Source of the DNA: Falsirhodobacter halotolerans
Lineage (GTDB): Bacteria > Pseudomonadota > Alphaproteobacteria > Rhodobacterales > Rhodobacteraceae
Assembly: GCF_022899245.1 (NCBI RefSeq)
Contig: NZ_JALJAZ010000003.1
Coordinates: forward strand, 1-64,000
Direction: 5' to 3'
Length of the DNA stretch: 64,000 nucleotides
Shown here: one piece after another, positions 1 through 64,000 of the stretch
Position numbering within the stretch: position 1 is the stretch's first letter
How the letters are laid out: each line of letters starts with the position of its first letter
Translations under genes and position numbers: made by a program
The notes under the pieces: model-generated
The model's database searches: none
What the model was told of the DNA's origin: nothing
Seen by the model: only the letters and a program-made list of their open reading frames with translations

Positions 1-1526
1 CCATGGGGTTTCTGTCTTTCGGCCTGTGGGTGCACCACATGTATGCGACGGGCATTCCCCACCTGTCGCTGTCGTTCTTTTCGATCGCCAGCGCCCTGGT
101 GGCCCTGCCCACCTCGGTCCAGATTTTCACCTGGCTTGCGACCATGGCCAAGGGGCGCCCGCGCTTTTCCATCCCCATGCTGCATGTGGGGGGGTTCTTC
201 TTCGTCTTCATCTGCGGCGGGTTGTCGGGGGTGATGCTGGCGATGGTGCCGTTCGACTTGCAGGCGCATGACACGCATTTCGTGGTCGCCCACCTGCATT
301 ACGTGCTGATGGGCGGGTTCGTGTTTCCGATGATGGCCGCCGCCTATTACTGGCTGCCCCACATCACAGGCCGCCAGCCGGTCCAGCATATGTCCCACGC
401 CGCGTTCTGGACGATCTTCGCGGGCTTCAACGTGACGTTCCTCGGGATGCACCTGACGGGTCTGCTGGGCATGACGCGGCGCATCCACTCCTATACTGAT
501 CCCTTGTGGGAGGTGCTGAACTTCATCTCCTCCATGGGCAGTTTCGTGATGACGATCGGATTCGCGCTGCTGGCGATCGACCTCATCATGATGATCTTCT
601 TCGGTCGCCGGTTCCGGCGGGATCCCTGGGGGGCGGGCACGCTGGAATGGGCGATGCCGACGCCGCCCGCGTCCTATGGCTTTGCGGCCATTCCGCATGT
701 GGACGGGCGGGCCGACCAGATCGATGTTCGCACCTTGGGCCCCCGTCTGGCGGCGGGGCAGGGATATCTGGCGACGCCGAACGCGGATCAGGAAACGATG
801 GGGGTCGATCCGATGACCGGCGCGCCGATGCAGGTGATCGTGCTGCCGACGGCCACATATCTGCCGCTGGTCACGGCGGTGCTGACGGGCGGGGTCTTTC
901 TGTCCCTGATCCTGAAGGTCTATATCCTTGCGCCGGTCTTTGCCGCGGGCGTGGTGGGGATGTTCCTTCTGTGGATGCGCGCCTCGGCCCCCGCCGCGCG
1001 GGTTGAGGCGGCGCCGGGCCTGACCCTTCCGAACCACCGTGCCAGCGGATCGCCCCCGTCGCTGTGGGCCATGCGGTTCATCCTGACGGCGGATGCGACG
1101 GCCTTCACCTCGCTTCTGTTCGGCGCGGGGTTTCTGGCCATAAGCGCCCCCGGCTGGCCGCCCGAAACATGGCCGGGCGCGGGCTGGATCGTCGCGGTTC
1201 CGGCAGCGGCGGCGGTTCTGCTGGCCTTGATGCCCCGGGGATGGGCGGCGGTTCTGGCGCAGGTCGTGCTGGTCGCGGGTCTGGCCTGGGCCGTGACGCG
1301 CCTTTCCGGCATGACCGAACATGCGGCCGCCGCCTCGCTGGGGGTGATCGGGATCTATGCGGCGGTGCACGCGGTCGTGGGCGCGGTCATCGCCGCCGCC
1401 ACGCGCGGGCGGGTCGCGGCCGACCGCCGTCTGTCCGACCTGTGGCAACGCTATACCGCGCTGATCACCTTGGTCGCGGTTGGCTTTCCCTTCGCCCTGC
1501 GGCTGCTTGCAGCAGGTGCGGCATGA
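1..1526 (+). CDS. Haem-copper cytochrome oxidase subunit I with C-terminal membrane extension, 5'-truncated by the window edge
   Basis: This is the 3' part of the catalytic subunit of a terminal oxidase in the cytoplasmic membrane, which reduces O2 and pumps protons. The frame is open from base 3. The His-His pair in VHHMYATG (visible residues 11-12) matches the CuB ligands, and His97 and His99 in THFVVAHLHYVL match the haem ligands. About 320 residues, including the first haem ligand, must lie upstream of the window. After the usual subunit I ending (TLEWAMPTPPASYGF, near residue 215) the protein runs on for nearly 300 residues with about seven more hydrophobic segments. This suggests a subunit I/III-type fusion or an added membrane domain; which of the two cannot be told by eye. 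The stop overlaps the next gene's ATG. Confidence 0.9.
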   Translation, partial: MGFLSFGLWVHHMYATGIPHLSLSFFSIASALVALPTSVQIFTWLATMAKGRPRFSIPMLHVGGFFFVFICGGLSGVMLAMVPFDLQAHDTHFVVAHLHYVLMGGFVFPMMAAAYYWLPHITGRQPVQHMSHAAFWTIFAGFNVTFLGMHLTGLLGMTRRIHSYTDPLWEVLNFISSMGSFVMTIGFALLAIDLIMMIFFGRRFRRDPWGAGTLEWAMPTPPASYGFAAIPHVDGRADQIDVRTLGPRLAAGQGYLATPNADQETMGVDPMTGAPMQVIVLPTATYLPLVTAVLTGGVFLSLILKVYILAPVFAAGVVGMFLLWMRASAPAARVEAAPGLTLPNHRASGSPPSLWAMRFILTADATAFTSLLFGAGFLAISAPGWPPETWPGAGWIVAVPAAAAVLLALMPRGWAAVLAQVVLVAGLAWAVTRLSGMTEHAAAASLGVIGIYAAVHAVVGAVIAAATRGRVAADRRLSDLWQRYTALITLVAVGFPFALRLLAAGAA

Positions 1527-1813
1527 GGGAGGTCGCACGTCTTCTTGCAGGGTTCGTCATCTGGTCGGTCGCGTTTCTCGGCATCTATGCCGTGCAGGCG
1601 ACGGGATGCGCGATGGGTGTGGCCCCCGGCACCTTGCGGACGATCCTGATCGCGGGGATCGTCGTGGCCCTGGCTGCGGGCGCGGTGCCATTGTGGTGGG
1701 CGCTGCGGGGCCAGTCATCCACCTTGCAATTTGCGGCGGTGATCTGCGGCATCGCGGCGCTGGCCTCCACGGGCCTGACGTTTTCGGCGGTGTTCTGGGC
1801 CGGGGTCTGTTGA
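1523..1813 (+). CDS. Small three-helix membrane protein downstream of the oxidase subunit
   Basis: A 96-residue protein whose ATG overlaps the oxidase stop codon (ATGA), so it is very likely co-translated with it. It has three predicted membrane segments at about residues 8-28, 38-60 and 70-93, with little else. I do not recognise the family. Its position suggests a small accessory subunit or assembly partner of the oxidase, which is inference only. The segment from 1814 to 1893 carries no gene. Confidence 0.7.
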   Translation: MREVARLLAGFVIWSVAFLGIYAVQATGCAMGVAPGTLRTILIAGIVVALAAGAVPLWWALRGQSSTLQFAAVICGIAALASTGLTFSAVFWAGVC

Positions 1814-1893
1814 CGCCACCGCGACCGTTTGCACGATTGCCCGCCCGCGCGGGTGATCTACACTCGACCATAACATAACAAAGGGGCAGGATC

Positions 1894-3030
1894 ATGATCA
1901 TTCATCGGCGGAGTTTCACCCTCGGCATCGGCGCGTTGGGGCTGGCCGCCTGCGCGCGCGGCGGCACGGTGTCCAGCGGGCCGGCCTCCATCCCGGACGA
2001 TCTGCGCCCGGTGCCGGATGCCGGGTATGACGCCTGGGTCGCCGCCTTCCGTCCCCGCGCCGTCGCGCGCGGGATTTCACAATCCACCTTCGATGCGGCC
2101 TTCCGTCAGGCGGGGTTCCTTCCCGGCGTCATCACCCGCGACCGCAGTCAGCCCGAATCCGCCCGCTCGCTGGAGGATTATCTTTCCATCGCCGTCTCGG
2201 ACGAACGCGTGGCCAAGGGGCGCGCCGCGTATGCCCGCCACCGCGCGCTCTTGTCCGCGCTGGAGGCGCGGTATGGCGTGGATGCGACGATCATCACGGC
2301 GGTCTGGGGTCTTGAAAGCTTCTATGGCGAACGTCGGGGCGATATCCCGGTGATCTCCGCCACCTCCACCCTTGCGTATGATGGGCGTCGCGGCCAATTC
2401 TTCGAAAGCCAACTGATCGCGGCGCTGCGCGTGCTGCAGAACGGCGACGTGTCGGCGCAGGGCATGACGGGCAGTTGGGCGGGGGCCATGGGCCACACGC
2501 AATTCATCCCGACCTCCTATCTCGCCTATGCCGTGGATTACAACGGGGACGGGCGGCGGGACATCTGGTCCGACGACCCCACGGATTCGCTGGCCTCCAC
2601 CGCCGCCTATCTGGCGCGCAGCGGATGGACGCGCGGCACCCGCTGGGGGGCCGAGGTGACGGGCGCCGCACCGGGGGGCACCGTGATCCAGCCGCAGGCG
2701 GGCGGGCCGCGTTTCGCCGTCACGGGCAATTTCCGCGCGATCAAACGCTACAACAACTCGGATTCCTATGCGATCGGGGTGGGGCATCTGGCCGATCGGA
2801 TCGGCGGGGGCGGGCCGCTGCGTGGAACCTTCCCGCCGGACGCGAACGGTCTGACCAAGGCCGACCGCGTGCGCCTGCAACAGCGCCTGACCGCGCGCGG
2901 GTTCGATACCGGCGGTGCGGACGGTGTGTTGGGCAACAAGAGCAAGGCCGCGATCCGCGCGTTCCAGGCCAATATCGGCCAGCCCGCCACCGGCGTGCCC
3001 TCGCAGGCGCTGCTGCAGGCCCTCGGGTGA
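1894..3030 (+). CDS. Lytic murein transglycosylase, MltB/SLT_2 family, with C-terminal peptidoglycan-binding domain
   Basis: 378 residues. It cleaves the glycan strand of peptidoglycan between MurNAc and GlcNAc to give 1,6-anhydro ends. The N-terminus has a twin-arginine-like pair (HRRSFTLG) followed by a lipobox, LAAC with Cys20, so it is probably a lipoprotein exported by Tat or Sec. The SLT_2 catalytic domain covers about residues 40-290; Glu141 in WGLESFYGERRG is the expected catalytic acid. A PG_binding_1 domain covers about residues 320-376 (RLQQRLTARGFDTGGADGVLG). The length is normal for the two-domain form. It stands alone, converging on a GntR gene 4 bp away. Confidence 0.92.
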   Translation: MIIHRRSFTLGIGALGLAACARGGTVSSGPASIPDDLRPVPDAGYDAWVAAFRPRAVARGISQSTFDAAFRQAGFLPGVITRDRSQPESARSLEDYLSIAVSDERVAKGRAAYARHRALLSALEARYGVDATIITAVWGLESFYGERRGDIPVISATSTLAYDGRRGQFFESQLIAALRVLQNGDVSAQGMTGSWAGAMGHTQFIPTSYLAYAVDYNGDGRRDIWSDDPTDSLASTAAYLARSGWTRGTRWGAEVTGAAPGGTVIQPQAGGPRFAVTGNFRAIKRYNNSDSYAIGVGHLADRIGGGGPLRGTFPPDANGLTKADRVRLQQRLTARGFDTGGADGVLGNKSKAAIRAFQANIGQPATGVPSQALLQALG

Positions 3031-3034
3031 TCCG

Positions 3035-3742
3035 TCAGCCGGCCGCGGGTTGATCGAACACCCGCGCGCGCGAGCCCAGAAGGTGCTCGCGCATGAGGCG
3101 GCGCGCGGCGTCGGCATCGCGCCCTTCGATGGCGTCGTGAATGCTTTTGTGTTCGGCGAACACGTAAGACAGCCCGTTTTCATCACGCTTCACCGACGCG
3201 CCGTGAAACCGCATGCCCACCGCGATGTGATCCTTCAGGGCGATCATGGCCGTGGCGAAATAGGGGTTCTCGGCGGCTTCGGCGATCGCATGGTGGAACT
3301 CGAAATCCGCATCCACGCGGTGCGCATGGCGATCGGTGGCATCCCGCATCAGGGTCAGGGCGGTGGCGATGGGGGCCAGCGTGTCGGGACGGTGGCGCGC
3401 GGCCGCCAGCGCTGCCGCCTCCGGCTCGATCGTGATGCGGAATTCATAGCAGTTCAGAAGATCGGCGGCATTTTGCAGCTGCCCGAACCCCAAGGGCTGC
3501 TTCATGCCGATGGAGCGGACGAAACTGCCCGCGCCCCGGCGGGAGTAGATCAGGCCCTGATCGCGCAGCCGCTGCAACGCCTCGCGCACGATGGGGCGCG
3601 ACACCTCGAACTCCGCCGCCAGATCGTGTTCGGTCGGCAGACGTTCGTCGGGCTGATAGGAGCCGGACTTGATCGCCCGCTGCATCCGCTCGAACACGAT
3701 CTCGCCCAGGCTTTTGCGCCCCGTCACGGAAGTCTGGACCAT
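3035..3742 (-). CDS. GntR-family transcriptional regulator, FadR subfamily
   Basis: 235 residues from the ATG at 3742. The open frame extends further upstream, but that part is antisense-like and overlaps the preceding gene. The winged-helix DNA-binding domain covers about residues 8-75 (DERLPTEHDLAAEFEVSRP is typical). The C-terminal FCD all-helical ligand domain covers about residues 100-225 and includes a histidine-rich helix (FEFHHAIAEAAENPYF), the usual place of the metal/ligand site. It starts 2 bp after the sugar-acid kinase-like gene, so both should share a transcript and the regulator probably senses a metabolite of that pathway. The ligand is unknown. Confidence 0.88.
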   Translation of the reverse strand: MVQTSVTGRKSLGEIVFERMQRAIKSGSYQPDERLPTEHDLAAEFEVSRPIVREALQRLRDQGLIYSRRGAGSFVRSIGMKQPLGFGQLQNAADLLNCYEFRITIEPEAAALAAARHRPDTLAPIATALTLMRDATDRHAHRVDADFEFHHAIAEAAENPYFATAMIALKDHIAVGMRFHGASVKRDENGLSYVFAEHKSIHDAIEGRDADAARRLMREHLLGSRARVFDQPAAG

Positions 3743-3744
3743 CG

Positions 3745-4746
3745 TTATCCCCCTGTCCTGATCTTGGCCACCACCTGCGCCAATGTGTCGGGCGTGCCGA
3801 ACCCGCCCGATTTCGCGACGATGATCATGCCGCCCGCCTGCGCCACCGGCAATCCGGGAAGGCATTCCCCCAAAAGCCGCATGGTGCGGATGCCGTATCC
3901 GGTCAGGATCGCCTCCGCCGTCGCCCCGCCGGTCAGGAACAAGGTGTCGGGGGCCGGATGGTCGCGCAGCCCTTGGGCAAGGTTCGCGGCCACCTCAAGG
4001 CCGGTCGCCTCATGGTCTCCTTGCGTCGCTTGGATCACCAGCAGATCCTGCGGTGGCAGGGGGGGCACGACGCCGTTGGGCGCGGACACGCGCGGCACGT
4101 CCAGCGCCGCCACTTGCGCCAGGGTGATCGGATCGCGCGACCCGATAACCAGCGTGCCGCGCGGGCCGGTCAAAGGCGGGGCCATGGCCGCATCCCGCCC
4201 CGTCATCCGGCAGGCAAGCGCTTCGGCCAGACCCCGCGCGCCCACCAGCAGCGCATCCGGCGCCGCGTCAATCGCCCGACGCATGTCGGCCTCGGACCGG
4301 ATGTCGGGGATGCTGGCGGGGCGGCCCAGCAACGGCGCGATGGCAATGGGGGTCTCGACCCCGAAACCGGTGACGCAGCCGTCTTCCACCCTGCGGTCGA
4401 AATCGGGAATGGCGGGGGCAACCAGCGTCGGTCCTTCGGGAAACAGCGCCAGTTCCGCCGCGATATGCCCCTTCATGCGGGAATCGATCTTCTTGAACAC
4501 AGGCAGGCCGGGGGGCAGGGCGGCCACCGCCTCGGCCACCATGGCGCAGGCTTCGGCTTCGGTCACCTCGCGGGATCGGGTGCTGACGGTCACGACATCG
4601 GTGCCCGCCGCCAGCGCCTCAGGCAGATCGGCGGACGAAAGCGCCACCTGAACGGACAGGCCGCGCCCGGCAAAGGGGGCGGCGGCGTCCAGCGCGCCCG
4701 TCAGATCGTCGGCGATGATGGCAAGGCGAAGGGTCACGTCGGGCAT
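3745..4746 (-). CDS. Four-carbon acid sugar kinase family protein (OtnK-like, DUF1537)
   Basis: 333 residues from the ATG at 4746; a second possible start at 4773 would give 342. Known members phosphorylate four-carbon sugar acids such as threonate or erythronate with ATP. The N-terminal sugar-binding domain opens with IIADDLTGALDAAAPFAGRG, the family's signature. The C-terminal nucleotide-binding part contains LFLTGGATAEAIL and IVAKSGGFGTPDTLAQVV. The protein is clearly shorter than the usual 410-440 residues, most of the loss being between the two domains. The family assignment is firm; the substrate is open, because the usual isomerase/aldolase partners (OtnI, OtnC) are absent and the divergent neighbour is a keto-acid hydratase. 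Confidence 0.82.
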   Translation of the reverse strand: MPDVTLRLAIIADDLTGALDAAAPFAGRGLSVQVALSSADLPEALAAGTDVVTVSTRSREVTEAEACAMVAEAVAALPPGLPVFKKIDSRMKGHIAAELALFPEGPTLVAPAIPDFDRRVEDGCVTGFGVETPIAIAPLLGRPASIPDIRSEADMRRAIDAAPDALLVGARGLAEALACRMTGRDAAMAPPLTGPRGTLVIGSRDPITLAQVAALDVPRVSAPNGVVPPLPPQDLLVIQATQGDHEATGLEVAANLAQGLRDHPAPDTLFLTGGATAEAILTGYGIRTMRLLGECLPGLPVAQAGGMIIVAKSGGFGTPDTLAQVVAKIRTGG

Positions 4747-4826
4747 CCATTGGCTGAAAGGGTGAAAAGACATTGCATCCGTGGGGACATGGCTGTTTCC
4801 TGCGGTCTATCCGAGGAGGACTGACG

Positions 4827-5567
4827 ATGACACATGAAACCCCCACCCAGACCGCCGCCCGTCTGCTGCGCGATGCCGAACACGGGTCGAAACTGGCGCA
4901 TCTGCCCGAAGGCGTGGCCCCGACGGACGAGGCGGCCGCCTATGCCGTGCAGGATGCGGTTCTGGCCGGACAGCGGGTGGCGGCGTGGAAGGTGGCGGCC
5001 ATCCGCAGCCCGGAACCGCTTCAAACCGCGCCCCTGACGCGCGACATGATGATTGAAAGCACCCTGCCGTCCCACATCCGCGAACCGGAGATCGAGGTGG
5101 AGATCGCCATCGCACTGGTGTCCGACCTTCCCCCGCGCGAGGCTGATTACACCCGCGAGGAAGTGATCGAGGCGCTTGGCAAGGCCCATGCCGCGATCGA
5201 GATCGTGGAATCGCGCTTTGCCGTGCGCAAGGAGGCGGCGCCGCTGTCCGCCTTGGCCGACAAGTCCAGCAGCGCGGGCGTGGTGATCGGATCGGGCACC
5301 GACGCGTGGCGCGATCTGGATTTCACCACGTTGAACGTCACCCTGACGGGGGCGGAACCGATCGCTGAGGCCAAGGGCAACGCCACGCAAGAGCAGACGA
5401 TCAATTCGCTCATCTGGCTGGCCAACCACGCGTCGCGGCGCGGGCTGGGGCTGATGGCGGGGCAATACGTCATCACGGGCGCGCGGATCGGTCCGATGGT
5501 CGTCAAATCCGGCCAACGCCTGATGGCCGGGGTGGAAGGCATCGGCGAAGTGACCCTCGCGGTATAA
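4827..5567 (+). CDS. 2-keto-4-pentenoate hydratase family protein (FAH superfamily)
   Basis: 246 residues, starting at the ATG preceded by GAGGAGGA (4813-4820). The MhpD-type branch of the FAH superfamily adds water to, or decarboxylates, 2-keto-enoic acids using a divalent metal. The metal-site signature EPEIEVEIA is near residue 90, and the usual catalytic core follows (AAIEIVESRF, then ADKSSSAGVVIGSG near residue 150). It is transcribed divergently from the sugar-acid kinase-like gene and the GntR regulator, so it is a likely target of that regulator. The substrate cannot be told from sequence; an aromatic meta-cleavage product or a deoxy-keto sugar acid are both possible. Confidence 0.85.
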   Translation: MTHETPTQTAARLLRDAEHGSKLAHLPEGVAPTDEAAAYAVQDAVLAGQRVAAWKVAAIRSPEPLQTAPLTRDMMIESTLPSHIREPEIEVEIAIALVSDLPPREADYTREEVIEALGKAHAAIEIVESRFAVRKEAAPLSALADKSSSAGVVIGSGTDAWRDLDFTTLNVTLTGAEPIAEAKGNATQEQTINSLIWLANHASRRGLGLMAGQYVITGARIGPMVVKSGQRLMAGVEGIGEVTLAV

Positions 5568-5578
5568 CATCCGGGCGG

Positions 5579-5671
5579 TCATGCGGCGGCCGCCCCCCGA
5601 TCCGCCGCGAAGACAAGCCCTGCGGCGGTGAACGGATCGCGTCTGTGCAGCGTCTTGGCGGAACGGGTCAC
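5579..5671 (-). CDS. Possible 30-residue small ORF with a Shine-Dalgarno sequence
   Basis: A GTG at 5671 is preceded on the minus strand by GGAGG with a 7-nt gap and opens a 30-codon frame rich in Ala and Arg, ending in TGA at 5579. It sits alone between a plus-strand hydratase gene and a minus-strand aldolase gene. It may be a real small protein, or the remnant of a longer gene. Nothing in it identifies a function, and in GC-rich DNA short open frames are common. Confidence 0.25.
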   Translation of the reverse strand: MTRSAKTLHRRDPFTAAGLVFAADRGAAAA

Positions 5672-5697
5672 GCGAAAACCTCCGGGTGCGGGATGCG

Positions 5698-5717
5698 GGC
5701 GGGGCGGGCGCCCCGCC
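5698..5717 (-). terminator. GC-rich hairpin after the aldolase/ABC operon
   Basis: GGCGGGGCG and CGCCCCGCC form a perfect 9-bp inverted repeat with almost no loop, 14 bp beyond the stop of the minus-strand aldolase gene. There is no T-run, so it may act as an RNA-end-protecting hairpin or weak terminator rather than a classical intrinsic terminator. Confidence 0.4.
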
Positions 5718-5731
5718 GGACCCCTGTCACG

Positions 5732-6613
5732 TCACAACAGATCGTAGGTCTTGAGTATCTCTGCGATCTTGCGGTCCTGATCCGCCTCGGGCAGCAGCGC
5801 GGGCTGACGGCTGGCCCCCACGGACGTGTCCATCAGATAGAGGGCGCGCTTCACCAAGGCGGGGGGATAGCCCAAGCCATACAGATCCTTGCGGAAATTG
5901 CCGAAGATCTGTTGCTGACGTTCCGCCTCGGCATGATCGCCCGCGTTGTGGGCGCGCAGCAGGGCAGCCAGGACATCCGGCATGACGTTGCCCAGACCGG
6001 AAATGCAGCCCGCTGCCCCGTTCATCAGCGACCAGTGCACCAGATGATCGGGCCCGGAATAAACGGCGAAGCCCGGCTTCTCCTGACCCACCTTCAAATA
6101 CGCCTCAAGCGTGTCCTGCGCCCCGCCGGAATCCTTGATGCCGGCGATGTTGGGATGATCGGCCAGCGCCTTGGCCGTCGCCGGCTCGATATGGTTCTGC
6201 GTGCGCGCCGGAATATCGTAAAGATAGACGGGCGTGGACACCGCCTCGGCCACGGCGGTGAAGTGGCGCACCATCCCGTCCTGCGTGCAGGCGATGAAGA
6301 ACGGCGTGATGACGGCGATGCCATCCACCCCGATCCGGTCGAATTCGCGCGCCAGCTTGATCGTCTCGAACGTGGCGGGCATCCCGGCGTTGACGATCAC
6401 CTTGGCGCGGCCCGCCACCTCGTCCACCACCGCTTCGGTCAGGGCCACCTTCTCGTCGAAGGTCAGGGCGGTGAAATCGCCGTTGGTGCCCGCGCACATG
6501 ATGTTGTTGCCCGCCCGCACCTGACGGCGCACCTGCGCGCGGGTGGCGTCGAAGTTGATCGTCTCATCCTCGTTGAAACAGGTGACGAGGGCGACGTAAG
6601 CCTCTTTGGTCAT
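5732..6613 (-). CDS. DapA/N-acetylneuraminate-lyase family aldolase or dehydratase
   Basis: 293 residues, the standard length of a class I TIM-barrel aldolase of the DHDPS/NAL family. The Schiff-base lysine is in NIAGIKDSGG (near residue 165) and the catalytic tyrosine in VYLYDIPART. The phosphate/carboxylate-binding turn reads AGTNGDFTAL instead of GTTGE, which argues against biosynthetic dihydrodipicolinate synthase and for a catabolic keto-acid enzyme. It is the last gene of the ABC importer operon, 9 bp after the ATPase gene, and is opposed by a sialidase-like gene, so it probably acts on the imported compound. The exact substrate is unknown; a neuraminate-like or 2-keto-3-deoxy sugar acid is plausible. 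Confidence 0.88.
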   Translation of the reverse strand: MTKEAYVALVTCFNEDETINFDATRAQVRRQVRAGNNIMCAGTNGDFTALTFDEKVALTEAVVDEVAGRAKVIVNAGMPATFETIKLAREFDRIGVDGIAVITPFFIACTQDGMVRHFTAVAEAVSTPVYLYDIPARTQNHIEPATAKALADHPNIAGIKDSGGAQDTLEAYLKVGQEKPGFAVYSGPDHLVHWSLMNGAAGCISGLGNVMPDVLAALLRAHNAGDHAEAERQQQIFGNFRKDLYGLGYPPALVKRALYLMDTSVGASRQPALLPEADQDRKIAEILKTYDLL

Positions 6614-6622
6614 CGAAATTCC

Positions 6623-8242
6623 TCAGGTCTGAAGGGCAAGGCGGGCGCGGCGGCGTTCTGCCTGCACCTCGGGGTCGGGATCAAGGCCTGCGGCCAGCAG
6701 GGCCTGCGTGTAGGGTTCGCGGGGGCGTTCGAAAATCTCGTGCACGGGGCCGAGTTCGACGACGCGGCCCGCCTGCATCACCATGACATTGTCGGCAAAA
6801 TCGCGCACCACCGGCAGATCGTGGGCGATGAAGATGAAGGCGATGCCCATCGTCTTGCGCAGATCGTCCAGAAGGTCGATCACCTGCGCCTGCACCGACA
6901 CGTCGAGCGCGGACACCGCCTCGTCGCAGATGATCAGCTTCGGCTCCAGCGCCAGCGCGCGGGCGATGGCGATCCGCTGGCGTTGCCCGCCCGAGAACTG
7001 GTGCGGATACCGCTGCGCCATTTCGGGCTTCAGGCCGACCTGTTCCAGCAATTGGGCGACCCGGGTCTTCCATTCCTTCTTCGGCAGGATTTCGGGATGG
7101 ATCACCCACGCCTCGGAGATCAGTTGATAGACCGTCATCCGCGGGTTCAGCGACTGCGTCGGGTCCTGGAATACCATTTGCAGATCGCGACGCAGCTTGA
7201 ACAGCTCGGCGGGGGGCAGGGTGAACAGATCCTTGCCTTTCCACACCGCCTTGCCGCCATCGGGTTCGTCCAGACGCAGCAGAACCCGCGCCAAGGTCGA
7301 TTTGCCCGACCCGGATTCGCCCACGACGGCCAGCGTCTCCCCCTGCATCAGATCGAAGTTGATCCCCTTCAGCGCCTGATAGGCGCCGTAGTTCTTCTTG
7401 ACATTGCGCACCGACAGAACCGGTTCGCTCTCGGGCAACGGCTCATGCATCGCGCCCTTGCCGGGGGCCGCACCGATCAGCTTTTTCGTATAGGGGTGGG
7501 CGGGGTTGCGATAAACCTCGGCCGCCGTTCCCGTCTCCACCACCTCGCCCGCGTTCATCACCACGACGCGGTCGGCAATCTCGGCCACCACGCCCAGATC
7601 GTGGGTGATGATCAGCACCCCCATGCCGGTTTCCATCTGCAATTCGTTCAGCAGCGACAGAACCTCGGCCTGCACGGTCACGTCGAGGGCGGTCGTCGGC
7701 TCATCCGCGATCAGCAGGTCCGGCTTCATCGCCAGCGCCATCGCGATCATCAGGCGCTGCCGCTGCCCGCCGGAAAATTCGTGCGGGTATTTCTTCAACG
7801 AGGCTTCGGGTTCGGGAATGCCCACGCGGGTCACAAGACGCAGCGCCTCTGCCCCCGCCGTGTCGCGCGGGGTGCCGTGGGCGGTCATCATCTCCACGAT
7901 CTGCCAGCCGACGGCATAGACCGGGTTCAGATGCGACAGCGGATCCTGAAAGATCATCGCGATGCGCTTGCCGTTCAACTGGCGGCGCTGCTCCTCGGTC
8001 ATCGACAGAACGTCCTGCCCGTCGAAGGTGATCGTGCCGCCCGAAATCCGCCCGGGCGGCATGTCGATCAGATTCATGATGGCCGAGGCGGAGACGGATT
8101 TCCCCGACCCCGATTCCCCCAGGATCGCCAGCGTTTCGCCCCGGTCCAGATGGAAGCTGACATCGCGCACGGCCTTCACGACGCCGGCAGCGGTGTGGAA
8201 TTCCACAGACAGGTTTCGCACATCCAGCATATGGTCAGCCAT
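6623..8242 (-). CDS. Peptide/nickel-type ABC transporter ATPase, two fused nucleotide-binding domains (DppD+DppF type)
   Basis: 539 residues, a fusion of the two ATPases of an oligopeptide-type importer, as in GsiA. The first domain has Walker A GESGSGKSVSASAI and signature SGGQRQRLMIAMAL. The second has GESGSGKSTLARVL and SGGQRQRIAIARAL. Each is followed by the short C-terminal extension typical of the family (NPAHPYTKKLIGA, RPREPYTQALLAA). It overlaps the upstream permease gene by 8 bp. It powers uptake through the two permeases encoded just upstream. Confidence 0.95.
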   Translation of the reverse strand: MADHMLDVRNLSVEFHTAAGVVKAVRDVSFHLDRGETLAILGESGSGKSVSASAIMNLIDMPPGRISGGTITFDGQDVLSMTEEQRRQLNGKRIAMIFQDPLSHLNPVYAVGWQIVEMMTAHGTPRDTAGAEALRLVTRVGIPEPEASLKKYPHEFSGGQRQRLMIAMALAMKPDLLIADEPTTALDVTVQAEVLSLLNELQMETGMGVLIITHDLGVVAEIADRVVVMNAGEVVETGTAAEVYRNPAHPYTKKLIGAAPGKGAMHEPLPESEPVLSVRNVKKNYGAYQALKGINFDLMQGETLAVVGESGSGKSTLARVLLRLDEPDGGKAVWKGKDLFTLPPAELFKLRRDLQMVFQDPTQSLNPRMTVYQLISEAWVIHPEILPKKEWKTRVAQLLEQVGLKPEMAQRYPHQFSGGQRQRIAIARALALEPKLIICDEAVSALDVSVQAQVIDLLDDLRKTMGIAFIFIAHDLPVVRDFADNVMVMQAGRVVELGPVHEIFERPREPYTQALLAAGLDPDPEVQAERRRARLALQT

Positions 8243-9149
8243 TCTCGGCTCCTTTCATCTCAAGCCGCCAGCGTTGCACGGGATCAAGCGCGATGCGCAG
8301 CCAGTTCGACAAAAGCGTCAGCGACAGCGTGGTCAGGATGATCGCCAGCCCCGGCCAGAAAGACAACCACCACGCATTCGTCAGATAGGCGCGTCCTTGC
8401 GCGATCATGAGGCCCCATGTCACATCCGGCGGCTGGATGCCGATGCCAAGAAAGGACAGCGCGCTTTCGGCCAGCATCACGAAGGCGAAATCCAGCGTGG
8501 CGACGGTGGTCAGCGTCGGGATCACGACCGGCAGGATGTGGCGGAACAGCACCCGGCGTCGTGGGGCGCCCATCACCTGCGCCGCCTGCACGAACATCCG
8601 CTCGCGGATTTCCAGCACCTCGGCGCGGGTGGTCCGCAGATAAACGGGGATGCGCGTGATCGCGAGGACGATGATCAGGTTCGTCACCGACGGCCCAAGG
8701 ATCGACAAGACGATCAGCGCGATCAGAAGCGAGGGGAAGGACATGATGATGTCCGCCAGTCGCAGGACGACCTCGGACAGGATCTTGCCGGAATAGCCTG
8801 CGATCAGGCCCAGCGTGGTGCCGATGATCGCCGATCCCAGCACCGCGCCGGCGGCGATGGCCAGCGTGTTCTGCCCCGCCACAAGGATGCGCGGCAGCAG
8901 CGGGCGGCCAAGCGCATCCGACCCGAAGGCCCAGATCAGCCCGCGATCCCAGTCGAAGGGCGGCATGTTGCGCCCGCGCAGATCCTGATCGGCGGCGATG
9001 TCACCGATCAGCCACGGCCCGAAAAGGGCGAAGAACACGATGAAGATCAGATAGAAGGCGGCACACAGCGCCATCTTGTCCGCGCACAGCATCCGCCAGA
9101 AGCGGGACAGGGCGCTCGGTTCGTCGTAAAGGATGGGGGTGTCGGTCAT
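8235..9149 (-). CDS. ABC transporter permease, DppC type
   Basis: 304 residues from the ATG at 9149, chosen because TGAGGCGAG precedes it and the extra upstream frame lacks family resemblance. It is the second membrane subunit of the peptide/nickel-type importer. It has the long periplasmic loop after the first helix (GRNMPPFDWDRGLIWAFGSD) that marks DppC/OppC proteins, six predicted helices, and the ATPase-docking EAA loop (YLRTTRAEVLEIRERMFVQA). It lies 7 bp from the DppB-type gene. Confidence 0.93.
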   Translation of the reverse strand: MTDTPILYDEPSALSRFWRMLCADKMALCAAFYLIFIVFFALFGPWLIGDIAADQDLRGRNMPPFDWDRGLIWAFGSDALGRPLLPRILVAGQNTLAIAAGAVLGSAIIGTTLGLIAGYSGKILSEVVLRLADIIMSFPSLLIALIVLSILGPSVTNLIIVLAITRIPVYLRTTRAEVLEIRERMFVQAAQVMGAPRRRVLFRHILPVVIPTLTTVATLDFAFVMLAESALSFLGIGIQPPDVTWGLMIAQGRAYLTNAWWLSFWPGLAIILTTLSLTLLSNWLRIALDPVQRWRLEMKGAENG

Positions 9150-9156
9150 GCTCGCC

Positions 9157-10071
9157 TCAGTGCCGGATGCGCGGATCGAGCGCGGCATAGGCCAGATCGA
9201 TCAGGATGTTCATGAGGAAGATCGCCAGCGCCGTAACCATGATCGCGGCCAGAACGACGTTGAAGTCACGCGCCATGATGCTGTCGATCATCAACTTGCC
9301 CACACCGGGAAAGCCGAAGATCGTCTCGATCACCACGGCGCCGTTCAGCAAGGCCGCCGCCTGATCGCCGATCACGGTGATGACCGGCAGCATCGCGTTG
9401 CGCAGGGCGTGGACGAAGATGATGGGGCGGGATTTCACGCCCTTGGCCCGCGCGGTCTTCACATAGGCCGAGGACAGGGCCGAAATCATCGACCCCCGCA
9501 CCACCTGCACGATCAGCCCGAAGGGGCGGATGAACAGCACCGCCACCGGCAGGACCCAGTGCCAGACCGTGCCCGTGCCCGAGGTCGGCAACCAGCCGAA
9601 GCCGACCGCGAACACCACGATCCCGACGATCGCCATCCAGAAATCCGGGGCCGACGCCCCAATCAACGATACGAAGGACGCAAACCGGTCGAACGGTCCG
9701 CCCACGTTGAACGCGGCCAGTGACCCCACGACGATGGCCGACACCGTCACCAGCGTCATGGTGATCAGCGCCAGTTGCAACGTCCACGGAAAGGCTTCCA
9801 GCACCACGTCCATCGCGGGGCGCGCCTGCCGCAGGCTTTCGCCGAAATCGAACCGCACCAGATCGCCGATGTAATAGCCGAACTGAACGATAAGCGGATC
9901 GTTCAGGCCGTTGATCTCACGGAACTGGTCCCGCATCTCCTGACTGGCGTCGATGGGAAGGAACAGGTCCGTCGGATCGCCGGTCAGGCGCGTCAGAAAG
10001 AAGACGAGAACGACCAGCCCGATCAGGGAAATCAGGCTGGCAAGCCCTCGTTTGCGAAGGAAATGAAGCAT
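9157..10071 (-). CDS. ABC transporter permease, DppB type
   Basis: 304 residues. It is the first membrane subunit of the importer, with the typical N-terminus (FLRKRGLASLISLIGLVVLV), six predicted helices, and the EAA loop SAYVKTARAKGVKSRPIIFV. Its partner DppC-type gene follows within 7 bp. A stem-loop separates it from the upstream binding-protein gene, which would let the binding protein be made in excess. Confidence 0.93.
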   Translation of the reverse strand: MLHFLRKRGLASLISLIGLVVLVFFLTRLTGDPTDLFLPIDASQEMRDQFREINGLNDPLIVQFGYYIGDLVRFDFGESLRQARPAMDVVLEAFPWTLQLALITMTLVTVSAIVVGSLAAFNVGGPFDRFASFVSLIGASAPDFWMAIVGIVVFAVGFGWLPTSGTGTVWHWVLPVAVLFIRPFGLIVQVVRGSMISALSSAYVKTARAKGVKSRPIIFVHALRNAMLPVITVIGDQAAALLNGAVVIETIFGFPGVGKLMIDSIMARDFNVVLAAIMVTALAIFLMNILIDLAYAALDPRIRH

Positions 10072-10085
10072 CCGTGTCTCCGTTG

Positions 10086-10111
10086 GGCCGGACGGGGGAG
10101 CGTCCGGGGCC
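10086..10111 (-). promoter_or_regulatory. Intercistronic stem-loop between binding-protein and permease genes
   Basis: GGCC-CC-GGACG and CGTCCGGCC (read on the minus strand) pair into a 9-bp stem with a 2-nt bulge and a 6-nt loop, 5 bp after the binding-protein stop. Such hairpins commonly stabilise the upstream mRNA or attenuate read-through. No T-run follows. Confidence 0.45.
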
Positions 10112-10116
10112 GACGT

Positions 10117-11619
10117 TTACTTGAACCCGATCTGCGACAGCTGAAGCTGCGAGTTCGTGGCGATGGTGGGGGTGAAGTCCAGGCGCGACCCGACACGTGT
10201 GAACCCGACCGTGTGGAAAAGCAGGGCATCCGCCTGAATGTCGTCGTGCAGATAAGCGATCAGTTCCGACCAAAGCGCCGCACGTTCGTCATCCGTCGCG
10301 GCCGAGGCGCGGGCGATCAGATCGTCCACCTTCGGATCGGACACGCCCGACTGCCGTCCTTCGCTTGCGTATTTGAAGAACATGGTGAAGACGGGGTCGC
10401 CCTTGTCGTTGTCATGCATCGCCATCAGCATGTAGGGGCCGACATTGGTGGGATAGGGCTTGGAGTAGAACTGCTCGTGCTCGGCCACCTCATAGAATTG
10501 CAGGTCGATGTTGAACCCGGCATCGGTCATCATCTGCTGCAACGCCTCGCCCACCTCGGTCACGGCGGGGAAGTTGCCGGTGCGGGCGATCAGCTTGATC
10601 TGCTGGTCCACGTCCACACCATCGGCGCGGGCCTCCTCCAGCAGCGCGCGAGCGCCTTCGGGATCGTATTCCGGCACCTGCACGTCCGGGTTCCAGCCGA
10701 GCGTGGTCGGCGGGACCAGGGCGGTGGCCAGTTCCGTTCCTTCGGCCATCACGGTGCCGATGAAAGCCTCGCGGTCGATGGCCATGTTCAGCGCCTTGCG
10801 CACCCGCACGTCGTTCATCGGCGCGACCGAATGGTCCAGCCGGATATAGACGGTTTCCGAATTCAGATAGCTGAAGTCGGTGTCGGGGTTCGTGGCGTCG
10901 ATGTCGGCGATGGAGGGGGCCAGATCCGCCTCTCCGGTGGCGACCATCGCGGCGCGCACGGACGGGTCGCTGCGGAACAGATAGGTGGCCGAGGTGACGG
11001 CGGGCGCGTCGCCCCAGTAACCGTCGCGTTGCGTCAGCACGATGCGCTGTCCCGGCGTCCATTCGGTCAATTCATACGGCCCCGTGCCGATGGGCTCGCG
11101 GGTGAATTCCATCGGGGTTTCTTCCGGCACGATGGTGACCAGCGACAGCAGCAGCGGCAGGATCGGCTGCGCCGGATCGGTGGTGAAGTCGATGGTGTTC
11201 TCGTCCACCACCGTCGCCTTGATCGTCATGCCGCCGAAGTAGCGGGGCGTCTCGCAGCTCAGCTGATCGCTCATCGCGCGGTCGAACGAATGTTTCACAT
11301 CTGCCGCATCGAAGGTGGAGCCGTCGGAAAACGTCACGCCCTGTCGCAGGTTGAAGCGCCAGGTGGCGTCGTCCATCTGCTCCCAGCTTGTCGCCAGGCG
11401 GGGGATCACGCCTTGCCCGCCGCGCGTGTCGTATTCGGTCAGGGTTTCGTTGATATTCTGCAGGATGACCCGCCCGATATTGGACCGGGTCGCCATGCAC
11501 GGCTCCATCAGGTCCAGTTCCTCGCTCAGCACGACGCGGATGTCGCCTTCGGCTGCGTATAAGGGTGTCAGTCCCGTCGCGGCCAAGGCCGCCCCAAGGG
11601 CCAGCGTCTTCGTGATCAT
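10117..11619 (-). CDS. ABC transporter periplasmic substrate-binding protein, family 5 (DppA/OppA-like)
   Basis: 500 residues from the ATG at 11619, which has GGGGAGGTAACG before it. An upstream in-frame ATG at 11706 lies inside the -10 box and is rejected. A Sec signal peptide is clear: MITKTLALGAALAATGLTPL then YAAEGD, with cleavage near residue 22. The mature protein is a typical family 5 solute-binding protein for peptides, glycosides or similar compounds. It is the first gene of a five-gene operon (binding protein, two permeases, fused ATPase, aldolase). The substrate is not visible; the aldolase and the divergent sialidase-like gene suggest a sugar-acid-like compound rather than peptides. 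Confidence 0.93.
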   Translation of the reverse strand: MITKTLALGAALAATGLTPLYAAEGDIRVVLSEELDLMEPCMATRSNIGRVILQNINETLTEYDTRGGQGVIPRLATSWEQMDDATWRFNLRQGVTFSDGSTFDAADVKHSFDRAMSDQLSCETPRYFGGMTIKATVVDENTIDFTTDPAQPILPLLLSLVTIVPEETPMEFTREPIGTGPYELTEWTPGQRIVLTQRDGYWGDAPAVTSATYLFRSDPSVRAAMVATGEADLAPSIADIDATNPDTDFSYLNSETVYIRLDHSVAPMNDVRVRKALNMAIDREAFIGTVMAEGTELATALVPPTTLGWNPDVQVPEYDPEGARALLEEARADGVDVDQQIKLIARTGNFPAVTEVGEALQQMMTDAGFNIDLQFYEVAEHEQFYSKPYPTNVGPYMLMAMHDNDKGDPVFTMFFKYASEGRQSGVSDPKVDDLIARASAATDDERAALWSELIAYLHDDIQADALLFHTVGFTRVGSRLDFTPTIATNSQLQLSQIGFK

Positions 11620-11701
11620 CGTTACCTCCCCGAAAAAGACAGGCGCGGGTTCGCGCCAAGTTCCCATTCCCTGTGCGGCCCCTCCGAAGACCGGTCCGAG
11701 A

Positions 11702-11729
11702 AGCATAAATCAGGGGTATATCTTGTCAA
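11702..11729 (-). promoter_or_regulatory. Strong sigma-70-type promoter for the ABC importer operon
   Basis: On the minus strand TTGACA (11729-11724) and TATGCT (11707-11702) are separated by 16 bp in an AT-rich stretch, a near-consensus promoter. Transcription would start near 11695 and leave a leader of about 75 nt before the binding-protein gene. The -35 box sits in a 9-bp near-palindrome (CTTGTCAAC) that recurs on the other side of the intergenic region. Confidence 0.65.
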
Positions 11730-11899
11730 CAGGGATGGTGCAGGGAATGACAAATCGAGAGTAGGTCAATGTTATAATAAAGTAAAACAACAGTATAACC
11801 ATGTTCACATCCTATCAGTATGTCTGAAAATGAAAAACCAAACTTGACAACCTGCCCGGACGGACCGACCTTCGCGGCAAGGAACGACGGGAGGATTCC
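11730..11899 (+). promoter_or_regulatory. AT-rich divergent control region before the sialidase-like gene
   Basis: The 280 bp between 11620 and 11899 holds no gene and is far more AT-rich than its surroundings (11702-11845). A plus-strand -35-like TTGACA at 11844-11849 lies in CTTGACAAC (11843-11851), nearly the same 9-mer as the one covering the minus-strand -35 box. No good -10 follows at 17 bp, so a regulator or another sigma factor may be needed. Confidence 0.4.
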
Positions 11900-13072
11900 A
11901 TGCGTCTGGACGAAATCGAGGGGGCCATGACCGGCCAGATCAACGCCACGGCCCCCGGGCGGGCCGAGGGCTTCCTGCCCTCACCGATGATCCAGAATCA
12001 CGCGGCCTTTCTCAGCCTGCTGCCGGATGGGGCGCTTTTGTGCGTCTGGTTCGGCGGCACGCTGGAAGGCAAGTCCGACATTTCCATCCATGGCAGCGTT
12101 CTTCCCGAAGGCGGCGATCGGTGGGGACCGGTGCGCGCGCTCAGCTTCGATCCCGACCATTCGGAACAGAACCCGGTCGTGTTTCATGCGCCTGATGGGC
12201 GGATGTGGCTGTTCCACACCTCGCAGCCGTCGGGCAATCAGGACGAATGCCGCATCCGCATGGCCCCGCTGACCCGCGACGACAAGGGCGTCGTGGCGGG
12301 CGAGGGGCGGTATCTCGACCTGCCGCGCGGCTGTTTCGTGCGCGGCAATGTCATGCTGCGCGAGGATGGGGCGTGGCTTTTGCCGATTTTCCGCTGCATC
12401 CCGCGTCCGGGCCAGAAATGGACCGGCAGCCATGACGACGCGGCCATGGGCGTCTCGGTCGATGGCGGGCAGAACTGGACGCTGGAACCGGTCCCGGACA
12501 GCATCGGCTGCGTGCATATGGGGCCGGTTGCGGGTGCGCCGATGACCGCCTTCTATCGCCGCCGCCAGGCCGATCACGTGTTCCGCAGCGAAAGCGGGGA
12601 TGGCGGGCGGACGTGGACCGCACCGCAGGCGACGGACCTGCCCAACAACAACTCCTCCATCGCGGCGACGCGGGTGGCGGACGGGCGGATCGCGGTCATC
12701 TGCAATCTTTCCTCCGCCGCCACCAGCGCCGACCGCCGCGCGTCGCTCTATGATGAGCTGGGGGAGGAGGACGACCGCCCCGACGCCGATCCGACCGGGG
12801 GCTGCGTGCCGATCTGGGGGGTGCCGCGCGCGCCCGTGGCGGTGTGTCTGTCGGACGATGGGGGGCGCAGCTTTCCCCATCGGCTGGTGATCGAGGATGG
12901 TCCGGGCACCTGCACTTCGAACAACTCCACCGATGGGCGCAACAAGGAAATGTCCTATCCCTGGCTTCTCGAGGCCCCGGACGGGACGCTGCACATCGCC
13001 TACACCTATCACCGGCGGGCAATCAAATACGTCCGGCTGGCGCCGGGCTGGGCCAAAGGGAACGCACAATGA
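11900..13072 (+). CDS. Sialidase-like six-bladed beta-propeller protein (BNR_2 family), probably cytoplasmic
   Basis: 390 residues. Three Asp-box motifs are visible: SVDGGQNW (near residue 190), SGDGGRTW (near 233) and SDDGGRSF (near 320). The N-terminal blade has QNHAAFLSLLPDGALLCVWF, typical of BNR_2 exo-alpha-sialidase-like proteins. There is no signal peptide, so it should act in the cytoplasm on an imported compound, unlike secreted sialidases. The FRIP motif of true sialidases is not evident, so real sialidase activity is doubtful. It overlaps the next gene by ATGA and is divergent from the ABC-aldolase operon. A hydrolase or lyase role on a glycoside-like substrate is inferred. Confidence 0.85.
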   Translation: MRLDEIEGAMTGQINATAPGRAEGFLPSPMIQNHAAFLSLLPDGALLCVWFGGTLEGKSDISIHGSVLPEGGDRWGPVRALSFDPDHSEQNPVVFHAPDGRMWLFHTSQPSGNQDECRIRMAPLTRDDKGVVAGEGRYLDLPRGCFVRGNVMLREDGAWLLPIFRCIPRPGQKWTGSHDDAAMGVSVDGGQNWTLEPVPDSIGCVHMGPVAGAPMTAFYRRRQADHVFRSESGDGGRTWTAPQATDLPNNNSSIAATRVADGRIAVICNLSSAATSADRRASLYDELGEEDDRPDADPTGGCVPIWGVPRAPVAVCLSDDGGRSFPHRLVIEDGPGTCTSNNSTDGRNKEMSYPWLLEAPDGTLHIAYTYHRRAIKYVRLAPGWAKGNAQ

Positions 13073-14163
13073 AGAACATCACAATCCATCTGCCCAAACG
13101 TCTTGAGATCGGGGCCCATGCCGCGACCAAGGTCGGCGAGGTGTTCGGCGCCGCGCGAACATTCGTTCTGGCCACGCCGCACACGCAAGGCTTCGTCGAT
13201 CAACTTGGCCTTTCGGGGCAGGTCACGGTCTTTGCCGACATTCCGGGCGAACCCGACACCGCCTGTCTTGAGGCGGCGATGGCGGCGGCGCGCGAGGCCC
13301 GTCCCGATCTGGTCGTGGGTCTTGGCGGCGGGTCGGTGATGGATGTGGCAAAACTGGTGGCCGCCCTGTGGGACGGTGATCAGACGCTGGCCGACGTGGC
13401 CGGGCCGAACAAGGTTGCCGGGCGCGCCTGCGCGCTGGTGCAGGTGGCCACCACCGCAGGCACGGGGTCCGAGGCGGGCATCCGCGCACTGATCACCGAT
13501 CCGGGTGCGGGCGCCAAGATCGCGGTCGAAAGCCCGCATCTGATCGCCGATCTCGCGGTGCTGGATCCGGTGCTGACCTACAGCGTGCCGCCGGCGGTGA
13601 CGGCCGCCACCGGCATCGACGCCATGGCCCATTGCGTGGAGGCGTTCACCAACGTCAACGCCCATCCGGTGATCGACGGCTTTGCCCGCATGGGGATCGA
13701 CCTTGTGGGCCGGTTCCTGGCCCGCGCGGTCAAGGACGGCACCGATACCGAGGCGCGGGAGGGCATGATGCTCGCCTCGTTCTATGGCGGGATCTGCCTT
13801 GGCCCGGTGAACACGGCGGCGGGCCATGCGCTGGCCTATCCGCTGGGCACCCTGCTGCATCTGCCGCATGGCCTTGCGAACGCGATCATCTTCCCGCATG
13901 TGCTGGCCTTCAACCAGCCTGTGGCCGAGGCCAAGACGGCCGAGGTCGCCGCCGCCCTGGGCCTGACGGGCGATCTTCTGCCCGCCGCCCGCGCCTTTTG
14001 CGAAGGGCTGGGGGTGGAGATGCGCCTGTCGGCCCATGGCGCGACCGAGGATCAGCTGGATCGCTTCGCCACCGATGCGCACGGTATCCGCCGCCTGATG
14101 AACAACAACCCCCGGGACATGAGCGTGGAGGACGTCCTGGGCATCTATCGCGCGGCGTTCTGA
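13069..14163 (+). CDS. Iron-containing (group III) alcohol dehydrogenase
   Basis: 364 residues. The start overlaps the preceding stop (ATGA). It oxidises an alcohol or reduces an aldehyde/keto group with NAD(P). The dinucleotide-binding turn is LVVGLGGGSVMDVAKLVAAL. The iron ligands typical of the family are present: Asp in LIADLAVLDP, His in GIDAMAHCVE, His in AAGHALAYPLG and His in HLPHGLANAI. It belongs with the sialidase-like gene in one transcript and converges on the LysR gene, the two ends overlapping by 19 bp. The specific substrate is unknown; maleylacetate reductase and lactaldehyde reductase are relatives. Confidence 0.92.
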   Translation: MKNITIHLPKRLEIGAHAATKVGEVFGAARTFVLATPHTQGFVDQLGLSGQVTVFADIPGEPDTACLEAAMAAAREARPDLVVGLGGGSVMDVAKLVAALWDGDQTLADVAGPNKVAGRACALVQVATTAGTGSEAGIRALITDPGAGAKIAVESPHLIADLAVLDPVLTYSVPPAVTAATGIDAMAHCVEAFTNVNAHPVIDGFARMGIDLVGRFLARAVKDGTDTEAREGMMLASFYGGICLGPVNTAAGHALAYPLGTLLHLPHGLANAIIFPHVLAFNQPVAEAKTAEVAAALGLTGDLLPAARAFCEGLGVEMRLSAHGATEDQLDRFATDAHGIRRLMNNNPRDMSVEDVLGIYRAAF

Positions 14164-15104
14164 CGGGGCGGCGGGGGGTGATGCGTCGTGCGATCCGCGG
14201 CACGCAGTTCCGCCAGAACCAGGGCGCGCAGGCGGGCGGCGATGGCCGACATCTGCCGTCCCCGCACCTCGATCACGTAATAGGGGGGGACGACCATGTC
14301 CCCCGCAACATCCAACGCCGCGAACCGCCCCATGCCGGGCCCGGTCATCAACGACACGACTTCGGCCGAAACGGGGGCGATGGCGTTGCTGTCCACCAAG
14401 AGCGCCATCATCACCAGAAGCGAACTTGTGGTGATGACATGCGCGGGCAGGGGCGCACCGCTCAGGGCCAGCGCCTCCTCCACCGTGTGGCGAACGGGGG
14501 TGCCGCGTTCCTGGATGATCCATTCATAGCGTGAGAGCGCCTCAAGCGACACGCCCCGCTGGCTGGACATGGGATGATCGCGACGCGCCAGAAACCGCAC
14601 GATCTCGGACCCCGCGGGGTGCATGACAAAATCCGACTGGCGCAGATCGGGGGTCAGGCGCGCGATGACGAAGTCGTAATCCCCCGCCATCAACCCGCGC
14701 ATCAACTGGCCTGAGGGGGCCACGTCCACGGCGACCTGCGCATCGGGGGCGTGCCCGCGCAGCTGCCGGATGGCGGGCACCATGGAGCCGACGGCCGGCC
14801 CCGTGACCGACCCAACCCGAACCGCGCCGCTGCGGCCTTGCCGCAATTCGTCCACCTCCGCCTCCAGATCGTGCATGGTGACGATCATGGCCTGCGCCCG
14901 CCGCGCCAGAACCCGCCCCACGGGGGTCAGGGTCATGCCCTTGGGATGGCGTTCGAACACCGGCGCGCGCACGATCCGCTCGATATCGGCCAACATGCGC
15001 GAGGCGGCGGGCTGGGTCAGCGCCAGCTGCGCCGCCGCAACCTGAAGCTGCCCCAGTTCGGCCACGGCGGCAATCAGACGAAGATGGGACAGCTTCAGGT
15101 TCAT
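14145..15104 (-). CDS. LysR-family regulator, GbpR-like, of the sugar uptake operon
   Basis: 319 residues. The helix-turn-helix covers about residues 1-62 (LQVAAAQLALTQPAASRMLA), followed by the usual effector-binding domain. It is divergent from the chvE gene, the same arrangement as gbpR-chvE-gguABC in Agrobacterium, where GbpR controls the operon in response to arabinose, fucose and galactose. This synteny is the main reason for the name. The C-terminus is Pro- and His-rich and overlaps the opposing dehydrogenase gene by 19 bp. Confidence 0.88.
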   Translation of the reverse strand: MNLKLSHLRLIAAVAELGQLQVAAAQLALTQPAASRMLADIERIVRAPVFERHPKGMTLTPVGRVLARRAQAMIVTMHDLEAEVDELRQGRSGAVRVGSVTGPAVGSMVPAIRQLRGHAPDAQVAVDVAPSGQLMRGLMAGDYDFVIARLTPDLRQSDFVMHPAGSEIVRFLARRDHPMSSQRGVSLEALSRYEWIIQERGTPVRHTVEEALALSGAPLPAHVITTSSLLVMMALLVDSNAIAPVSAEVVSLMTGPGMGRFAALDVAGDMVVPPYYVIEVRGRQMSAIAARLRALVLAELRAADRTTHHPPPPRQNAAR

Positions 15105-15148
15105 GGGATACCATAATCGCTATGCAGAACGTCAGTTTACTCATTTGA

Positions 15149-15176
15149 TTGTTATCCTCGCAAGGCGCAACATTAT
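15149..15176 (+). promoter_or_regulatory. Candidate promoter of the chvE operon
   Basis: TTGTTA (15149-15154) and CATTAT (15171-15176) are spaced 16 bp apart, about 48 bp before the chvE ATG, whose ribosome-binding site is GGGAGGA. Upstream, ATACC...CGCTAT around 15113-15123 is a short inverted element between the divergent starts that could serve the LysR regulator. The leader also contains GAAACC/GGTTTC (about 15186-15204), a short hairpin just before the ribosome-binding site. Confidence 0.35.
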
Positions 15177-15223
15177 TGCGGAAGGTGAAACCGGGGAGGG
15201 TTTCGCCACCTTGGGAGGATCAT

Positions 15224-16288
15224 ATGAAGAGCAAGCTGCTCGTGGCCGTGGCCGCGATGGGCGTATCCCTGTTTGCCTTGCAGGCCGGGGCGCAGGACAA
15301 GGGAATGGTCGGGATCGCCATGCCCACCAAATCCTCGGCCCGCTGGATCGATGACGGCAACAACATGGTCAAGGCGTTGCAGGAAGCGGGATACGAAACC
15401 GACCTGCAATATGCCGAGGACGACATTCCGAACCAGTTGTCCCAGATCGAGAACATGATCGTCAAAGGCGTGGACGTGCTCGTCATCGCCTCCATCGACG
15501 GCACCACCTTGTCGAACGCGTTGGAAAACGCCGCCGCCGCCGACATTCCGGTGATCGCCTATGACCGGCTGATCAACGGGACCGAGAATGTCAGCTACTA
15601 CGCCACCTTCGACAACTTCCAGGTGGGCGTGCTGCAGGCGACCAGCCTGGTGGACGGGATGAAGGAACGTTTCCCCGACACCAAGCCCTGGAATGTCGAA
15701 CTGTTCGGCGGCAGCCCCGACGACAACAACGCCTTCTTCTTCTACAACGGCGCGATGTCGGTCCTGCAACCGCTGATCGACGACGGCTCGATCGTGATCG
15801 GGTCCGGCCAGATGGGGATGGAAACCGTGGGCACCCTGCGGTGGGATCCCGCCGTTGCGCAGTCGCGGATGGATAACATCCTGTCGGCCAATTACACCGA
15901 CAAACAGGTGAACGGCGTGCTGTCGCCCTATGACGGGTTGTCGATCGGCATCCTGTCCTCGCTGAAGGGTGTGGGCTACGGGTCGGGCGACATGCCGATG
16001 CCGATCGTGACGGGGCAGGATGCCGAGGTGCAGTCGGTCAAGTCGATCCTGGCGGACGAGCAGTATTCCTCGATCTTCAAGGACACCCGCGAACTGGCCC
16101 GTGTGACCGTGGGCATGGTCGACGCCGTCCTGTCCGGGTCGGAGCCGGAGATCAACGACACCGAAACCTACAACAACGGTGTGAAGGTCGTCCCCTCCTA
16201 TCTGCTGGAACCGGTCGAGGTGGACAAGTCCAACATCGAAGAGGTTCTGATCGGCTCGGGCTATTACACCGAAGACCAGATCAAGTAA
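15224..16288 (+). CDS. chvE: Multiple-monosaccharide ABC transporter periplasmic binding protein ChvE
   Basis: 354 residues from the ATG at 15224 with GGGAGGATC before it. The Sec signal peptide is [20 protein letters not shown] with cleavage after QAGA. The mature protein belongs to the periplasmic-binding-protein type I sugar family: [20 protein letters not shown] at the N-terminus, [14 protein letters not shown], and the conserved [15 protein letters not shown]. ChvE/MmsE-type proteins bind several aldoses, such as arabinose, xylose, galactose and fucose, in the periplasm. It is followed by a strong hairpin and the two other transporter genes. Confidence 0.93.
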
Positions 16289-16294
16289 GCGTCG

Positions 16295-16321
16295 GGCGGC
16301 CCTGCCCGGCGCGGGGCCGCC
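16295..16321 (+). promoter_or_regulatory. Intercistronic hairpin between chvE and mmsA
   Basis: GGCGGCCC (16295-16302) and GGGCCGCC (16314-16321) form a perfect 8-bp stem with an 11-nt loop, 7 nt after the chvE stop and without a T-run. It probably stabilises the chvE message and lowers read-through into the ATPase gene. Confidence 0.55.
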
Positions 16322-16342
16322 GCATTCGCGGAGTGACAGCCA

Positions 16343-17881
16343 ATGACAGCCATCCTGGAGATGCGGGGGATCACCAAGACCTTCCCCGGCGTAAAGGCGC
16401 TGGACGATGTGAACCTGATCGTCCAACCCGGCGAGATCCACGCCATCTGCGGCGAGAACGGCGCCGGAAAATCCACGCTGATGAAAGTGCTGAGCGGGGT
16501 CTATCCCCACGGCACCTATGACGGCGAGATCCTGTTCGAAGGTGCGCCGATGACCTTTCGCGGCATCCGCGACAGCGAGGATCGGGGCATCATCATCATC
16601 CATCAGGAGCTGGCGCTGGTGCCGCTTTTGTCCATCGCCGAGAACATGTTTCTGGGCAACGAGATCACGACGGGTGGGCATATCGACTGGCCCGAAACCT
16701 ACAAGCGGTCGGGGGATCTTCTGCGCAAGGTGGGCTTGCGCGAACCGCCCAACATCGCCGTGGGCAAGCTGGGCGTGGGCAAGCAGCAGTTGGTGGAGAT
16801 CGCCAAGGCCCTGTCGAAACAGGTGAAGCTGCTGATCCTTGACGAACCCACCGCGTCCTTGCAGGAAAACGACAGCCAGACCCTTCTGGACCTTCTGCTG
16901 GAATTCAAGGCCGAGGGCATCACCTCCATCATCATCTCGCACAAGCTGAACGAGGTGCGGCGCGTCGCCGACCGCGTGACGGTCCTGCGCGACGGCAACA
17001 CCGTTTCCACCATGGACGCCCCGATCGAGGAGGAACAGATCATCCGCCAGATGGTCGGGCGCGACATGAACAGCCGCTTTCCCGACCGGAACCCCCGCAT
17101 CGGTCAGACGCTGATGGAGATCGAGTGTTGGTCCGCCCGCCATCCCGAACATGCCGATCGCATGGTGGTGCGCGACGTGTCCCTGCATGTCAAAGCGGGG
17201 GAGATCGTGGGCATCGCGGGCCTGATGGGCGCGGGCCGGACGGAACTGGCGATGAGCGTGTTCGGCCAAAGCTACGGCCACAAGACCGCCGGCACCGTGC
17301 TGATGGACGGCGCGGCCGTGGACACGTCCACCGTCCGGCGCGCCATCGATGCCGGGCTGGCCTATGTCACCGAGGACCGCAAGGGACTGGGCCTTGTCAT
17401 GGACGACCCGATCCTGCGCAACACCACGCTTGCGGCCTTGCAGAAAGTGTCGTCCAACATGGTCCTAGACCGGGGCATGGAACGGCATGTGGCCGAGGAG
17501 TATCGGCGCTCGCTGCACATCCGCACGCCGGGGGTCTATCAGCAGGTGATGAACCTGTCGGGGGGCAACCAGCAGAAGGTCGTTCTGGCCAAATGGCTGT
17601 TCACCGACCCCAAGGTGCTGATCCTGGACGAACCGACGCGCGGGATCGACGTGGGCGCGAAATTCGAAATCTACACCATCATCAACGAATTGGCCGCGCA
17701 GGGCCGGGGCGTCATCGTCATCTCGTCCGAGATGCCGGAGCTTCTGGGCCTGTGCGACCGGATCTACGTCATGAACGAAGGCGCCTTCGTGGGCGAATTG
17801 CGGCGCGAGGAGGCGTCGCAGGAACGCATCATGTCGATGATCGTCAAGGGGAAGGAAGAGCATAATGACCGCGTCGCCTGA
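16343..17881 (+). CDS. mmsA: Multiple-monosaccharide ABC transporter ATP-binding protein (GguA/MmsA)
   Basis: 512 residues with two ABC domains, as in all CUT2 sugar importers. The first has Walker [15 protein letters not shown] and signature [15 protein letters not shown]. The second has the degenerate Walker [15 protein letters not shown] and the signature [15 protein letters not shown], with Walker [15 protein letters not shown]. It energises import of the sugar delivered by ChvE. Its end overlaps the permease start by 17 bp. Confidence 0.95.
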
Positions 17882-19055
17882 CACGTCGCAGGCACCGGGC
17901 CTCGGGACCTATCTTCGCAACAACATGCGGGAATACGGCATCCTCGTCGCGCTGGTCGTCATCATGGGGTATTTCCAGTTCGCCACCGGCGGCGTGCTGA
18001 TGCGGCCCGTGAACCTGACGAACCTGTTCCTGCAGAACAGTTATATCGTCATCATGGCGCTTGGCATGTTGATGGTCATCGTCTGCGGCCATATCGACCT
18101 GTCGGTCGGGTCGGTCGCGGGGTTCATCGGCGGGCTGTCGGCGGTGATGCTGGTGCATTGGGACTGGCCCGTCATTCTGGCGATCCCCGCCTGCCTGATC
18201 GCGGGGGCGGCCATCGGGGCGGCGCAAGGATATTGGATCGCCTATTGGAAGATCCCGTCCTTCATCGTCACGCTGGCGGGGATGCTGGTGTTTCGCGGTC
18301 TGACCCTGTGGCTTCTCGCCGGTGCGTCGGTCGGGCCGTTCCCGCGCAGCTTTCAGGCGCTGTCCACGGGGTTCATCCCGGACATTCTGGGGCCCGGCAA
18401 GCCGAACGTCACCGCACTCGTCCTTGGGGCGCTGGCCGCCGTGGCGATCGTGTTCCTGTCGGTCCGGGCCCGCATCCGCCAGATGAAGTACGGGATCGAG
18501 GATGAACCGATGGTCGTCTTCGCCACGAAAAACGCGATGGTCGTGCTGGCGCTGTTGTTCATCGCATGGCTGCTGGCCACCTATCGCGGGCTGCCGAACG
18601 TGCTGATCACGATGGCCGTCCTGATCTCGGCCTACACCTTCCTGACGCAATCCACCACGCTGGGCCGGCGCATCTATGCCATCGGCGGGAACGAGAAAGC
18701 GGCCAAGCTGTCGGGCATCAACACCGAACGGCTGACCTTCCTGACATTCGCCAATATGGGGATGTTGGCCGCGCTGGCGGGTCTGGTCTTCGCCGCGCGC
18801 CTGAACACCGCGACGCCCAAGGCCGGCGTCGGGTTCGAACTGGACGTGATCGCCGCCGTCTTCATCGGGGGCGCTTCCATGGCCGGGGGTGCGGGCAAGA
18901 TCGTGGGGGCCGTGATCGGGGCGTTCATCATGGGCGTCATGAACAACGGCATGTCCATCATGGGCATCGGCATCGATTATCAACAAGTGATCAAGGGGCT
19001 GGTGCTGTTGGCCGCCGTGATCTTCGACGTCTACAACAAGAACCGTCAGGGGTAG
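17865..19055 (+). CDS. mmsB: Multiple-monosaccharide ABC transporter permease (GguB/MmsB)
   Basis: 396 residues with about 10 predicted membrane helices, typical of CUT2 permeases. Recognisable segments are [20 protein letters not shown] (third helix region) and [20 protein letters not shown], the loop that touches the ATPase. The gene starts inside the end of mmsA and is followed after 4 bp by gguC, so all are co-transcribed. Confidence 0.94.
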
Positions 19056-19059
19056 GATC

Positions 19060-20016
19060 ATGCATCTGTCTCAATTGAAGGGCGGCGGCGTGGTGGTCCG
19101 CGCCGCGACGACCCGGCTTGTCCCGAACGCGACCATCTTCGATCTGGCCAGTCAGGCGATCGCCACCGGCAAACCGCTGGCCGCCGTGATCCCCGGCGGG
19201 GGCGAGGCGGTGGATCTGGCGGAACTGGCGGCCGGGGACCGGCTGGATGTGCCGCTGCGCCATCCCGATCCGTCGCGCATGTTCCTGACGGGCACCGGCC
19301 TGACCCATACCGGATCGGCCAGCGCGCGCGATGCGATGCACGCGACCGAAGGCCTGTCGGACAGCATGAAGATGTTCCGCATGGGGATGGAGGGGGGCAA
19401 GCCCGCCTCTGGCATCGGGGCCCAGCCTGAATGGTTCTACAAGGGGACGGGCGTTCAGGCCGTGGCCCCCGGCGCGCCGCTGACCTCCCCCGCCTTCGCG
19501 CTGGATGGGGGGGAGGAGCCGGAGATCGCCGCCTTTTATCTGATCGGGCCGGACGGCACGCCGCATCGCGTGGGGTTCAGCCTGGCCAACGAATTTTCCG
19601 ACCATGTGACGGAGCGCATCAATTATCTTTTCCTCGCCCATTCCAAGCTGCGCCCCGCCGCCTTCGGGCCGGAGCTGATGGTGGGCGACCTGCCCGCCGA
19701 CATTCGCGGCAGGTCGCGCATCCTGCGCAACGGCGCGCCGGTATTCGACGCCGAATTCCGGTCGGGAGAGGCGAATATGAGCCACTCCATCGCCAATCTG
19801 GAACATCACCATTTCAAATACGACGCCTTCCGCCAGCCGGGGGACCTGCATGTCCACATGTTCGGCACCGCGACGCTGTCCTTTGCCGAGGGCATGAAGG
19901 CCGAGCCGGGGGACATCTTCGAGATCGAGAGCCCCACATTCGGCCTGCCGCTGCGCAATGCCCTGGCCCTTGGGCAGGAGGACACGACACGCCCCGTCGT
20001 GGTCGCCGCATTATGA
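19060..20016 (+). CDS. gguC: GguC / AraD1-family protein (FAH fold), probable sugar-acid dehydratase
   Basis: 318 residues. GguC follows the same transporter in Agrobacterium and belongs to the AraD1 branch of the FAH superfamily. Members of that branch are linked to 2-keto-3-deoxy-L-arabinonate dehydration in oxidative pentose catabolism. Visible family features are TGTGLTHTGSASARDAMH, the metal-site segment GGEEPEIAAFYL near residue 150, and SLANEFSDHVTERINYLFLA. Its stop overlaps the start of the dehydrogenase gene. If the arabinonate role holds, its product would be 2-oxoglutarate semialdehyde, but the dehydrogenase for that is not in this window. Confidence 0.88.
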   Translation: MHLSQLKGGGVVVRAATTRLVPNATIFDLASQAIATGKPLAAVIPGGGEAVDLAELAAGDRLDVPLRHPDPSRMFLTGTGLTHTGSASARDAMHATEGLSDSMKMFRMGMEGGKPASGIGAQPEWFYKGTGVQAVAPGAPLTSPAFALDGGEEPEIAAFYLIGPDGTPHRVGFSLANEFSDHVTERINYLFLAHSKLRPAAFGPELMVGDLPADIRGRSRILRNGAPVFDAEFRSGEANMSHSIANLEHHHFKYDAFRQPGDLHVHMFGTATLSFAEGMKAEPGDIFEIESPTFGLPLRNALALGQEDTTRPVVVAAL

Positions 20017-20771
20017 GCGCGCTGTATTCCGATCTGGCCGGGAAGGTCGTCCTGATCACCGGCGGGGCCACCGGCATCGGCGCGGCGCTGGTCGAAGGGT
20101 TCGCCCGCCAGAAGGCCGTGGCCTGCTTTCTCGACATTGCCGAGGCGGAGGGGCAGGCCCTTTCGGCCCGCCTGTCGCGCGAGGGTCTGGCGGCGCCGTT
20201 TCTGCGCTGCGATCTGACGCGGACGCAGGATTTGCAGGCGACCATACTGGCCTTTTCACGCGATCACGGGCCGATCACCGTTCTGGTGAACAATGCCGCC
20301 AACGACCGGCGTCACAGCCTGACCGATCTGACGCCCGAAGCGTTCGACGCGACCATCGCCGTGAACCTGCGCCATCAGTTCTTCGCCGCCCAAACGGTGA
20401 TCCCCATGATGCGCGAGGCGGGGGGCGGAGCGATCATCAACTTCGCCTCCGTATCGTGGATGATCGGCGGGGCGGAATACCCCGTCTATGCCACGGCCAA
20501 GGCGGGGGTGCACGGGTTCACCCGCGCGCTGGCGCAGGATCTGGGGCGTGATCGCATCCGGGCCAACACCATCACCCCCGGCTGGGTGATGACCGAACGG
20601 CAATTGCGCCTGTGGGTCGATGACGCCGCACGGGCACGCATCGCCCAGGAACAGTGGCTGCCCGGCGACCTTCGCCCCGACGATATCGCCAATATGGCGG
20701 TCTTTCTCGCGTCCGATGCGGCGCGGATGTGCACCGCGCAGAACTTTACCGTCGACGGAGGCTGGACATGA
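20013..20771 (+). CDS. Short-chain dehydrogenase, candidate aldose 1-dehydrogenase
   Basis: 252 residues, classical SDR. The nucleotide-binding motif is TGGATGIGAA near residue 15, followed by NNAA near residue 88, and the catalytic Ser/Tyr/Lys are in FASVSWMIGGAEYPVYATAK. An acidic residue at the end of strand 2 (CFLDIAEAEG) favours NAD+. It starts on the gguC stop (ATGA) and ends on the dehydratase start (ATGA). In this context it should oxidise L-arabinose, D-galactose or a relative to the lactone, which the SMP-30 enzyme then opens. Confidence 0.88.
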   Translation: MSALYSDLAGKVVLITGGATGIGAALVEGFARQKAVACFLDIAEAEGQALSARLSREGLAAPFLRCDLTRTQDLQATILAFSRDHGPITVLVNNAANDRRHSLTDLTPEAFDATIAVNLRHQFFAAQTVIPMMREAGGGAIINFASVSWMIGGAEYPVYATAKAGVHGFTRALAQDLGRDRIRANTITPGWVMTERQLRLWVDDAARARIAQEQWLPGDLRPDDIANMAVFLASDAARMCTAQNFTVDGGWT

Positions 20772-22510
20772 GTTTCACCCCTGCACCCTGGCCGCGCCCC
20801 CTGCGGTCGCAGCATTGGTATGGCGGCACGTCGCGGGACACGATCTATCATCGTGGCTGGATGAAGAACCAGGGCTATCCGCATGATCTGTTTGATGGAA
20901 GGCCGGTGATCGGCATCCTGAACACTTGGTCGGATCTCACCCCCTGCAACGGGCATTTGCGGGAACTGGCCGAAAAGGTGAAGGCCGGCGTCTGGGAGGC
21001 GGGCGGCTTTCCGGTAGAGGTGCCGGTGTTCTCGGCCTCCGAGAACACCTATCGCCCGACGGCGATGATGTATCGCAACCTTGCCGCCATGGCGGTGGAG
21101 GAGGTGATCCGCGGCCAGCCGATCGACGGCTGCGTCCTGCTGGTGGGCTGCGACAAGACCACGCCCAGCCTGATCATGGGCGCGGCCAGCGTCGATTTGC
21201 CGTCCATCGTCGTGACGGGCGGCCCGATGCTGAACGGCTATTTCCGGGGGGAACGGGTCGGTTCGGGCACCCATTTGTGGAAATTTTCGGAAATGGTGAA
21301 GGCGGGTCAGATGACCCAGGCCGAATTTCTTGAGGCCGAGGCGTCGATGTCCCGATCCTCGGGCACGTGCAACACGATGGGCACGGCCAGCACAATGGCC
21401 TCCATGGCCGAGGCGCTTGGGCTGGCGCTGTCGGGCAACGCAGCCATTCCTGCGGTGGACAGCCGCCGCCGTGTGATGGCCCAGCTGACCGGCCGCCGCA
21501 TCGTGCAGATGGTGAAGGATGACCTGAAACCATCGGATATCATGACGAAATCGGCGTTCGAGAATGCCATTCGGACCAATGGCGCGATCGGGGGGTCCAC
21601 CAACGCGGTCATCCATCTTCTGGCCATGGCCGGCCGTGCGGGGATCGACCTGACGCTGGACGATTGGGACAGGCTTGGACGGGACGTGCCGACCATCGTC
21701 AACCTGATGCCGTCCGGCAAGTATCTCATGGAAGAATTCTTTTATGCCGGGGGCTTGCCAGTAGTTCTTAAACGTTTGGATGAAGCGGGGCTGCTGAACC
21801 GCGATGCGCTGACCGTGTCGGGCCACACCATCGGGGAAGAGGTCGCGGATGCCGTGAACCACAACGAGGATGTGATCCGCCCTGTGGACCGCGCTCTGGC
21901 CACCCATGGCGGCATCGCGGTTCTGCGGGGCAATCTGGCGCCCAAGGGGGCGGTGCTGAAACCCTCCGCTGCCAGCGCGCATCTTCTGCGTCATCGCGGG
22001 CGGGCGGTCGTGTTCGAGGACATCGACGACTACAAGGCCCGCATCAACGACGAGGCGCTGGACATCGACGAGACCTGCGTGATGGTCCTGAAGAATTGCG
22101 GCCCCAAAGGCTATCCCGGCATGGCCGAGGTGGGGAATATGGGATTGCCGCCGAAGGTCCTGCGCAAGGGGATCACCGACATGGTGCGCATTTCGGATGC
22201 GCGCATGTCCGGCACCGCCTATGGCACGGTGGTTCTGCACACCTCGCCCGAGGCGGCGGCGGGGGGGCCCCTGGCCGTGGTGCGCAGCGGGGACATGATC
22301 GAACTGGACGTGGAGGCGCGCCGTCTGCATCTGGACATCCCCGAGGCGGAACTGGCGGAACGTCTGGCCGCGTGGACCCCGCCCGTCGCCCCCCCGATCG
22401 GGGGATATGCGCAGCTGTTCCATACCCATGTCCAAGGGGCCGATACCGGGGCAGATTTCGATTTCCTTCGCGGTCAGCGCGGATCGGCGGTTGGAAAAGA
22501 CAGCCATTGA
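20768..22510 (+). CDS. IlvD/EDD-family sugar-acid dehydratase, probable L-arabinonate dehydratase
   Basis: 580 residues. Iron-sulfur dehydratases of this family remove water from sugar acids to give 2-keto-3-deoxy acids. Three cluster-ligand cysteines are visible: DLTPCNGHL (near residue 55), LLVGCDKTTPS (near 127) and RSSGTCNTMGTAS (near 195). The N-terminus RSQHWYGGTSRDTIYHRGWM is the form seen in L-arabinonate and related pentonate dehydratases rather than in valine-pathway IlvD. It is coupled to its neighbours by ATGA at the start. The preferred acid (arabinonate, fuconate or galactonate) is not settled by sequence. Confidence 0.9.
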   Translation: MSFTPAPWPRPLRSQHWYGGTSRDTIYHRGWMKNQGYPHDLFDGRPVIGILNTWSDLTPCNGHLRELAEKVKAGVWEAGGFPVEVPVFSASENTYRPTAMMYRNLAAMAVEEVIRGQPIDGCVLLVGCDKTTPSLIMGAASVDLPSIVVTGGPMLNGYFRGERVGSGTHLWKFSEMVKAGQMTQAEFLEAEASMSRSSGTCNTMGTASTMASMAEALGLALSGNAAIPAVDSRRRVMAQLTGRRIVQMVKDDLKPSDIMTKSAFENAIRTNGAIGGSTNAVIHLLAMAGRAGIDLTLDDWDRLGRDVPTIVNLMPSGKYLMEEFFYAGGLPVVLKRLDEAGLLNRDALTVSGHTIGEEVADAVNHNEDVIRPVDRALATHGGIAVLRGNLAPKGAVLKPSAASAHLLRHRGRAVVFEDIDDYKARINDEALDIDETCVMVLKNCGPKGYPGMAEVGNMGLPPKVLRKGITDMVRISDARMSGTAYGTVVLHTSPEAAAGGPLAVVRSGDMIELDVEARRLHLDIPEAELAERLAAWTPPVAPPIGGYAQLFHTHVQGADTGADFDFLRGQRGSAVGKDSH

Positions 22511-22526
22511 CGGCATCATCTGCGGC

Positions 22527-23348
22527 ATGATGATCACACCCGAATGGATTGCCGCCGAAGGCCATGACGAAACGCTGCGGGTCTGGGCGATGTCCGGGCC
22601 CGAGGTACTGGGACAGGTGGAGGGGGATCGATCCACCCCCATCGCCGATCTGGTGGCAGGGTGGGCGATCCCCGCGCCGCCGCGGGTCATGGTGGCGGAC
22701 GGCCCGACGATGCTGCGCGCCGTGCCCTGTCCGCCGCTTGGTCCTGCAACGCCGGAAACGGGCGCGGGCATGACCTTGCATCGCCTGCCCGGCTTGTCCC
22801 AAGCCGCCCCGTCGCGCGATGCGTTGACCGATGGGGCGGCGCGTGTGGCGGGCATCGTGCAGGCCCATCCCGATTTCGACGGAGTCATCTGCCTGACCGG
22901 CGCGCGGTCGGCTTGGGTGTCCGTAAGCGCGGGGGAGGTGACGGATTTCCGCACCTTCCTGACAGGGGAGATGCTGGATCTTCTGGGCCGCCACTCCTCC
23001 CTCGCGCCCTTGCTGGCCGGGCCGGAGATCGACGGCGAGGTGTTCGACGCCGCGCTGGCCCAGACCCTCTCGCGCCCCGAGGCGCTGGCGGCACGCCTGT
23101 CCGCGCTGAGCGTTGAGCCGGAGGGCGCGCGCGCCCGCGCCGCAGGGGCCCTGATCGGGGCCGAACTGGCGGCGGCCAAACCGTGGTGGCTGGGCCGCGC
23201 GGTCCTGGTGGTGGGCGACGGCCCGCTGGCCGAGCTTTATGTCCGCGCGCTGCGCCATGTGGGGCTGGCACCGCCGGTGGTGTCCGGGGTGGATGCGGGC
23301 CTTGCGGGTCTGGTGGCGGCTTGGCGCAAAAGGGAGGAGGACGCATGA
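22527..23348 (+). CDS. 2-keto-3-deoxygalactonokinase (DgoK)-like protein with altered ATP-site motifs
   Basis: 273 residues from the first of two adjacent ATGs. Overall it matches DgoK, the kinase of the De Ley-Doudoroff galactose pathway (FRTFLTGEMLDLLGRHSSLA is diagnostic). Two conserved sites are changed: the N-terminal phosphate-binding DWGT(S) turn reads IAAEGHDETLRVW, and the usual LPGTHSKWV reads LTGARSAWV, so the usual His and Lys are missing. It is also shorter than the usual roughly 300 residues. It may be a diverged enzyme or a non-catalytic relative. No KDPGal aldolase is encoded in the window. It overlaps the lactonase start (ATGA). Confidence 0.78.
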   Translation: MMITPEWIAAEGHDETLRVWAMSGPEVLGQVEGDRSTPIADLVAGWAIPAPPRVMVADGPTMLRAVPCPPLGPATPETGAGMTLHRLPGLSQAAPSRDALTDGAARVAGIVQAHPDFDGVICLTGARSAWVSVSAGEVTDFRTFLTGEMLDLLGRHSSLAPLLAGPEIDGEVFDAALAQTLSRPEALAARLSALSVEPEGARARAAGALIGAELAAAKPWWLGRAVLVVGDGPLAELYVRALRHVGLAPPVVSGVDAGLAGLVAAWRKREEDA

Positions 23349-24208
23349 TCCACGACAACCGATCGCTGGAACTGGGGGAAGGCGCGCTGTGGCATCCCGA
23401 ACGGCAGGAGTTGTTCTGGTTCGACATTCTGGGCCAGAGCCTGCACGGGGCGGGGCAGGACTGGATGTTCGACGATCCCGCCTCGGCCGCCGGATGGGTG
23501 GATCGCCACCGGCTGGTCGTGGCCACGGCCAAGGGTCTCAGCGTTCTCAACCTCGCCACCGATGAGCGCCGGATCCTGTGCCCGTTGGAGGCGGACCGAC
23601 CCGACACGCGCAGCAATGACGGCAAGGCCGATCCGTGGGGCGGCTTCTGGATCGGCACGATGGGGCGGCAGGCGCAGGTGAATGCCGGCGCGCTTTATCG
23701 CTGGTATCAGGACGAGGTGCGCACCTTGCGCAAGGGGATGACGATCCCGAATTCCACCTGTTTCGACGCCGCGCGGGGCTGCGCGTATTTTTCCGACACC
23801 GCCGAAGGGATCGTGTTCCGGCAAGGGCTGGACCCCCGGACCGGCTGGCCCGTGGGTGGGGCGGAGGTGTTTCTGGATCTCTCCGCCCTCGGTCTCAACC
23901 CCGACGGGGCGACGGTGGATGCCGAAGGGCGGGTCTGGATCGCGCAATGGGGCGCGGGCCGGGTGGCCTGCTATGCGCCCGATGGGGCGTTGCTGGGGGC
24001 TGAGACCTTTCCCGCCTCGCAGACGTCATGCCCCGTGTTCGGCGGGCCCGCGCTGGATACGTTGTTCGTCACCTCGGCGATGGAGGGGATGGACGCGGCG
24101 GGCCGACGCGCCGAGCCGCATGGGGGCAAGACCTTCGTCTGCACACCCATGCTGAACGGCACCCCCGTGATCGGCGTGGCCGAGCCGCGGGTGAGGCTGG
24201 ATTGGTAA
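23345..24208 (+). CDS. SMP-30/gluconolactonase-family sugar lactonase
   Basis: 287 residues, a six-bladed propeller hydrolase that opens aldonolactones using one divalent metal. Family hallmarks are LGEGALWHPERQELFWFDI (first Glu ligand), DTRSNDGKADPWGGFWIGTM (Asn and Asp), the central NSTCFDAARGCAYFSDT, and NPDGATVDAEGRVWIAQWGA (Asp). No signal peptide, so cytoplasmic. As the last gene of the operon it provides the step between the SDR dehydrogenase and the dehydratase. Confidence 0.92.
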   Translation: MIHDNRSLELGEGALWHPERQELFWFDILGQSLHGAGQDWMFDDPASAAGWVDRHRLVVATAKGLSVLNLATDERRILCPLEADRPDTRSNDGKADPWGGFWIGTMGRQAQVNAGALYRWYQDEVRTLRKGMTIPNSTCFDAARGCAYFSDTAEGIVFRQGLDPRTGWPVGGAEVFLDLSALGLNPDGATVDAEGRVWIAQWGAGRVACYAPDGALLGAETFPASQTSCPVFGGPALDTLFVTSAMEGMDAAGRRAEPHGGKTFVCTPMLNGTPVIGVAEPRVRLDW

Positions 24209-24244
24209 ATCGCCAGCATTGCCCGTGGGTTGAACGGACATCCT

Positions 24245-24256
24245 CGGGTGAACCCG
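24245..24256. terminator. Small inverted repeat between convergent lactonase and photolyase genes
   Basis: CGGGT-GA-ACCCG, 5-bp arms, lies in the 54-bp gap between the two convergent stops. With no T-run and a tiny loop it is at best a weak bidirectional terminator. Confidence 0.25.
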
Positions 24257-24262
24257 CAGGGG

Positions 24263-25804
24263 TCAAACCGTCTTTCCGGCATCCATCCGGGCCAGAAACG
24301 CCTCGGCCTCGGACATGACCCTGTCGCGCCGCGCCGCCCCCATCCGGTCCAGATTGCGATAGATCGGGGCCATGCGTCGGTTGGCGCGGAACCGGTCCTC
24401 GTGCCGATGCAGGAAGTGCCAATACAGCAGGTTGAAGGGGCAGGCGTCGGGCCCCGTCTTGTCCCGGACCTTATAGGCGCAGGTGCCACAATAATCCGAC
24501 ATCCGGTCGATATAGGCCCCGGAGGAGACATAGGGTTTCGATGCGATCAGCCCGCCATCGGCGAACTGGCTCATCCCGACCGTGTTCGGCGCCTCCACCC
24601 ATTCATAGGCGTCGAAATAGACCGACAGATACCATTCATGCACCTGCGCCGGGTCGATCCCCGCCAGCAAGGCGAAATTGCCGGTGATCATCAGCCGCTG
24701 GATGTGGTGGGCATAGGCGTCCTCGGCCGTCTGCCGCACCGCGTGGGACAGGCAGTTCATCCGTGTCTCCGCCCCCCAATACAGCGGTGGCAGATCGCGC
24801 CGATGCCCCAGGGCGTTCCGTGCGGGATAATCCGGCCCTTCGTGAAAATAGATCCCGCGCACATATTCGCGCCAGCCCAGGATCTGGCGAATGAACCCCT
24901 CCACCGCGTTCAGGGGCGCGCGGCCCGCCTGCCATTCGCCCTCCGCCCGGCGGCAGACGTCCAGCGGGTCCAGCAGGCCGATGTTCATATAGCCGGAGAT
25001 GACCGCGTGATAGAGGGTCCGCTCTCCCGACAGCATCGCATCCTGATAATCGCCGAACCGGGGCAGCGCCTCGGTCAGGAAATGGGCCAGAACCTGTTCG
25101 GCCTGATCGGCGTCGGTTGCGTAATGAAACGGGCGCAACCGCCCGAAATTGCGGGGGAACCGCGCCTCGACCAAGTTCAGAACGCCCGTCACCGTCGCGT
25201 CGGGGGCGAAGGTGGGGGGGCGGGGCATGAACAGGTCGGGTTTGGCTGGTTTGCGGTTGTCGGGGTCGTAGTTCCACTGCCCGCCCGCCGGTTTGTCGCC
25301 GTCCATCAGCAGCCCCGTCTTGCGGCGCATCTGGCGATAGAAGAACTCCATCCGCAATTCGCGGCGGCCGTCGGCCCAGGCCTCGAATTCGGCTTGGGTG
25401 GCGATGAAACGGTCGTCCTCGTGCAGGTCCACATGCAGGGGCAGCGCCTCCAGCGCGGCGATCAGCCGCCATTCGCCCGGACGGGTGGCGCGGACATGAC
25501 TGTCGCCCGTCTGTGCCGCGCGTCGCAACAGTTCGGCGGGGATCGAACCTGCGTTGTCCGGGTCATCCAGCGGGGTATAGAGAACGGTCCAGCCCGCATC
25601 CCGCAACCGATCTGCGAATTTGCGCATGGCGGCGAAGATCAGGGCAATCTTCTTGGGGTGGTGGGGGACGTAATCGGTCTCGACCGCCACTTCGGCCATC
25701 ACGATGCGGTCGCGCGCGGGATCGGCGCCGCGCAGGGCGGACAGGCTGGGTGTCAGCTGATCGCCGAGGATCAGGATCAGGGGCACGCGGGCGACCTCGC
25801 ACAT
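24263..25804 (-). CDS. Iron-sulfur cryptochrome/photolyase family protein (FeS-BCP, PhrB-like)
   Basis: 513 residues from the ATG at 25804. The N-terminal part is the photolyase-related Rossmann domain (LILILGDQLTPSLSALRGA), and the C-terminal helical part binds FAD. Four cysteines expected to hold a [4Fe-4S] cluster are present: MNCLSHAVRQ (one), DYCGTCAYK (two) and DACPFNLLYW (one). Other family hallmarks are WREYVRGIYF and ITGNFALLAGIDP. PhrB-type enzymes repair (6-4) photoproducts using light; some relatives act as photoreceptors. It stands alone and converges on the lactonase gene. Confidence 0.92.
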   Translation of the reverse strand: MCEVARVPLILILGDQLTPSLSALRGADPARDRIVMAEVAVETDYVPHHPKKIALIFAAMRKFADRLRDAGWTVLYTPLDDPDNAGSIPAELLRRAAQTGDSHVRATRPGEWRLIAALEALPLHVDLHEDDRFIATQAEFEAWADGRRELRMEFFYRQMRRKTGLLMDGDKPAGGQWNYDPDNRKPAKPDLFMPRPPTFAPDATVTGVLNLVEARFPRNFGRLRPFHYATDADQAEQVLAHFLTEALPRFGDYQDAMLSGERTLYHAVISGYMNIGLLDPLDVCRRAEGEWQAGRAPLNAVEGFIRQILGWREYVRGIYFHEGPDYPARNALGHRRDLPPLYWGAETRMNCLSHAVRQTAEDAYAHHIQRLMITGNFALLAGIDPAQVHEWYLSVYFDAYEWVEAPNTVGMSQFADGGLIASKPYVSSGAYIDRMSDYCGTCAYKVRDKTGPDACPFNLLYWHFLHRHEDRFRANRRMAPIYRNLDRMGAARRDRVMSEAEAFLARMDAGKTV

Positions 25805-25847
25805 GGCATGGACTGGGAAAGGTATCGCCGCGTGCCCGGCGGGCAAG

Positions 25848-27971
25848 TCAGCGGATGCGGGTGGGGTCCATCCGCAACAGACGCAGCGCGTTCAGCGTGA
25901 CCAGAACGGTCGCCCCCGTATCGGCCAGAATGGCGATCCACAGGCCCGTGACGCCCAGCACCGAGGTCACCAGAAACACCGCCTTCAGCCCAAGGGCGAT
26001 GGTGATGTTCTGGCGGATGTTGCCCATCGCCGCGCGCGACAGCCGGATCAGGGCAGGCACATCCGTCACGCGGTCGCGCAGCAGGGCCGCATCGGCGGTG
26101 TCCAGCGCGATGTCGGTGCCCGACCCCATCGCCACACCGACCGAGGCGTGTTTCAAGGCCGGGGCGTCGTTGATCCCGTCGCCGATCATCATCACGGGGC
26201 CGGTTGCGGACAGGGTGCGGATCGCGGTCAGCTTGTCTTCGGGCAGCAGGCCCGCGCGGGCCGACAGGCCCAGCGGACCCGCGATGGCGGCGGCGGTGCG
26301 GGCATTGTCGCCCGTCAGCATGGTGGCCGAAACGCCCAAGGCCGCCAGCTGCCGGATCCCTTCGGCGGAATCTTCGCGCGCCTCGTCGCGCAAGGCGATC
26401 AGGCCGAGGGGCGCGCGATCATGGAAGACGGCGACGACGGTCTTGCCCGCTGCCTCCAGCCGCGCGGCCGCCGCAGGGTCGGACAGGCCGCCCGCCTGGG
26501 CCGCATGGGCGGGCGAGGTGACCCAAGCCATCCGCCCCCCCACCTGCGCCTGCGCCCCCCGCCCGGGCAGGGCCCGCGCGTCGATGGCGGGCGTGGCCCC
26601 CCCGGCGCGGGTCAGGATGGCGCGGGCCAGCGGGTGGCTCGACCCGCCCTCCACCCCGGCGGCGACGGACATGAGCTCCGCCTCGGTCACACCCGCTGTC
26701 GGCACAAGATCGGTCACCACGGGGGTGCCGCGCGTCAGCGTTCCCGTCTTGTCGAAGGCCACATGCCGCGTGCGGGCGGCGGCCTCGATCACCGCGCCGC
26801 CTTTGAGCAGCAGCCCCCGTCGCGCGCCCGCCGACAGGGCCGAGGCGATGGCGGCAGGGACCGAGATCACCAGCGCGCAGGGGCATCCGATCAGCAACAG
26901 CGCCAAGCCGCGATAGATCCACGTCTCCCACATCCCGCCGAAGACCAGCGGGGGGATCAGGATGACAAGCGCCGCCAACCCCACGATGCCGGGCATGTAA
27001 ACGCGGCTGAACCGGTCAAGGACGCGTTCGGTGGGGGCGCGCGCCTCCTGCGCCTCCTCCACCAAGCGGATGATGCGGGCAAGGGTGGTGTCGGCGGCCT
27101 CTTTGTCCACGCGGATCCGCAGCGCCGCGTCGGTGGAGATGGAGCCGGCATGGACGGCGTCGCCCGCGCCCTTGACGCGGGGAACGCTTTCGCCCGTCAC
27201 GGGGCTTTCATCGACCCCGCCGAGGCCGTCCTGCACCGTGCCATCGGCGGGAATCCGGTCGCCGGGACGCACAAGGACGATCTGGCCCACACGCACCTGT
27301 GCGGCGGGAACGGTGCGCAGGGTGCCGTTCTCTTCCACCTGTGCGGTCTTGGGCACCAGATCGGCCAGTGCGCGGATGCCCTGACGGGCGCGCCCGGCGG
27401 CCACACCTTCCAACACCTCGCCCACGGCGAACAGGAACACGACCGCCGCCGCCTCCTCTGCCGCGCCGATGGCCAGGGCGCCCATGGCGGCCAGCGTCAT
27501 CAGCCCCTCGATGGTGAAGGGCTGCCCCATGCGCAAGGCGGCGAAGGCCCGCCGCGCCACCGGGGCCACCCCGATCAGGCAGGCCAGAACGAAGGCTGCG
27601 TATCCCAAGGACCCCGTGGTCGCGATCCGCACCGCCCAGGCCAAGGCCAGAACCCCGCCGGTCAGCAGAACCAGCCGCCCCTTGCCCGTGCGATACCATG
27701 GCGCGTCCGTGGCGTCGTGATCGTGCCCGCAGCCGCACTCCCCCTGCGCCGCCATTCCGGTGTGGGCGGCGATGCCATAGCCCAGCCGACGCACCGCCTC
27801 CTCCAGCCGGGGGGCCGCATCGCGGGTCACGGTGGCCGACAGGCGTTGGGTCATCAGCGACACGCGCACGTCCGCCACCCCCGCGATCCGGTCCACCGCC
27901 CGCGTCACCTTCTGCGTGCAGCCGGCGCAGTCCATGCCGCTGATCGTCCATTCGCGCCGTGTTTCGTGCAT
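25848..27971 (-). CDS. Zn/Cd/Pb-transporting P1B-type ATPase (ZntA/CadA-like)
   Basis: 707 residues. It exports soft divalent metals across the cytoplasmic membrane. An N-terminal heavy-metal domain has ISGMDCAGCTQ (Cys15, Cys18), then a Cys/His-rich linker (GECGCGHDHD). The membrane CPC motif is in LLIGCPCALVIS, the phosphorylation site DKTGTLTRG, the HP motif SSHPLARAI, and the hinge GDGINDAPALKHA. CPC with a GMDCAGC domain points to Zn/Cd/Pb rather than Cu. It is divergent from a MerR regulator with the matching cysteine pattern. Confidence 0.94.
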   Translation of the reverse strand: MHETRREWTISGMDCAGCTQKVTRAVDRIAGVADVRVSLMTQRLSATVTRDAAPRLEEAVRRLGYGIAAHTGMAAQGECGCGHDHDATDAPWYRTGKGRLVLLTGGVLALAWAVRIATTGSLGYAAFVLACLIGVAPVARRAFAALRMGQPFTIEGLMTLAAMGALAIGAAEEAAAVVFLFAVGEVLEGVAAGRARQGIRALADLVPKTAQVEENGTLRTVPAAQVRVGQIVLVRPGDRIPADGTVQDGLGGVDESPVTGESVPRVKGAGDAVHAGSISTDAALRIRVDKEAADTTLARIIRLVEEAQEARAPTERVLDRFSRVYMPGIVGLAALVILIPPLVFGGMWETWIYRGLALLLIGCPCALVISVPAAIASALSAGARRGLLLKGGAVIEAAARTRHVAFDKTGTLTRGTPVVTDLVPTAGVTEAELMSVAAGVEGGSSHPLARAILTRAGGATPAIDARALPGRGAQAQVGGRMAWVTSPAHAAQAGGLSDPAAAARLEAAGKTVVAVFHDRAPLGLIALRDEAREDSAEGIRQLAALGVSATMLTGDNARTAAAIAGPLGLSARAGLLPEDKLTAIRTLSATGPVMMIGDGINDAPALKHASVGVAMGSGTDIALDTADAALLRDRVTDVPALIRLSRAAMGNIRQNITIALGLKAVFLVTSVLGVTGLWIAILADTGATVLVTLNALRLLRMDPTRIR

Positions 27972-28020
27972 CCCGTCCGCTCCGTTCTTCGGACCTGCCC
28001 CTTTGCAAGGCCCGAATCGG

Positions 28021-28051
28021 AAGATAGGATCTCTAGCAACTAGAGGTTCAA
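28021..28051 (-). promoter_or_regulatory. MerR-type promoter/operator of the metal ATPase gene
   Basis: On the minus strand TTGAAC (28051-28046) and TATCTT (28026-28021) are separated by 19 bp, the over-long spacer that MerR-family activators correct by twisting DNA. A perfect 6-bp dyad, CTCTAG-CAA-CTAGAG (28031-28045), fills the spacer, exactly where the regulator should bind. The ATPase gene starts about 50 bp downstream. Confidence 0.85.
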
Positions 28052-28060
28052 GGGGGTCGT

Positions 28061-28498
28061 ATGCTGACCATCGGAAAACTGAGCGCCGCGACCGGGGTGA
28101 AGGTCCCCACCATCCGGTATTACGAGGAGATCGGCCTGCTGGCCGCGCCGGAGCGCAGCGCGGGAAACCAGCGTCTGTATGGACGCGCGGCGCGCGATCG
28201 GCTGTCCTTCATCCGCCATGCCCGCGATCTGGGCTTTCCGCTGGATGCGATCCGCGATCTTCTGGGCCTGTCGGACCGGCCCGATCAGTCCTGCGCCTCG
28301 GTCGACCGGATCGCCCGTCAGCGGCTGGCGGAGGTGGAGGCGCGGATCGCGCGCCTTACGGCCCTGCGCCGCGAACTGGAACGGATGCTGTCCTGCTGTG
28401 CGCATGGCACGGTGGGCGAATGCCGGGTGATCGAGGTTCTGGGCAATCACGACCTGTGCGCGGGCGACCATCAGGATATGATGCCCAAGGTGGGATAA
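28061..28498 (+). CDS. MerR-family regulator sensing Zn/Cd/Pb (ZntR/CadR/PbrR type)
   Basis: 145 residues. The winged helix is at residues 1-70 (LSAATGVKVPTIRYYEEIGL), then the dimer helix. The metal-site residues line up with ZntR: Cys78, Cys112, Cys113, His115, Cys121, with extra His130 and Cys133 in the tail. It is divergent from the ATPase gene and its own start is only about 16 bp from the operator dyad, so it should repress itself and, with metal, activate the ATPase. Which of Zn, Cd or Pb is the main inducer cannot be read from sequence. Confidence 0.93.
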   Translation: MLTIGKLSAATGVKVPTIRYYEEIGLLAAPERSAGNQRLYGRAARDRLSFIRHARDLGFPLDAIRDLLGLSDRPDQSCASVDRIARQRLAEVEARIARLTALRRELERMLSCCAHGTVGECRVIEVLGNHDLCAGDHQDMMPKVG

Positions 28499-28505
28499 TC
28501 CCGCT

Positions 28506-29366
28506 TCAGCCCGCGCGGCGATGCGCCCCGCGGGCCGCGACCACCACCCCAAGCAGGATCAGCGCGGCCCCGATCCAGGTCGCGGCGGTGGCCGTCTGAT
28601 CGAAGAACAGCCAGGCCAGCAGGGCGACGGCGGGCAGGCGGATGAAATCCAGGGGGCCGACGAAGCTGGCATCCGACAGGCGAAGGGCATGGGTGACCAG
28701 CGCCTGATTCAGCACGCCCAAGCCCCCTTGCGCCAGCAGAAGGGCCAGTTGCCATCCCGTCGGCGTCTGCCAGACCATCGCCGCCAGCCCCAGTCCCAGC
28801 ACGGTCATGCAGGCCAGGTTCCACGCCACCAGCCGGTCCGACGTGTCGCGTTGCCCCATGCGCTTGAGGATCAACTGGATGGACGCCGTCAGCGCCGCCC
28901 CCGCCAGTGCCAGCGCCAGCATCGGATCGAAACCCTGCCCCCCCGGCTGGATAACGATTCCCATTCCGGCCAGCCCCAAAGCCAGCGCCACCAGCTTTGC
29001 ACCGTCCAGCCGCTCGGCCAAAAACAGCCATGCCCCTAGCATCACGAACAACGGCAGGGAAAAGACGATGGCCGTCACATCCGGCAAGGGCGCGCGTTGA
29101 TAGGCGATGAAAAGGGCGATCAGCGACATCAGCTTCAGCCCCGCCCGCACCACATGCAGGCCGCGATAGGGCGAGGCGGCCATGTCCACCCGGCGCAGGA
29201 TCCACGGCAGCATGAACATGAGGCCGAACGCCGCGCGAAAGAACCCGATCATGAACGGGTGCACCTGCCCCGCCAGCGCCCGGACGATCACGGCATCCGC
29301 CGCGTTCAAAAACGCGACGCCGACCATCATCGCCACGGTCAGTGCCGCCGCCTGCGGTGATGCCAT
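28506..29366 (-). CDS. EamA/DMT-superfamily transporter
   Basis: 286 residues with ten predicted helices arranged as two EamA repeats: the first begins LTVAMMVGVAFLNAADAVIV, the second near residue 150 (LALALAGAALTASIQLILKR). Such proteins export or import small metabolites; the substrate is unknown. It converges on the MerR gene, with stops 7 bp apart. Upstream, the 78 bp to the next gene contains a C-run/G-run (29372-29386) that can form a small hairpin. Confidence 0.88.
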   Translation of the reverse strand: MASPQAAALTVAMMVGVAFLNAADAVIVRALAGQVHPFMIGFFRAAFGLMFMLPWILRRVDMAASPYRGLHVVRAGLKLMSLIALFIAYQRAPLPDVTAIVFSLPLFVMLGAWLFLAERLDGAKLVALALGLAGMGIVIQPGGQGFDPMLALALAGAALTASIQLILKRMGQRDTSDRLVAWNLACMTVLGLGLAAMVWQTPTGWQLALLLAQGGLGVLNQALVTHALRLSDASFVGPLDFIRLPAVALLAWLFFDQTATAATWIGAALILLGVVVAARGAHRRAG

Positions 29367-29444
29367 GCCATACCCCCCCCCGAGGGGGACTATGCCGACG
29401 GCGGGGTGGGAATTGCAACGGCGTTCGGGTCCGGGCCCGACCGC

Positions 29445-30239
29445 TCAGGGTCCGGCACAGACCGCGGCCCGCGCGGTGTGGGGCAACCCCACCTCGGCGC
29501 CATAGGCGCGAAAGCCGTGATCGTCGATCATCAGAATGCGGTAGCAGGGGGGGCCGGCGGTCCAGTAAGGTTCGGGATCGGCCAGATCGGTGACAAAGCG
29601 GTGCGCCGTCGACTGGCCCGAACTGAAGGCGATGCCTTCGGGGGTCGATCCGGCCAGCGGCACATGGATATGGCCGAAGACGATATGGCGCACGCCGCCC
29701 GCATGGGCCGTCAGCCGGGCCAGCACCGCCCCGTCGTCATGCAAACGGATATGTTCGAAATGGGCCAAGCCGTCCATCACGGGGGGATGGTGGATGAAGA
29801 CGGTCACCGGTCCCTCCACCTGCAGGGCCGCGTCCAGCCATGCCAGACGGTCTGCGCCATAGATCCCGCCGATATGCCCATGCTCATGGCTGTCCAGAAA
29901 CAACAGCCGCCCGTGATCGGTATCCATCACCGATTGGATATGTCCGTTCGGATCGCGGGGCTGGTCGGGAAAGGCGTCGACGAAATGCGGGCGATGATCG
30001 TGATTGCCCAGAAGCAGCCGGACCGGGCAGGCAAGCGGCGCCAGAATGTCGCGCAGCAGGGCATAGGCGGCAGGTTCCCCGTCGTTGCACAGATCGCCGG
30101 TGACGACCACCAGATCGGCATCGGCATGGCGGCGCCCGATGTCATCGACCACCGCGCGCAACTGGGTTTCGGGGCTGACGCCGTTCACCGTACCGCCGGG
30201 GGGGACAAGGTGGGTGTCGGTGATCTGGATGATTTTCAT
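29445..30239 (-). CDS. Metallophosphoesterase of the CpdA/GpdQ type
   Basis: 264 residues from the ATG at 30239. All binuclear-metal motifs are present: ITDTHL, VVTGDLCNDGEP, LLGNHDHRP, FIHHPP and FGHIHVP. The length and layout resemble CpdA (cAMP phosphodiesterase) and GpdQ (glycerophosphodiesterase). It is the last gene of the ABC importer operon, which favours hydrolysis of an imported phosphodiester, for example a glycerophospho-alcohol, over cAMP turnover. That link is inferred from context. Confidence 0.87.
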   Translation of the reverse strand: MKIIQITDTHLVPPGGTVNGVSPETQLRAVVDDIGRRHADADLVVVTGDLCNDGEPAAYALLRDILAPLACPVRLLLGNHDHRPHFVDAFPDQPRDPNGHIQSVMDTDHGRLLFLDSHEHGHIGGIYGADRLAWLDAALQVEGPVTVFIHHPPVMDGLAHFEHIRLHDDGAVLARLTAHAGGVRHIVFGHIHVPLAGSTPEGIAFSSGQSTAHRFVTDLADPEPYWTAGPPCYRILMIDDHGFRAYGAEVGLPHTARAAVCAGP

Positions 30240-30289
30240 GGGGGTGTTCCGAATGGGTGCGGGGCAGGCGCTGCCCCGCACGGGGGGGA

Positions 30290-31561
30290 TCAGCGCATCA
30301 GCGCGTTCGTTTGTTCGACCATCTGGTCCAGACCCTGTTCGGGCGTGATCTCACCGCGCATGACGGTGCCGATGATGTCGCGCTGCGTGCGCCAGATGCG
30401 AACGGAATCGCCACCCGGATACCCGGCCCAGGGCAAGGACCGATCGGCCTGAAGCGAGGCGGTCATCACGTTCGGATGCTCGGCGTAATAAGGGGCGAGG
30501 TAGTCTTCGCCCACGGCCAGCTTGTTGGTCGGCAGGTATCCGGTGATGCGGACGATGGTGTCCTGCGCCTTGGGCCCCGTGATCCATTTGAGGTATTTCC
30601 ACGCCGCCTGCTGCTTGGCCTCGTCCTGCGTCAGGATGACGGCGGAATTGCCGCCCGTGGGCACGCCGCCGTGTTCCTTGTCCTGTTGGGGGAAGGTCGC
30701 GGTGGTCAGCTGGAACCGGTCACCCACCAGCCCCTCGATCGTCTGGACATGGGCGGGGGTGGAGAACAAGAACCCCGTCAGGCCCGCGCCGAATTGCTGG
30801 CGCGCCTGATCCCAGTCCAGAACGCCCTGACCGCCTTCGGTCACGAACTGGCGGGTGAGGGTCAGGGCGTTCAGCCCGAACTCGTTGTCGAAGGCCACCT
30901 TGCCGGTGTCCGCATCGACCAGCGTGCCGCCCTGCTGGAAGATCAGCGCCTGCCACAGCCAATCGTCCGGCCAGCCGCCGATGTCATAGGACATGCCCGC
31001 CGCATCGGGGTTGGCCGCCTTGATGGCTTTGGCCAGTTCGATCAGTTCGGGGAAGGTCGTGGGCATGTTCTCCGGATCGCCACCGGCCGAGCGCACGAGA
31101 TCCGCGTTCACATACATGATGGGCGAGGAGGCGTTGACCGGCAGGCCGTATTGCACGCCGTCCACCTGACCCAGGGCGGCCATGTTGGGGGTGAAGTTCG
31201 TCTCCATGAAGCCCGCATCTTCGGCGGCGATGAACGGGCCTAGGTCGGTGATCTGGTTGCGCGGGGCCAGCGTGTGCACCAGTTCCCCCGTCAGGTTGTA
31301 GCCCGAGAAATACACGTCCGGCAGATCGCCCGTGACGGCGGCGCGCAGGACCTGCTGCTGGCCTTCGTTATAGCCCGCAGCGGGGGCGAGGAAGTTGATC
31401 GCGATGTCCGGATTGTCCGCCATGAACGTGTCGGCCAGCGGCTGGTGGAATTTGGTGAAGCCCGGCAGGTTGTAAAGGACGTTCAGCGTGACGTCCTGGG
31501 CGTGGGCGGGCAGGGCCAGCCCAAGGGCGATCGCGCCTGCGGTAAGGCGTTTGGTCAACAT
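30290..31561 (-). CDS. ABC transporter family 1 substrate-binding protein (UgpB-like)
   Basis: 423 residues from the ATG at 31561 (GGAGAG before it). The signal peptide is MLTKRLTAGAIALGLALPAH with cleavage after AHA. The mature protein has the family 1 layout, including VYFSGYNLTGELVHTLAP, GLPVNASSPIMYVNADLVRS and GGNSAVILTQDEAKQQAAWK. UgpB-like proteins bind glycerol-3-phosphate and glycerophosphodiesters; other family 1 proteins bind oligosaccharides. It is the fourth gene of the operon, after the ATPase and both permeases. Confidence 0.9.
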   Translation of the reverse strand: MLTKRLTAGAIALGLALPAHAQDVTLNVLYNLPGFTKFHQPLADTFMADNPDIAINFLAPAAGYNEGQQQVLRAAVTGDLPDVYFSGYNLTGELVHTLAPRNQITDLGPFIAAEDAGFMETNFTPNMAALGQVDGVQYGLPVNASSPIMYVNADLVRSAGGDPENMPTTFPELIELAKAIKAANPDAAGMSYDIGGWPDDWLWQALIFQQGGTLVDADTGKVAFDNEFGLNALTLTRQFVTEGGQGVLDWDQARQQFGAGLTGFLFSTPAHVQTIEGLVGDRFQLTTATFPQQDKEHGGVPTGGNSAVILTQDEAKQQAAWKYLKWITGPKAQDTIVRITGYLPTNKLAVGEDYLAPYYAEHPNVMTASLQADRSLPWAGYPGGDSVRIWRTQRDIIGTVMRGEITPEQGLDQMVEQTNALMR

Positions 31562-31587
31562 GGAAAACTCTCCGGAAAATGCGCGGG

Positions 31588-32400
31588 TCATTTGACCCCC
31601 GTCATGGTGATGCCCGCGATGAATTGGCGTCGGGCCAGAAGGAAACAGACGACCATCGGGGCGGTGATCAGCGTGGCGCCAGCCATCAGCGCGCCGTAAT
31701 TCGCCCCCGATTCCACGTCCGAAAAGAACAGCATCCCCAAGGGCGGCGGCGCGAGCGCGGTGTCCGACACCACGATCATCGGCCAGTAGAGATCGTTCCA
31801 ATGCGCCACGACCGAAAAGACCGAGAACGCCGCGAGCGAGGGCAGGGAGCCGCGCAGCACGAGGCCCCAGCAGATCTCCATCTCGGAAAACCCGTCCATG
31901 CGGGCGGCCTCGATGATCTCGTCAGGATAGGAGCGGAAGGACTGATGGAACAGGAAGATGGCGAAGACCGACAGGAAGAACGGCGCCATCATCGCGAAAT
32001 AGGTGTTCAGAAGCTGCGCTTTGGCCAGCCCCACGAACAGCGGCAGGGCCAGCGCCTGCATCGGCACGCAAAGCGCCGCAATGACGAGCGTCAACAGCAG
32101 GCGACGGCCGGGAAAGCGCAGTTTCGCCAGCGCATAGGCGGCGGGGACGGCCGTCAGCACCTGCACGATCAGGATGCCCGCGCAGACGATGGCCCCGTTC
32201 ATCATGAACCGCGCCATGGGCACCTGCCCGGCGGCCCGGCCGTAATTCTCGCCGCCCGCGAAATCCCGGGGGATGGGCCAGAGGGAGATGTCGAAAATCT
32301 CGGCCGGGGACCGGATGGAGGTCAGGATCATCCAGTAGAACGGGAGCAGCATGACGCCCGCGCCAAGGGCCAAGACGATATGGGGGATAAAACGGGTCAT
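31588..32400 (-). CDS. ABC transporter permease, MalG/UgpE type
   Basis: 270 residues from the ATG at 32400, which overlaps the preceding permease stop (ATGA). Six predicted helices and the EAA loop (YPDEIIEAARMDGFSEMEIC) mark the second permease of a CUT1 importer. Confidence 0.92.
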   Translation of the reverse strand: MTRFIPHIVLALGAGVMLLPFYWMILTSIRSPAEIFDISLWPIPRDFAGGENYGRAAGQVPMARFMMNGAIVCAGILIVQVLTAVPAAYALAKLRFPGRRLLLTLVIAALCVPMQALALPLFVGLAKAQLLNTYFAMMAPFFLSVFAIFLFHQSFRSYPDEIIEAARMDGFSEMEICWGLVLRGSLPSLAAFSVFSVVAHWNDLYWPMIVVSDTALAPPPLGMLFFSDVESGANYGALMAGATLITAPMVVCFLLARRQFIAGITMTGVK

Positions 32401-33293
32401 CCGTAATGCACCTTGCGTTCCATCTTGATCGTCTGCCCGATGGACAGGACCAGCACGATGGTAAGGAAGATCAGCGTCAGGGCGGCGGCGTATCCGGTGT
32501 TGGAATATTCGAACCCCTCCAGATACAGGGCGTAAAGCAGCGTCTCCGATCCCGATCGGCCCTTGGTCAGAACGGCCACCGTCTCGAACACCTTGAAGGC
32601 GGAAATGGAGGTGGTGACCACGACGAACATCGTCGTCGGCCCCAGCATCGGCCATGTCACGGTCAGGAAGCGGTCGATGGGGTTCTTGGCACCGTCCAGA
32701 CGCGCGGCCTCATGCAGATCCTTGGGGATGGCGGTCAGACCGGCCAGAAACAGCACCATGTTGAACCCCAGCACCTGCCAGATCCCGATCAGGGCCATGG
32801 TGGGGATCAACAGCGATGGCGTGGCCAGAAAGGACACCGGATCGAAGCCCAGCCAGCGGATCGCCGCGTTCACCGGGCCGAGGGTGGGATGCAGCAGGAA
32901 CTGCCACACGGTCGCCATCGCCACCAGCGTCGCGGTCACGGGCAGGAAATACGCCACCTCCCACACGGCGCGGCTGCGGGTCCGGCCATGCACCAGAAGC
33001 GCCACGCCAAGGGCAAGGAAAATACCGAAGGGAATGACCAGTGCCGCGTAAAGGACCGTGTTCCACAGCGCGCGCAGGAACACCGGATCGGCAAAGGCCG
33101 CGCGGAAATTCGCAAGCCCGACAAAGCTGACATCCAGCGCGCCCAGTTGGTAATCGGTGACGGCGAACCCGGCCAGAACCACCATTGGGATGATATAGAT
33201 CGCCAGCAGCAGAAATGCGGCGGGCAGGGCGAACAGCAGCCCGCGTCGCGCCATGCGCGCCTTGCGTGTCGGAAGGGCCAGGGCGGCGGTCAT
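32397..33293 (-). CDS. ABC transporter permease, MalF/UgpA type
   Basis: 298 residues from the ATG at 33293, overlapping the ATPase stop (ATGA). The frame stays open for another 2.7 kb upstream, but that part is an antisense artefact. Six or seven predicted helices, with the EAA loop IPKDLHEAARLDGAKNPIDR. It pairs with the MalG-type gene directly downstream. Confidence 0.92.
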   Translation of the reverse strand: MTAALALPTRKARMARRGLLFALPAAFLLLAIYIIPMVVLAGFAVTDYQLGALDVSFVGLANFRAAFADPVFLRALWNTVLYAALVIPFGIFLALGVALLVHGRTRSRAVWEVAYFLPVTATLVAMATVWQFLLHPTLGPVNAAIRWLGFDPVSFLATPSLLIPTMALIGIWQVLGFNMVLFLAGLTAIPKDLHEAARLDGAKNPIDRFLTVTWPMLGPTTMFVVVTTSISAFKVFETVAVLTKGRSGSETLLYALYLEGFEYSNTGYAAALTLIFLTIVLVLSIGQTIKMERKVHYG

Positions 33294-34417
33294 GCGGCCA
33301 CCGCCGCGCGGGTTGTGACCTCCAGGCGCCGGTCGTCGGCCCCGAACAGATGCGCGCGGGCGGGGTCGAAGCCAAGGGTCAGCGCGCCGTCGGGCAGGGG
33401 GGTCGTGGCGGGCAGACGCACCGTCACGCGCAGATCGTCCGTCAGCGCGCAGGTGACGAAGCGGTCCGCCCCTTGGGTTTCCGCGCGCAGGATCCGGGCG
33501 GCAAAACCGTCCGCGGCGGGCACCAGATCCTCGGCCCGAAGGCCAAGCGTCACCGGACCCGCATCGGCGCGAACGCCCAGACCCAGATCGCGGCCAAGCG
33601 CGCGGACACGGCCCTGGGGCGTGACCTCGGCCGGGATGAGGTTGATGGACGGGGTGCCGATGAACCGCGCCACCGTCAGCGTCGCGGGGCGGGAATACAG
33701 ATCGTCGGGGGTGCCCAGCTGTTCGATGCGGCCCTTGTCCATCAGGGCGATACGGGTGGACATGGTCATCGCCTCCACCTGATCGTGGGTGACATAGACG
33801 AAGGTCGCGCCCAGACGGCGGTGCAGCGCCGCCAGTTCGTCCCGCATATGTGCGCGCAGCTTCGCATCCAGATTGGACAGCGGTTCGTCCATCAGGAATG
33901 CCGCCGGGTCGCGCACCAGCGCGCGGGCCAGCGCCACGCGTTGCCGTTGGCCGCCCGACAGTTGCGCAGGCTTGCGGTCCAGCAGCGCGTCGATCTGCAA
34001 CAGGTTGGCGGCGCGGGCCACCTCGGCGTCGATGGCGGCGACGGTGTCGCGGGGGGCGGCCAGACGCCCCACCAGCGGCAGACGCCCCATCAGCGACAGC
34101 CGCCGCATCCGCAGCGGCGTCGCGATGTTCTGGCGCACGGTCATGTGCGGATAAAGGGCATAGGACTGAAACACCATCGCCAGGTTCCGGTCGCTGGGAT
34201 CGGCGCGGCTGACATCTTGCCCACCGATGGCCACCGTGCCCTGATCGGGGCTTTCCAACCCCGCGATGATCCGCAGCAGCGTCGATTTCCCGCAGCCCGA
34301 CATGCCGACCAGCGACAGGAACTCGCCCGGTTCGACCGTCAGGTCGATGCCCTTCAGCACGTCCGTTCCGGCGAAACTCTTGCCGATTTTCGACAGCGCG
34401 ATTGATTGAGGCGTCAT
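33290..34417 (-). CDS. ABC transporter ATP-binding protein, MalK/UgpC type
   Basis: 375 residues from the ATG at 34417 with AGGAGGGCCGG before it. Walker A GMSGCGKSTLLRII, signature LSGGQRQRVALARAL, Walker B AFLMDEPLSNLDAKLR, then a C-terminal TOBE/MalK-like regulatory domain from about residue 240. A 26-residue insertion between the Q-loop and the signature (around RLSLMGRLPLVGRLAAPRD) is unusual. It is the first gene of the operon. A stem-loop sits directly upstream of its ribosome-binding site. Confidence 0.93.
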   Translation of the reverse strand: MTPQSIALSKIGKSFAGTDVLKGIDLTVEPGEFLSLVGMSGCGKSTLLRIIAGLESPDQGTVAIGGQDVSRADPSDRNLAMVFQSYALYPHMTVRQNIATPLRMRRLSLMGRLPLVGRLAAPRDTVAAIDAEVARAANLLQIDALLDRKPAQLSGGQRQRVALARALVRDPAAFLMDEPLSNLDAKLRAHMRDELAALHRRLGATFVYVTHDQVEAMTMSTRIALMDKGRIEQLGTPDDLYSRPATLTVARFIGTPSINLIPAEVTPQGRVRALGRDLGLGVRADAGPVTLGLRAEDLVPAADGFAARILRAETQGADRFVTCALTDDLRVTVRLPATTPLPDGALTLGFDPARAHLFGADDRRLEVTTRAAVAA

Positions 34418-34428
34418 CCGGCCCTCCT

Positions 34429-34462
34429 TTGTTGCGCTGCCAATGAAGGGTGATCGCAACAA
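34429..34462 (-). promoter_or_regulatory. Inverted repeat next to the ribosome-binding site of the ABC operon
   Basis: TTGTTGCG (34429-34436) and CGCAACAA (34455-34462) are perfect 8-bp arms 18 bp apart. In the minus-strand mRNA they fold into a stem-loop ending 1 nt before AGGAGG, so it could control translation; as DNA it could be an operator. TGTTGCG recurs at 34552-34558, where TTGC-GTAT-GCAA (34554-34565) forms another dyad in front of the divergent gene. A weak plus-strand promoter may be TTGACC (34524-34529) with TTTTGT (34547-34552). Confidence 0.45.
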
Positions 34463-34598
34463 GGGGGTGACGGGGATATGATGTTTCGATGACGTCCGCC
34501 CGCCGCCGGTCGCGCAAGGCCGGTTGACCTGCCACGTCGTTGTCGCTTTTGTGTTGCGTATGCAATCCTGCCGCATCCGCTGACCCGAAGGTCCGATC

Positions 34599-36167
34599 AT
34601 GTTCGACTTCTTTTCCGCCCGCCGCCCATCGACCCTTGCCGGTGGTGCGATGATTGCGACCTCGCACCCCCTCGCCACGGCGGCGGGGCTGGAGGTGTTG
34701 GCGGCGGGGGGCACGGCCGCCGATGCGGCGATCGCCGCGGTGGCCGTGCAATGCGTCGTGGATCCGCTGATGACGGGCATCGGCGGGGATTGCTTTGCCC
34801 TCTATGCGCCGAAGGGGGGCGCGGTGAAGGCGCTGAACGGGTCGGGGCGCGCCCCGGCCGCCGCCACCGTGGCCGCCCTGACGGAGGCGGGCGTGACGGA
34901 GACGATCCCGCAGACCAGCCCCCATGCCGTCACCGTTCCGGGTGCGATCTCGGCCTGGTGCCGGTTGCACGCCGATCACGGAACGATGCCGCTGGCGCGT
35001 CTGTTCGCCCGCGCCATCGCCTATGCCGAAGGTGGGTTTCCGGTCACGCCGCGCGTGGCGATGGACTGGGCCGCCAATCAGGCGACCGTGGCCGCCGACC
35101 CGCACGCCGCCGCGCATTTCCTGCCCGCGCCGGATGTGGGCGCGCGTTTTGCCCAGCCCCTGTTGGCCGCCCGCCTGCGCGAGATTGCGGACAAGGGCGC
35201 TTCGGGCTTTTACGGCGGGACGACCGGGGCCGCGATGGCGCGGCATCTGGCCGGCCTTGGCGGGTTGCACACGGTGGAGGATTTCGCTGCCGGGACCGAC
35301 GCCGCCTTCTGGACCGATCCGATCAGCGCCACCTATCGCGGGACGACGGTGCATGAATGCCCGCCGAACGGGCAGGGGCTGGCGGCGCTTTTGATCCTGA
35401 AGATCATCGAGGGGTTCGACATGGCAACCCTGCCCGAGGCGGACCGCATCCACGTTCTGGCCGAGGCGACGAAGATCGCCTATCACCACCGCGACGCGCT
35501 TCTGGCCGATCCGGCCGCGTGCGAGGACGTGGTGGAGCGGCTCTTGTCCGACGAGGTCATCGCCACCCTGCAGGCGCGCATCGACATGGCCCGCGCCGCC
35601 ACCCCCGTCCTGTGGCACGAGCCCGAGCACAAGGACACCATCTATCTGTGCGCGGTGGACGCCGAAGGAAACGCCATCTCGTTCATCAATTCGATCTTCC
35701 ACGGGTTCGGCTCGGGGTTGTATGATCCCGAAACCGGCGTGCTGTTCCACAACCGCGGGTCGTCCTTCCGTCTGATCCCCGGCCATCCGAACGCCATCGC
35801 GCCGGGCAAGCGTCCCATGCATACGATCATCCCCGGCATGGTCACCCATGAAGGAGAGGCCCGGATGCCCTTCGGCGTGATGGGCGGGCATTATCAGGCG
35901 ACGGGTCATGCGGCGTTCCTGTCGGCTGTGCTGGATCAGGGCCTGGATCTTCAGGCCGCGCTGGACCTGCCGCGCAGTTTTGCCACCGGCGGCGAATTGC
36001 AGGTGGAACCGACCGTCCCGCCCGAAATCCGCGCCGATCTGGAGGCGCGGGGCCATCGGGTAAAGGTTTTGGACAGCCCTCTGGGCGGCGGGCAGGCCAT
36101 CCGCATCGGCGATGTGCTGGAGGGGGGGTCCGACAGCCGCAAGGACGGCATGGCGCTCGGGTTCTGA
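34599..36167 (+). CDS. Gamma-glutamyltransferase family protein (Ntn hydrolase)
   Basis: 522 residues. Such proteins self-cleave before a threonine and then hydrolyse or transfer gamma-glutamyl groups. The large-subunit part begins GGAMIATSHPLATAAGLEVL and has VDPLMTGIGGDCFALYAP. The expected cleavage/catalytic threonine is in HKDTIYLCAVDAEGNAISF near residue 347. The small subunit ends with the family's ATGHAAFLSAVLDQGLDLQA. There is no signal peptide, unlike secreted glutathione-degrading GGTs, so it should work in the cytoplasm. It overlaps eutB by one base, linking it to ethanolamine metabolism. Confidence 0.88.
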   Translation: MFDFFSARRPSTLAGGAMIATSHPLATAAGLEVLAAGGTAADAAIAAVAVQCVVDPLMTGIGGDCFALYAPKGGAVKALNGSGRAPAAATVAALTEAGVTETIPQTSPHAVTVPGAISAWCRLHADHGTMPLARLFARAIAYAEGGFPVTPRVAMDWAANQATVAADPHAAAHFLPAPDVGARFAQPLLAARLREIADKGASGFYGGTTGAAMARHLAGLGGLHTVEDFAAGTDAAFWTDPISATYRGTTVHECPPNGQGLAALLILKIIEGFDMATLPEADRIHVLAEATKIAYHHRDALLADPAACEDVVERLLSDEVIATLQARIDMARAATPVLWHEPEHKDTIYLCAVDAEGNAISFINSIFHGFGSGLYDPETGVLFHNRGSSFRLIPGHPNAIAPGKRPMHTIIPGMVTHEGEARMPFGVMGGHYQATGHAAFLSAVLDQGLDLQAALDLPRSFATGGELQVEPTVPPEIRADLEARGHRVKVLDSPLGGGQAIRIGDVLEGGSDSRKDGMALGF

Positions 36168-37528
36168 TGCCCACCTATGCCGCCACCGCCGGGGGGGAAA
36201 GGTTCACCTTCCCCAGCCTTGCCGCCCTGATGGCGGCGGCGACGCCCGAACGGTCGGGCGACCAGCTGGCGGGCCTTGCGGCGGCCTCGCCCGTGGCGCG
36301 GGTGGCGGCGCGCTATGCGCTGGCCGATCTGCCGCTGACCGAGTTTCTGAATGTCGCCCTCATCCCCTATGAGATGGACGAGGTTACCCGCCTGATCCTT
36401 GACACCCATGACGCGGCGGCCTTCGTGCCGCTGCGCGCACTGACCGTGGGGGGGTTGCGCGACTGGCTTCTGGCGGCCGAACCGGCGCAACTTGCGGCGG
36501 TGGCGGCGGGGTTGACGCCCGAGATGGTGGCGGCGGTCTCCAAGCTGATGCGCAATCAGGATCTGATCCGCGTCGCCCGCAAATGCGAGGTGGTGACCCG
36601 GTTCCGCACCACGCTGGGCCTGCGCGGGCACCTGTCCACCCGTCTTCAGCCCAATCATCCGGCGGACGATCTGCGCGGGATCGCGGTGGCGGTGCTGGAC
36701 GGCCTGCTGCAAGGGGCGGGCGATGCGGTCATCGGCATCAACCCCGCCTCGGACAGCCTGTCGAACTGCGCCCGCATCCTTCATGCGCTGGATGATCTGC
36801 GCCAGAATTTCGACATGCCGGCGCAGTCTTGCGTGCTGACCCATGTCACCACCTCGCTGCGCCTGATGAACGACGGGGCGCCGGTCGATCTGGTATTCCA
36901 GTCGATCGCCGGCACCCAGGGGGCGAATGCGGGCTTCGGCGTCGATCTGGCCGTGCTGGCCGAGGCGGCGGACGCGGCCCGCAGCCTGTCCCGTGGCACG
37001 GTCGGCCAGAACGCGATGTATTTCGAAACCGGGCAGGGTGCGGCCCTGTCGGCGGGCGCGCATCACGGGGTGGATCAACAGACGCTGGAGGTGCGGGCCT
37101 ACGGCGTGGCGCGCGCATATCATCCGCTGTTGGTGAACACCGTGGTGGGCTTCATCGGGCCGGAATACCTTTATGACGGCAAGCAGATCATCCGCGCGGG
37201 GTTGGAGGATCATTGCTGCGGCAAGCTGCTTGGCCTGCCGATGGGGGTCGATGTCTGCTATACCAACCATGTGGAGGCGGATCAGGACGACATGGACACT
37301 CTGATGACCCTGCTGGCGGCGGGGGGCGTGAACTTCGTCATCACCGTGCCGGGGGCGGATGACGTGATGCTGTCCTATCAGTCGCTGGCGTTCGAGGATA
37401 TCGGCTATCTGCGCGAGGTGACGGGGCTGGCCCCCGCGCCGGAATTCGCGGCCTGGCTGGCGCGGATGGGGATCGGGGATGCGCCGTCGCTGCCAGATAT
37501 GGCCCGCCGTATGGGAATTGCCGGATGA
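36167..37528 (+). CDS. eutB: Ethanolamine ammonia-lyase large subunit
   Basis: 453 residues, full length. This adenosylcobalamin-dependent enzyme splits ethanolamine into acetaldehyde and ammonia. Recognisable segments are RNQDLIRVARKCEVVTRFRT, AVIGINPASDSLSNCARILH, YFETGQGAALSAGAHHGVDQ, and GLPMGVDVCYTNHVEADQDD. It begins on the stop of the GGT-like gene (TGATG) and ends on the eutC start (ATGA). No microcompartment shell genes, EutA reactivase or EutR are present here, so this is the simple cytosolic form. Confidence 0.96.
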   Translation: MPTYAATAGGERFTFPSLAALMAAATPERSGDQLAGLAAASPVARVAARYALADLPLTEFLNVALIPYEMDEVTRLILDTHDAAAFVPLRALTVGGLRDWLLAAEPAQLAAVAAGLTPEMVAAVSKLMRNQDLIRVARKCEVVTRFRTTLGLRGHLSTRLQPNHPADDLRGIAVAVLDGLLQGAGDAVIGINPASDSLSNCARILHALDDLRQNFDMPAQSCVLTHVTTSLRLMNDGAPVDLVFQSIAGTQGANAGFGVDLAVLAEAADAARSLSRGTVGQNAMYFETGQGAALSAGAHHGVDQQTLEVRAYGVARAYHPLLVNTVVGFIGPEYLYDGKQIIRAGLEDHCCGKLLGLPMGVDVCYTNHVEADQDDMDTLMTLLAAGGVNFVITVPGADDVMLSYQSLAFEDIGYLREVTGLAPAPEFAAWLARMGIGDAPSLPDMARRMGIAG

Positions 37529-38247
37529 CCGACCTTGTGCCCCGCCTGTCGGCCCTGACCCCGTCGCGTGTGCGGTTGGACCCCAAGGGCGGTCCCGCCC
37601 CCCTTGGCGCGGTGCTGGAGTTTCAGGAATGCCACGCGCGGGCGCGGGCGGCGATCCATGGCACGGTGGACTGGGACGCCTTCGCGCGGGCGTTGGACCG
37701 CCCGACCCTTCGTCTGCACAGCCGCGCGGCCGACCGGGCCGAATATATCCGCAGGCCCGATCTTGGGCGGCGGCTGGATGCCGCGTCCGAAGGTGCGATC
37801 GACCATCAGGGCTGCGATCTGGCGATCATCGTGGCGGACGGGCTGTCGGCCACCGCGGTGACGACGCAGGCCGCCCCGCTGATCGCTGCCCTGACCGCCG
37901 CCGCGCCGGACCTGACGCTGGGCCCCGTGGCGCTGGTGGCGCAGGGGCGCGTGGCGGTGGGGGATGAGGTGGCGTCGCGGATGGGGGCGGCGATGGGGCT
38001 TGTGCTGATCGGGGAACGCCCGGGGCTGAGCGTGTCGGACAGCCTTGGGGCCTATCTGACCCTGAATCCGATCCCCGGAACACCGGACAGCCGCCGCAAC
38101 TGCGTGTCGAACATCCATGGGCGCGGGGGTTTGTCGATCGCCGAGGCAGCGGCCAAGATCGTCTGGCTGATGCGGGCGGCGCGCCGGATCGGGGCCACGG
38201 GCATCGCGCTGAAGGATGAAAGCCCGTCGTCGCCCCGCCTTGAATGA
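37525..38247 (+). CDS. eutC: Ethanolamine ammonia-lyase small subunit
   Basis: 240 residues. It completes the B12-binding site with EutB. Typical segments are ARAAIHGTVDWDAFARAL, LRLHSRAADRAEYIRRPDLG, VALVAQGRVAVGDEVASRMG and TPDSRRNCVSNIHGRGGLS. It is coupled to eutB by ATGA and converges on the nfeD-like gene, with only 4 bp between stops. Confidence 0.95.
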   Translation: MTDLVPRLSALTPSRVRLDPKGGPAPLGAVLEFQECHARARAAIHGTVDWDAFARALDRPTLRLHSRAADRAEYIRRPDLGRRLDAASEGAIDHQGCDLAIIVADGLSATAVTTQAAPLIAALTAAAPDLTLGPVALVAQGRVAVGDEVASRMGAAMGLVLIGERPGLSVSDSLGAYLTLNPIPGTPDSRRNCVSNIHGRGGLSIAEAAAKIVWLMRAARRIGATGIALKDESPSSPRLE

Positions 38248-38251
38248 CGGG

Positions 38252-38515
38252 TCAGTCGTTGATGTCGCGGTCCCAGATCCGCACCTGACCCTTGGTCACG
38301 CCCATCATCCGGCGCAGCAGGATCCAGATCACGCCCGACAGCGCCGCCGTTGCAACCAATGTCAGGGGCAGGTCCGCCGTCCAAAGGCCTGACAGCAGCG
38401 CCAGCCCCATCACCGCCACCGCCCCGGCAATCCCCAGAAACACCCAGGCCGGAAGGATCAGTTCCACCCCCGCCAGAACCAGCGCCGCGACCAGCCACAG
38501 CCAGCCGTTCAGCAT
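38252..38515 (-). CDS. Short NfeD-like membrane protein
   Basis: 87 residues from the ATG at 38515, which overlaps the SPFH gene stop (ATGA). Three predicted helices (about residues 3-20, 23-45, 50-72) and the short C-terminal tail match NfeD1b-type partners of stomatin-like proteins. The usual soluble OB-fold domain is almost absent; only the tail RMMGVTKGQVRIWDRDIND remains. Confidence 0.82.
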   Translation of the reverse strand: MLNGWLWLVAALVLAGVELILPAWVFLGIAGAVAVMGLALLSGLWTADLPLTLVATAALSGVIWILLRRMMGVTKGQVRIWDRDIND

Positions 38516-39405
38516 CACGCTTTCCCCCCGAACATGCGGAATGCGTTGGAAAACGCCTCCAGCGCGGCGGCGGGCAGAAGGATGGTCTGCTTGCCATCGC
38601 CTTGCGCCACGTCGGACAGGGCCTCCACCTGCCGCATCGCCACCTGATATTGCGCGGCCTCCAGCCCGTTGCGGGAAATCGCCTCGGCAATGGCGGTGGT
38701 GGCATAGGCTTCGGCGTCCGCCAGAATGCGTTTGGCCTTGGCCTGCTGTTCGGCGGCGTAAAGGTCGGCGTCGGCGGCCAGCTCGGTGGCGCGGCGGCGG
38801 CCCTCCGCCTCGGTCACCTGCGCGCGGCGGGCACGTTCGGCGTTCAGTTGCTGCAGCATGGCCGCGCGGGTCGCCTCGTCCAGATTGACGTCGAGGATTT
38901 CGGCCCGCGTCACCTCGATCCCCCAATCATCGACGATGTTGGCCAGCGATTCCCGCACGCGCGCAATCAGTTGGGCGCGGTTGGACTGGACCTGATCCAG
39001 TTCCAGCGTGCCGATTTCGGACCGGACGATGCCCGCCACGGTGGTGGCGATGGCCGCGTCGATGTCGCGGATGCGATAGACCGTCTTTTCCGGTTCGATG
39101 ATGCGATAGAAGACGCTGCTGTCCACCTGCACCAGCACGTTGTCCGCCGTGATCGCATCCTGGGAATTGGTGGGCAGCTGGCGTTCGAGGATGGAAATGC
39201 GGTGCGCCACCTTGTCGATGAACGGCACGATGATGTTGATGCCCGGACCCAGGACCGAACGCAGCCGCCCGAACCGCTCCACCACGAACTTTTCGGATTG
39301 CGGCACGATGCGGACCGCAGAGCCGATGGCGAAGGCCAGAATGATCGCCAGAACGACCAATGCCAGATTTTGTCCGACAAGGTCGAGGGCGGATTCGATC
39401 CACAT
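38515..39405 (-). CDS. SPFH/band 7 (stomatin-like) membrane protein
   Basis: 296 residues from the ATG at 39405. One N-terminal membrane anchor (about residues 13-32), the SPFH domain to about residue 190 (VPQSEKFVVERFGRLRSVLG, TADNVLVQVDSSVFYRI), then a charged Ala/Glu-rich coiled coil (AEGRRRATELAADADLYAAE). These form large ring or cage assemblies with NfeD in functional membrane microdomains and often work with membrane proteases. The nfeD-like gene directly follows. Confidence 0.92.
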   Translation of the reverse strand: MWIESALDLVGQNLALVVLAIILAFAIGSAVRIVPQSEKFVVERFGRLRSVLGPGINIIVPFIDKVAHRISILERQLPTNSQDAITADNVLVQVDSSVFYRIIEPEKTVYRIRDIDAAIATTVAGIVRSEIGTLELDQVQSNRAQLIARVRESLANIVDDWGIEVTRAEILDVNLDEATRAAMLQQLNAERARRAQVTEAEGRRRATELAADADLYAAEQQAKAKRILADAEAYATTAIAEAISRNGLEAAQYQVAMRQVEALSDVAQGDGKQTILLPAAALEAFSNAFRMFGGKA

Positions 39406-39437
39406 GTCCACGGCGATCTCTCCCTGTTTTCCGTGCA

Positions 39438-40691
39438 CTATGACCCAAGCGGACGGCCCGGCGCAACGGCGGATGCGGCGGCGGTGACGCGGGCCTGATC
39501 CGGGGCGAACTCCATGGCGGCCAGGGCGCGCGACAAGGCCAGATCCGATTGCCGCGCCGCCGCCGCGCTGAAGGTCGGGCGGCCCATGACAGACAGGGCG
39601 GCAAGGGTCTTTTGCAGACGCAACTGCACCTCGATCACGGCGGCGCCGTCGCGGGCGATCGGTCCGAAGGCGTCGGCCAGCATGTCGTCGTCGGTGATGG
39701 GCGGCACGAAGACCGCGGGATGGGCGATCTCATCCGCGGTCGGATCCTCGCCCCACAAGGCCAGAAGGCGGCTGCAGCGTCCGATGATGTCGATCGCGGT
39801 GCCCGGATCGTTCACGGCGGGCGACAGCGCGCGCGAGGCGATTTCGGCCATGACCACAAGGCCGAAGCGCGGATCCTGATCATAGCTGCGCTCCGCCTCG
39901 ATGGTGAAGGCGGCGGCCAGGTCGTCATCCTCGTCCGGGGCGATATCGGTGCGGGCCAGAACGGTGTGCGGAAAGATGAAGGCCCCCGGAATGCGCGCCA
40001 CATGCACCCGCGCGCCCTTGTCCTCGGCCCAGTCCGACAGATGGGCCATGTCGATATGCTGAAGGTATCCGATTTTCCTGCCGGTGATCGCATGGGGCAG
40101 GGCGGGGGCACCGTCGGGCAGGGGATGCCCGCCCAGCCAGGGGGCCGTCTGCCGCCCGACGATCGCGCGGCGCGTCGCATCCTCCACCCGTTGGTTCGTG
40201 TCGCCCACGCGTCCCAGCCGCGTCAGATGATCGATCCACCGCAACAGCGTCACCACGATCAGCGCGACCACCCCGATGGTGGCCGCGAACAGGACCAGCC
40301 GCCCGCGATCGCCGTAGGCCCCGGTGGTCAGCATGATGATCCCGACGATGGCGAACAGGAAGGATCCGACGAAGGTGGACAGGACGTTCTGCGTCAGGCG
40401 ATCTTCCATCAGCAGGCGCGTGGCACGGGGCGTCACGTTCGTCGTGGCCGACCCATAGGCCGAGGTGGCCACGCTGAGCGAGAAGGTCGTGACCGCCAAC
40501 ATGCTGGAGGCGATGATGTTCAAAAGGTTGTCGACCGAATTCGCCGCGATTGCCCCCGGCAATTGCCAGGGGATGAACCGCTCCACTACCGCCGCCAGAA
40601 TGGCCGTGGCCACGCCCAGCAGACCGATCAGCGTGGCGCGCAACCACAAGCGGCGTGTTATCCTGCTCCAGATCCATTGCCAGCGCGACAT
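39438..40691 (-). CDS. DUF2254 family membrane protein
   Basis: 417 residues. Four predicted helices in the first 140 residues (for example RATLIGLLGVATAILAAVV and FVGSFLFAIVGIIMLTTGAY), then a large cytoplasmic domain. Family hallmarks are VTTFSLSVATSAYGSATTNV and FGLVVMAEIASRALSPAVND. Its function is unknown. It ends 32 bp before the SPFH gene and may be co-transcribed with it. Confidence 0.85.
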   Translation of the reverse strand: MSRWQWIWSRITRRLWLRATLIGLLGVATAILAAVVERFIPWQLPGAIAANSVDNLLNIIASSMLAVTTFSLSVATSAYGSATTNVTPRATRLLMEDRLTQNVLSTFVGSFLFAIVGIIMLTTGAYGDRGRLVLFAATIGVVALIVVTLLRWIDHLTRLGRVGDTNQRVEDATRRAIVGRQTAPWLGGHPLPDGAPALPHAITGRKIGYLQHIDMAHLSDWAEDKGARVHVARIPGAFIFPHTVLARTDIAPDEDDDLAAAFTIEAERSYDQDPRFGLVVMAEIASRALSPAVNDPGTAIDIIGRCSRLLALWGEDPTADEIAHPAVFVPPITDDDMLADAFGPIARDGAAVIEVQLRLQKTLAALSVMGRPTFSAAAARQSDLALSRALAAMEFAPDQARVTAAASAVAPGRPLGS

Positions 40692-40758
40692 GCGGCCCCT
40701 CCGTTCGATGCTGGGGCGAACGATGATGCCGGGGGGGCCAAGATCAATGCCCGGACGT

Positions 40759-40790
40759 AAAAAGGGCGCGGCGGAAGATCCCCGCGCCCC
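40759..40790 (-). terminator. Intrinsic terminator after the minus-strand AGCS symporter gene
   Basis: On the minus strand GGGCGCGG and CCGCGCCC form an 8-bp stem with a 10-nt loop, followed at once by TTTTT. It lies 8 bp beyond the symporter stop and is a textbook rho-independent terminator. Confidence 0.85.
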
Positions 40791-40796
40791 CCGATG

Positions 40797-42260
40797 TCAG
40801 CGGCGGGGGTCTTGGGTCCATTCCTCCCACCCCGGCTGGCCCTTCATGAAGACCTCGATCTCTGCCCGGCTGGCTTTCAGTTTGGGGTCGTGGTGCAGAT
40901 AGTGCCGCGTTTCCCGCACGATCAGGCCCGACAGGATCAGAAGCCCGATCAGGTTAGGGATCGCCATCAGACCGTTCATCACGTCCGAGAAGTTCCACAC
41001 CACGCCAAGCTGCACCGTGCAGCCGACATAGACGACGAGCGCGAACAGGATGCGGAACGGCATGACGCCGCCGCGCCCGACCAGACGTTCGACATTGCGT
41101 TCCCCGTAATAGGCCCAGCCGAGGATGGTGGAATAGGCGAACAGCACCAGACCAACGGTCACGATCCAATGCCCCCATTCCCCCGGAAGGCCGTTGCTGA
41201 ATGCCTGCCCGGTCATGATCGCGGCCGAAAGCTGTTCGCCCGTGGCGGGATCGATGTCGTCCCAGACGCCGGTGGTGATGATGACAAGGCCGGTGCAGGT
41301 CACGACGATGATCGTGTCGATGAAGGTCTGGGTCATCGACACCAGCCCCTGACGCACCGGATGGGTGGTCTGTGCCGAGGCGGCGGCAATCGCCGCCGAC
41401 CCCATGCCGGATTCGTTGGAAAAGATGCCCCGCGCCACCCCGTATTGCACGGCGATCATGATGGATGACCCGACGAACCCGCCGACCGCGCCCGTGCCCG
41501 TGAACGCCTGCGAAAAGATCTGGCCGATGGCGGCCGGCACGTCGGTGATGTTCACCAGCAGGATATACAGCGCGCCCGCGACATAGAAGATGATCATCGC
41601 CGGAACCAGGCCCGCCGTCACCCGCCCGATGGATTTGATCCCGCCCACCAGCACCACCAGCGTCAGACCGGCAAGGATCAGCCCCGTGGCCCAGGTGGGC
41701 ACCGAGAAGCTGCGGTCGAGGTTGGAGGCGATGGAGTTGCCCTGCGTCATGTTGCCGATGCCGAAACAGGCGCAGACGGCGAAGATGGCGAAGGCCAGCG
41801 CCAGAAACTTGCCGAATGCGCCCGGAATTCCACGCTCCAGATAATATTGCGGCCCGCCCGATTTTTCGCCCGCCGCATCGGTGGTGCGAAAGCGCACGCC
41901 CAGAAACGCCTCGGAATATTTCGACGCCATGCCAAGGATCGCCGTCATCCACATCCAGAACAGCGCGCCCGGGCCACCGATGGCGATGGCGGTCGCCACG
42001 CCCACGATGTTGCCGGTGCCGACGGTGGCGGCCATCGCCGTCGTCAGCGCCTGGAACTGCGAGATGTCACCGTCATCCGTGTCATCCTTGCGCCGGATCA
42101 ACCCCAGCCGCAGCGCCGCCCCCAGCCGAAGCAGCTGGATGAAGCCAAGCCGCACCGTCAGGTAAAGGCCCGTGCCCAGAAGAAGCGGGATCAGCAGGAA
42201 TGGCCCCCAGACCACGCCGCCGACCGCGCCCAGAAAAGCCTCAAGATTGTTGAAATCCAT
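40797..42260 (-). CDS. Sodium:alanine/glycine symporter (AGCS family)
   Basis: 487 residues from the ATG at 42260; the frame continues upstream but only this start fits the family N-terminus (FNNLEAFLGAVGGVVWGPFL). About eleven predicted helices. Hallmarks are TVGTGNIVGVATAIAIGGPG, FSNESGMGSAAIAAASAQTT and FAYSTILGWAYYGERNVERL. It imports alanine, glycine or a similar amino acid with sodium. A second AGCS gene is divergent from it. Confidence 0.94.
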   Translation of the reverse strand: MDFNNLEAFLGAVGGVVWGPFLLIPLLLGTGLYLTVRLGFIQLLRLGAALRLGLIRRKDDTDDGDISQFQALTTAMAATVGTGNIVGVATAIAIGGPGALFWMWMTAILGMASKYSEAFLGVRFRTTDAAGEKSGGPQYYLERGIPGAFGKFLALAFAIFAVCACFGIGNMTQGNSIASNLDRSFSVPTWATGLILAGLTLVVLVGGIKSIGRVTAGLVPAMIIFYVAGALYILLVNITDVPAAIGQIFSQAFTGTGAVGGFVGSSIMIAVQYGVARGIFSNESGMGSAAIAAASAQTTHPVRQGLVSMTQTFIDTIIVVTCTGLVIITTGVWDDIDPATGEQLSAAIMTGQAFSNGLPGEWGHWIVTVGLVLFAYSTILGWAYYGERNVERLVGRGGVMPFRILFALVVYVGCTVQLGVVWNFSDVMNGLMAIPNLIGLLILSGLIVRETRHYLHHDPKLKASRAEIEVFMKGQPGWEEWTQDPRR

Positions 42261-42334
42261 CACTGTCCCCGTGCATTTGCGTTGTTTTTGTGCACCAGAC
42301 GGCGGGAGGAGAGGGGGTTTGTCAAGACGTTGCG

Positions 42335-42446
42335 AACCCCTTGGGGTTGAAACCTGCGGCCGTGCATTGTCCAAGGCGGCTTGAACCGCGCATCGCGCGC
42401 ACCATCCTGTTCAAAAAATGGGCCTGTCCAAAAATGGGGCCTGTCC
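42335..42446 (+). repeat. Dyad and tandem repeat between the two divergent AGCS genes
   Basis: The 204-bp gap holds a dyad, AACCCC-TT-GGGGTT (42335-42348), midway between the starts. Before the plus-strand gene is a tandem repeat: AAAAATGGGCCTGTCC (42414-42429) directly followed by AAAAATGGGGCCTGTCC (42430-42446). Both could be operator sites. No convincing -10/-35 pair was found on either strand. Confidence 0.5.
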
Positions 42447-42464
42447 GAAAAGAGGGGACGCCGC

Positions 42465-43877
42465 ATGACCGCCGTGATCGACTTTCTGAACCTGATCTTC
42501 TGGAACTACATCCTGATCTATGGCCTGCTTGGTGTCGGCCTGTTTTTCACCTTTCGGTTGGGGTTGCTGCAGTTTCGCCATTTCCTTGAGATGTTTCGTT
42601 GCGTTCTGGGGTCGGGACCGGCCGACAGGAACGGCATCACCCCGCTGCAGGCGCTGACGGTCAGCCTTGCGTCGCGCGTGGGGACGGGGAACATCGCGGG
42701 CGTGGCCGTCGCCATCTATCTGGGCGGGCCGGGGGCGGTGTTCTGGATGTGGATGGTGGCGCTGGTCGGGATGGCCACCGCCTATTCCGAAAGCGCGCTG
42801 GCGCAGCTTTACAAGGTGCGGGGGGAGACGGGTCTCTATCGCGGGGGACCGGCCTATTACATCGCGCGCGGGCTGGGGCTGCCGTGGCTGGGGGCGGTGT
42901 TCGCGGTGTGCCTGATCCTCGCCTTCGGACTTGTCTTCAACTCGGTCCAGGCGAATTCGATCGCCGAGGCGATGAACGGCGCGTTCGGCGTGCCGAAATG
43001 GATCGTGGGCCTGGCCGTCGCCGCCCTGACGGCGGCGATCATCTTCGGGGGCATCCCGCAGGTGGCGCGCGTCGCCTCCATCGTCGTGCCGTTCATGGCG
43101 GGGCTGTATCTGCTGGCGGCGATTATCGTCATCGTGCTGAACCTGACCGAGGTGCCGGGCGCCCTGTGGCAGATCGTGGGCGGGGCCTTCGGCCTGACCG
43201 AGGCGGCGGGCGGTGTGGCGGGCGGCGTCGTGGCCGCGGCCATGAACGGGATCAAGCGCGGCCTGTTCTCCAACGAGGCGGGCATGGGCTCTGCCCCCAA
43301 CATCGCCGCCGTGGCGACGCCCGATCCGCATCATCCCTCCAGCCAGGGGTTCGTGCAGGCGCTTGGCGTGTTCATTGACACGCTCCTCGTGTGCACTGCG
43401 ACCGCCGTGATGATCCTTCTGTCGGGCGCGTATGAGCCGGGGAACGGGCTGACGGGCACGGTGCTGACCCAAGGCGCGCTGGTCGAACATTTCGGCCCCT
43501 TGGGCGGGGTGTTCATCGCGGTCGCGATCTTCTTCTTCGCCTTCACCTCGATCATCGGCAATTACGCCTATGCCGAAAACGCCGTGTCCTATCTGGGGCT
43601 TGGGGGGCGGACGGGGCTGACCGTGCTGCGCGTCGCGGCGATCGGCATGGTCGTCTGGGGCGCGATCCAAAGCGTGGCGACCGTGTTCAACCTGGCCGAT
43701 GCCTCGATGGGGCTGATGGCGACGATCAACCTTGTTGCCATCGTGGCGCTGTCGGGGACGGTGGTGAAGCTGACGCGGGATTATCTGGCGCAGCGCAAGG
43801 CGGGCCGGTTGCCCACCTTCCGTCTGTCGGACCATCCCGACATCGGCAAAGGCGTGGACCGCGATATCTGGCGGTGA
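42465..43877 (+). CDS. Sodium:alanine/glycine symporter (AGCS family), second copy
   Basis: 470 residues from the ATG at 42465 with AGAGGGGAC before it. Hallmarks are SRVGTGNIAGVAVAIYLGGP, FSNEAGMGSAPNIAAVATPD and FAFTSIIGNYAYAENAVSYL. It is only moderately similar to the divergent neighbour (different loops and termini), so an old paralogue or independently acquired gene rather than a recent duplication. A strong bidirectional terminator follows. Confidence 0.94.
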   Translation: MTAVIDFLNLIFWNYILIYGLLGVGLFFTFRLGLLQFRHFLEMFRCVLGSGPADRNGITPLQALTVSLASRVGTGNIAGVAVAIYLGGPGAVFWMWMVALVGMATAYSESALAQLYKVRGETGLYRGGPAYYIARGLGLPWLGAVFAVCLILAFGLVFNSVQANSIAEAMNGAFGVPKWIVGLAVAALTAAIIFGGIPQVARVASIVVPFMAGLYLLAAIIVIVLNLTEVPGALWQIVGGAFGLTEAAGGVAGGVVAAAMNGIKRGLFSNEAGMGSAPNIAAVATPDPHHPSSQGFVQALGVFIDTLLVCTATAVMILLSGAYEPGNGLTGTVLTQGALVEHFGPLGGVFIAVAIFFFAFTSIIGNYAYAENAVSYLGLGGRTGLTVLRVAAIGMVVWGAIQSVATVFNLADASMGLMATINLVAIVALSGTVVKLTRDYLAQRKAGRLPTFRLSDHPDIGKGVDRDIWR

Positions 43878-43882
43878 ATGAA

Positions 43883-43908
43883 AAAGGGGCCGGATGACCG
43901 GCCCCTTT
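43883..43908. terminator. Bidirectional intrinsic terminator between convergent AGCS and TRAP genes
   Basis: AAAGGGGCCGG (43883-43893) and CCGGCCCCTTT (43898-43908) form an 11-bp perfect stem with a 4-nt loop. A-rich sequence on the left and T-rich on the right give U-tracts to transcripts in both directions. Confidence 0.9.
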
Positions 43909-43910
43909 CC

Positions 43911-45191
43911 TTATCGAAACATCGACGGCAGCCAGAGCGACAGCGCCGGTATGTAGGTCACCAGCATCAACGTGCCGAAGGCCGCGCCATAGAAGGGCCA
44001 GATCGACTTCATCGCCGTGCCGATGCCGATCCTGCCCACGGCACAGCCGACGAACAGAACCGCCCCCACGGGGGGCGTGCACAGCCCGATGCCAAGGTTC
44101 AGGATCAGGATCACGCCGAAATGGATCGGATCCACCCCGAAGGCCATCGCCACGGGCAGAAAGATCGGCGTCGTGATCACGATCAGCGGCGACATGTCCA
44201 TGAACGTGCCAAGTACCAGCAGCATGACATTGATCAGCAGCAGGATCACCAGCGGGTTGTCCGAGATGCCCTGAAGGAACTCGATCATCGCGGTCGGCAC
44301 CTTCAGGAAGGCCAGCAGCCATCCAAAGCAGGCGGCCGATCCGATGACCGTCAGCACCATCGCGCTTGTGCGCACGGCGCCCAGGGTGGCGTCCTTGAAA
44401 TCCTCCCACGACAAGGTGCGATAGACCAGAAGCGTCACCAGAAGCGCATAGACCACGGCGATGTTGGCGCTTTCAGAGGCGGTGAAAATCCCGGACCGCA
44501 CGCCGCCGAAGATGATCAGCACCAAAAGCAGCCCCGGAATGGCCGAGATGAGCATCTGGCCCAGATAGCGCAGCCCCTGGAACGGTTCGGTCGGATACCC
44601 CCGCCGACGGGCCACGACATAGGCCGCCCCCATCAGGCTGATCGCCAGCAACAGGCCCGGAACGATGCCCGCGGTGAACAGGTCGGCGATGGACAACCGC
44701 CCCCCGGCCGAGATGGAGTAGATGATCATGTTGTGCGAAGGCGGGATCATCAGCGCGATGATGGACCCAACCACCGTCAGGTTGACCGCGTAATCAACGC
44801 CGTAGCCGCGCGCCTTCATCTGCGGCACCATCAGCCCGCCCACGGCCGACGCATCCGCCGCCGCCGACCCCGACACGCCCCCGAACATGACCGAGGCCAG
44901 AACGTTCACCTGCCCCAGCCCGCCGCGCAGATGCCCGACCAGCGCCCCCGCCAGCGCCACCAGACGGCGGGCGATATCGCCCCGCACCATCAGATCGCCG
45001 GCATAGATGAAGAACGGGATCGCCATCAGCGCAAAGGCCGAGATGCCCGAATTCAGACGCTGAAACACGACGACGGGCGGCAGCCCCATGTAAAGGACGG
45101 TGAAGAAACTGGCCGCACCCAGACAGAAGGCGACCGGCGTTCCGATAAGCAGCATCACGACAAAGCTGCCGAAAAGTATCCACAGTTCCAT
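43911..45191 (-). CDS. TRAP transporter large permease (DctM type)
   Basis: 426 residues with about twelve predicted helices. Typical segments are MAIPFFIYAGDLMVRGDIAR, MFGGVSGSAAADASAVGGLM, and LNLGIGLCTPPVGAVLFVGC. It forms the ion-coupled channel of a TRAP importer with the DctQ protein encoded directly upstream (adjacent stop and start). Confidence 0.95.
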   Translation of the reverse strand: MELWILFGSFVVMLLIGTPVAFCLGAASFFTVLYMGLPPVVVFQRLNSGISAFALMAIPFFIYAGDLMVRGDIARRLVALAGALVGHLRGGLGQVNVLASVMFGGVSGSAAADASAVGGLMVPQMKARGYGVDYAVNLTVVGSIIALMIPPSHNMIIYSISAGGRLSIADLFTAGIVPGLLLAISLMGAAYVVARRRGYPTEPFQGLRYLGQMLISAIPGLLLVLIIFGGVRSGIFTASESANIAVVYALLVTLLVYRTLSWEDFKDATLGAVRTSAMVLTVIGSAACFGWLLAFLKVPTAMIEFLQGISDNPLVILLLINVMLLVLGTFMDMSPLIVITTPIFLPVAMAFGVDPIHFGVILILNLGIGLCTPPVGAVLFVGCAVGRIGIGTAMKSIWPFYGAAFGTLMLVTYIPALSLWLPSMFR

Positions 45192-45746
45192 TTATTCCTC
45201 CACCGTGCCATCGCCGAAACGGCGGGTCGGAAGGCCGGCGGCGCGGCGGGCGATACGTTCAAGGCAGAAGATCAGGAGCAGCGCCCCCCCGCCGATCAGC
45301 GGCGCGAAGTCCCACACACGCGACAGGCCAAGCCCCGGAATGTCGCTGGAGGAGGCCTTGACCGCCAACTGCCATCCGAACCACAGCATACCGAAACCGA
45401 ACGTGCCGACGACGATGTCCGAGATCGTGTGCATAATGTCCCGCACGCGATGGGTCGCGATATAAAGGATCACGTCGAAGGACAGATGATACCCCTCGCG
45501 GATGCCGACCGCCGCGCCCAGAAAGATGAACCAGCCCATGATCATCACCGATCCGGGTTCAGCCCATTGCAACGACGACCCAAGGACATAGCGCCAGATC
45601 ACCTGCGCGAAGACGAAGCCGGTCATCAGCACAAGGGCCAGCCCGGCAATCCACAGGCCGCCCTGTGCCAGCCATTCGGTGACGCGGGCAATGCGCAGCA
45701 TGGCGGCCCGAAGGCCGCCCGCGTCCGTGTCATGGTGTGGGATCAT
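45192..45746 (-). CDS. TRAP transporter small permease (DctQ type)
   Basis: 184 residues from the ATG at 45746, which overlaps the binding-protein stop (ATGA). Four predicted helices with the family motif [19 protein letters not shown] and [20 protein letters not shown]. The C-terminal tail is charged. Confidence 0.92.
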
Positions 45747-46723
45747 TGCGTATCCCGGATGCGCTGGACCAGATCCTTCGCCTCGGGCGTCGTCACGTAT
45801 TTGTCGTAGACGGGGGTCATCGCGTCGATGAAGGGCTGCTTGTCCAGATCGTCGATCACCTCGACCCCCGCCGCTTCGACATGGGCGCGCGACGTCTTCT
45901 CGGCCTCGGCCCACAGCTGGCGTTCCACGGCCACGGATTCCACGGCGGCCTGGCGGATGATCTCCTGATCCTCGGGCGCAAGACCGTCCCAGGTGGTTTT
46001 GGACATGGCGACGATTTCCGGCACGATCAGGTGTTCGTCCAGCGTGTAGTATTTGGCCACCTCGTAATGGCCCGAGGTGTCATAGGACGGCCAGTTGTTC
46101 TCCGCCCCGTCCAGAATGCCCGTCTGGATGGAGGAATAGACCTCGCCATAGGGCATGGGCGTGGCGTTCGCGCCCAAGGCGTCCACCATGTCCACGAACA
46201 CATCCGACTGGATGACGCGGAACTTCATCCCCGCCATGTCCGCCACCGAGGTGATCGGCTTGACCGAGTTGTAGAAGCTGCGCGCGCCCGCGTCATAGAA
46301 GGCGAGGCCGATCAGGTCGTGAGGTTCGAAGGCCTGAAGAATCTCGTCCCCGATCGGGCCGTCCATCACCGCGTTCATATGCGCCACATCGCGGAAGATG
46401 TAGGGCAGGGACACGATGCGCGTTTCGGGCACCAGCGTGTCGAACGTGCCGAAGCTGGCGCGGATCATGTCGATGACGCCGAATTGCGTCTGTTCGATCG
46501 TGTCCTTTTCCTCGCCCAACTGCGCCGAGGGATAGACCTCGATGCAGATGCGTCCCTCGGTCCGCTCCTCCACAATCTTGGCCATGGCCTTGACGGCTTC
46601 CACGGTGGGATAGCCGTCGGGATGCGTGTCGCTGGAGCGCAGCGTGGTATCGCAGGCCCAGGCCCCGCCCGTCATCGCGCACAGCGCGACCGTCCCTGCC
46701 AGCAGGGTTTTCATTCGTGTCAT
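45743..46723 (-). CDS. TRAP transporter substrate-binding protein (DctP type)
   Basis: 326 residues from the ATG at 46723, chosen for the AGGGAGGACGAC just before it. The signal peptide is [20 protein letters not shown] with cleavage after AWA. DctP hallmarks are [40 protein letters not shown] with the Arg that usually holds the substrate carboxylate, and [20 protein letters not shown]. The substrate is probably an organic acid; which one is not visible. Confidence 0.94.
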
Positions 46724-46942
46724 GTCGTCCTCCCTTTGCATGGCTGTCGCGCGTTCCGGGCGCGATCGTGATCATGCGGGATCATCCTGAAGATGCGTCA
46801 ACCTGTCTGTCAACACCTTATCCTTGTCAGACGTGTCCAGGGGGACAACCTCATGGCCGGATGATTTCAGATGGCCGATTGCAAAATTTCAATTGGCCGA
46901 ATACAGACTTTCAACCGACCGAAGGCAGTCAAGGCCCCGCCC
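46724..46942 (+). promoter_or_regulatory. Divergent region with three 14-bp repeats spaced exactly 22 bp
   Basis: Before the ATPase gene lie TTTCAGATGGCCGA (46865-46878), TTTCAATTGGCCGA (46887-46900) and TTTCAACCGACCGA (46909-46922), each starting 22 bp after the last, so all face the same side of the helix about two turns apart. They end 20 bp before the ATG at 46943. Further left is TTGTC...GACAA (46824-46848). The rest of the 219-bp region holds no gene. Confidence 0.6.
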
Positions 46943-48169
46943 ATGTATCACCGCCCCATATCGGACCGTATCGACGAGGCGCTTTCGGATACGCGCGTCG
47001 TCCTGATCTCCGGCCCGCGTCAATCGGGCAAGACCACGTTGGCGCGGCAGATCGCGGGGGCGGGGCGTCCGTATTTCACGCTGGACGATGCAACCACACT
47101 GGAGGCCGCGCACGCCGATCCGGTCGGATTCCTGCGCGGTCTGGACCGCGTGGTCATCGACGAGGTTCAACGCGCGCCCGCCCTTCTTCTGGCCATCAAG
47201 ACCGAAGTCGACCGCGATCGCGCGCCGGGGCGGTTCCTTCTGACGGGGTCGGCCAATCTGATGACCTTGCCACGGGTGGCCGATTCGCTGGCCGGGCGCA
47301 TGGAAACGGTGCCCCTCCTGCCTTTGTCCCAAGCCGAGATCGCGGGCCGCCGATCGACCTTCGTCGACGATCTTCTGGCCGGACGCCGTCCGATTGCCGG
47401 CCCTGCCGTTCTGGGCCCCGATCTGGTGGCGGCGGTTCTGGCGGGCGGTTACCCCGAGGCGGTCGCGCGCCCCCGCTGGTCCCGCCGTCAGGATTGGTAT
47501 CTCGCCTATGTCGACGCGATCGTTCAGCGCGACATCCACGACATCGCCGAGATCGAGAAGGCGGCGATCCTGCCGCGGCTTGTGCGGATGATGGCCGAAC
47601 ATTCGGGACAGCTTACGAATTACTCCGCCCTGGGGGCGCAGGTCGGGCTGAACCACGTCACCACGCAGAAGTATTCGCGCCTGTTCGAAAGCCTGTTTCT
47701 GGTCGAAACCGTGCCCCCGTGGTTCAGCAACCGGCTCAAGCGGCTGGTCAAATCGCCCAAGCTGCACTTTCTGGATTCGGGTCTGCTGGCCGCGCTGCGC
47801 GACATGTCGCCCGATCGGGTGGCGCGGGACCGTCAGGCGTTCGGCGCGCTTCTGGAAACCTTCGTGCATTCCGAATTGCGCAAGATCGCCGCCTGGGGCG
47901 AGGCGCGTCCCGTCTTCAGCCATTTCCGCGACAAGGACGGGACCGAAGTGGATGTCGTGCTGGAAACCCGCGACGGCGCCGTGGCGGGGGTGGAGGTGAA
48001 GGCGTCGGCCACGGTCGCAAGCGCCGATTTCAGGGGGTTGCGCAAGATGTCCGACGCGTTGGGCGACCGGTTCGTGCAGGGCGTCGTCCTCTATGACGGG
48101 GATCAGGTCGTGCCCTTCGCCGAAAACCTGTTCGCGGTTCCGGTCTCGGCCCTGTGGGGGGCGGCCTGA
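46943..48169 (+). CDS. AAA_14-DUF4143 family ATPase with a PD-(D/E)XK-like C-terminal domain
   Basis: 408 residues from the ATG at 46943; an upstream in-frame ATG at 46871 lies inside the repeat array. Walker A is SGPRQSGKTTLARQ near residue 24 and Walker B RVVIDEVQRAP near residue 72, followed by FLLTGSANLMTLPRVADSLA, typical of AAA_14. The DUF4143 part carries GTEVDVVLETRDG then VAGVEVKAS, the Asp...Glu-X-Lys pattern of PD-(D/E)XK folds. These proteins are widespread, often mobile, and of unclear role. It stands alone between unrelated operons. Confidence 0.9.
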   Translation: MYHRPISDRIDEALSDTRVVLISGPRQSGKTTLARQIAGAGRPYFTLDDATTLEAAHADPVGFLRGLDRVVIDEVQRAPALLLAIKTEVDRDRAPGRFLLTGSANLMTLPRVADSLAGRMETVPLLPLSQAEIAGRRSTFVDDLLAGRRPIAGPAVLGPDLVAAVLAGGYPEAVARPRWSRRQDWYLAYVDAIVQRDIHDIAEIEKAAILPRLVRMMAEHSGQLTNYSALGAQVGLNHVTTQKYSRLFESLFLVETVPPWFSNRLKRLVKSPKLHFLDSGLLAALRDMSPDRVARDRQAFGALLETFVHSELRKIAAWGEARPVFSHFRDKDGTEVDVVLETRDGAVAGVEVKASATVASADFRGLRKMSDALGDRFVQGVVLYDGDQVVPFAENLFAVPVSALWGAA

Positions 48170-48176
48170 TCGCCGT

Positions 48177-48220
48177 TCGGACGGCCGGTCCGACCGCAGA
48201 CCGGCGCGGCGTGGGTTTTT
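48177..48220 (+). terminator. Hairpins and T-run after the AAA_14 ATPase gene
   Basis: TCGGAC-GGCCG-GTCCGA (48177-48193) is a perfect 6-bp stem. It is followed by CCGC...GCGG (48194-48209), GTGGG and TTTTT (48216-48220). A terminator is likely, although the best stem is not immediately before the T-run. Confidence 0.45.
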
Positions 48221-48277
48221 GACATTTCCTGCGTCAAGGCGCATGTCCCGGGGCGAAACGACGCATATATCCATTCC

Positions 48278-49885
48278 ATGACCGACACCGCCGCCCCGCC
48301 CCAGCCCACCGGCACCCTGACCATGCCCTTGTGGCGGGCGGCCATCTATGTCGCGGCCTCGCTTCTTCTGGGCCTGTCGCAGGGGTTGGGCATGAGCTTG
48401 TTCAGCTCCAACGTGGCGCAGTTGCAGGGCGAGTTCGCGGCCACGCAGCAGGAGGTGGTGTGGCTGGTCGCCGCCTATCTCGCCCCGGCGGCGCTGACCC
48501 TGGCGCTGGTGAAGATCCGCACCCAGTTCGGTCTGCGCCGGTTCGGAGAGATCGGGCTGGCGGTGTTCGTCGCCAGCGCGCTTTTGAACTTTCTGGCGAA
48601 TGATCTGGCCTCGGGCATCGCCGTGCGCTTCATCAGCGGGATGGCCGCCGCCCCCATCGCCACCTTGGCCTTCCTTTATGCGATCGAACCGTTCACCCCG
48701 GCCAAGAAGCTGTCCATCGGCCTGTCCCTGGCGCTGATCGGCATTTCCCTGGGGCTGCCGATGTCGCGGGTGCTGTCGCCCACTTTGCTGGATCTGGGGG
48801 GGTGGCACCAGCTGACCCTTCTGGAACTGGCGCTGGCGCTGGTGTGCTTTTGCGTGGTGCTGGCCCTGCCGTTGACCCCCGTCCCGCATGAAAAGGTGAT
48901 CGAACGGCTGGATTTCATCAGCTTTCCGCTGATTTTCTTCGGCCTTGGGGGCCTCGCCATCGCGCTGACGGTGGGCAAGGCCTATTGGTGGTTCACCCAA
49001 GACTGGCTGGGGCTCACGATCGCGGGCAGCGTGGCCTGCCTTGCCGTGGCCGCCGTGATCGAACTGAACCGCGAAAGCCCGCTGCTGGACCTGCGCTGGA
49101 TCTTTTCGCCCACCATCCTGCAATTCGCGGGCGCGCTTTTGGTGTTCCGCATCGTTCTGGCCGAACAATCGTCGGGCGCGCCGGGGTTGTTTCAGGCGGC
49201 GGGGCTGCAGAACGCGCAGATGCAGACGATGTTCTGGATGATCGCGGGGGCCACCGTTCTGGGCGGGATCGTCAGCGCCATGATCCTGAAGCCGGGGCGC
49301 GAACACGGGATCCACGCGGTGGCCCTTTTGCTGATCATCGTGGGCGCGACGCTGGACGCGCACGCGACCAACCTGACCCGCCCGGCCCAGATGCTGTTCA
49401 GCCAGTCGCTGATCGCCTTTGCCAGCGCGCTCTTTCTTCCGGCGGCCCTGGCGGCGGGGATGATGGCCGCGCTGAAGAAGGGGCCGAAATACATCCTGAA
49501 CTTCATCATCATCTTTCTGGTGACGCAGAAGATCGGCGGGTCGCTTGGTTCGGCCGTCTTCCAGACGATCATCCAGTTCCGGCAGAATTTCCACACCGCG
49601 CATCTTGCGGCGGACATGGCGCTGACCGATCCCCTGGTGATCCAAAGGCTTCAGGCCTATGCCTCGGTCTGGTCGCACGCCACGGCGGACGCCACATTTG
49701 CGCGGGCGCATGGAACGGCGCAACTGGCGCAGGTGGTCCAGCGCGAGGCGACGGTCCTCGCCTATAACGACGTGTTCGCGTTGATCGCGCTGGTCGCGGC
49801 GGCGGCGCTGGCCGTTCTTCTGGCCCATTGGGCGTTGATCGAATTCAAAAAGCGCCGCACCGTCGGCGCAGGGACGACGGGTTGA
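48278..49885 (+). CDS. MFS efflux transporter, EmrB/DHA2-like
   Basis: 535 residues with about fourteen predicted helices, the DHA2 drug:proton antiporter layout. The N-terminal helix pair contains GLSQGLGMSLFSSNVAQLQG, then WLVAAYLAPAALTLALVKIR and RFISGMAAAPIATLAFLYAI. The usual antiporter motif C is poorly conserved, so the substrate range is uncertain. The HlyD-family gene begins 19 bp after the stop, making an EmrAB-like pair. Confidence 0.88.
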   Translation: MTDTAAPPQPTGTLTMPLWRAAIYVAASLLLGLSQGLGMSLFSSNVAQLQGEFAATQQEVVWLVAAYLAPAALTLALVKIRTQFGLRRFGEIGLAVFVASALLNFLANDLASGIAVRFISGMAAAPIATLAFLYAIEPFTPAKKLSIGLSLALIGISLGLPMSRVLSPTLLDLGGWHQLTLLELALALVCFCVVLALPLTPVPHEKVIERLDFISFPLIFFGLGGLAIALTVGKAYWWFTQDWLGLTIAGSVACLAVAAVIELNRESPLLDLRWIFSPTILQFAGALLVFRIVLAEQSSGAPGLFQAAGLQNAQMQTMFWMIAGATVLGGIVSAMILKPGREHGIHAVALLLIIVGATLDAHATNLTRPAQMLFSQSLIAFASALFLPAALAAGMMAALKKGPKYILNFIIIFLVTQKIGGSLGSAVFQTIIQFRQNFHTAHLAADMALTDPLVIQRLQAYASVWSHATADATFARAHGTAQLAQVVQREATVLAYNDVFALIALVAAAALAVLLAHWALIEFKKRRTVGAGTTG

Positions 49886-49904
49886 AGAACATGCGAGCAG
49901 GATC

Positions 49905-50951
49905 ATGACAAGCATCACGAAACATATCGGCACGATCGTCGCGGTGGTCATGGGGCTGTGCGGGGTTCTGGCCGTGCTTTACGCGTGGCAGCTCTTTCCC
50001 TTCACCTCCTCGGTGCAGCGGACGGACAACGCCTATGTCCGCTCCAAGATCACCTATGTCGCGCCGCAGGTGCAGGGATACATCACCGAAGTGCCGGTGA
50101 CCGATTACCAGCAGGTGAAGGAGGGCGATCTGCTGGCGCGGGTGGACGACCGGATCTATGTCCAGAAGGTGGCGCAGGCGCAGGCGCAACTGTCCCAGCA
50201 GCAGGCGGCGCTCGCCTCCGCCGCGCAGCAGCGCGCCTCGGCCGAGGCGGAGGTGTCGGCGGCCGAAGCGGGCCTTCGCGCCGCCCGGGTGAACCGCGAC
50301 GTGGCGCAGCGCGATTTCGACCGGCTGGATGCGCTGGCCACGCGGGGTGTGTCGTCGCAATCCAGCCTCGACACCTCGCGCGCCGCGTTGGACCAGTCCA
50401 CCGCCGATGTGGGCAGTGCCGAGGCGCAGGTGGAGATTGCCCGGCAGAACGTGCTGGCGGCGGAAACCGCCAAGGGCACGGCGCAGGCCGCGATCGAGGC
50501 GGCGGATGCCGCGCTGGCGCTGGCGCAGATCGATCTGGACAACACGCGCATCACCGCCCCCGAGGATGGCCGTCTGGGCGAGGTGGGCGCGCGGGTGGGG
50601 CAATATGTCAGCGTGGGCACCCAACTGGCGGGCCTTGTGCCGCGCACCGCATGGGTGGTGGCGAACTTCAAGGAAACGCAGCTGCACGGCATGAAGGTGG
50701 GGCAGGCGGTGGACATCACCGTCGACGCTTTGGGGGGGCAGGTGCTGCGCGGACGGATCGAAAGTTTCTCGCCCGCCACGGGCAATGAATTCAGCGTGCT
50801 GCGCACCGACAACGCGACTGGCAACTTCACCAAGATCACCCAGCGTCTGCCGGTGCGGATCGGCTTTGCCGAGGGTCAGGAGCTGGCCGATCATCTGGTT
50901 CCCGGCCTGTCGGTCGAAGTGGCGGTCGACACCGCACAACCGGCCCCCTGA
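49905..50951 (+). CDS. HlyD/EmrA-family membrane fusion protein
   Basis: 348 residues. One N-terminal membrane anchor (about residues 10-32), then the biotinyl-lipoyl-like half-motifs (VAPQVQGYITEVPVTDYQQV), a long Ala/Gln-rich coiled-coil hairpin (about residues 80-210), and the beta-barrel domain (ITAPEDGRLGEVGARVGQYV). It should bridge the MFS pump to an outer-membrane channel, which is not encoded here. Confidence 0.93.
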   Translation: MTSITKHIGTIVAVVMGLCGVLAVLYAWQLFPFTSSVQRTDNAYVRSKITYVAPQVQGYITEVPVTDYQQVKEGDLLARVDDRIYVQKVAQAQAQLSQQQAALASAAQQRASAEAEVSAAEAGLRAARVNRDVAQRDFDRLDALATRGVSSQSSLDTSRAALDQSTADVGSAEAQVEIARQNVLAAETAKGTAQAAIEAADAALALAQIDLDNTRITAPEDGRLGEVGARVGQYVSVGTQLAGLVPRTAWVVANFKETQLHGMKVGQAVDITVDALGGQVLRGRIESFSPATGNEFSVLRTDNATGNFTKITQRLPVRIGFAEGQELADHLVPGLSVEVAVDTAQPAP

Positions 50952-51053
50952 CGGACGCGTCGCGGGGGCGGGGGCAAAGATCGGGATTGCGTTGCGCGCC
51001 GCCCCGTGCACCACTGATGTCGTATCACCGTTCCGGCCAACAGGAATGCGCCC

Positions 51054-52361
51054 ATGCCCGATTTTCGCATCGCCCCAAAGACCACCCCGTTCTGGTGGGA
51101 GGAGGCGCCGGTGCGCCCGCTGCCCGACACGCCGATGCCTGCGCGGGCGGATGTGGTGATCGTGGGGGCGGGCTATGCCGGGTTGACGGCGGGCCTGACC
51201 CTGGCCCGCGCGGGCCGGTCGGTGGTGATCCTCGACAAGATGAACCCCGGCGAAGGAGCCTCCAGCCGGAACGGCGGCATCACCAGCGGCAACATCCGCC
51301 CCGGTTTTTCCGACCTGAAACGCCGCCACGGCGAAGCGCGGGCCCTCGCGATCGAGGCCGAGGGCAAGGACGCCCGCGCCTTCACCTATGAGTTCATCCG
51401 GGCCGAGGGGATCGACTGCGACCTGCAGATGACGGGCCGCTTCTATGGCGCGATCGACCGCCGGAAATACGACAGGATGGCGCGCGATGCCGAAACCCTG
51501 TCGCGCAGATTGCAGATCGACGCCTTCGGCGTGCCGGAGGCGGAACAGCGGCGTTATCTCGGCACCGACTTTTATCGCGGTGGGTCCGTACGCATGGATA
51601 TCGGGGGCCTGCATCCCGCGAAATACCATGCGGGGCTTTTGCGCGTGACGCAGGCCGCGGGCGCGGTCGTGCGGTCCGGCGTGGCCGTGATGGGGGTGGC
51701 GCGGGACGGGGCCGGGTTCACCGTCGCCACATCGGCAGGCCCTGTTGCGGCGCGGCAGGTGCTGGTCTGCACCAACGGCTATACCGACGGTGCGGACCCC
51801 TGGCTGCGCCGCCGCATCGTCCCGGTCCGCAGCCGCATCATCGCGACCGACAAGCTGGCCCCCGATCTGATGGCCCGCCTGATGCCGCGCCTGATGATGT
51901 GCGGCGAGGACATGATTCTGGGCTGCTACTATCGCCCCTCGCCCGATGGCACCCGCATCCTGCTGGGGGGGCGGGACGCCTCGCAATCGGGCAGCGCCGC
52001 ATGGCCGACCGAGATGCTGCGCCGCCACCTGATCCGCCTGTTCCCCGAACTGGCCGATGTGGGGCTGAGCCACAGCTGGTTCGGCAATGTCGCCATGCAT
52101 CGCGACATGCTGCCCCGCATCTTCGACCATGACGGCGTGACCTATGCCACCGGGTTCTGCGGGTCGGGCGTCGTCTGGGCCCCGTGGATCGGGCGGCGCG
52201 CGGCGCTGCGGATGCTGGCCGAGGACTCTCCCCGTTCGGCCTTCGATTTCCGCCCGATGAAGGCCGTCCCGCTTTACGCGGGCAAACCGTATTTCATGCC
52301 GACACTGATCCAGATCTATCGCCTGCAGGACCGCATGGCCCTGAAGCGCGCCGAGCGTTAG
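51054..52361 (+). CDS. FAD-dependent amine/amino-acid oxidoreductase (DAO family, PuuB-like)
   Basis: 435 residues. The FAD-binding Rossmann motif is VVIVGAGYAGLTAGLTLARA near residue 35, and the second FAD segment near the C-terminus is TYATGFCGSGVVWAPWIGR. The N-terminal PFWWEEAP resembles gamma-glutamylputrescine oxidase-type proteins. Substrates are probably secondary amines or N-substituted amino acids. Its end overlaps the LysR gene's end by 4 bp. The 100 bp before it has a C5/G5 inverted repeat (50944-50968) that may terminate the efflux operon. Confidence 0.87.
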   Translation: MPDFRIAPKTTPFWWEEAPVRPLPDTPMPARADVVIVGAGYAGLTAGLTLARAGRSVVILDKMNPGEGASSRNGGITSGNIRPGFSDLKRRHGEARALAIEAEGKDARAFTYEFIRAEGIDCDLQMTGRFYGAIDRRKYDRMARDAETLSRRLQIDAFGVPEAEQRRYLGTDFYRGGSVRMDIGGLHPAKYHAGLLRVTQAAGAVVRSGVAVMGVARDGAGFTVATSAGPVAARQVLVCTNGYTDGADPWLRRRIVPVRSRIIATDKLAPDLMARLMPRLMMCGEDMILGCYYRPSPDGTRILLGGRDASQSGSAAWPTEMLRRHLIRLFPELADVGLSHSWFGNVAMHRDMLPRIFDHDGVTYATGFCGSGVVWAPWIGRRAALRMLAEDSPRSAFDFRPMKAVPLYAGKPYFMPTLIQIYRLQDRMALKRAER

Positions 52362-53266
52362 GGCCGGGGCAGGCCTTCGGCGATGGTGCGGATCAGGTCG
52401 ATCAGCAGGGCGGTGGCCGGCGCCAACGGCCGCCCCGCCGGCGTGATCGCGCCCCAGCGATAGGGCAGCGCAAACCCCAGCGGCACCGACACCACGCCGT
52501 CCACCGGCAGCCCGCGCAGCGTCATGCTTTCCACCACCGCGATGCCAAGGCCCTGACGCGCCAAGGCCACCGACACGCTGGAGGCGTTGCTGTCGATGCT
52601 GCGCGGGGGTCGGATGCCGCCCGCATCCAGCGCGGCGTTGATCGCATGGCGGATGCGATAGGGGTTGTGCGACGCGATCAACGTGGCGTCCCGGAAATCC
52701 GCCACATCGATCCGGTCGCGTCGGGCCAACGGGTGCGTGGCGGCCACCACGGCCACGCAGGGCACCTCGGCGGACCAGTGCACCTCCACCCCCGGATGAT
52801 CCAGGGGCAGGGTGGACAGCCCCAGATCCGCAATATGCCCCGCCGTGGACTGGATCACGTTTTCGGCCGAAACGCTGTTGAGATGCACATGGGCCGGACG
52901 CTGGGCCTCCGTCAGGCGCGCCAAGGCCGCCGGCACCACGCTGCTGGCCAGCGAGGGCAGGGCCGCGATGTGCAGGGGCAAGGGCGGCGCGTCGGCGATG
53001 GCGCGGGCCCGTGCGCCGATGGTGCGCAGCCCCGCCAGAAACATCTCGGCCTGCGCGTGGAAGGCCAGCCCCTGCTGCGTGGGGGTGATGCGCGGACCGT
53101 TGCGGTGCAGAAGGGGAAAGCCCACCTCCTCCTCCAACTCTTGTATCAGGCGGGTGATGACCGATTGCGACCGGCCAAGCGCGCGCGCCGCCCCGGTCAT
53201 CGACCCGATGGAGATGACGGCGATGAACGCCTCAAGCTGCTTGGTTTCCAGATAGTTCGGGTCCAT
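52358..53266 (-). CDS. LysR-family regulator at the end of the nine-gene operon
   Basis: 302 residues from the ATG at 53266, which overlaps the esterase stop (ATGA). The helix-turn-helix is near residues 5-62 (SMTGAARALGRSQSVITRLI), then the effector domain (PPLPLHIAALPSLASSVVPA). Being coupled at the end of the operon, instead of divergent, it would be made in proportion to its own targets. A likely role is control of this operon and perhaps of the divergent TTT transporter; the ligand is unknown. Confidence 0.92.
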   Translation of the reverse strand: MDPNYLETKQLEAFIAVISIGSMTGAARALGRSQSVITRLIQELEEEVGFPLLHRNGPRITPTQQGLAFHAQAEMFLAGLRTIGARARAIADAPPLPLHIAALPSLASSVVPAALARLTEAQRPAHVHLNSVSAENVIQSTAGHIADLGLSTLPLDHPGVEVHWSAEVPCVAVVAATHPLARRDRIDVADFRDATLIASHNPYRIRHAINAALDAGGIRPPRSIDSNASSVSVALARQGLGIAVVESMTLRGLPVDGVVSVPLGFALPYRWGAITPAGRPLAPATALLIDLIRTIAEGLPRP

Positions 53267-54711
53267 CAGGGTCGTGTCCAGAGCGCGGGACGCGGATCGA
53301 AGGGATCGCGCCGGATCGTGGCGGTGGTGCCGTCCACATGCATGACCCAAGGTGCCGCGGCGGTATAGGGGGTCCAGTTCGGCGCGCCCTTGATGAAGGC
53401 CGCCCAGATGTCATGCACGACGATGGCGGCCTCCGGGTCGGCCACGCGCTGGCGCTTGGGCAGGACGCTTTGGTCCATCCCGCGCCGATACCAGACGGCC
53501 CCGACCTCGGCCCCGTGGGGGGCGCCGGTTTCGTCCGGTGCGCAGGGGCCATAGAGGTATTTCCACACCGGCTGATGCGCGGCATGGGCGCGGGCAAACT
53601 CGGTCGCCGGGTTCTGGAACACCAGATCCCCCGCGATGGCACGCCAAAGGCCAAGGGGCGAATGATCGGGCAGGGCCGCGGCATAACGCGCCACGATTTC
53701 CGCGCCCGTCCACCCCATGGGGCGCACGCGGGGGTCCAGCCGGTGGATGACGTCGCGCAAGGTCATCCCCTCCGGCAGGGCGGTCGCATGGGTCAGGTAT
53801 TCCGCGCTGGTGCAGCCGATCATCATCGGCACGGGGGCGGTTCGGCCCTGCCGCGCCGCCTCCAGCGGGTGCACGGGCAGCGAGGGGCCCAGAACCGGCA
53901 CGAAGGGCACGCCCAGCATCGCCGCCCGCCCGTCCCGCCCCGGATCATGCCGTTCATAGCTTTCGTTGCACAGATCGCGCTGCGCCGTCAGAAGGTCGGG
54001 CAGGGGCACATGGCACGGATCGTCCGTGCCCAGCCGGTCGCACATGCGGCGCGTCAGCCGGCCCGCATCGTGGGGCGCGGCAATGGCGGTGGCGGCCCCG
54101 CTTTGCGGCATGGCCCGGGCGAACAGCCCGCGCGCGGCGGGCATCGCCATCAGCGCCGCCACCGCAAACCCGCCCGCCGACCGCCCGGCCAGCGTCACCC
54201 GCCCCGGATCGCCGCCGAAGGCCGCGATAGTGTCGCGCACCCATTCCAGCGCCGCGACAATGTCCAGAAGGCCGCGATTGTCCGGCCGCCCCGGCACATG
54301 CAGAAACCCCATCGCCCCAAGGCGATAGTTCACCGTCACCTCGACAATGCCCGACGCCGCGAAGGCGCCCGATTGCAAAACCGGCTCATTGGCCGACCCG
54401 ACTGCGTATCCGCCGCCGTGAATCCAGACCAGCACCGGCGCGCGCCCGTTGGGATCGGGGGTGCGGATGTTGACCGTGCGGAAATCCTCGCCCGCCGTCA
54501 GGGCTGACGTCGCCGCCGTTCCCACGGGGCCATAGGTCGGAACCTGCGGACAGACCGGCCCAAGGCGCGTGGCATCGCGGACCCCGGCCCACGGGGGCAT
54601 GGGGGTGGGCGCGTCGAAGCGGTTGCAATCCGTGACCGGCGCGGCATAGGGCACGCCCAGAAACGCGCCGTTTCGCCCGCGAAGCGCGCCCGCCGCCGTC
54701 TGGACGATCAT
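53266..54711 (-). CDS. Type-B carboxylesterase family hydrolase
   Basis: 481 residues, no signal peptide. The oxyanion-hole motif is VLVWIHGGGYAVGSA, the nucleophile Ser is in LAGRSAGGFAVAAL (GXSXG, with Arg where Glu is usual), the acid is probably in GCTSAEYLTHA, and the His is in GAPHGAEVGAVWY. All triad members are therefore plausible. It hydrolyses carboxylic esters; the substrate is unknown. The ATG overlaps the permease stop and its stop overlaps the LysR start. Confidence 0.9.
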   Translation of the reverse strand: MIVQTAAGALRGRNGAFLGVPYAAPVTDCNRFDAPTPMPPWAGVRDATRLGPVCPQVPTYGPVGTAATSALTAGEDFRTVNIRTPDPNGRAPVLVWIHGGGYAVGSANEPVLQSGAFAASGIVEVTVNYRLGAMGFLHVPGRPDNRGLLDIVAALEWVRDTIAAFGGDPGRVTLAGRSAGGFAVAALMAMPAARGLFARAMPQSGAATAIAAPHDAGRLTRRMCDRLGTDDPCHVPLPDLLTAQRDLCNESYERHDPGRDGRAAMLGVPFVPVLGPSLPVHPLEAARQGRTAPVPMMIGCTSAEYLTHATALPEGMTLRDVIHRLDPRVRPMGWTGAEIVARYAAALPDHSPLGLWRAIAGDLVFQNPATEFARAHAAHQPVWKYLYGPCAPDETGAPHGAEVGAVWYRRGMDQSVLPKRQRVADPEAAIVVHDIWAAFIKGAPNWTPYTAAAPWVMHVDGTTATIRRDPFDPRPALWTRP

Positions 54712-55481
54712 ATCGCCCGCCTCAGCCCGATCAGGCGTTCCACCAAGACCACCACCGCGATGGAGATCAGGATCAGCACGACCGACAGCGCCGCGATCTG
54801 CGGATCGGTGGAGTATTCGAGATAACGGTAGATCTCGGTCGGCAGGGTGGAGGTGCGGATCGACACGATGAAGAGCGAGATCGTCGCCTCGTCGAAGGAA
54901 ATGAGAAAGGCGATGACCCCACCCGCGATCAGGCCCGGACGGACCAGCGGCAGCGTGATGCGGCGGAACACGGTCAGGGGGGAGGCGCCGTGCACCATCG
55001 CCGCCTCCTCGACCCGCCGGTCCACGGCCATCAGGCTCATGGTGATGGTCCGCACGGTATAGGGGATGGTGATCCCCAGATGCGCCAGCGTGATCCCGGC
55101 ATAGGTGTCCAGAAGCCCGATCGGGGCCAGCACCAGCATCAGCCCCACCGCCAGCACGATGGATGGCACAAGGAACGGGGCGAGCACCAGAAACCCGATC
55201 CCGTCGCGCCCGCGGAAACGGTAGCGGACAAGGGCCAGCGACAACAGCATCCCGATCGCCACGGCCACGAGCCCGACGATCAGCCCGATCAGCACGCTGC
55301 GCCCGAAGGCGGAGATGAACGCCTCGTTCGCGAAGACTTTGGCATAGCTGCCGAAAGACAGGCTTTCGGGCGGAAAGGCCAGATATTGCCGCGTGTCGAA
55401 GGACACGATGAACACGACGATGATCGGTGCCAGAAGGAACAGATAGAGGAGCGTCAGGCTCAGATTGCGCACGGCTTTCAT
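54708..55481 (-). CDS. ABC transporter permease, PotC type
   Basis: 257 residues, six predicted helices, with the EAA loop (VDRRVEEAAMVHGASPLTVF). It is the second permease of a spermidine/putrescine-type importer and starts 1 bp after the PotB-type stop. Confidence 0.93.
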   Translation of the reverse strand: MKAVRNLSLTLLYLFLLAPIIVVFIVSFDTRQYLAFPPESLSFGSYAKVFANEAFISAFGRSVLIGLIVGLVAVAIGMLLSLALVRYRFRGRDGIGFLVLAPFLVPSIVLAVGLMLVLAPIGLLDTYAGITLAHLGITIPYTVRTITMSLMAVDRRVEEAAMVHGASPLTVFRRITLPLVRPGLIAGGVIAFLISFDEATISLFIVSIRTSTLPTEIYRYLEYSTDPQIAALSVVLILISIAVVVLVERLIGLRRAI

Positions 55482-55482
55482 C

Positions 55483-56358
55483 TTACCCCTCCAGCCGCCG
55501 CAGGGCGCGTTGATAGATCACGATGACCGACGAGAACAACACCAGCAGCACCATCGACAGCGCCGCGGCAAGGGGCCAGTTCAGCGTGACGGTCGCCTCG
55601 TTGAACACCTCGGTCCCCAGCACGAACACACGCCCCCCGCCCATCAGGCGCGGCGTGACAAAGGACGAGATGGCCAGCACGAAAACCAGAAGCGCCCCGG
55701 TCAGCACGCCGGGCAGCGACAGCGGCAGGATGATCCTCCAGAACACCCGCAGGCGGTTCGCGCCCAGCATGGCGGCCGCCTCCTCCAACTGGGTGGACAG
55801 CCGCCCGAACCCCGCCAGCATGGCAAGGATGGCATAGGGCATGAGAATCTCCACCAGCGCCACCGTCGCGCCGAAGCTGTTGTTCGACAGACGGAACGGC
55901 GTGTCGATCAGCGACAACGATTGCAGCGTACCGTTGATGACCCCGCGATCGCCCAGAATGACCATCCAGCCATAGGTCCGCACCACCGCCGAGGTCAGAA
56001 GCGGAGCCACCGCCAGCGCGGTCAAAACCCCGCGCCACCGGCTTTCGGTGCGCGACAAAAACAGCGCAATGGGATAGCCGAGCACCACGGCGAAGAAGCT
56101 GACCGTCAGCCCCAGCGTAAGGGTGTTGAGCGCGACCTTCCAGTAGAACGGATCGGTCAGGGCGGCGACGTAATGTTCCACCGTCCAGCCCCCGCCGAAG
56201 GCCGCCATCGTCGAGCCGGAAAACGATGCGCGCAAAAGCCACGCCATCGGCAGGATGAAGGTGGCCAGAAGCGCCAGAAGGCCCGGCAGCAGAAGGGCCA
56301 GCACCAGCCAGCGGTTTCGGCTCGTGGCGGGCGCGGTGTGGGTGGCCCCGCCGCTCAT
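55483..56358 (-). CDS. ABC transporter permease, PotB type
   Basis: 291 residues, six predicted helices, EAA loop LSTQLEEAAAMLGANRLRVF. Its ATG overlaps the stop of the ATPase gene (ATGA). The N-terminus (RNRWLVLALLLPGLLALLAT) is typical of the family. Confidence 0.93.
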   Translation of the reverse strand: MSGGATHTAPATSRNRWLVLALLLPGLLALLATFILPMAWLLRASFSGSTMAAFGGGWTVEHYVAALTDPFYWKVALNTLTLGLTVSFFAVVLGYPIALFLSRTESRWRGVLTALAVAPLLTSAVVRTYGWMVILGDRGVINGTLQSLSLIDTPFRLSNNSFGATVALVEILMPYAILAMLAGFGRLSTQLEEAAAMLGANRLRVFWRIILPLSLPGVLTGALLVFVLAISSFVTPRLMGGGRVFVLGTEVFNEATVTLNWPLAAALSMVLLVLFSSVIVIYQRALRRLEG

Positions 56359-57413
56359 GCCGGGGGTCCGATCAGGGTCACGTCCTCGGGGGCGACGGTC
56401 AGGGTGATCTCCTGCCCGCGTTCGGGCAGGGATCCGGCATGGGTGGGGATGTCGGCCTGAAGCGCCACCGTTCCCGCCCGCACCGTGATCGTCATGATCT
56501 GCCCGCGATAGATCACATCCTCCACCACGCCGGTGAACCGGTTGGCACCCGTGCCGCCCAGGGCCAGACGATGCGGGCGGATCAGCAGCCGGACGGGCGC
56601 GCCCGGTGCCATGTCGCCAGCAAAGCGGACAGGGCCCACGCCCTCGATCTCGGCCAGGCCGCGTTCGACCATACGGCCCGTCAGGAAGTTGCCCGCCCCG
56701 ATGAAAGAGGCCACGAAATCGGTCTGCGGTTGGTCGAAGATCTGCCGCGGGGTGCCGATCTGCTCCAGCTTGCCCGCCGACATGACGGCCAGCCGGTCGG
56801 CCATCGACAGCGCCTCGTCCTGATCGTGGGTGACGAAGATCGCGGTGACGCCGGTACGGCTTTGGATCTCGCGGATTTCGTCCCGCATCTCGTCGCGCAG
56901 CTTGGCGTCAAGGTTCGACAGCGGCTCGTCCAGCAGCAGCAATTCCGGTTCAATCACCAGCGATCGCGCGATGGCGCAGCGTTGCTGCTGGCCGCCCGAC
57001 AACTGCGTGATGCGCCGATCCCCAAGGCCCGTCAGCTTCACCAGATCCAGCGCGCGGGCCACCTTCGCCGCACGGTCGGATTTGGGGATACCCCGCATCT
57101 CCAACCCGAAGGCGATGTTTTCGGCCACCGTCAGATGGGGAAACAGGGCGTAGGCCTGAAACACCATGCCCATGTTGCGCTTGTGGACGGGGATCTGCAA
57201 AATCTCCCGCCCGTTCAGGCGGATGGAGCCGGAGGTCGGCTCCACCAGCCCCGCGATCATCCGCAGGATGGTGGTCTTGCCGCAGCCGGACGGACCCAGC
57301 AGGGCAAGCATTTCCCCCCGTGGAAGCGAGAAGCCGACATCATCGACCGAAGGCGTGGCCGCGCCGGGATAGGTCTTGACCAGATGTTCGACGATGACAT
57401 GGGAATCGGTCAC
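56355..57413 (-). CDS. ABC transporter ATP-binding protein, PotA type, GTG start
   Basis: 352 residues. The only fitting start is the GTG at 57413 (fMet-TDSHVIVEHLVKTYPG), with AAGGG 6-10 nt before it; no in-frame ATG is nearby, and the longer frame upstream is an artefact. Walker A GPSGCGKTTILRMI, signature LSGGQQQRCAIARSL, Walker B LLLLDEPLSNLDAKL, and a C-terminal TOBE domain. It energises the PotB/PotC-type permeases. Confidence 0.93.
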   Translation of the reverse strand: MTDSHVIVEHLVKTYPGAATPSVDDVGFSLPRGEMLALLGPSGCGKTTILRMIAGLVEPTSGSIRLNGREILQIPVHKRNMGMVFQAYALFPHLTVAENIAFGLEMRGIPKSDRAAKVARALDLVKLTGLGDRRITQLSGGQQQRCAIARSLVIEPELLLLDEPLSNLDAKLRDEMRDEIREIQSRTGVTAIFVTHDQDEALSMADRLAVMSAGKLEQIGTPRQIFDQPQTDFVASFIGAGNFLTGRMVERGLAEIEGVGPVRFAGDMAPGAPVRLLIRPHRLALGGTGANRFTGVVEDVIYRGQIMTITVRAGTVALQADIPTHAGSLPERGQEITLTVAPEDVTLIGPPA

Positions 57414-57424
57414 GAAAGACCCTT

Positions 57425-58450
57425 TCAGTTGAAGGCGATGACTTCGCGGTTGATGCGCTGGATCCATTGGGCATAGACATCCGCGACCCACGGCCAATCC
57501 AGCGTCATCTGCGCCGCTTGCGCCTCGGGGCTGCCATAGATGCGTTCGGCCACCTCGGGGGGCAGTTCGACCTTGGTGTTGACGGGGCCATAGAAGCTCT
57601 GCTCGGCGAAGGCGGTCTGCGCCTCGGCGCTCAGGGCATAGTTGATGAAGGTCTGCGCGGCTTCGGCATTGGCCGACCCTTCGATCAGGTTGATCGTGTT
57701 CGTCTGACCGATCGACCCTTCGACGGGGGCCGACACGCCGATGATCCCGCCTTGCGTGTCGTGCAGGTATTGCGACCGGCCGTTCCAGCAGATCGACAGG
57801 TCCACCTCGCCCGACTGGACGACGGCATAGCAGTCGGGGGCGGGCTCCCATGTCAGGACGTTCGGGGCGAAGGCCTTCATCGCCTCGATCCCCGGATCGA
57901 TGCTGTCCTTGTAATCGCCGCCCGCGATATGGGTCAGGATGGGCAGCAGGATGACGCCGCGCGTGTCGCCCAGCTTGGCCGCGATACGCCCCTTGTATTC
58001 CGGGTCCACCAGATCGTTCCACGAGGTCGGGGGTTCGGACACCGTTTCCGTGTTGTAAAGGATGGTCAGGTTGTCCTGCGAGAAGGCGATGGTGCGATCA
58101 TCGTCGATCCGGGCCCAGTCGGGCTGATCGGCCAGGTTCGGCACCGCCGCTTCGTCCAAGCGTGCGAACAGGTCGGATTCGTTGGCCTTGATGGCGACGG
58201 CCACGTCGATCAGCGCCACGTCGATGGTAGGGTTGCGGGCCTGCCGCGTCAGAAGGGCCAGCGTCTCGGCCGAGTTCTTGGAGGGCTGGTAGTTCACCGT
58301 GATGCCGGGATTGGCCTGTTCGAACGGGTCGATGATGAACTTCTGGTAATTGTCGGCGAACACGCCGGAAAAACCGATGACATTGATCTCCTGCGCCTGC
58401 GCCGTGCCGGTGGCAAGGAGGGCTGCGAGGGTGAGTGATAGGGCCTTCAT
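57425..58450 (-). CDS. ABC transporter substrate-binding protein, PotD/iron-type (family 1-like)
   Basis: 341 residues. The signal peptide is MKALSLTLAALLATGTAQA with cleavage before QEINV. The mature part resembles periplasmic spermidine/putrescine-type proteins: VFADNYQKFIIDPFEQANPG, LYNTETVSEPPTSWNDLVDP, and CYAVVQSGEVDLSICWNGRS. The polyamine-binding acidic residues cannot be confirmed by eye, so the substrate may be another small cationic or zwitterionic compound. It lies 11 bp before the ATPase gene. Confidence 0.9.
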   Translation of the reverse strand: MKALSLTLAALLATGTAQAQEINVIGFSGVFADNYQKFIIDPFEQANPGITVNYQPSKNSAETLALLTRQARNPTIDVALIDVAVAIKANESDLFARLDEAAVPNLADQPDWARIDDDRTIAFSQDNLTILYNTETVSEPPTSWNDLVDPEYKGRIAAKLGDTRGVILLPILTHIAGGDYKDSIDPGIEAMKAFAPNVLTWEPAPDCYAVVQSGEVDLSICWNGRSQYLHDTQGGIIGVSAPVEGSIGQTNTINLIEGSANAEAAQTFINYALSAEAQTAFAEQSFYGPVNTKVELPPEVAERIYGSPEAQAAQMTLDWPWVADVYAQWIQRINREVIAFN

Positions 58451-58466
58451 GTCCGTCTCTCCTGTC

Positions 58467-59486
58467 TCAGGTGGTGGGGGTCCAGGCGGCGTCGAACAGA
58501 CGCATCCAGTTCCCGCCCAGAATGTCCGTCACGTTGTCGTTGCCCCAGCCGCGTGCCAGCATCCTGGCGGTCATGTGGGGCATGTCGGTCATCCGCCGCA
58601 CGCCCAAGGGCTTGTTGATCTTCACGCTGCCGAATTCGGTCAGCTTGCGGGCCGTGCCCTTGTCCTTGTTGGCCCAAAGCAGCCAGTCGGACGGGCGCGG
58701 ACGGTCGAGGCTGAAATCGGTGCCGATGCCCACATGATCGACGCCGACAAGGTCGATCACATGCTCCATCGCGTCCAGAACATCCTCCACCGTCGCGTCG
58801 TTGCCGGCCTTCAAGCCGGGCGCGAAGAAGCTGATGCCGATCAACCCGCCCTTTTCGGCGCAGGCCAGAAACAGATCGTCGTTCTTGTTGCGCTTCACAT
58901 CGTGCAGGGCGCGGGGCAGGATGTGGCTGATGCAGACCGGCGCCTTGGAATAGGCGATGGTGTCGGCCGAGGTCTTGTCGCCCACATGGCTCAGATCGCA
59001 CAGCACGCCAAGGCGGTTCATCTCCGACACCACCTCGCGGCCAAAACCCGTCAGGCCGCTGTCGTTCTCCTCCAGATAGCCCGCGCCGGAATAATTCTGG
59101 GTGTTGTAGGTCAGCTGCATGATGTTGACGCCCAGATCCTTGAAGATCTCGACATGATCCAGCTTGTCCTCCAGCGGCGAGGTGTTCTGCCAGCCAAGGA
59201 TGATGCCCACGCGGCCTTCGGCCTTGGCCGCGCGGATGTCGGCCGTGGTGCGCACGGGGCGCAGGATGTCGTCATTCTCGCGCAGGAAGCGTTTCCACAT
59301 GGAGACGTAGTCGATCCCCTCGCGGAAATTCTCCCACAACACGGTGGAGACGTTCACGGCGGTCAGGCCGCCGGCCACCATCTCCTCGAAGATCGGGCGG
59401 CCCCACAGGCAGGTCTGCAGGCCATCGACCACGATGGCGCGGTCGTGCAGGGCTTGGGCATCGGCGGGAACGGGGGTGTCCATCAT
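58467..59486 (-). CDS. M19 membrane-dipeptidase family protein with altered zinc-site motifs
   Basis: 339 residues from the ATG at 59486 (AAGGAG before it). Fold-level matches to renal dipeptidase are strong: GVLCDLSHVGDKTSADTI, KAPVCISHILPRALHDVKRN, and GVDHVGIGTDFSLDRPRPSD. The two other metal motifs differ: the usual DGHND near the N-terminus reads DGLQT, and the bridging Glu region (usually EG) reads ILGWQNTSP. Two of three zinc-site elements are thus changed, so a different metal site or reaction is likely. The substrate is unknown. Confidence 0.87.
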   Translation of the reverse strand: MMDTPVPADAQALHDRAIVVDGLQTCLWGRPIFEEMVAGGLTAVNVSTVLWENFREGIDYVSMWKRFLRENDDILRPVRTTADIRAAKAEGRVGIILGWQNTSPLEDKLDHVEIFKDLGVNIMQLTYNTQNYSGAGYLEENDSGLTGFGREVVSEMNRLGVLCDLSHVGDKTSADTIAYSKAPVCISHILPRALHDVKRNKNDDLFLACAEKGGLIGISFFAPGLKAGNDATVEDVLDAMEHVIDLVGVDHVGIGTDFSLDRPRPSDWLLWANKDKGTARKLTEFGSVKINKPLGVRRMTDMPHMTARMLARGWGNDNVTDILGGNWMRLFDAAWTPTT

Positions 59487-60088
59487 GCGGGCTCCTTCAT
59501 CTTGGTCAGGGCGCGGGCCACGAAATCGAGGCGGTCCTGACCCCAGAACAAGTCGTCATTCACGACATAGGTGGGGGTGCCGAAGATGCCCCGCCGTTCG
59601 GCTTCGGCCAGATTCTCGTGCCAGTCGGCCACGATGTCGGGCGTCTGCGGATCGCGCACAAGGCTGTCGTCGCCAAGGGTGGCACGGGCCAGGTCCCGCA
59701 ACGTGTCCAGATCGGCGATGTCGCGATCCTCGGCCCACAGCGCGCGCTGGATGGCGAAGGAAAATCCGGTGGCGTCGATCCCGGCCTTCTGCACGGCGAT
59801 CACCGCCTGCGCCGCCGTCTCGATGGTGCGGCAGGGATAGTATTTCGGTTTCAGGTTCAGCGGGATGCCCAGATGCGTCCGCCAGCGGTCCAGCTCCACC
59901 TCGTGATATTTCTGGCGGTAATCGGGGCGGGTGCGCAGGGGGATGCCGCCATTCGCCTCGATGATGCGGATGGGGCGCAGGATCAGCCTCGCCCCCACGT
60001 CGCGCGCGATCTGCCCCATCCGCTGCGCCCCGAAATAGGCCCAAGGGGAGGAGATGCCGTAAAAGGCCTGCAGGACGGGTTCAGACAT
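59483..60088 (-). CDS. 2-hydroxychromene-2-carboxylate isomerase-like protein (DsbA/GST-kappa fold)
   Basis: 201 residues. Members use glutathione to isomerise an aromatic ring-cleavage intermediate in naphthalene breakdown, and others have unrelated roles. The active-site start FYGISSPWAYFGAQRM carries the Ser-Pro-Trp typical of the family. KYYPCRTIETAAQAVI and GIFGTPTYVVNDDLFWGQDR complete the pattern. No ring dioxygenase is nearby, so a literal naphthalene role is doubtful. It overlaps both neighbours. Confidence 0.88.
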   Translation of the reverse strand: MSEPVLQAFYGISSPWAYFGAQRMGQIARDVGARLILRPIRIIEANGGIPLRTRPDYRQKYHEVELDRWRTHLGIPLNLKPKYYPCRTIETAAQAVIAVQKAGIDATGFSFAIQRALWAEDRDIADLDTLRDLARATLGDDSLVRDPQTPDIVADWHENLAEAERRGIFGTPTYVVNDDLFWGQDRLDFVARALTKMKEPA

Positions 60089-61496
60089 GCGACGGTTCCT
60101 TCAGGTCGGCATCGGTGAATTCGTCGCCCAGAAGTTCGGGCGTGGTGAAATCGTGAAAGCGTTGCAGATGCAGGTCGCCCTCCTCGACGAAGATCGACCG
60201 CGCGATGCCCTGGGCCAGACGCATGGCCCCCTCGCCGATGGAGGGCACGCCGCTTGTGATCTTTCCATGGCTGGGCACGGCGGGATAGGCGAAGCAGTGC
60301 ACATGCCCGACATTCGCGCCCGCCACCTTGGGCAGGAATTCGAAGGCCGGCCCCAGATAGGGCATGGAACCCAAACCGTCATGATCCATCCCGGCCGGGG
60401 GCGCATAGGCGTCGCGCCACAGACGCACCTGCCCGTCCAAAGCGGCAAATTCGGGGCGCTTGGCGAAATCCACCGTGAAGCCCGTGGCGAAGATCGCGAA
60501 ATCCACGGGATAGCGGCCCTTGGGCGTGGTGATGACGATGCCGTCGCCCACCTCGGCCATATCCTCGATTGGGCTGGACAGGTGGAACCGCGCGCCCTTG
60601 TGCCGGACGACGCGCAGGACGCTGTGGCGCGGCGGGGGGATCTGCGCGCGCTCGCCTGCGACCATGAAGGCCCATTTGAGCGCGTCCGGCAGGGCGACAT
60701 AGCCTTGGGTCATCCCCTGGCTGCCGATCCCCGTGAACTTGTCCACGCGCGGAATGTCGGGCCGACGCACGAAAATGTCGACCGAGGCGGCCCCCGCCTC
60801 CAGCGCCGCCGCCGCGTTGTCCATCGCCGATGCGCCCGCGCCGATCACCGCGACCCGTCGGCCCTGAAGGGCGGCCATGTCGATCATGTCGGCGCCATGG
60901 GCCACGAAGCGGGACGGCACGCGGCCCGCCACCGCGGGCAGGCTGGGTGCGCCCAGGCCGTCCAGGCCGGTGGCGATGACCACCCGGCGGGCGGTCAGTC
61001 GTTCGCCCCCCGCCGTCAGATGCACCACGTCGCCGTCGGGTCGCACCTCCGTCACGGCGGCGTCGTTCGTCAGCGGCAGGTCCAGAACGCGGCGATACCA
61101 GACCAGATACTCCATCCACTGCGCGCGGGGGATCAGGCCAAGCGCGTCCCACGCCGCCGCGCCGAACTGCGCCTCATACCATGCGCGAAAGGTGAGGGAG
61201 GGGATGCCGAGCGCCGGCCCCGCGGCCTCTTTCCGGGTGCGCAGGGTTTCCATGCGGGCATAGGTGATCCACGGACCTTCCCGCCCTGCCGGGGCACGGT
61301 CGAACCCGCGAATGTTGGTGATGCCCACGCGCCGCAGGGCGGCCAGCGCCGTCAGGCCCAGAACGCCGCCGCCGATCACCGCCACGTCCAGAACGCCCGC
61401 CCGCTCCGGCACCCATGCCTTGGGCGGCAGGTTCAGCCAAGCAAGATCCTGCGCCAGGCGCTGTTCCAGATGATCCAAGGGGTGGGGCGTCATCAT
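60081..61496 (-). CDS. FMO-like FAD/NAD(P)-dependent monooxygenase, first gene of the nine-gene operon
   Basis: 471 residues from the ATG at 61496 (an adjacent ATG at 61493 is equally possible). The FAD motif is VAVIGGGVLGLTALAALRRV near residue 38, the NADPH motif RRVAVIGAGASAMDNAAAAL near residue 190, and IFATGF, typical of class B monooxygenases, near residue 355. Such enzymes add oxygen to N, S or a ketone carbon. It overlaps the isomerase-like gene by 8 bp. The substrate is unknown. Confidence 0.88.
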   Translation of the reverse strand: MMTPHPLDHLEQRLAQDLAWLNLPPKAWVPERAGVLDVAVIGGGVLGLTALAALRRVGITNIRGFDRAPAGREGPWITYARMETLRTRKEAAGPALGIPSLTFRAWYEAQFGAAAWDALGLIPRAQWMEYLVWYRRVLDLPLTNDAAVTEVRPDGDVVHLTAGGERLTARRVVIATGLDGLGAPSLPAVAGRVPSRFVAHGADMIDMAALQGRRVAVIGAGASAMDNAAAALEAGAASVDIFVRRPDIPRVDKFTGIGSQGMTQGYVALPDALKWAFMVAGERAQIPPPRHSVLRVVRHKGARFHLSSPIEDMAEVGDGIVITTPKGRYPVDFAIFATGFTVDFAKRPEFAALDGQVRLWRDAYAPPAGMDHDGLGSMPYLGPAFEFLPKVAGANVGHVHCFAYPAVPSHGKITSGVPSIGEGAMRLAQGIARSIFVEEGDLHLQRFHDFTTPELLGDEFTDADLKEPSHV

Positions 61497-61884
61497 GCCA
61501 TTCCGCGATACTCTCGAAAGTATTTTGCGCAATCTACATGATAAGCAAGCGATGATTTCGCGGGCCGGCAAGATCGGACCCCTGTCCCACCCTCTGACCG
61601 TGTCGCGGCACGTTGTTCCAATAATCGGGCGTTGTGCGAAGGATTCGTTCGTGATCGCGGGGCTGCTTTTATTTCATCACCCCCGGCGAATAATCGTGGC
61701 GTGCCATAGCCCATTCATGCACAGATGTGAATCGGACGGGCGACATCGCGGTCCGGGTCTTTCCACGGCATCCGACCAGATCGGCCCGCGGGACGGGTCC
61801 GGCCCATGCGATCCCCGCGCCACGGCGTCCTGCGGGATGGGAGTGACCCCGCCGGACCTTCTGGAACATGGGGAGGAGAGGATC
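61497..61884. promoter_or_regulatory. 388-bp divergent control region between the FMO operon and the TTT transporter
   Basis: No gene seen. On the minus strand TTGCTT (61548-61543) and AATACT (61524-61519), 18 bp apart, form a candidate promoter for the nine-gene operon. ATACT-N6-AGTAT (61508-61523) overlaps its -10 box and could be an operator. ATAATCG occurs twice in the same orientation (61621-61627 and 61690-61696). ATTCA-TGCACAGATG-TGAAT (61713-61732) is an imperfect dyad. No clear plus-strand promoter was found. Confidence 0.4.
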
Positions 61885-62856
61885 ATGGACCGCAGGGGTT
61901 TCTTGATGACGACGGGGGCCGTCGGCCTGATGGCGGGGATTCCCCATCTGGCTTGGGGGCAGGAGATGGACTCGCTGGAGCTGTTCGTTCCGGCGGCACC
62001 GGGCGGCGGCTGGGATCAGACCGCGCGGGTGATGGATCAGGTTCTGCGCCAGGATGGGCTGATCGGATCGTCGCGCATCACCAATGTGGGCGGCGCGGGC
62101 GGCACGATCGGCCTGCCGCAGTTCATCAATCAGTATGCGGGCGAAGGCAACGCGCTGATGGTGGGCGGCATGGTGATGGTGGGGGCCATCATTTCGAACA
62201 ACGCGCCGGTGACGCTGGACATGGTGACGCCCATCGCGCGTCTGACCGGGGAATATCTGGCGGTGGTCGTCCCCGCCGCGTCCGAGGTGCAGTCGCTCGA
62301 TGATCTGGTGGCGATGATGAAGGCCGATGCCGGGTCGGTCTCCTGGGCCGGGGGCAGCGCGGGCGGCAGCGATCACATGCTGGCAGGCCTGATCGCGCAG
62401 GCCGCGGGGGTGGATCCCGTGGCGATCAGCTATGTCGCGTTCGCGGGCGGAGGCGAGGCGCTGGCGGCTCTTCTGGGCAATCAGGTCACCTGCGGCGTGT
62501 CCGGGTGGGGCGAGTTTTCCGAACAGGTGGCGGCGGGCGCCTTGCGCGTGATCGCCCTTTCCGCACCGGAGCGGGTGCCGGGCATCGACGCGCCCACCAT
62601 CCGCGAACAGGGGCTGGATGTCGAACTGCTGAACTGGCGCGGCGTCTTCGGCCCGCCTGACATCAGCGATGACGACCGCGCGGCGCTGATCGACCTTGTC
62701 ACGAAGATGGACGCCTCCACCCCTTGGCAGGAAGCCTTGGCCGCCCGATCCTGGGATCGCCTGTTCCTGACGGGGGATGAATTTTCCGAGTATCTGACGG
62801 CGGATACGGCGCGCATCCGCAACGTTCTGGTCGGCCTCGGTCTGGCACAGGGGTAA
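61885..62856 (+). CDS. Tripartite tricarboxylate transporter substrate-binding protein (TctC), Tat-type signal
   Basis: 323 residues from the ATG at 61885, with GGGGAGGAG before it. The N-terminus MDRRGFLMTTGAVGLMAG has the Arg-Arg-X-Phe-Leu pattern of a Tat signal peptide, with cleavage after AWG-Q. The mature protein is TctC-like: LFVPAAPGGGWDQTARVMDQ, SWAGGSAGGSDHMLAGLIAQ, and FAGGGEALAALLGNQVTCGV. It delivers a carboxylate to TctAB. The substrate is unknown; it may relate to the divergent operon. Confidence 0.92.
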   Translation: MDRRGFLMTTGAVGLMAGIPHLAWGQEMDSLELFVPAAPGGGWDQTARVMDQVLRQDGLIGSSRITNVGGAGGTIGLPQFINQYAGEGNALMVGGMVMVGAIISNNAPVTLDMVTPIARLTGEYLAVVVPAASEVQSLDDLVAMMKADAGSVSWAGGSAGGSDHMLAGLIAQAAGVDPVAISYVAFAGGGEALAALLGNQVTCGVSGWGEFSEQVAAGALRVIALSAPERVPGIDAPTIREQGLDVELLNWRGVFGPPDISDDDRAALIDLVTKMDASTPWQEALAARSWDRLFLTGDEFSEYLTADTARIRNVLVGLGLAQG

Positions 62857-62860
62857 GACG

Positions 62861-63337
62861 GTGCTTCGCGCCCGGCTTGGCCCCGTCGTCGTCGCGCTGG
62901 TGGTGCTTGTCACGGGGATCGGCGTGGTCTGGGCGACCACGCTGATCAACGTCTCGCCCGCCTATGCCCGCATTGGCCCGAACGTGTTTCCGCGCATCGT
63001 CGGGGGGGCCTTGGCCGTGTTCGGCCTGTTGCTGCTGATCACCGCCATCAACGGCCGGTGGCAGTGCGAGGCGACCGACCCGGACGAGCCGCGCCCCGAT
63101 CTCGGCCCGCTTTTGTGGGTGGGCGGGGGGCTGGTGCTGAACCTGCTGCTGATCAAGGCGATCGGGTTCATCCTGTCCTCCACGCTCATGTATGTTTGCA
63201 TCGCCAAGGGGTTCGGTGCGCGGCGGTGGTGGCTGGCGGCCCTGATCGGGTTCGCGCTGGCGCTTCTGGCCTATTACGGATTCGCCCGCCTGCTGGGTCT
63301 GCGCATGGGCGGCGGATTGATCGAGGATCTGATCTGA
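62861..63337 (+). CDS. Tripartite tricarboxylate transporter small membrane subunit (TctB), GTG start
   Basis: 158 residues starting at the GTG 4 bp after the TctC stop. Four predicted helices with the family segment [20 protein letters not shown] near residue 35. The stop overlaps the TctA start (TGATG). Confidence 0.9.
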
Positions 63338-64000
63338 TGGACGGTTTCGTGTCACTTGCCCACGGGTTTTCGGTCGCGCTGACGGCGATGAACCTTCTGT
63401 GGTCGGTCGTCGGGGTCACGCTGGGCACCGCGATCGGTGTGCTGCCGGGATTGGGACCGGCGTTGACCATCGCCCTTCTGCTGCCCATCACCTTTCAAGT
63501 GGAACCGGCAGCGGCGTTCATCCTGTTCGCCAGCATCTATTTCGGGGCGATGTTCGGCGGATCGACAACCTCGATCCTGATCAACACCCCCGGGGAAAGC
63601 GCAACCATCGTCACCGCGCTGGAGGGGCACAAGATGGCTAAGGCGGGACGTGGCGGCCCCGCGCTGGCGACGGCGGCCATCGGGTCGTTCGTCGCAGGCA
63701 CCATCGGCGTCGTGGGCATCACGCTTCTGGCGCCGGTCATCGTGCGGCTGGCGCTGTCCTTCGCGCCGGCGGATTATTTCGCGCTGATGGTTCTGGCCTT
63801 CGTCACGGTGTCCGCCGTCCTTGGCACTTCCGTGCTGCGGGGACTGTCGGCGCTGGCGGTCGGTCTGCTGATCGGCCTGGTGGGGGTGGACCTTCAGACG
63901 GGGCAGGCGCGGTTCACCTTCGGGCAGATGTCGCTTCTGGATGGAATCGACGTGGTCATCGTCTGCGTGGGCCTGTTCGCGGTGGGCGAGACGCTGCATC
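63337..64000 (+). CDS. Tripartite tricarboxylate transporter large membrane subunit (TctA), cut by the window end
   Basis: The first 221 of about 500 residues are visible and the frame is open to the end. Family hallmarks are [40 protein letters not shown] and [20 protein letters not shown]. It is the ion-coupled channel of the importer. The remainder lies beyond the window. Confidence 0.95.

Follow-up and report, generated by a model that had tools for sequence, protein, structure and literature searches.

An exactly spaced direct-repeat array upstream of PDC-S01 ATPase-nuclease genes as a putative self-read operator

Introduction

What is a short array of direct repeats doing immediately in front of an ATPase gene, and which protein reads it? 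The question is raised by a 64-kb stretch of Falsirhodobacter halotolerans DNA (contig NZ_JALJAZ010000003.1, positions 1 to 64,000; hereafter the window), for which an initial annotation had reported three 14-mers at an exact 22-bp period, ending 20 bp before the chosen ATG of an ATPase gene, and had proposed autoregulation or iteron-like binding by the ATPase itself. As described below, the gene belongs with PDC-S01. In the accessible text of PMC12988326, PDC-S01 is described as an ATPase fused to a member of the PD-(D/E)XK superfamily and ranked as the fourth most common defence across prokaryotes; in that of PMC13356809, it is the most frequent individual locus of a rumen survey. Validation is pending for most such defence candidates. 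A conserved, strictly spaced cis-array, together with a candidate residue-to-base code, would provide a testable hypothesis for PDC-S01 that covers its target, the residues involved and its control.

Results and Discussion

The repeat array in the window

A pattern search of the 64-kb window placed TTTCANNNGRCCGA at 46865, 46887 and 46909, at a spacing of exactly 22 bp. The features of the array are as follows.

46865-46878, plus strand: repeat copy 1, TTTCAGATGGCCGA (sequence, shuffle test)
46887-46900, plus strand: repeat copy 2, TTTCAATTGGCCGA, 22 bp after copy 1 (sequence, shuffle test)
46909-46922, plus strand: repeat copy 3, TTTCAACCGACCGA, 22 bp after copy 2 (sequence, shuffle test)
46879-46907, plus strand: weak promoter-like pair TTGCAA-N17-TACAGA inside the array, a candidate read from the sequence

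The three copies are the sole matches to TTTCANNNGRCCGA in the window, with none on the opposite strand. Twelve columns are identical across the three consecutive 22-bp units. When the 320 bp upstream of the gene were shuffled 5000 times with dinucleotide composition preserved, no shuffle had 12 or more agreeing columns, whether period 22 alone or every period between 15 and 24 was considered, which rules out an array by chance. Pattern search and shuffles thus bear out the exact 22-bp period. The distance of 20 bp between the end of copy 3 and the ATG at 46943 is equally correct, and this start is backed by close homologues, which begin MY.R at the same position. An upstream in-frame ATG at 46871 (432 aa) was rejected as the start, since close homologues start at 46943 and the array would become coding. 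Other three-copy scores in the window equal or exceed that of the array (13 at period 17, position 42406; 13 at period 18, position 34059; 12 at period 33, position 48766), and an automatic repeat finder did not have the array among its listed repeats.

Exact TTTCANNTGGCCGA occurs in the 3.08-Mb genome as array copies 1 and 2 only. With up to two mismatches it has 208 matches per strand, against 64 and 57 for a reversed-pattern control, so that single near-matches are common. The tandem pattern with at most one mismatch has three matches in the same genome, two of them in the array and one, weak and chance-like, at 20232; in a second genome of the genus (G1072) a similar pattern has two, both inside the array of that genome. 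These counts rule out a scattered genomic repeat, a concern which the initial annotation had raised in suggesting a search for the 14-mer elsewhere in the genome.

The repeats lie directly before the gene in the window and in homologues, the promoter itself being a candidate only. Since only a few tens of bases separate the last copy from the start codon, the copies probably overlap the promoter. A strict sigma-70 promoter scan returned none in the window. Several close homologues carry TTGACT and TA(C/A/G)TTT in successive linkers, in a promoter-like arrangement, and TTGA precedes the penultimate core at 10 of 46 period-22 loci, the last core at 4 and the third-last at 3. This apparent phasing of promoter elements in homologues arises in part from the periodicity of the sequence itself, and the support that it lends is weak overall. 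The neighbouring gene (45743-46741, minus strand), which encodes a DctP-type solute-binding protein (Pfam, 304 bits), is divergent, and its promoter must share the intergenic region with the array.

Conservation of the array upstream of homologous genes

Homologues were picked through protein similarity alone. The region upstream of each was searched for columns identical in three successive units at periods 12-40 and compared with shuffles, an array being called strict when its z was at least 3.5 and none of 60 shuffles scored as high. The first batch (n = 119) consisted of 19 of 30, 20 of 24 and 80 of 80 loci from three fetches; the first fetch was used without L021-L026, L030-L032, L036 and L037, which belong to a distant 390-aa subfamily or are broken fragments, and the 24-locus fetch without four near-duplicates. 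The second batch consisted of 50 loci, 49 with an upstream region. The batches overlap slightly in that L148 is identical with L041, and L145 and L151 are 90-97% identical to L045.

Strict arrays precede 71 of the 119 genes of the first batch (41 at period 22, 28 at 23, two at 30) and 32 of the 49 of the second, all at 22 or 23. Both batches together give 103 of 168, with 101 at 22 or 23 (52 at 22, 49 at 23) and two at 30; the remaining 65 of the 168 upstream regions have no significant array. At any period, strict arrays were called in 3/119 coding and 7/113 downstream controls of the first batch (downstream, one at 23 and none at 22), and in 1/50 coding and 3/50 downstream controls of the second, none of these at 22 or 23. 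The controls of both batches thus contain four coding and 10 downstream arrays at any period, compared with 0/169 and 1/163, respectively, at 22 or 23. The single downstream exception, L090, is a truncated duplicate retaining the array. After removal of proteins at least 90% identical, 93 of 152 loci are strict at 22 or 23; of the 42 second-batch loci with less than 90% identity among themselves and to any first-batch protein, 29 pass. Strict arrays are found in Pseudomonadota, Acidobacteriota, Verrucomicrobiota, Chloroflexota, Actinomycetota, Nitrospirota, Spirochaetota, Bacteroidota and others, and the 101 arrays have 3 to 18 copies, most commonly 3 (n = 53). The comparison of upstream regions that the initial annotation had recommended therefore shows the array to be kept before many homologues.

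Several individual loci deserve mention. At L090 (900-3430), an intact gene lies between two truncated copies, in which the 23-bp array and the start of the coding sequence as far as Walker A are retained and joined to the 3' flank. Very long arrays occur upstream at L038 (~18 copies), L033 (~10) and L108 (~10). Eight of nine loci of the distant 390-aa DUF4143 subfamily (L021-L023, L025, L026, L031, L032, L037) have no array; the same eight share a single site, CCTTGCAAATCTTCCA and then TGGARTAA with small changes, abutting the start codon. This site, within the last ~30 bases before the start, forms an inverted repeat TTCCA...TGGAA, with L024 as the exception. An Azotobacter plasmid homologue (L228) has an inverted repeat GGTGTAATTTCA...TGAAATTACACC before its start (just before 2501) and no array.

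A quick tree was built from 113 proteins, six of the 119 being omitted as too short. In its arrayed clade (support 93; 80 rows), period 22 is found in 38 strict and seven weak cases and period 23 in 26 strict and three weak cases, with six rows lacking an array; 74 of the 80 proteins thus have period 22 or 23 (10 weak). Outside this clade, 29 of 33 rows are without array. A clade of 42 has period 22 in 38 (7 weak) and no array in four, a clade of 11 has period 23 only (1 weak), and a clade of 16 has period 23 in 14 (2 weak), one period 22 (L063) and one member without array; an actinobacterial pair is mixed (L099 at 22, L106 at 23). Period and protein lineage largely go together.

Aligned over 83 arrays, weak ones included, the unit reads loosely TTCCAATTGGACG, with at most 0.5 bit at any position. 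It fits better in the orientation of the gene in 68 of the 83, the phase of the repeat having been set by an alignment seeded with the motif of the window itself. From the end of the core to the matched protein start, the median distance is ~37 bases. Copies within a locus agree at 0.74 (period 22) and 0.75 (period 23) in the core and at 0.39 and 0.47, respectively, in the linker; cores agree more than linkers, and the copies are therefore not recent duplications.

Domain composition and fold of the protein

The features of the gene and its product are the following.

46943-48169, plus strand: PDC-S01 gene, 408 aa, AAA_14 and DUF4143 (Pfam, PADLOC)
47012-47035, plus strand: Walker A motif GPRQSGKT, residues 24-31 (G24, R26, G29 and K30 invariant in 48 sequences)
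47648-47671, plus strand: predicted N-terminus of the recognition helix of the winged helix, residues 236-243 (covaries with the left half-site; no replication in the held-out set)
47840-48166, plus strand: predicted PD-(D/E)XK nuclease domain, residues 300-408 (E335, D337, E351, K353; fold, conservation)
47918-47944, plus strand: predicted hairpin before the nuclease active site, residues 326-334 (K331, D332; covaries with the right half-site)

Both Pfam domains lie above their cut-offs (AAA_14, 88.4 bits; DUF4143, 158 bits). The best PADLOC match is PDC-S01 (PDLC04790; 584 bits, 3.4e-176), which we take to be COG1373, and it extends over residues 1-406 of the protein and 11-419 of the 422 positions of the profile. 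NCBIfam and PHROGs gave no match at E 0.001, a sequence search of the PDB yielded weak P-loop-type matches only, and there is one DUF4143 match in the genome. By its PADLOC match, the protein falls under PDC-S01, a single-gene candidate for phage defence. The initial annotation had credited the ATPase with no known function, which understates the case, as PDC-S01 ranks among the commonest candidates for defence in the accessible text of PMC12988326.

The AlphaFold model of the full protein, a monomer, has a mean pLDDT of 93.1. Residues 1 to ~290 adopt a STAND-like fold, with ATPase, helical and winged-helix domains in STAND order. Structural matches to the model include 2qen (Z 15.2, rmsd 4.8, 254 aligned), 2fna (Z 14.3, rmsd 4.3, 247 aligned), the plant NLR RPP1 (Z 13.6), CED-4 (Z 12.8) and Avs5 (9jap; Z 11.4, rmsd 4.3, 233 aligned), as well as MalT (8bob) by Foldseek (E 2.9e-5, TM-score 0.28). 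A separate model of the C-terminal 145 residues (pLDDT 87.8) matches the PD-(D/E)XK nucleases Can2 (8q41; Z 9.0, rmsd 4.4, 138 aligned), Card1 (6xl1; Z 8.5, rmsd 4.0, 139 aligned) and McrC (7vsr; Z 8.2, rmsd 3.2, 116 aligned). Across 48 sequences, the Walker A and B residues as well as E335, D337 and K353 never vary, and E351 is conserved in at least 90%. The fold matches and the conserved D...ExK residues support the earlier assignment of the C-terminal domain as PD-(D/E)XK-like. According to the model, the protein is a small STAND-type ATPase with a winged helix and a predicted PD-(D/E)XK nuclease.

The fold of residues 1 to ~290 is common to the STAND ATPases SSO1545, PAB2304, CED-4, plant NLRs, Avs5 and MalT, of which MalT oligomerises and binds direct repeats. 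Compared with these, the protein has only 408 residues, carries a C-terminal PD-(D/E)XK domain, and seems to read DNA with the winged helix inside its STAND core. Its C-terminal domain is similar in fold to the Can2/Card1 and McrC nucleases; unlike these, the PDC-S01-type protein has, to our knowledge, no CARF domain and no McrB partner.

Covariation between protein residues and repeat letters

The covariation set consisted of 74 arrayed loci, weak arrays included (46 at period 22, 28 at period 23), filtered by removal of proteins more than 90% identical and of motif scores below 1.9. In the first 53 loci, with overall protein distance removed, the best-correlated windows lay around the recognition helix for the left half-site and at the hairpin preceding the nuclease active site for the right. 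Both target patches were fixed in writing before further loci were fetched. In 24 held-out loci, both periods mixed, the target of the right half-site again came out on top of all 397 windows. For the left half-site the association was not replicated in these loci, its target reaching rank 230 of 397 at best; 10 of them have period 22, too few to be informative on their own.

Among the 46 period-22 loci, residue 239 with core position 3 is the top of 4690 residue-position pairs (0.74), followed by residue 331 with position 10 (0.60), which is level with Q27 and L125 at position 12. The best pairs of the 28 period-23 loci alone lie elsewhere (D296, P211, P25, S23), and in the pooled 74 loci E311 with position 1 comes first (0.61), then 239 with position 3 (0.57). 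K239 goes with C at position 3 at 23 of 25 period-22 loci, and other residues do so at 0 of 21.

These associations were compared with bases simulated on FastTree trees under a two-state model. The observed K239-C3 association was reached in 0/3691 simulations (pooled set, 0/3800) and H238-C4 in 0/3999 (pooled 250/4000, the association vanishing on pooling). Residue 331 gave 7/3998 for R331-C11 (pooled 0/4000) and 6/3946 for K331-G10 (pooled 2/4000), and values were higher for V/I239-T3 (48/4000; pooled 5/4000) and H327-G10 (82/3942; pooled 45/3999). The control residue Y186 gave 39/3666 (pooled 3/3776), having been a top column and hence a poor choice of control; the other control residue gave 1240/3945 (pooled 1436/3997).

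Over 974 residue features, family-wise p in the period-22 set is 0.02 for D237-C2 and 0.04 for both K239-C3 and H238-C4, with negative associations for Q332-G13 (0.018) and M316-C12 (0.049); K331-G10 is not significant by this measure (0.25 for period 22, 0.14 pooled). Family-wise p falls below 0.05 for 6 of 30 characters at period 22 and 3 of 35 in the pooled set, uncorrected for the number of characters. In a joint test, the top residue lies within 236-243 for 6 of 12 left characters (pooled, 8 of 17) and within 326-334 for 4 of 14 right characters (pooled, 6 of 14). These counts were reached in 0 of 400 simulations (pooled, 0 of 300), the targets being derived from the first 53 loci, themselves part of the tested sets.

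Residues 237-239 of the recognition helix thus appear to covary with the left half-site, and residues 331-332 of the hairpin with the right. Putative DNA-reading residues that change with the letters of the repeat suggest that the protein probably binds upstream of its own gene and controls it. As to the original proposals, binding by the ATPase itself is supported by this covariation, and iteron-like behaviour is left with its geometry only.

Proposed operation of the array

From the computed presence and position of the array, its largely lineage-specific period, the covariation and the predicted fold, we infer that the protein probably sits on its own array as an in-register oligomer, using both the winged helix and the nuclease domain for contact, and regulates its own gene. 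The array would be the operator of the gene, and each repeat one asymmetric site for one subunit, whose left half, TTTCA, would be read by the recognition helix (237-239) and whose right half, GGCCG, by the hairpin (331-332) preceding the nuclease active site. A period of 22 or 23 bp would place subunits about two helical turns apart on one face of the DNA, so that contact through the ATPase domains and cooperative binding would be possible. Bound protein would most likely repress its own transcription. Disturbance of the bound assembly, by phage takeover or upon arrival in a naive cell, might release or activate the nuclease. Expression of such genes without their native upstream region might mislead, and the array and its candidate code suggest a grouping of paralogues by specificity.

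The same observations allow a different emphasis, namely that the array is mainly an assembly or sensing platform, on which the protein is held in an off or primed oligomer and where damage, titration or foreign array copies switch the nuclease. We regard this as possible, if doubtful. The covarying hairpin lies beside the catalytic residues, ATPase and nuclease residues are conserved, and copy number varies widely (3 to 18 in the 101 strict arrays, 3 being commonest with 53), all of which would suit a platform, as would pairs of a matching 13-mer on viral contigs for which no ATPase was found in the stretches examined (L231-L233, see below). Those pairs, however, come from three contigs, two of one lineage, with part of each contig examined, and autoregulation is the simpler account of a position before the gene.

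It is tempting to speculate further that PDC-S01 is a DNA-guarded immune nuclease, in which a minimal STAND ATPase parks its nuclease on its own array, each unit being read jointly by winged helix and nuclease hairpin, and the array serving as operator, off-switch and self-tag at once. The nuclease would then be triggered or blocked when the array is lost or titrated, as by phage takeover or decoys carried on phage, or when an incoming plasmid brings in another copy of the same type. This extension, which we put forward tentatively, would account for the differing units of co-resident paralogues: as judged by eye, units differ between paralogues in 8 of 8 genomes with at least two arrays in the set.

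An operator read by the protein itself has to be weighed against a separate host regulator that binds the array and controls the ATPase gene. For this there is a precedent in the RptR defence island, whose promoter carries three direct repeats and is autorepressed, and where a dedicated small repressor at direct repeats controls defence genes (accessible text of PMC12255303), and a helix-turn-helix regulator lies 1.7 to 2.4 kb downstream of the gene in 2 of 10 plasmid loci viewed. In none of the ten, however, does a regulator adjoin the gene; repeat letters track residues of the ATPase, units differ between paralogues as noted above, and array and gene stay together in the same-genus orthologue. 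A separate regulator is thus less likely, and in our estimate improbable.

No closer precedent than RptR was found for an autorepressed defence promoter with three direct repeats, as far as the accessible text of PMC12255303 goes. There, a separate 9-kDa dimer recognises a 6-bp palindrome (TAGCTA) in 9-bp repeats, whereas here the 408-aa ATPase-nuclease effector itself appears to read asymmetric units of 22 or 23 bp; neither a palindromic TAGCTA unit nor a small dimeric repressor, the marks of the RptR family, is found. The accessible descriptions of PDC-S01 (PMC12988326, PMC13356809) mention neither an upstream array nor self-reading. Searches of the literature, which covered a minority of subscription papers and no preprints, turned up no description of an array before this gene family.

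Genomic context and mobility

A DNA search of seven genomes of the genus, that of the window included, found the gene in one other, G1072 (78% identity). There it is placed apart from the G1072 copies of the genes that flank it in the window, and the intergenic DNA common to both is the 3-copy, 22-bp array only.

The gene is also present on 201 plasmid records at E 1e-40, 102 of them predicted conjugative; close relatives of the window protein are encoded on Sulfitobacter and Tateyamaria plasmids. In plasmid iteron systems, direct repeats of about 22 bp precede a gene and are bound by its product, and the array resembles iterons in geometry. In 2 of the 10 plasmid loci viewed, moreover, genes for replication or partition lie nearby: one has a replication initiation protein and ParA upstream, the other RepA and RepB directly downstream. 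Against this, three arrayed loci are in records titled chromosome (L070, L071, L102), and the product is no recognisable replication initiator, as it matches AAA_14/DUF4143 and no Rep family. Replication iterons are unlikely; neutral tandem duplication is opposed by linkers that diverge next to cores that stay alike, and we give very little credence to either account. One of the ten plasmid loci has both a helix-turn-helix regulator and replication genes close by.

In two of the ten plasmid loci, the gene adjoins a restriction endonuclease and QatA, and in one of these two it follows an integrase, DUF1403 and ScpB. Three loci align with this integrase-DUF1403-ScpB stretch at 70-75% DNA identity; they have two array copies there, followed by a Fic gene in place of the ATPase. 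Pfam and PADLOC confirm the integrase, DUF1403, ScpB, Fic and SoFic in one of the three. Two of the three genomes (G171, G049) have other DUF4143 proteins elsewhere. The two-copy array in the Fic slot is most simply a relic of cargo exchange. Other single matches to the tandem pattern among 198 genomes are chance-like (five matches for the reversed-pattern control).

Such relics may also be seen as traces of a gene-sized mobile unit: the array would be one of its ends or a site of recombination, recognised by the nuclease when the unit is transferred. Gene and array do occur at different places in one genus, two-copy arrays persist in a cargo slot without the ATPase, and the truncated copies at L090 retain the array. 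Yet the array is one-sided, with no second end or target duplication noticed on a non-systematic look, and relics are equally expected from ordinary cargo exchange, so that we consider a mobile unit unlikely.

Two-copy TTTCAATTGGTCG arrays without an ATPase nearby were seen at L205, L206, L208 and L207, three of them between ScpB and Fic genes; the pair in the fourth genome follows the apparent end of a Fic gene and has no flank in common with the slot of the others. On viral contigs, a matching 13-mer pair 23 bp apart lies between open frames at L231:3298-3333, L233:9244-9279 and L232:1725-1760, with no ATPase in the stretches examined (part of each contig); the degenerate 22-bp tandem pattern had 0 matches in viral contigs.

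A possible outside hint comes from Thermus thermophilus HB27, in which TT_P0211, annotated with AAA_14 and DUF4143, changed 6.6-fold in plasmid-bearing cells (accessible text of PMC4406477). A Thermus thermophilus plasmid homologue (L222:2450-2500) carries just two copies of TTTCAACCG, 22 bp apart, before its start.
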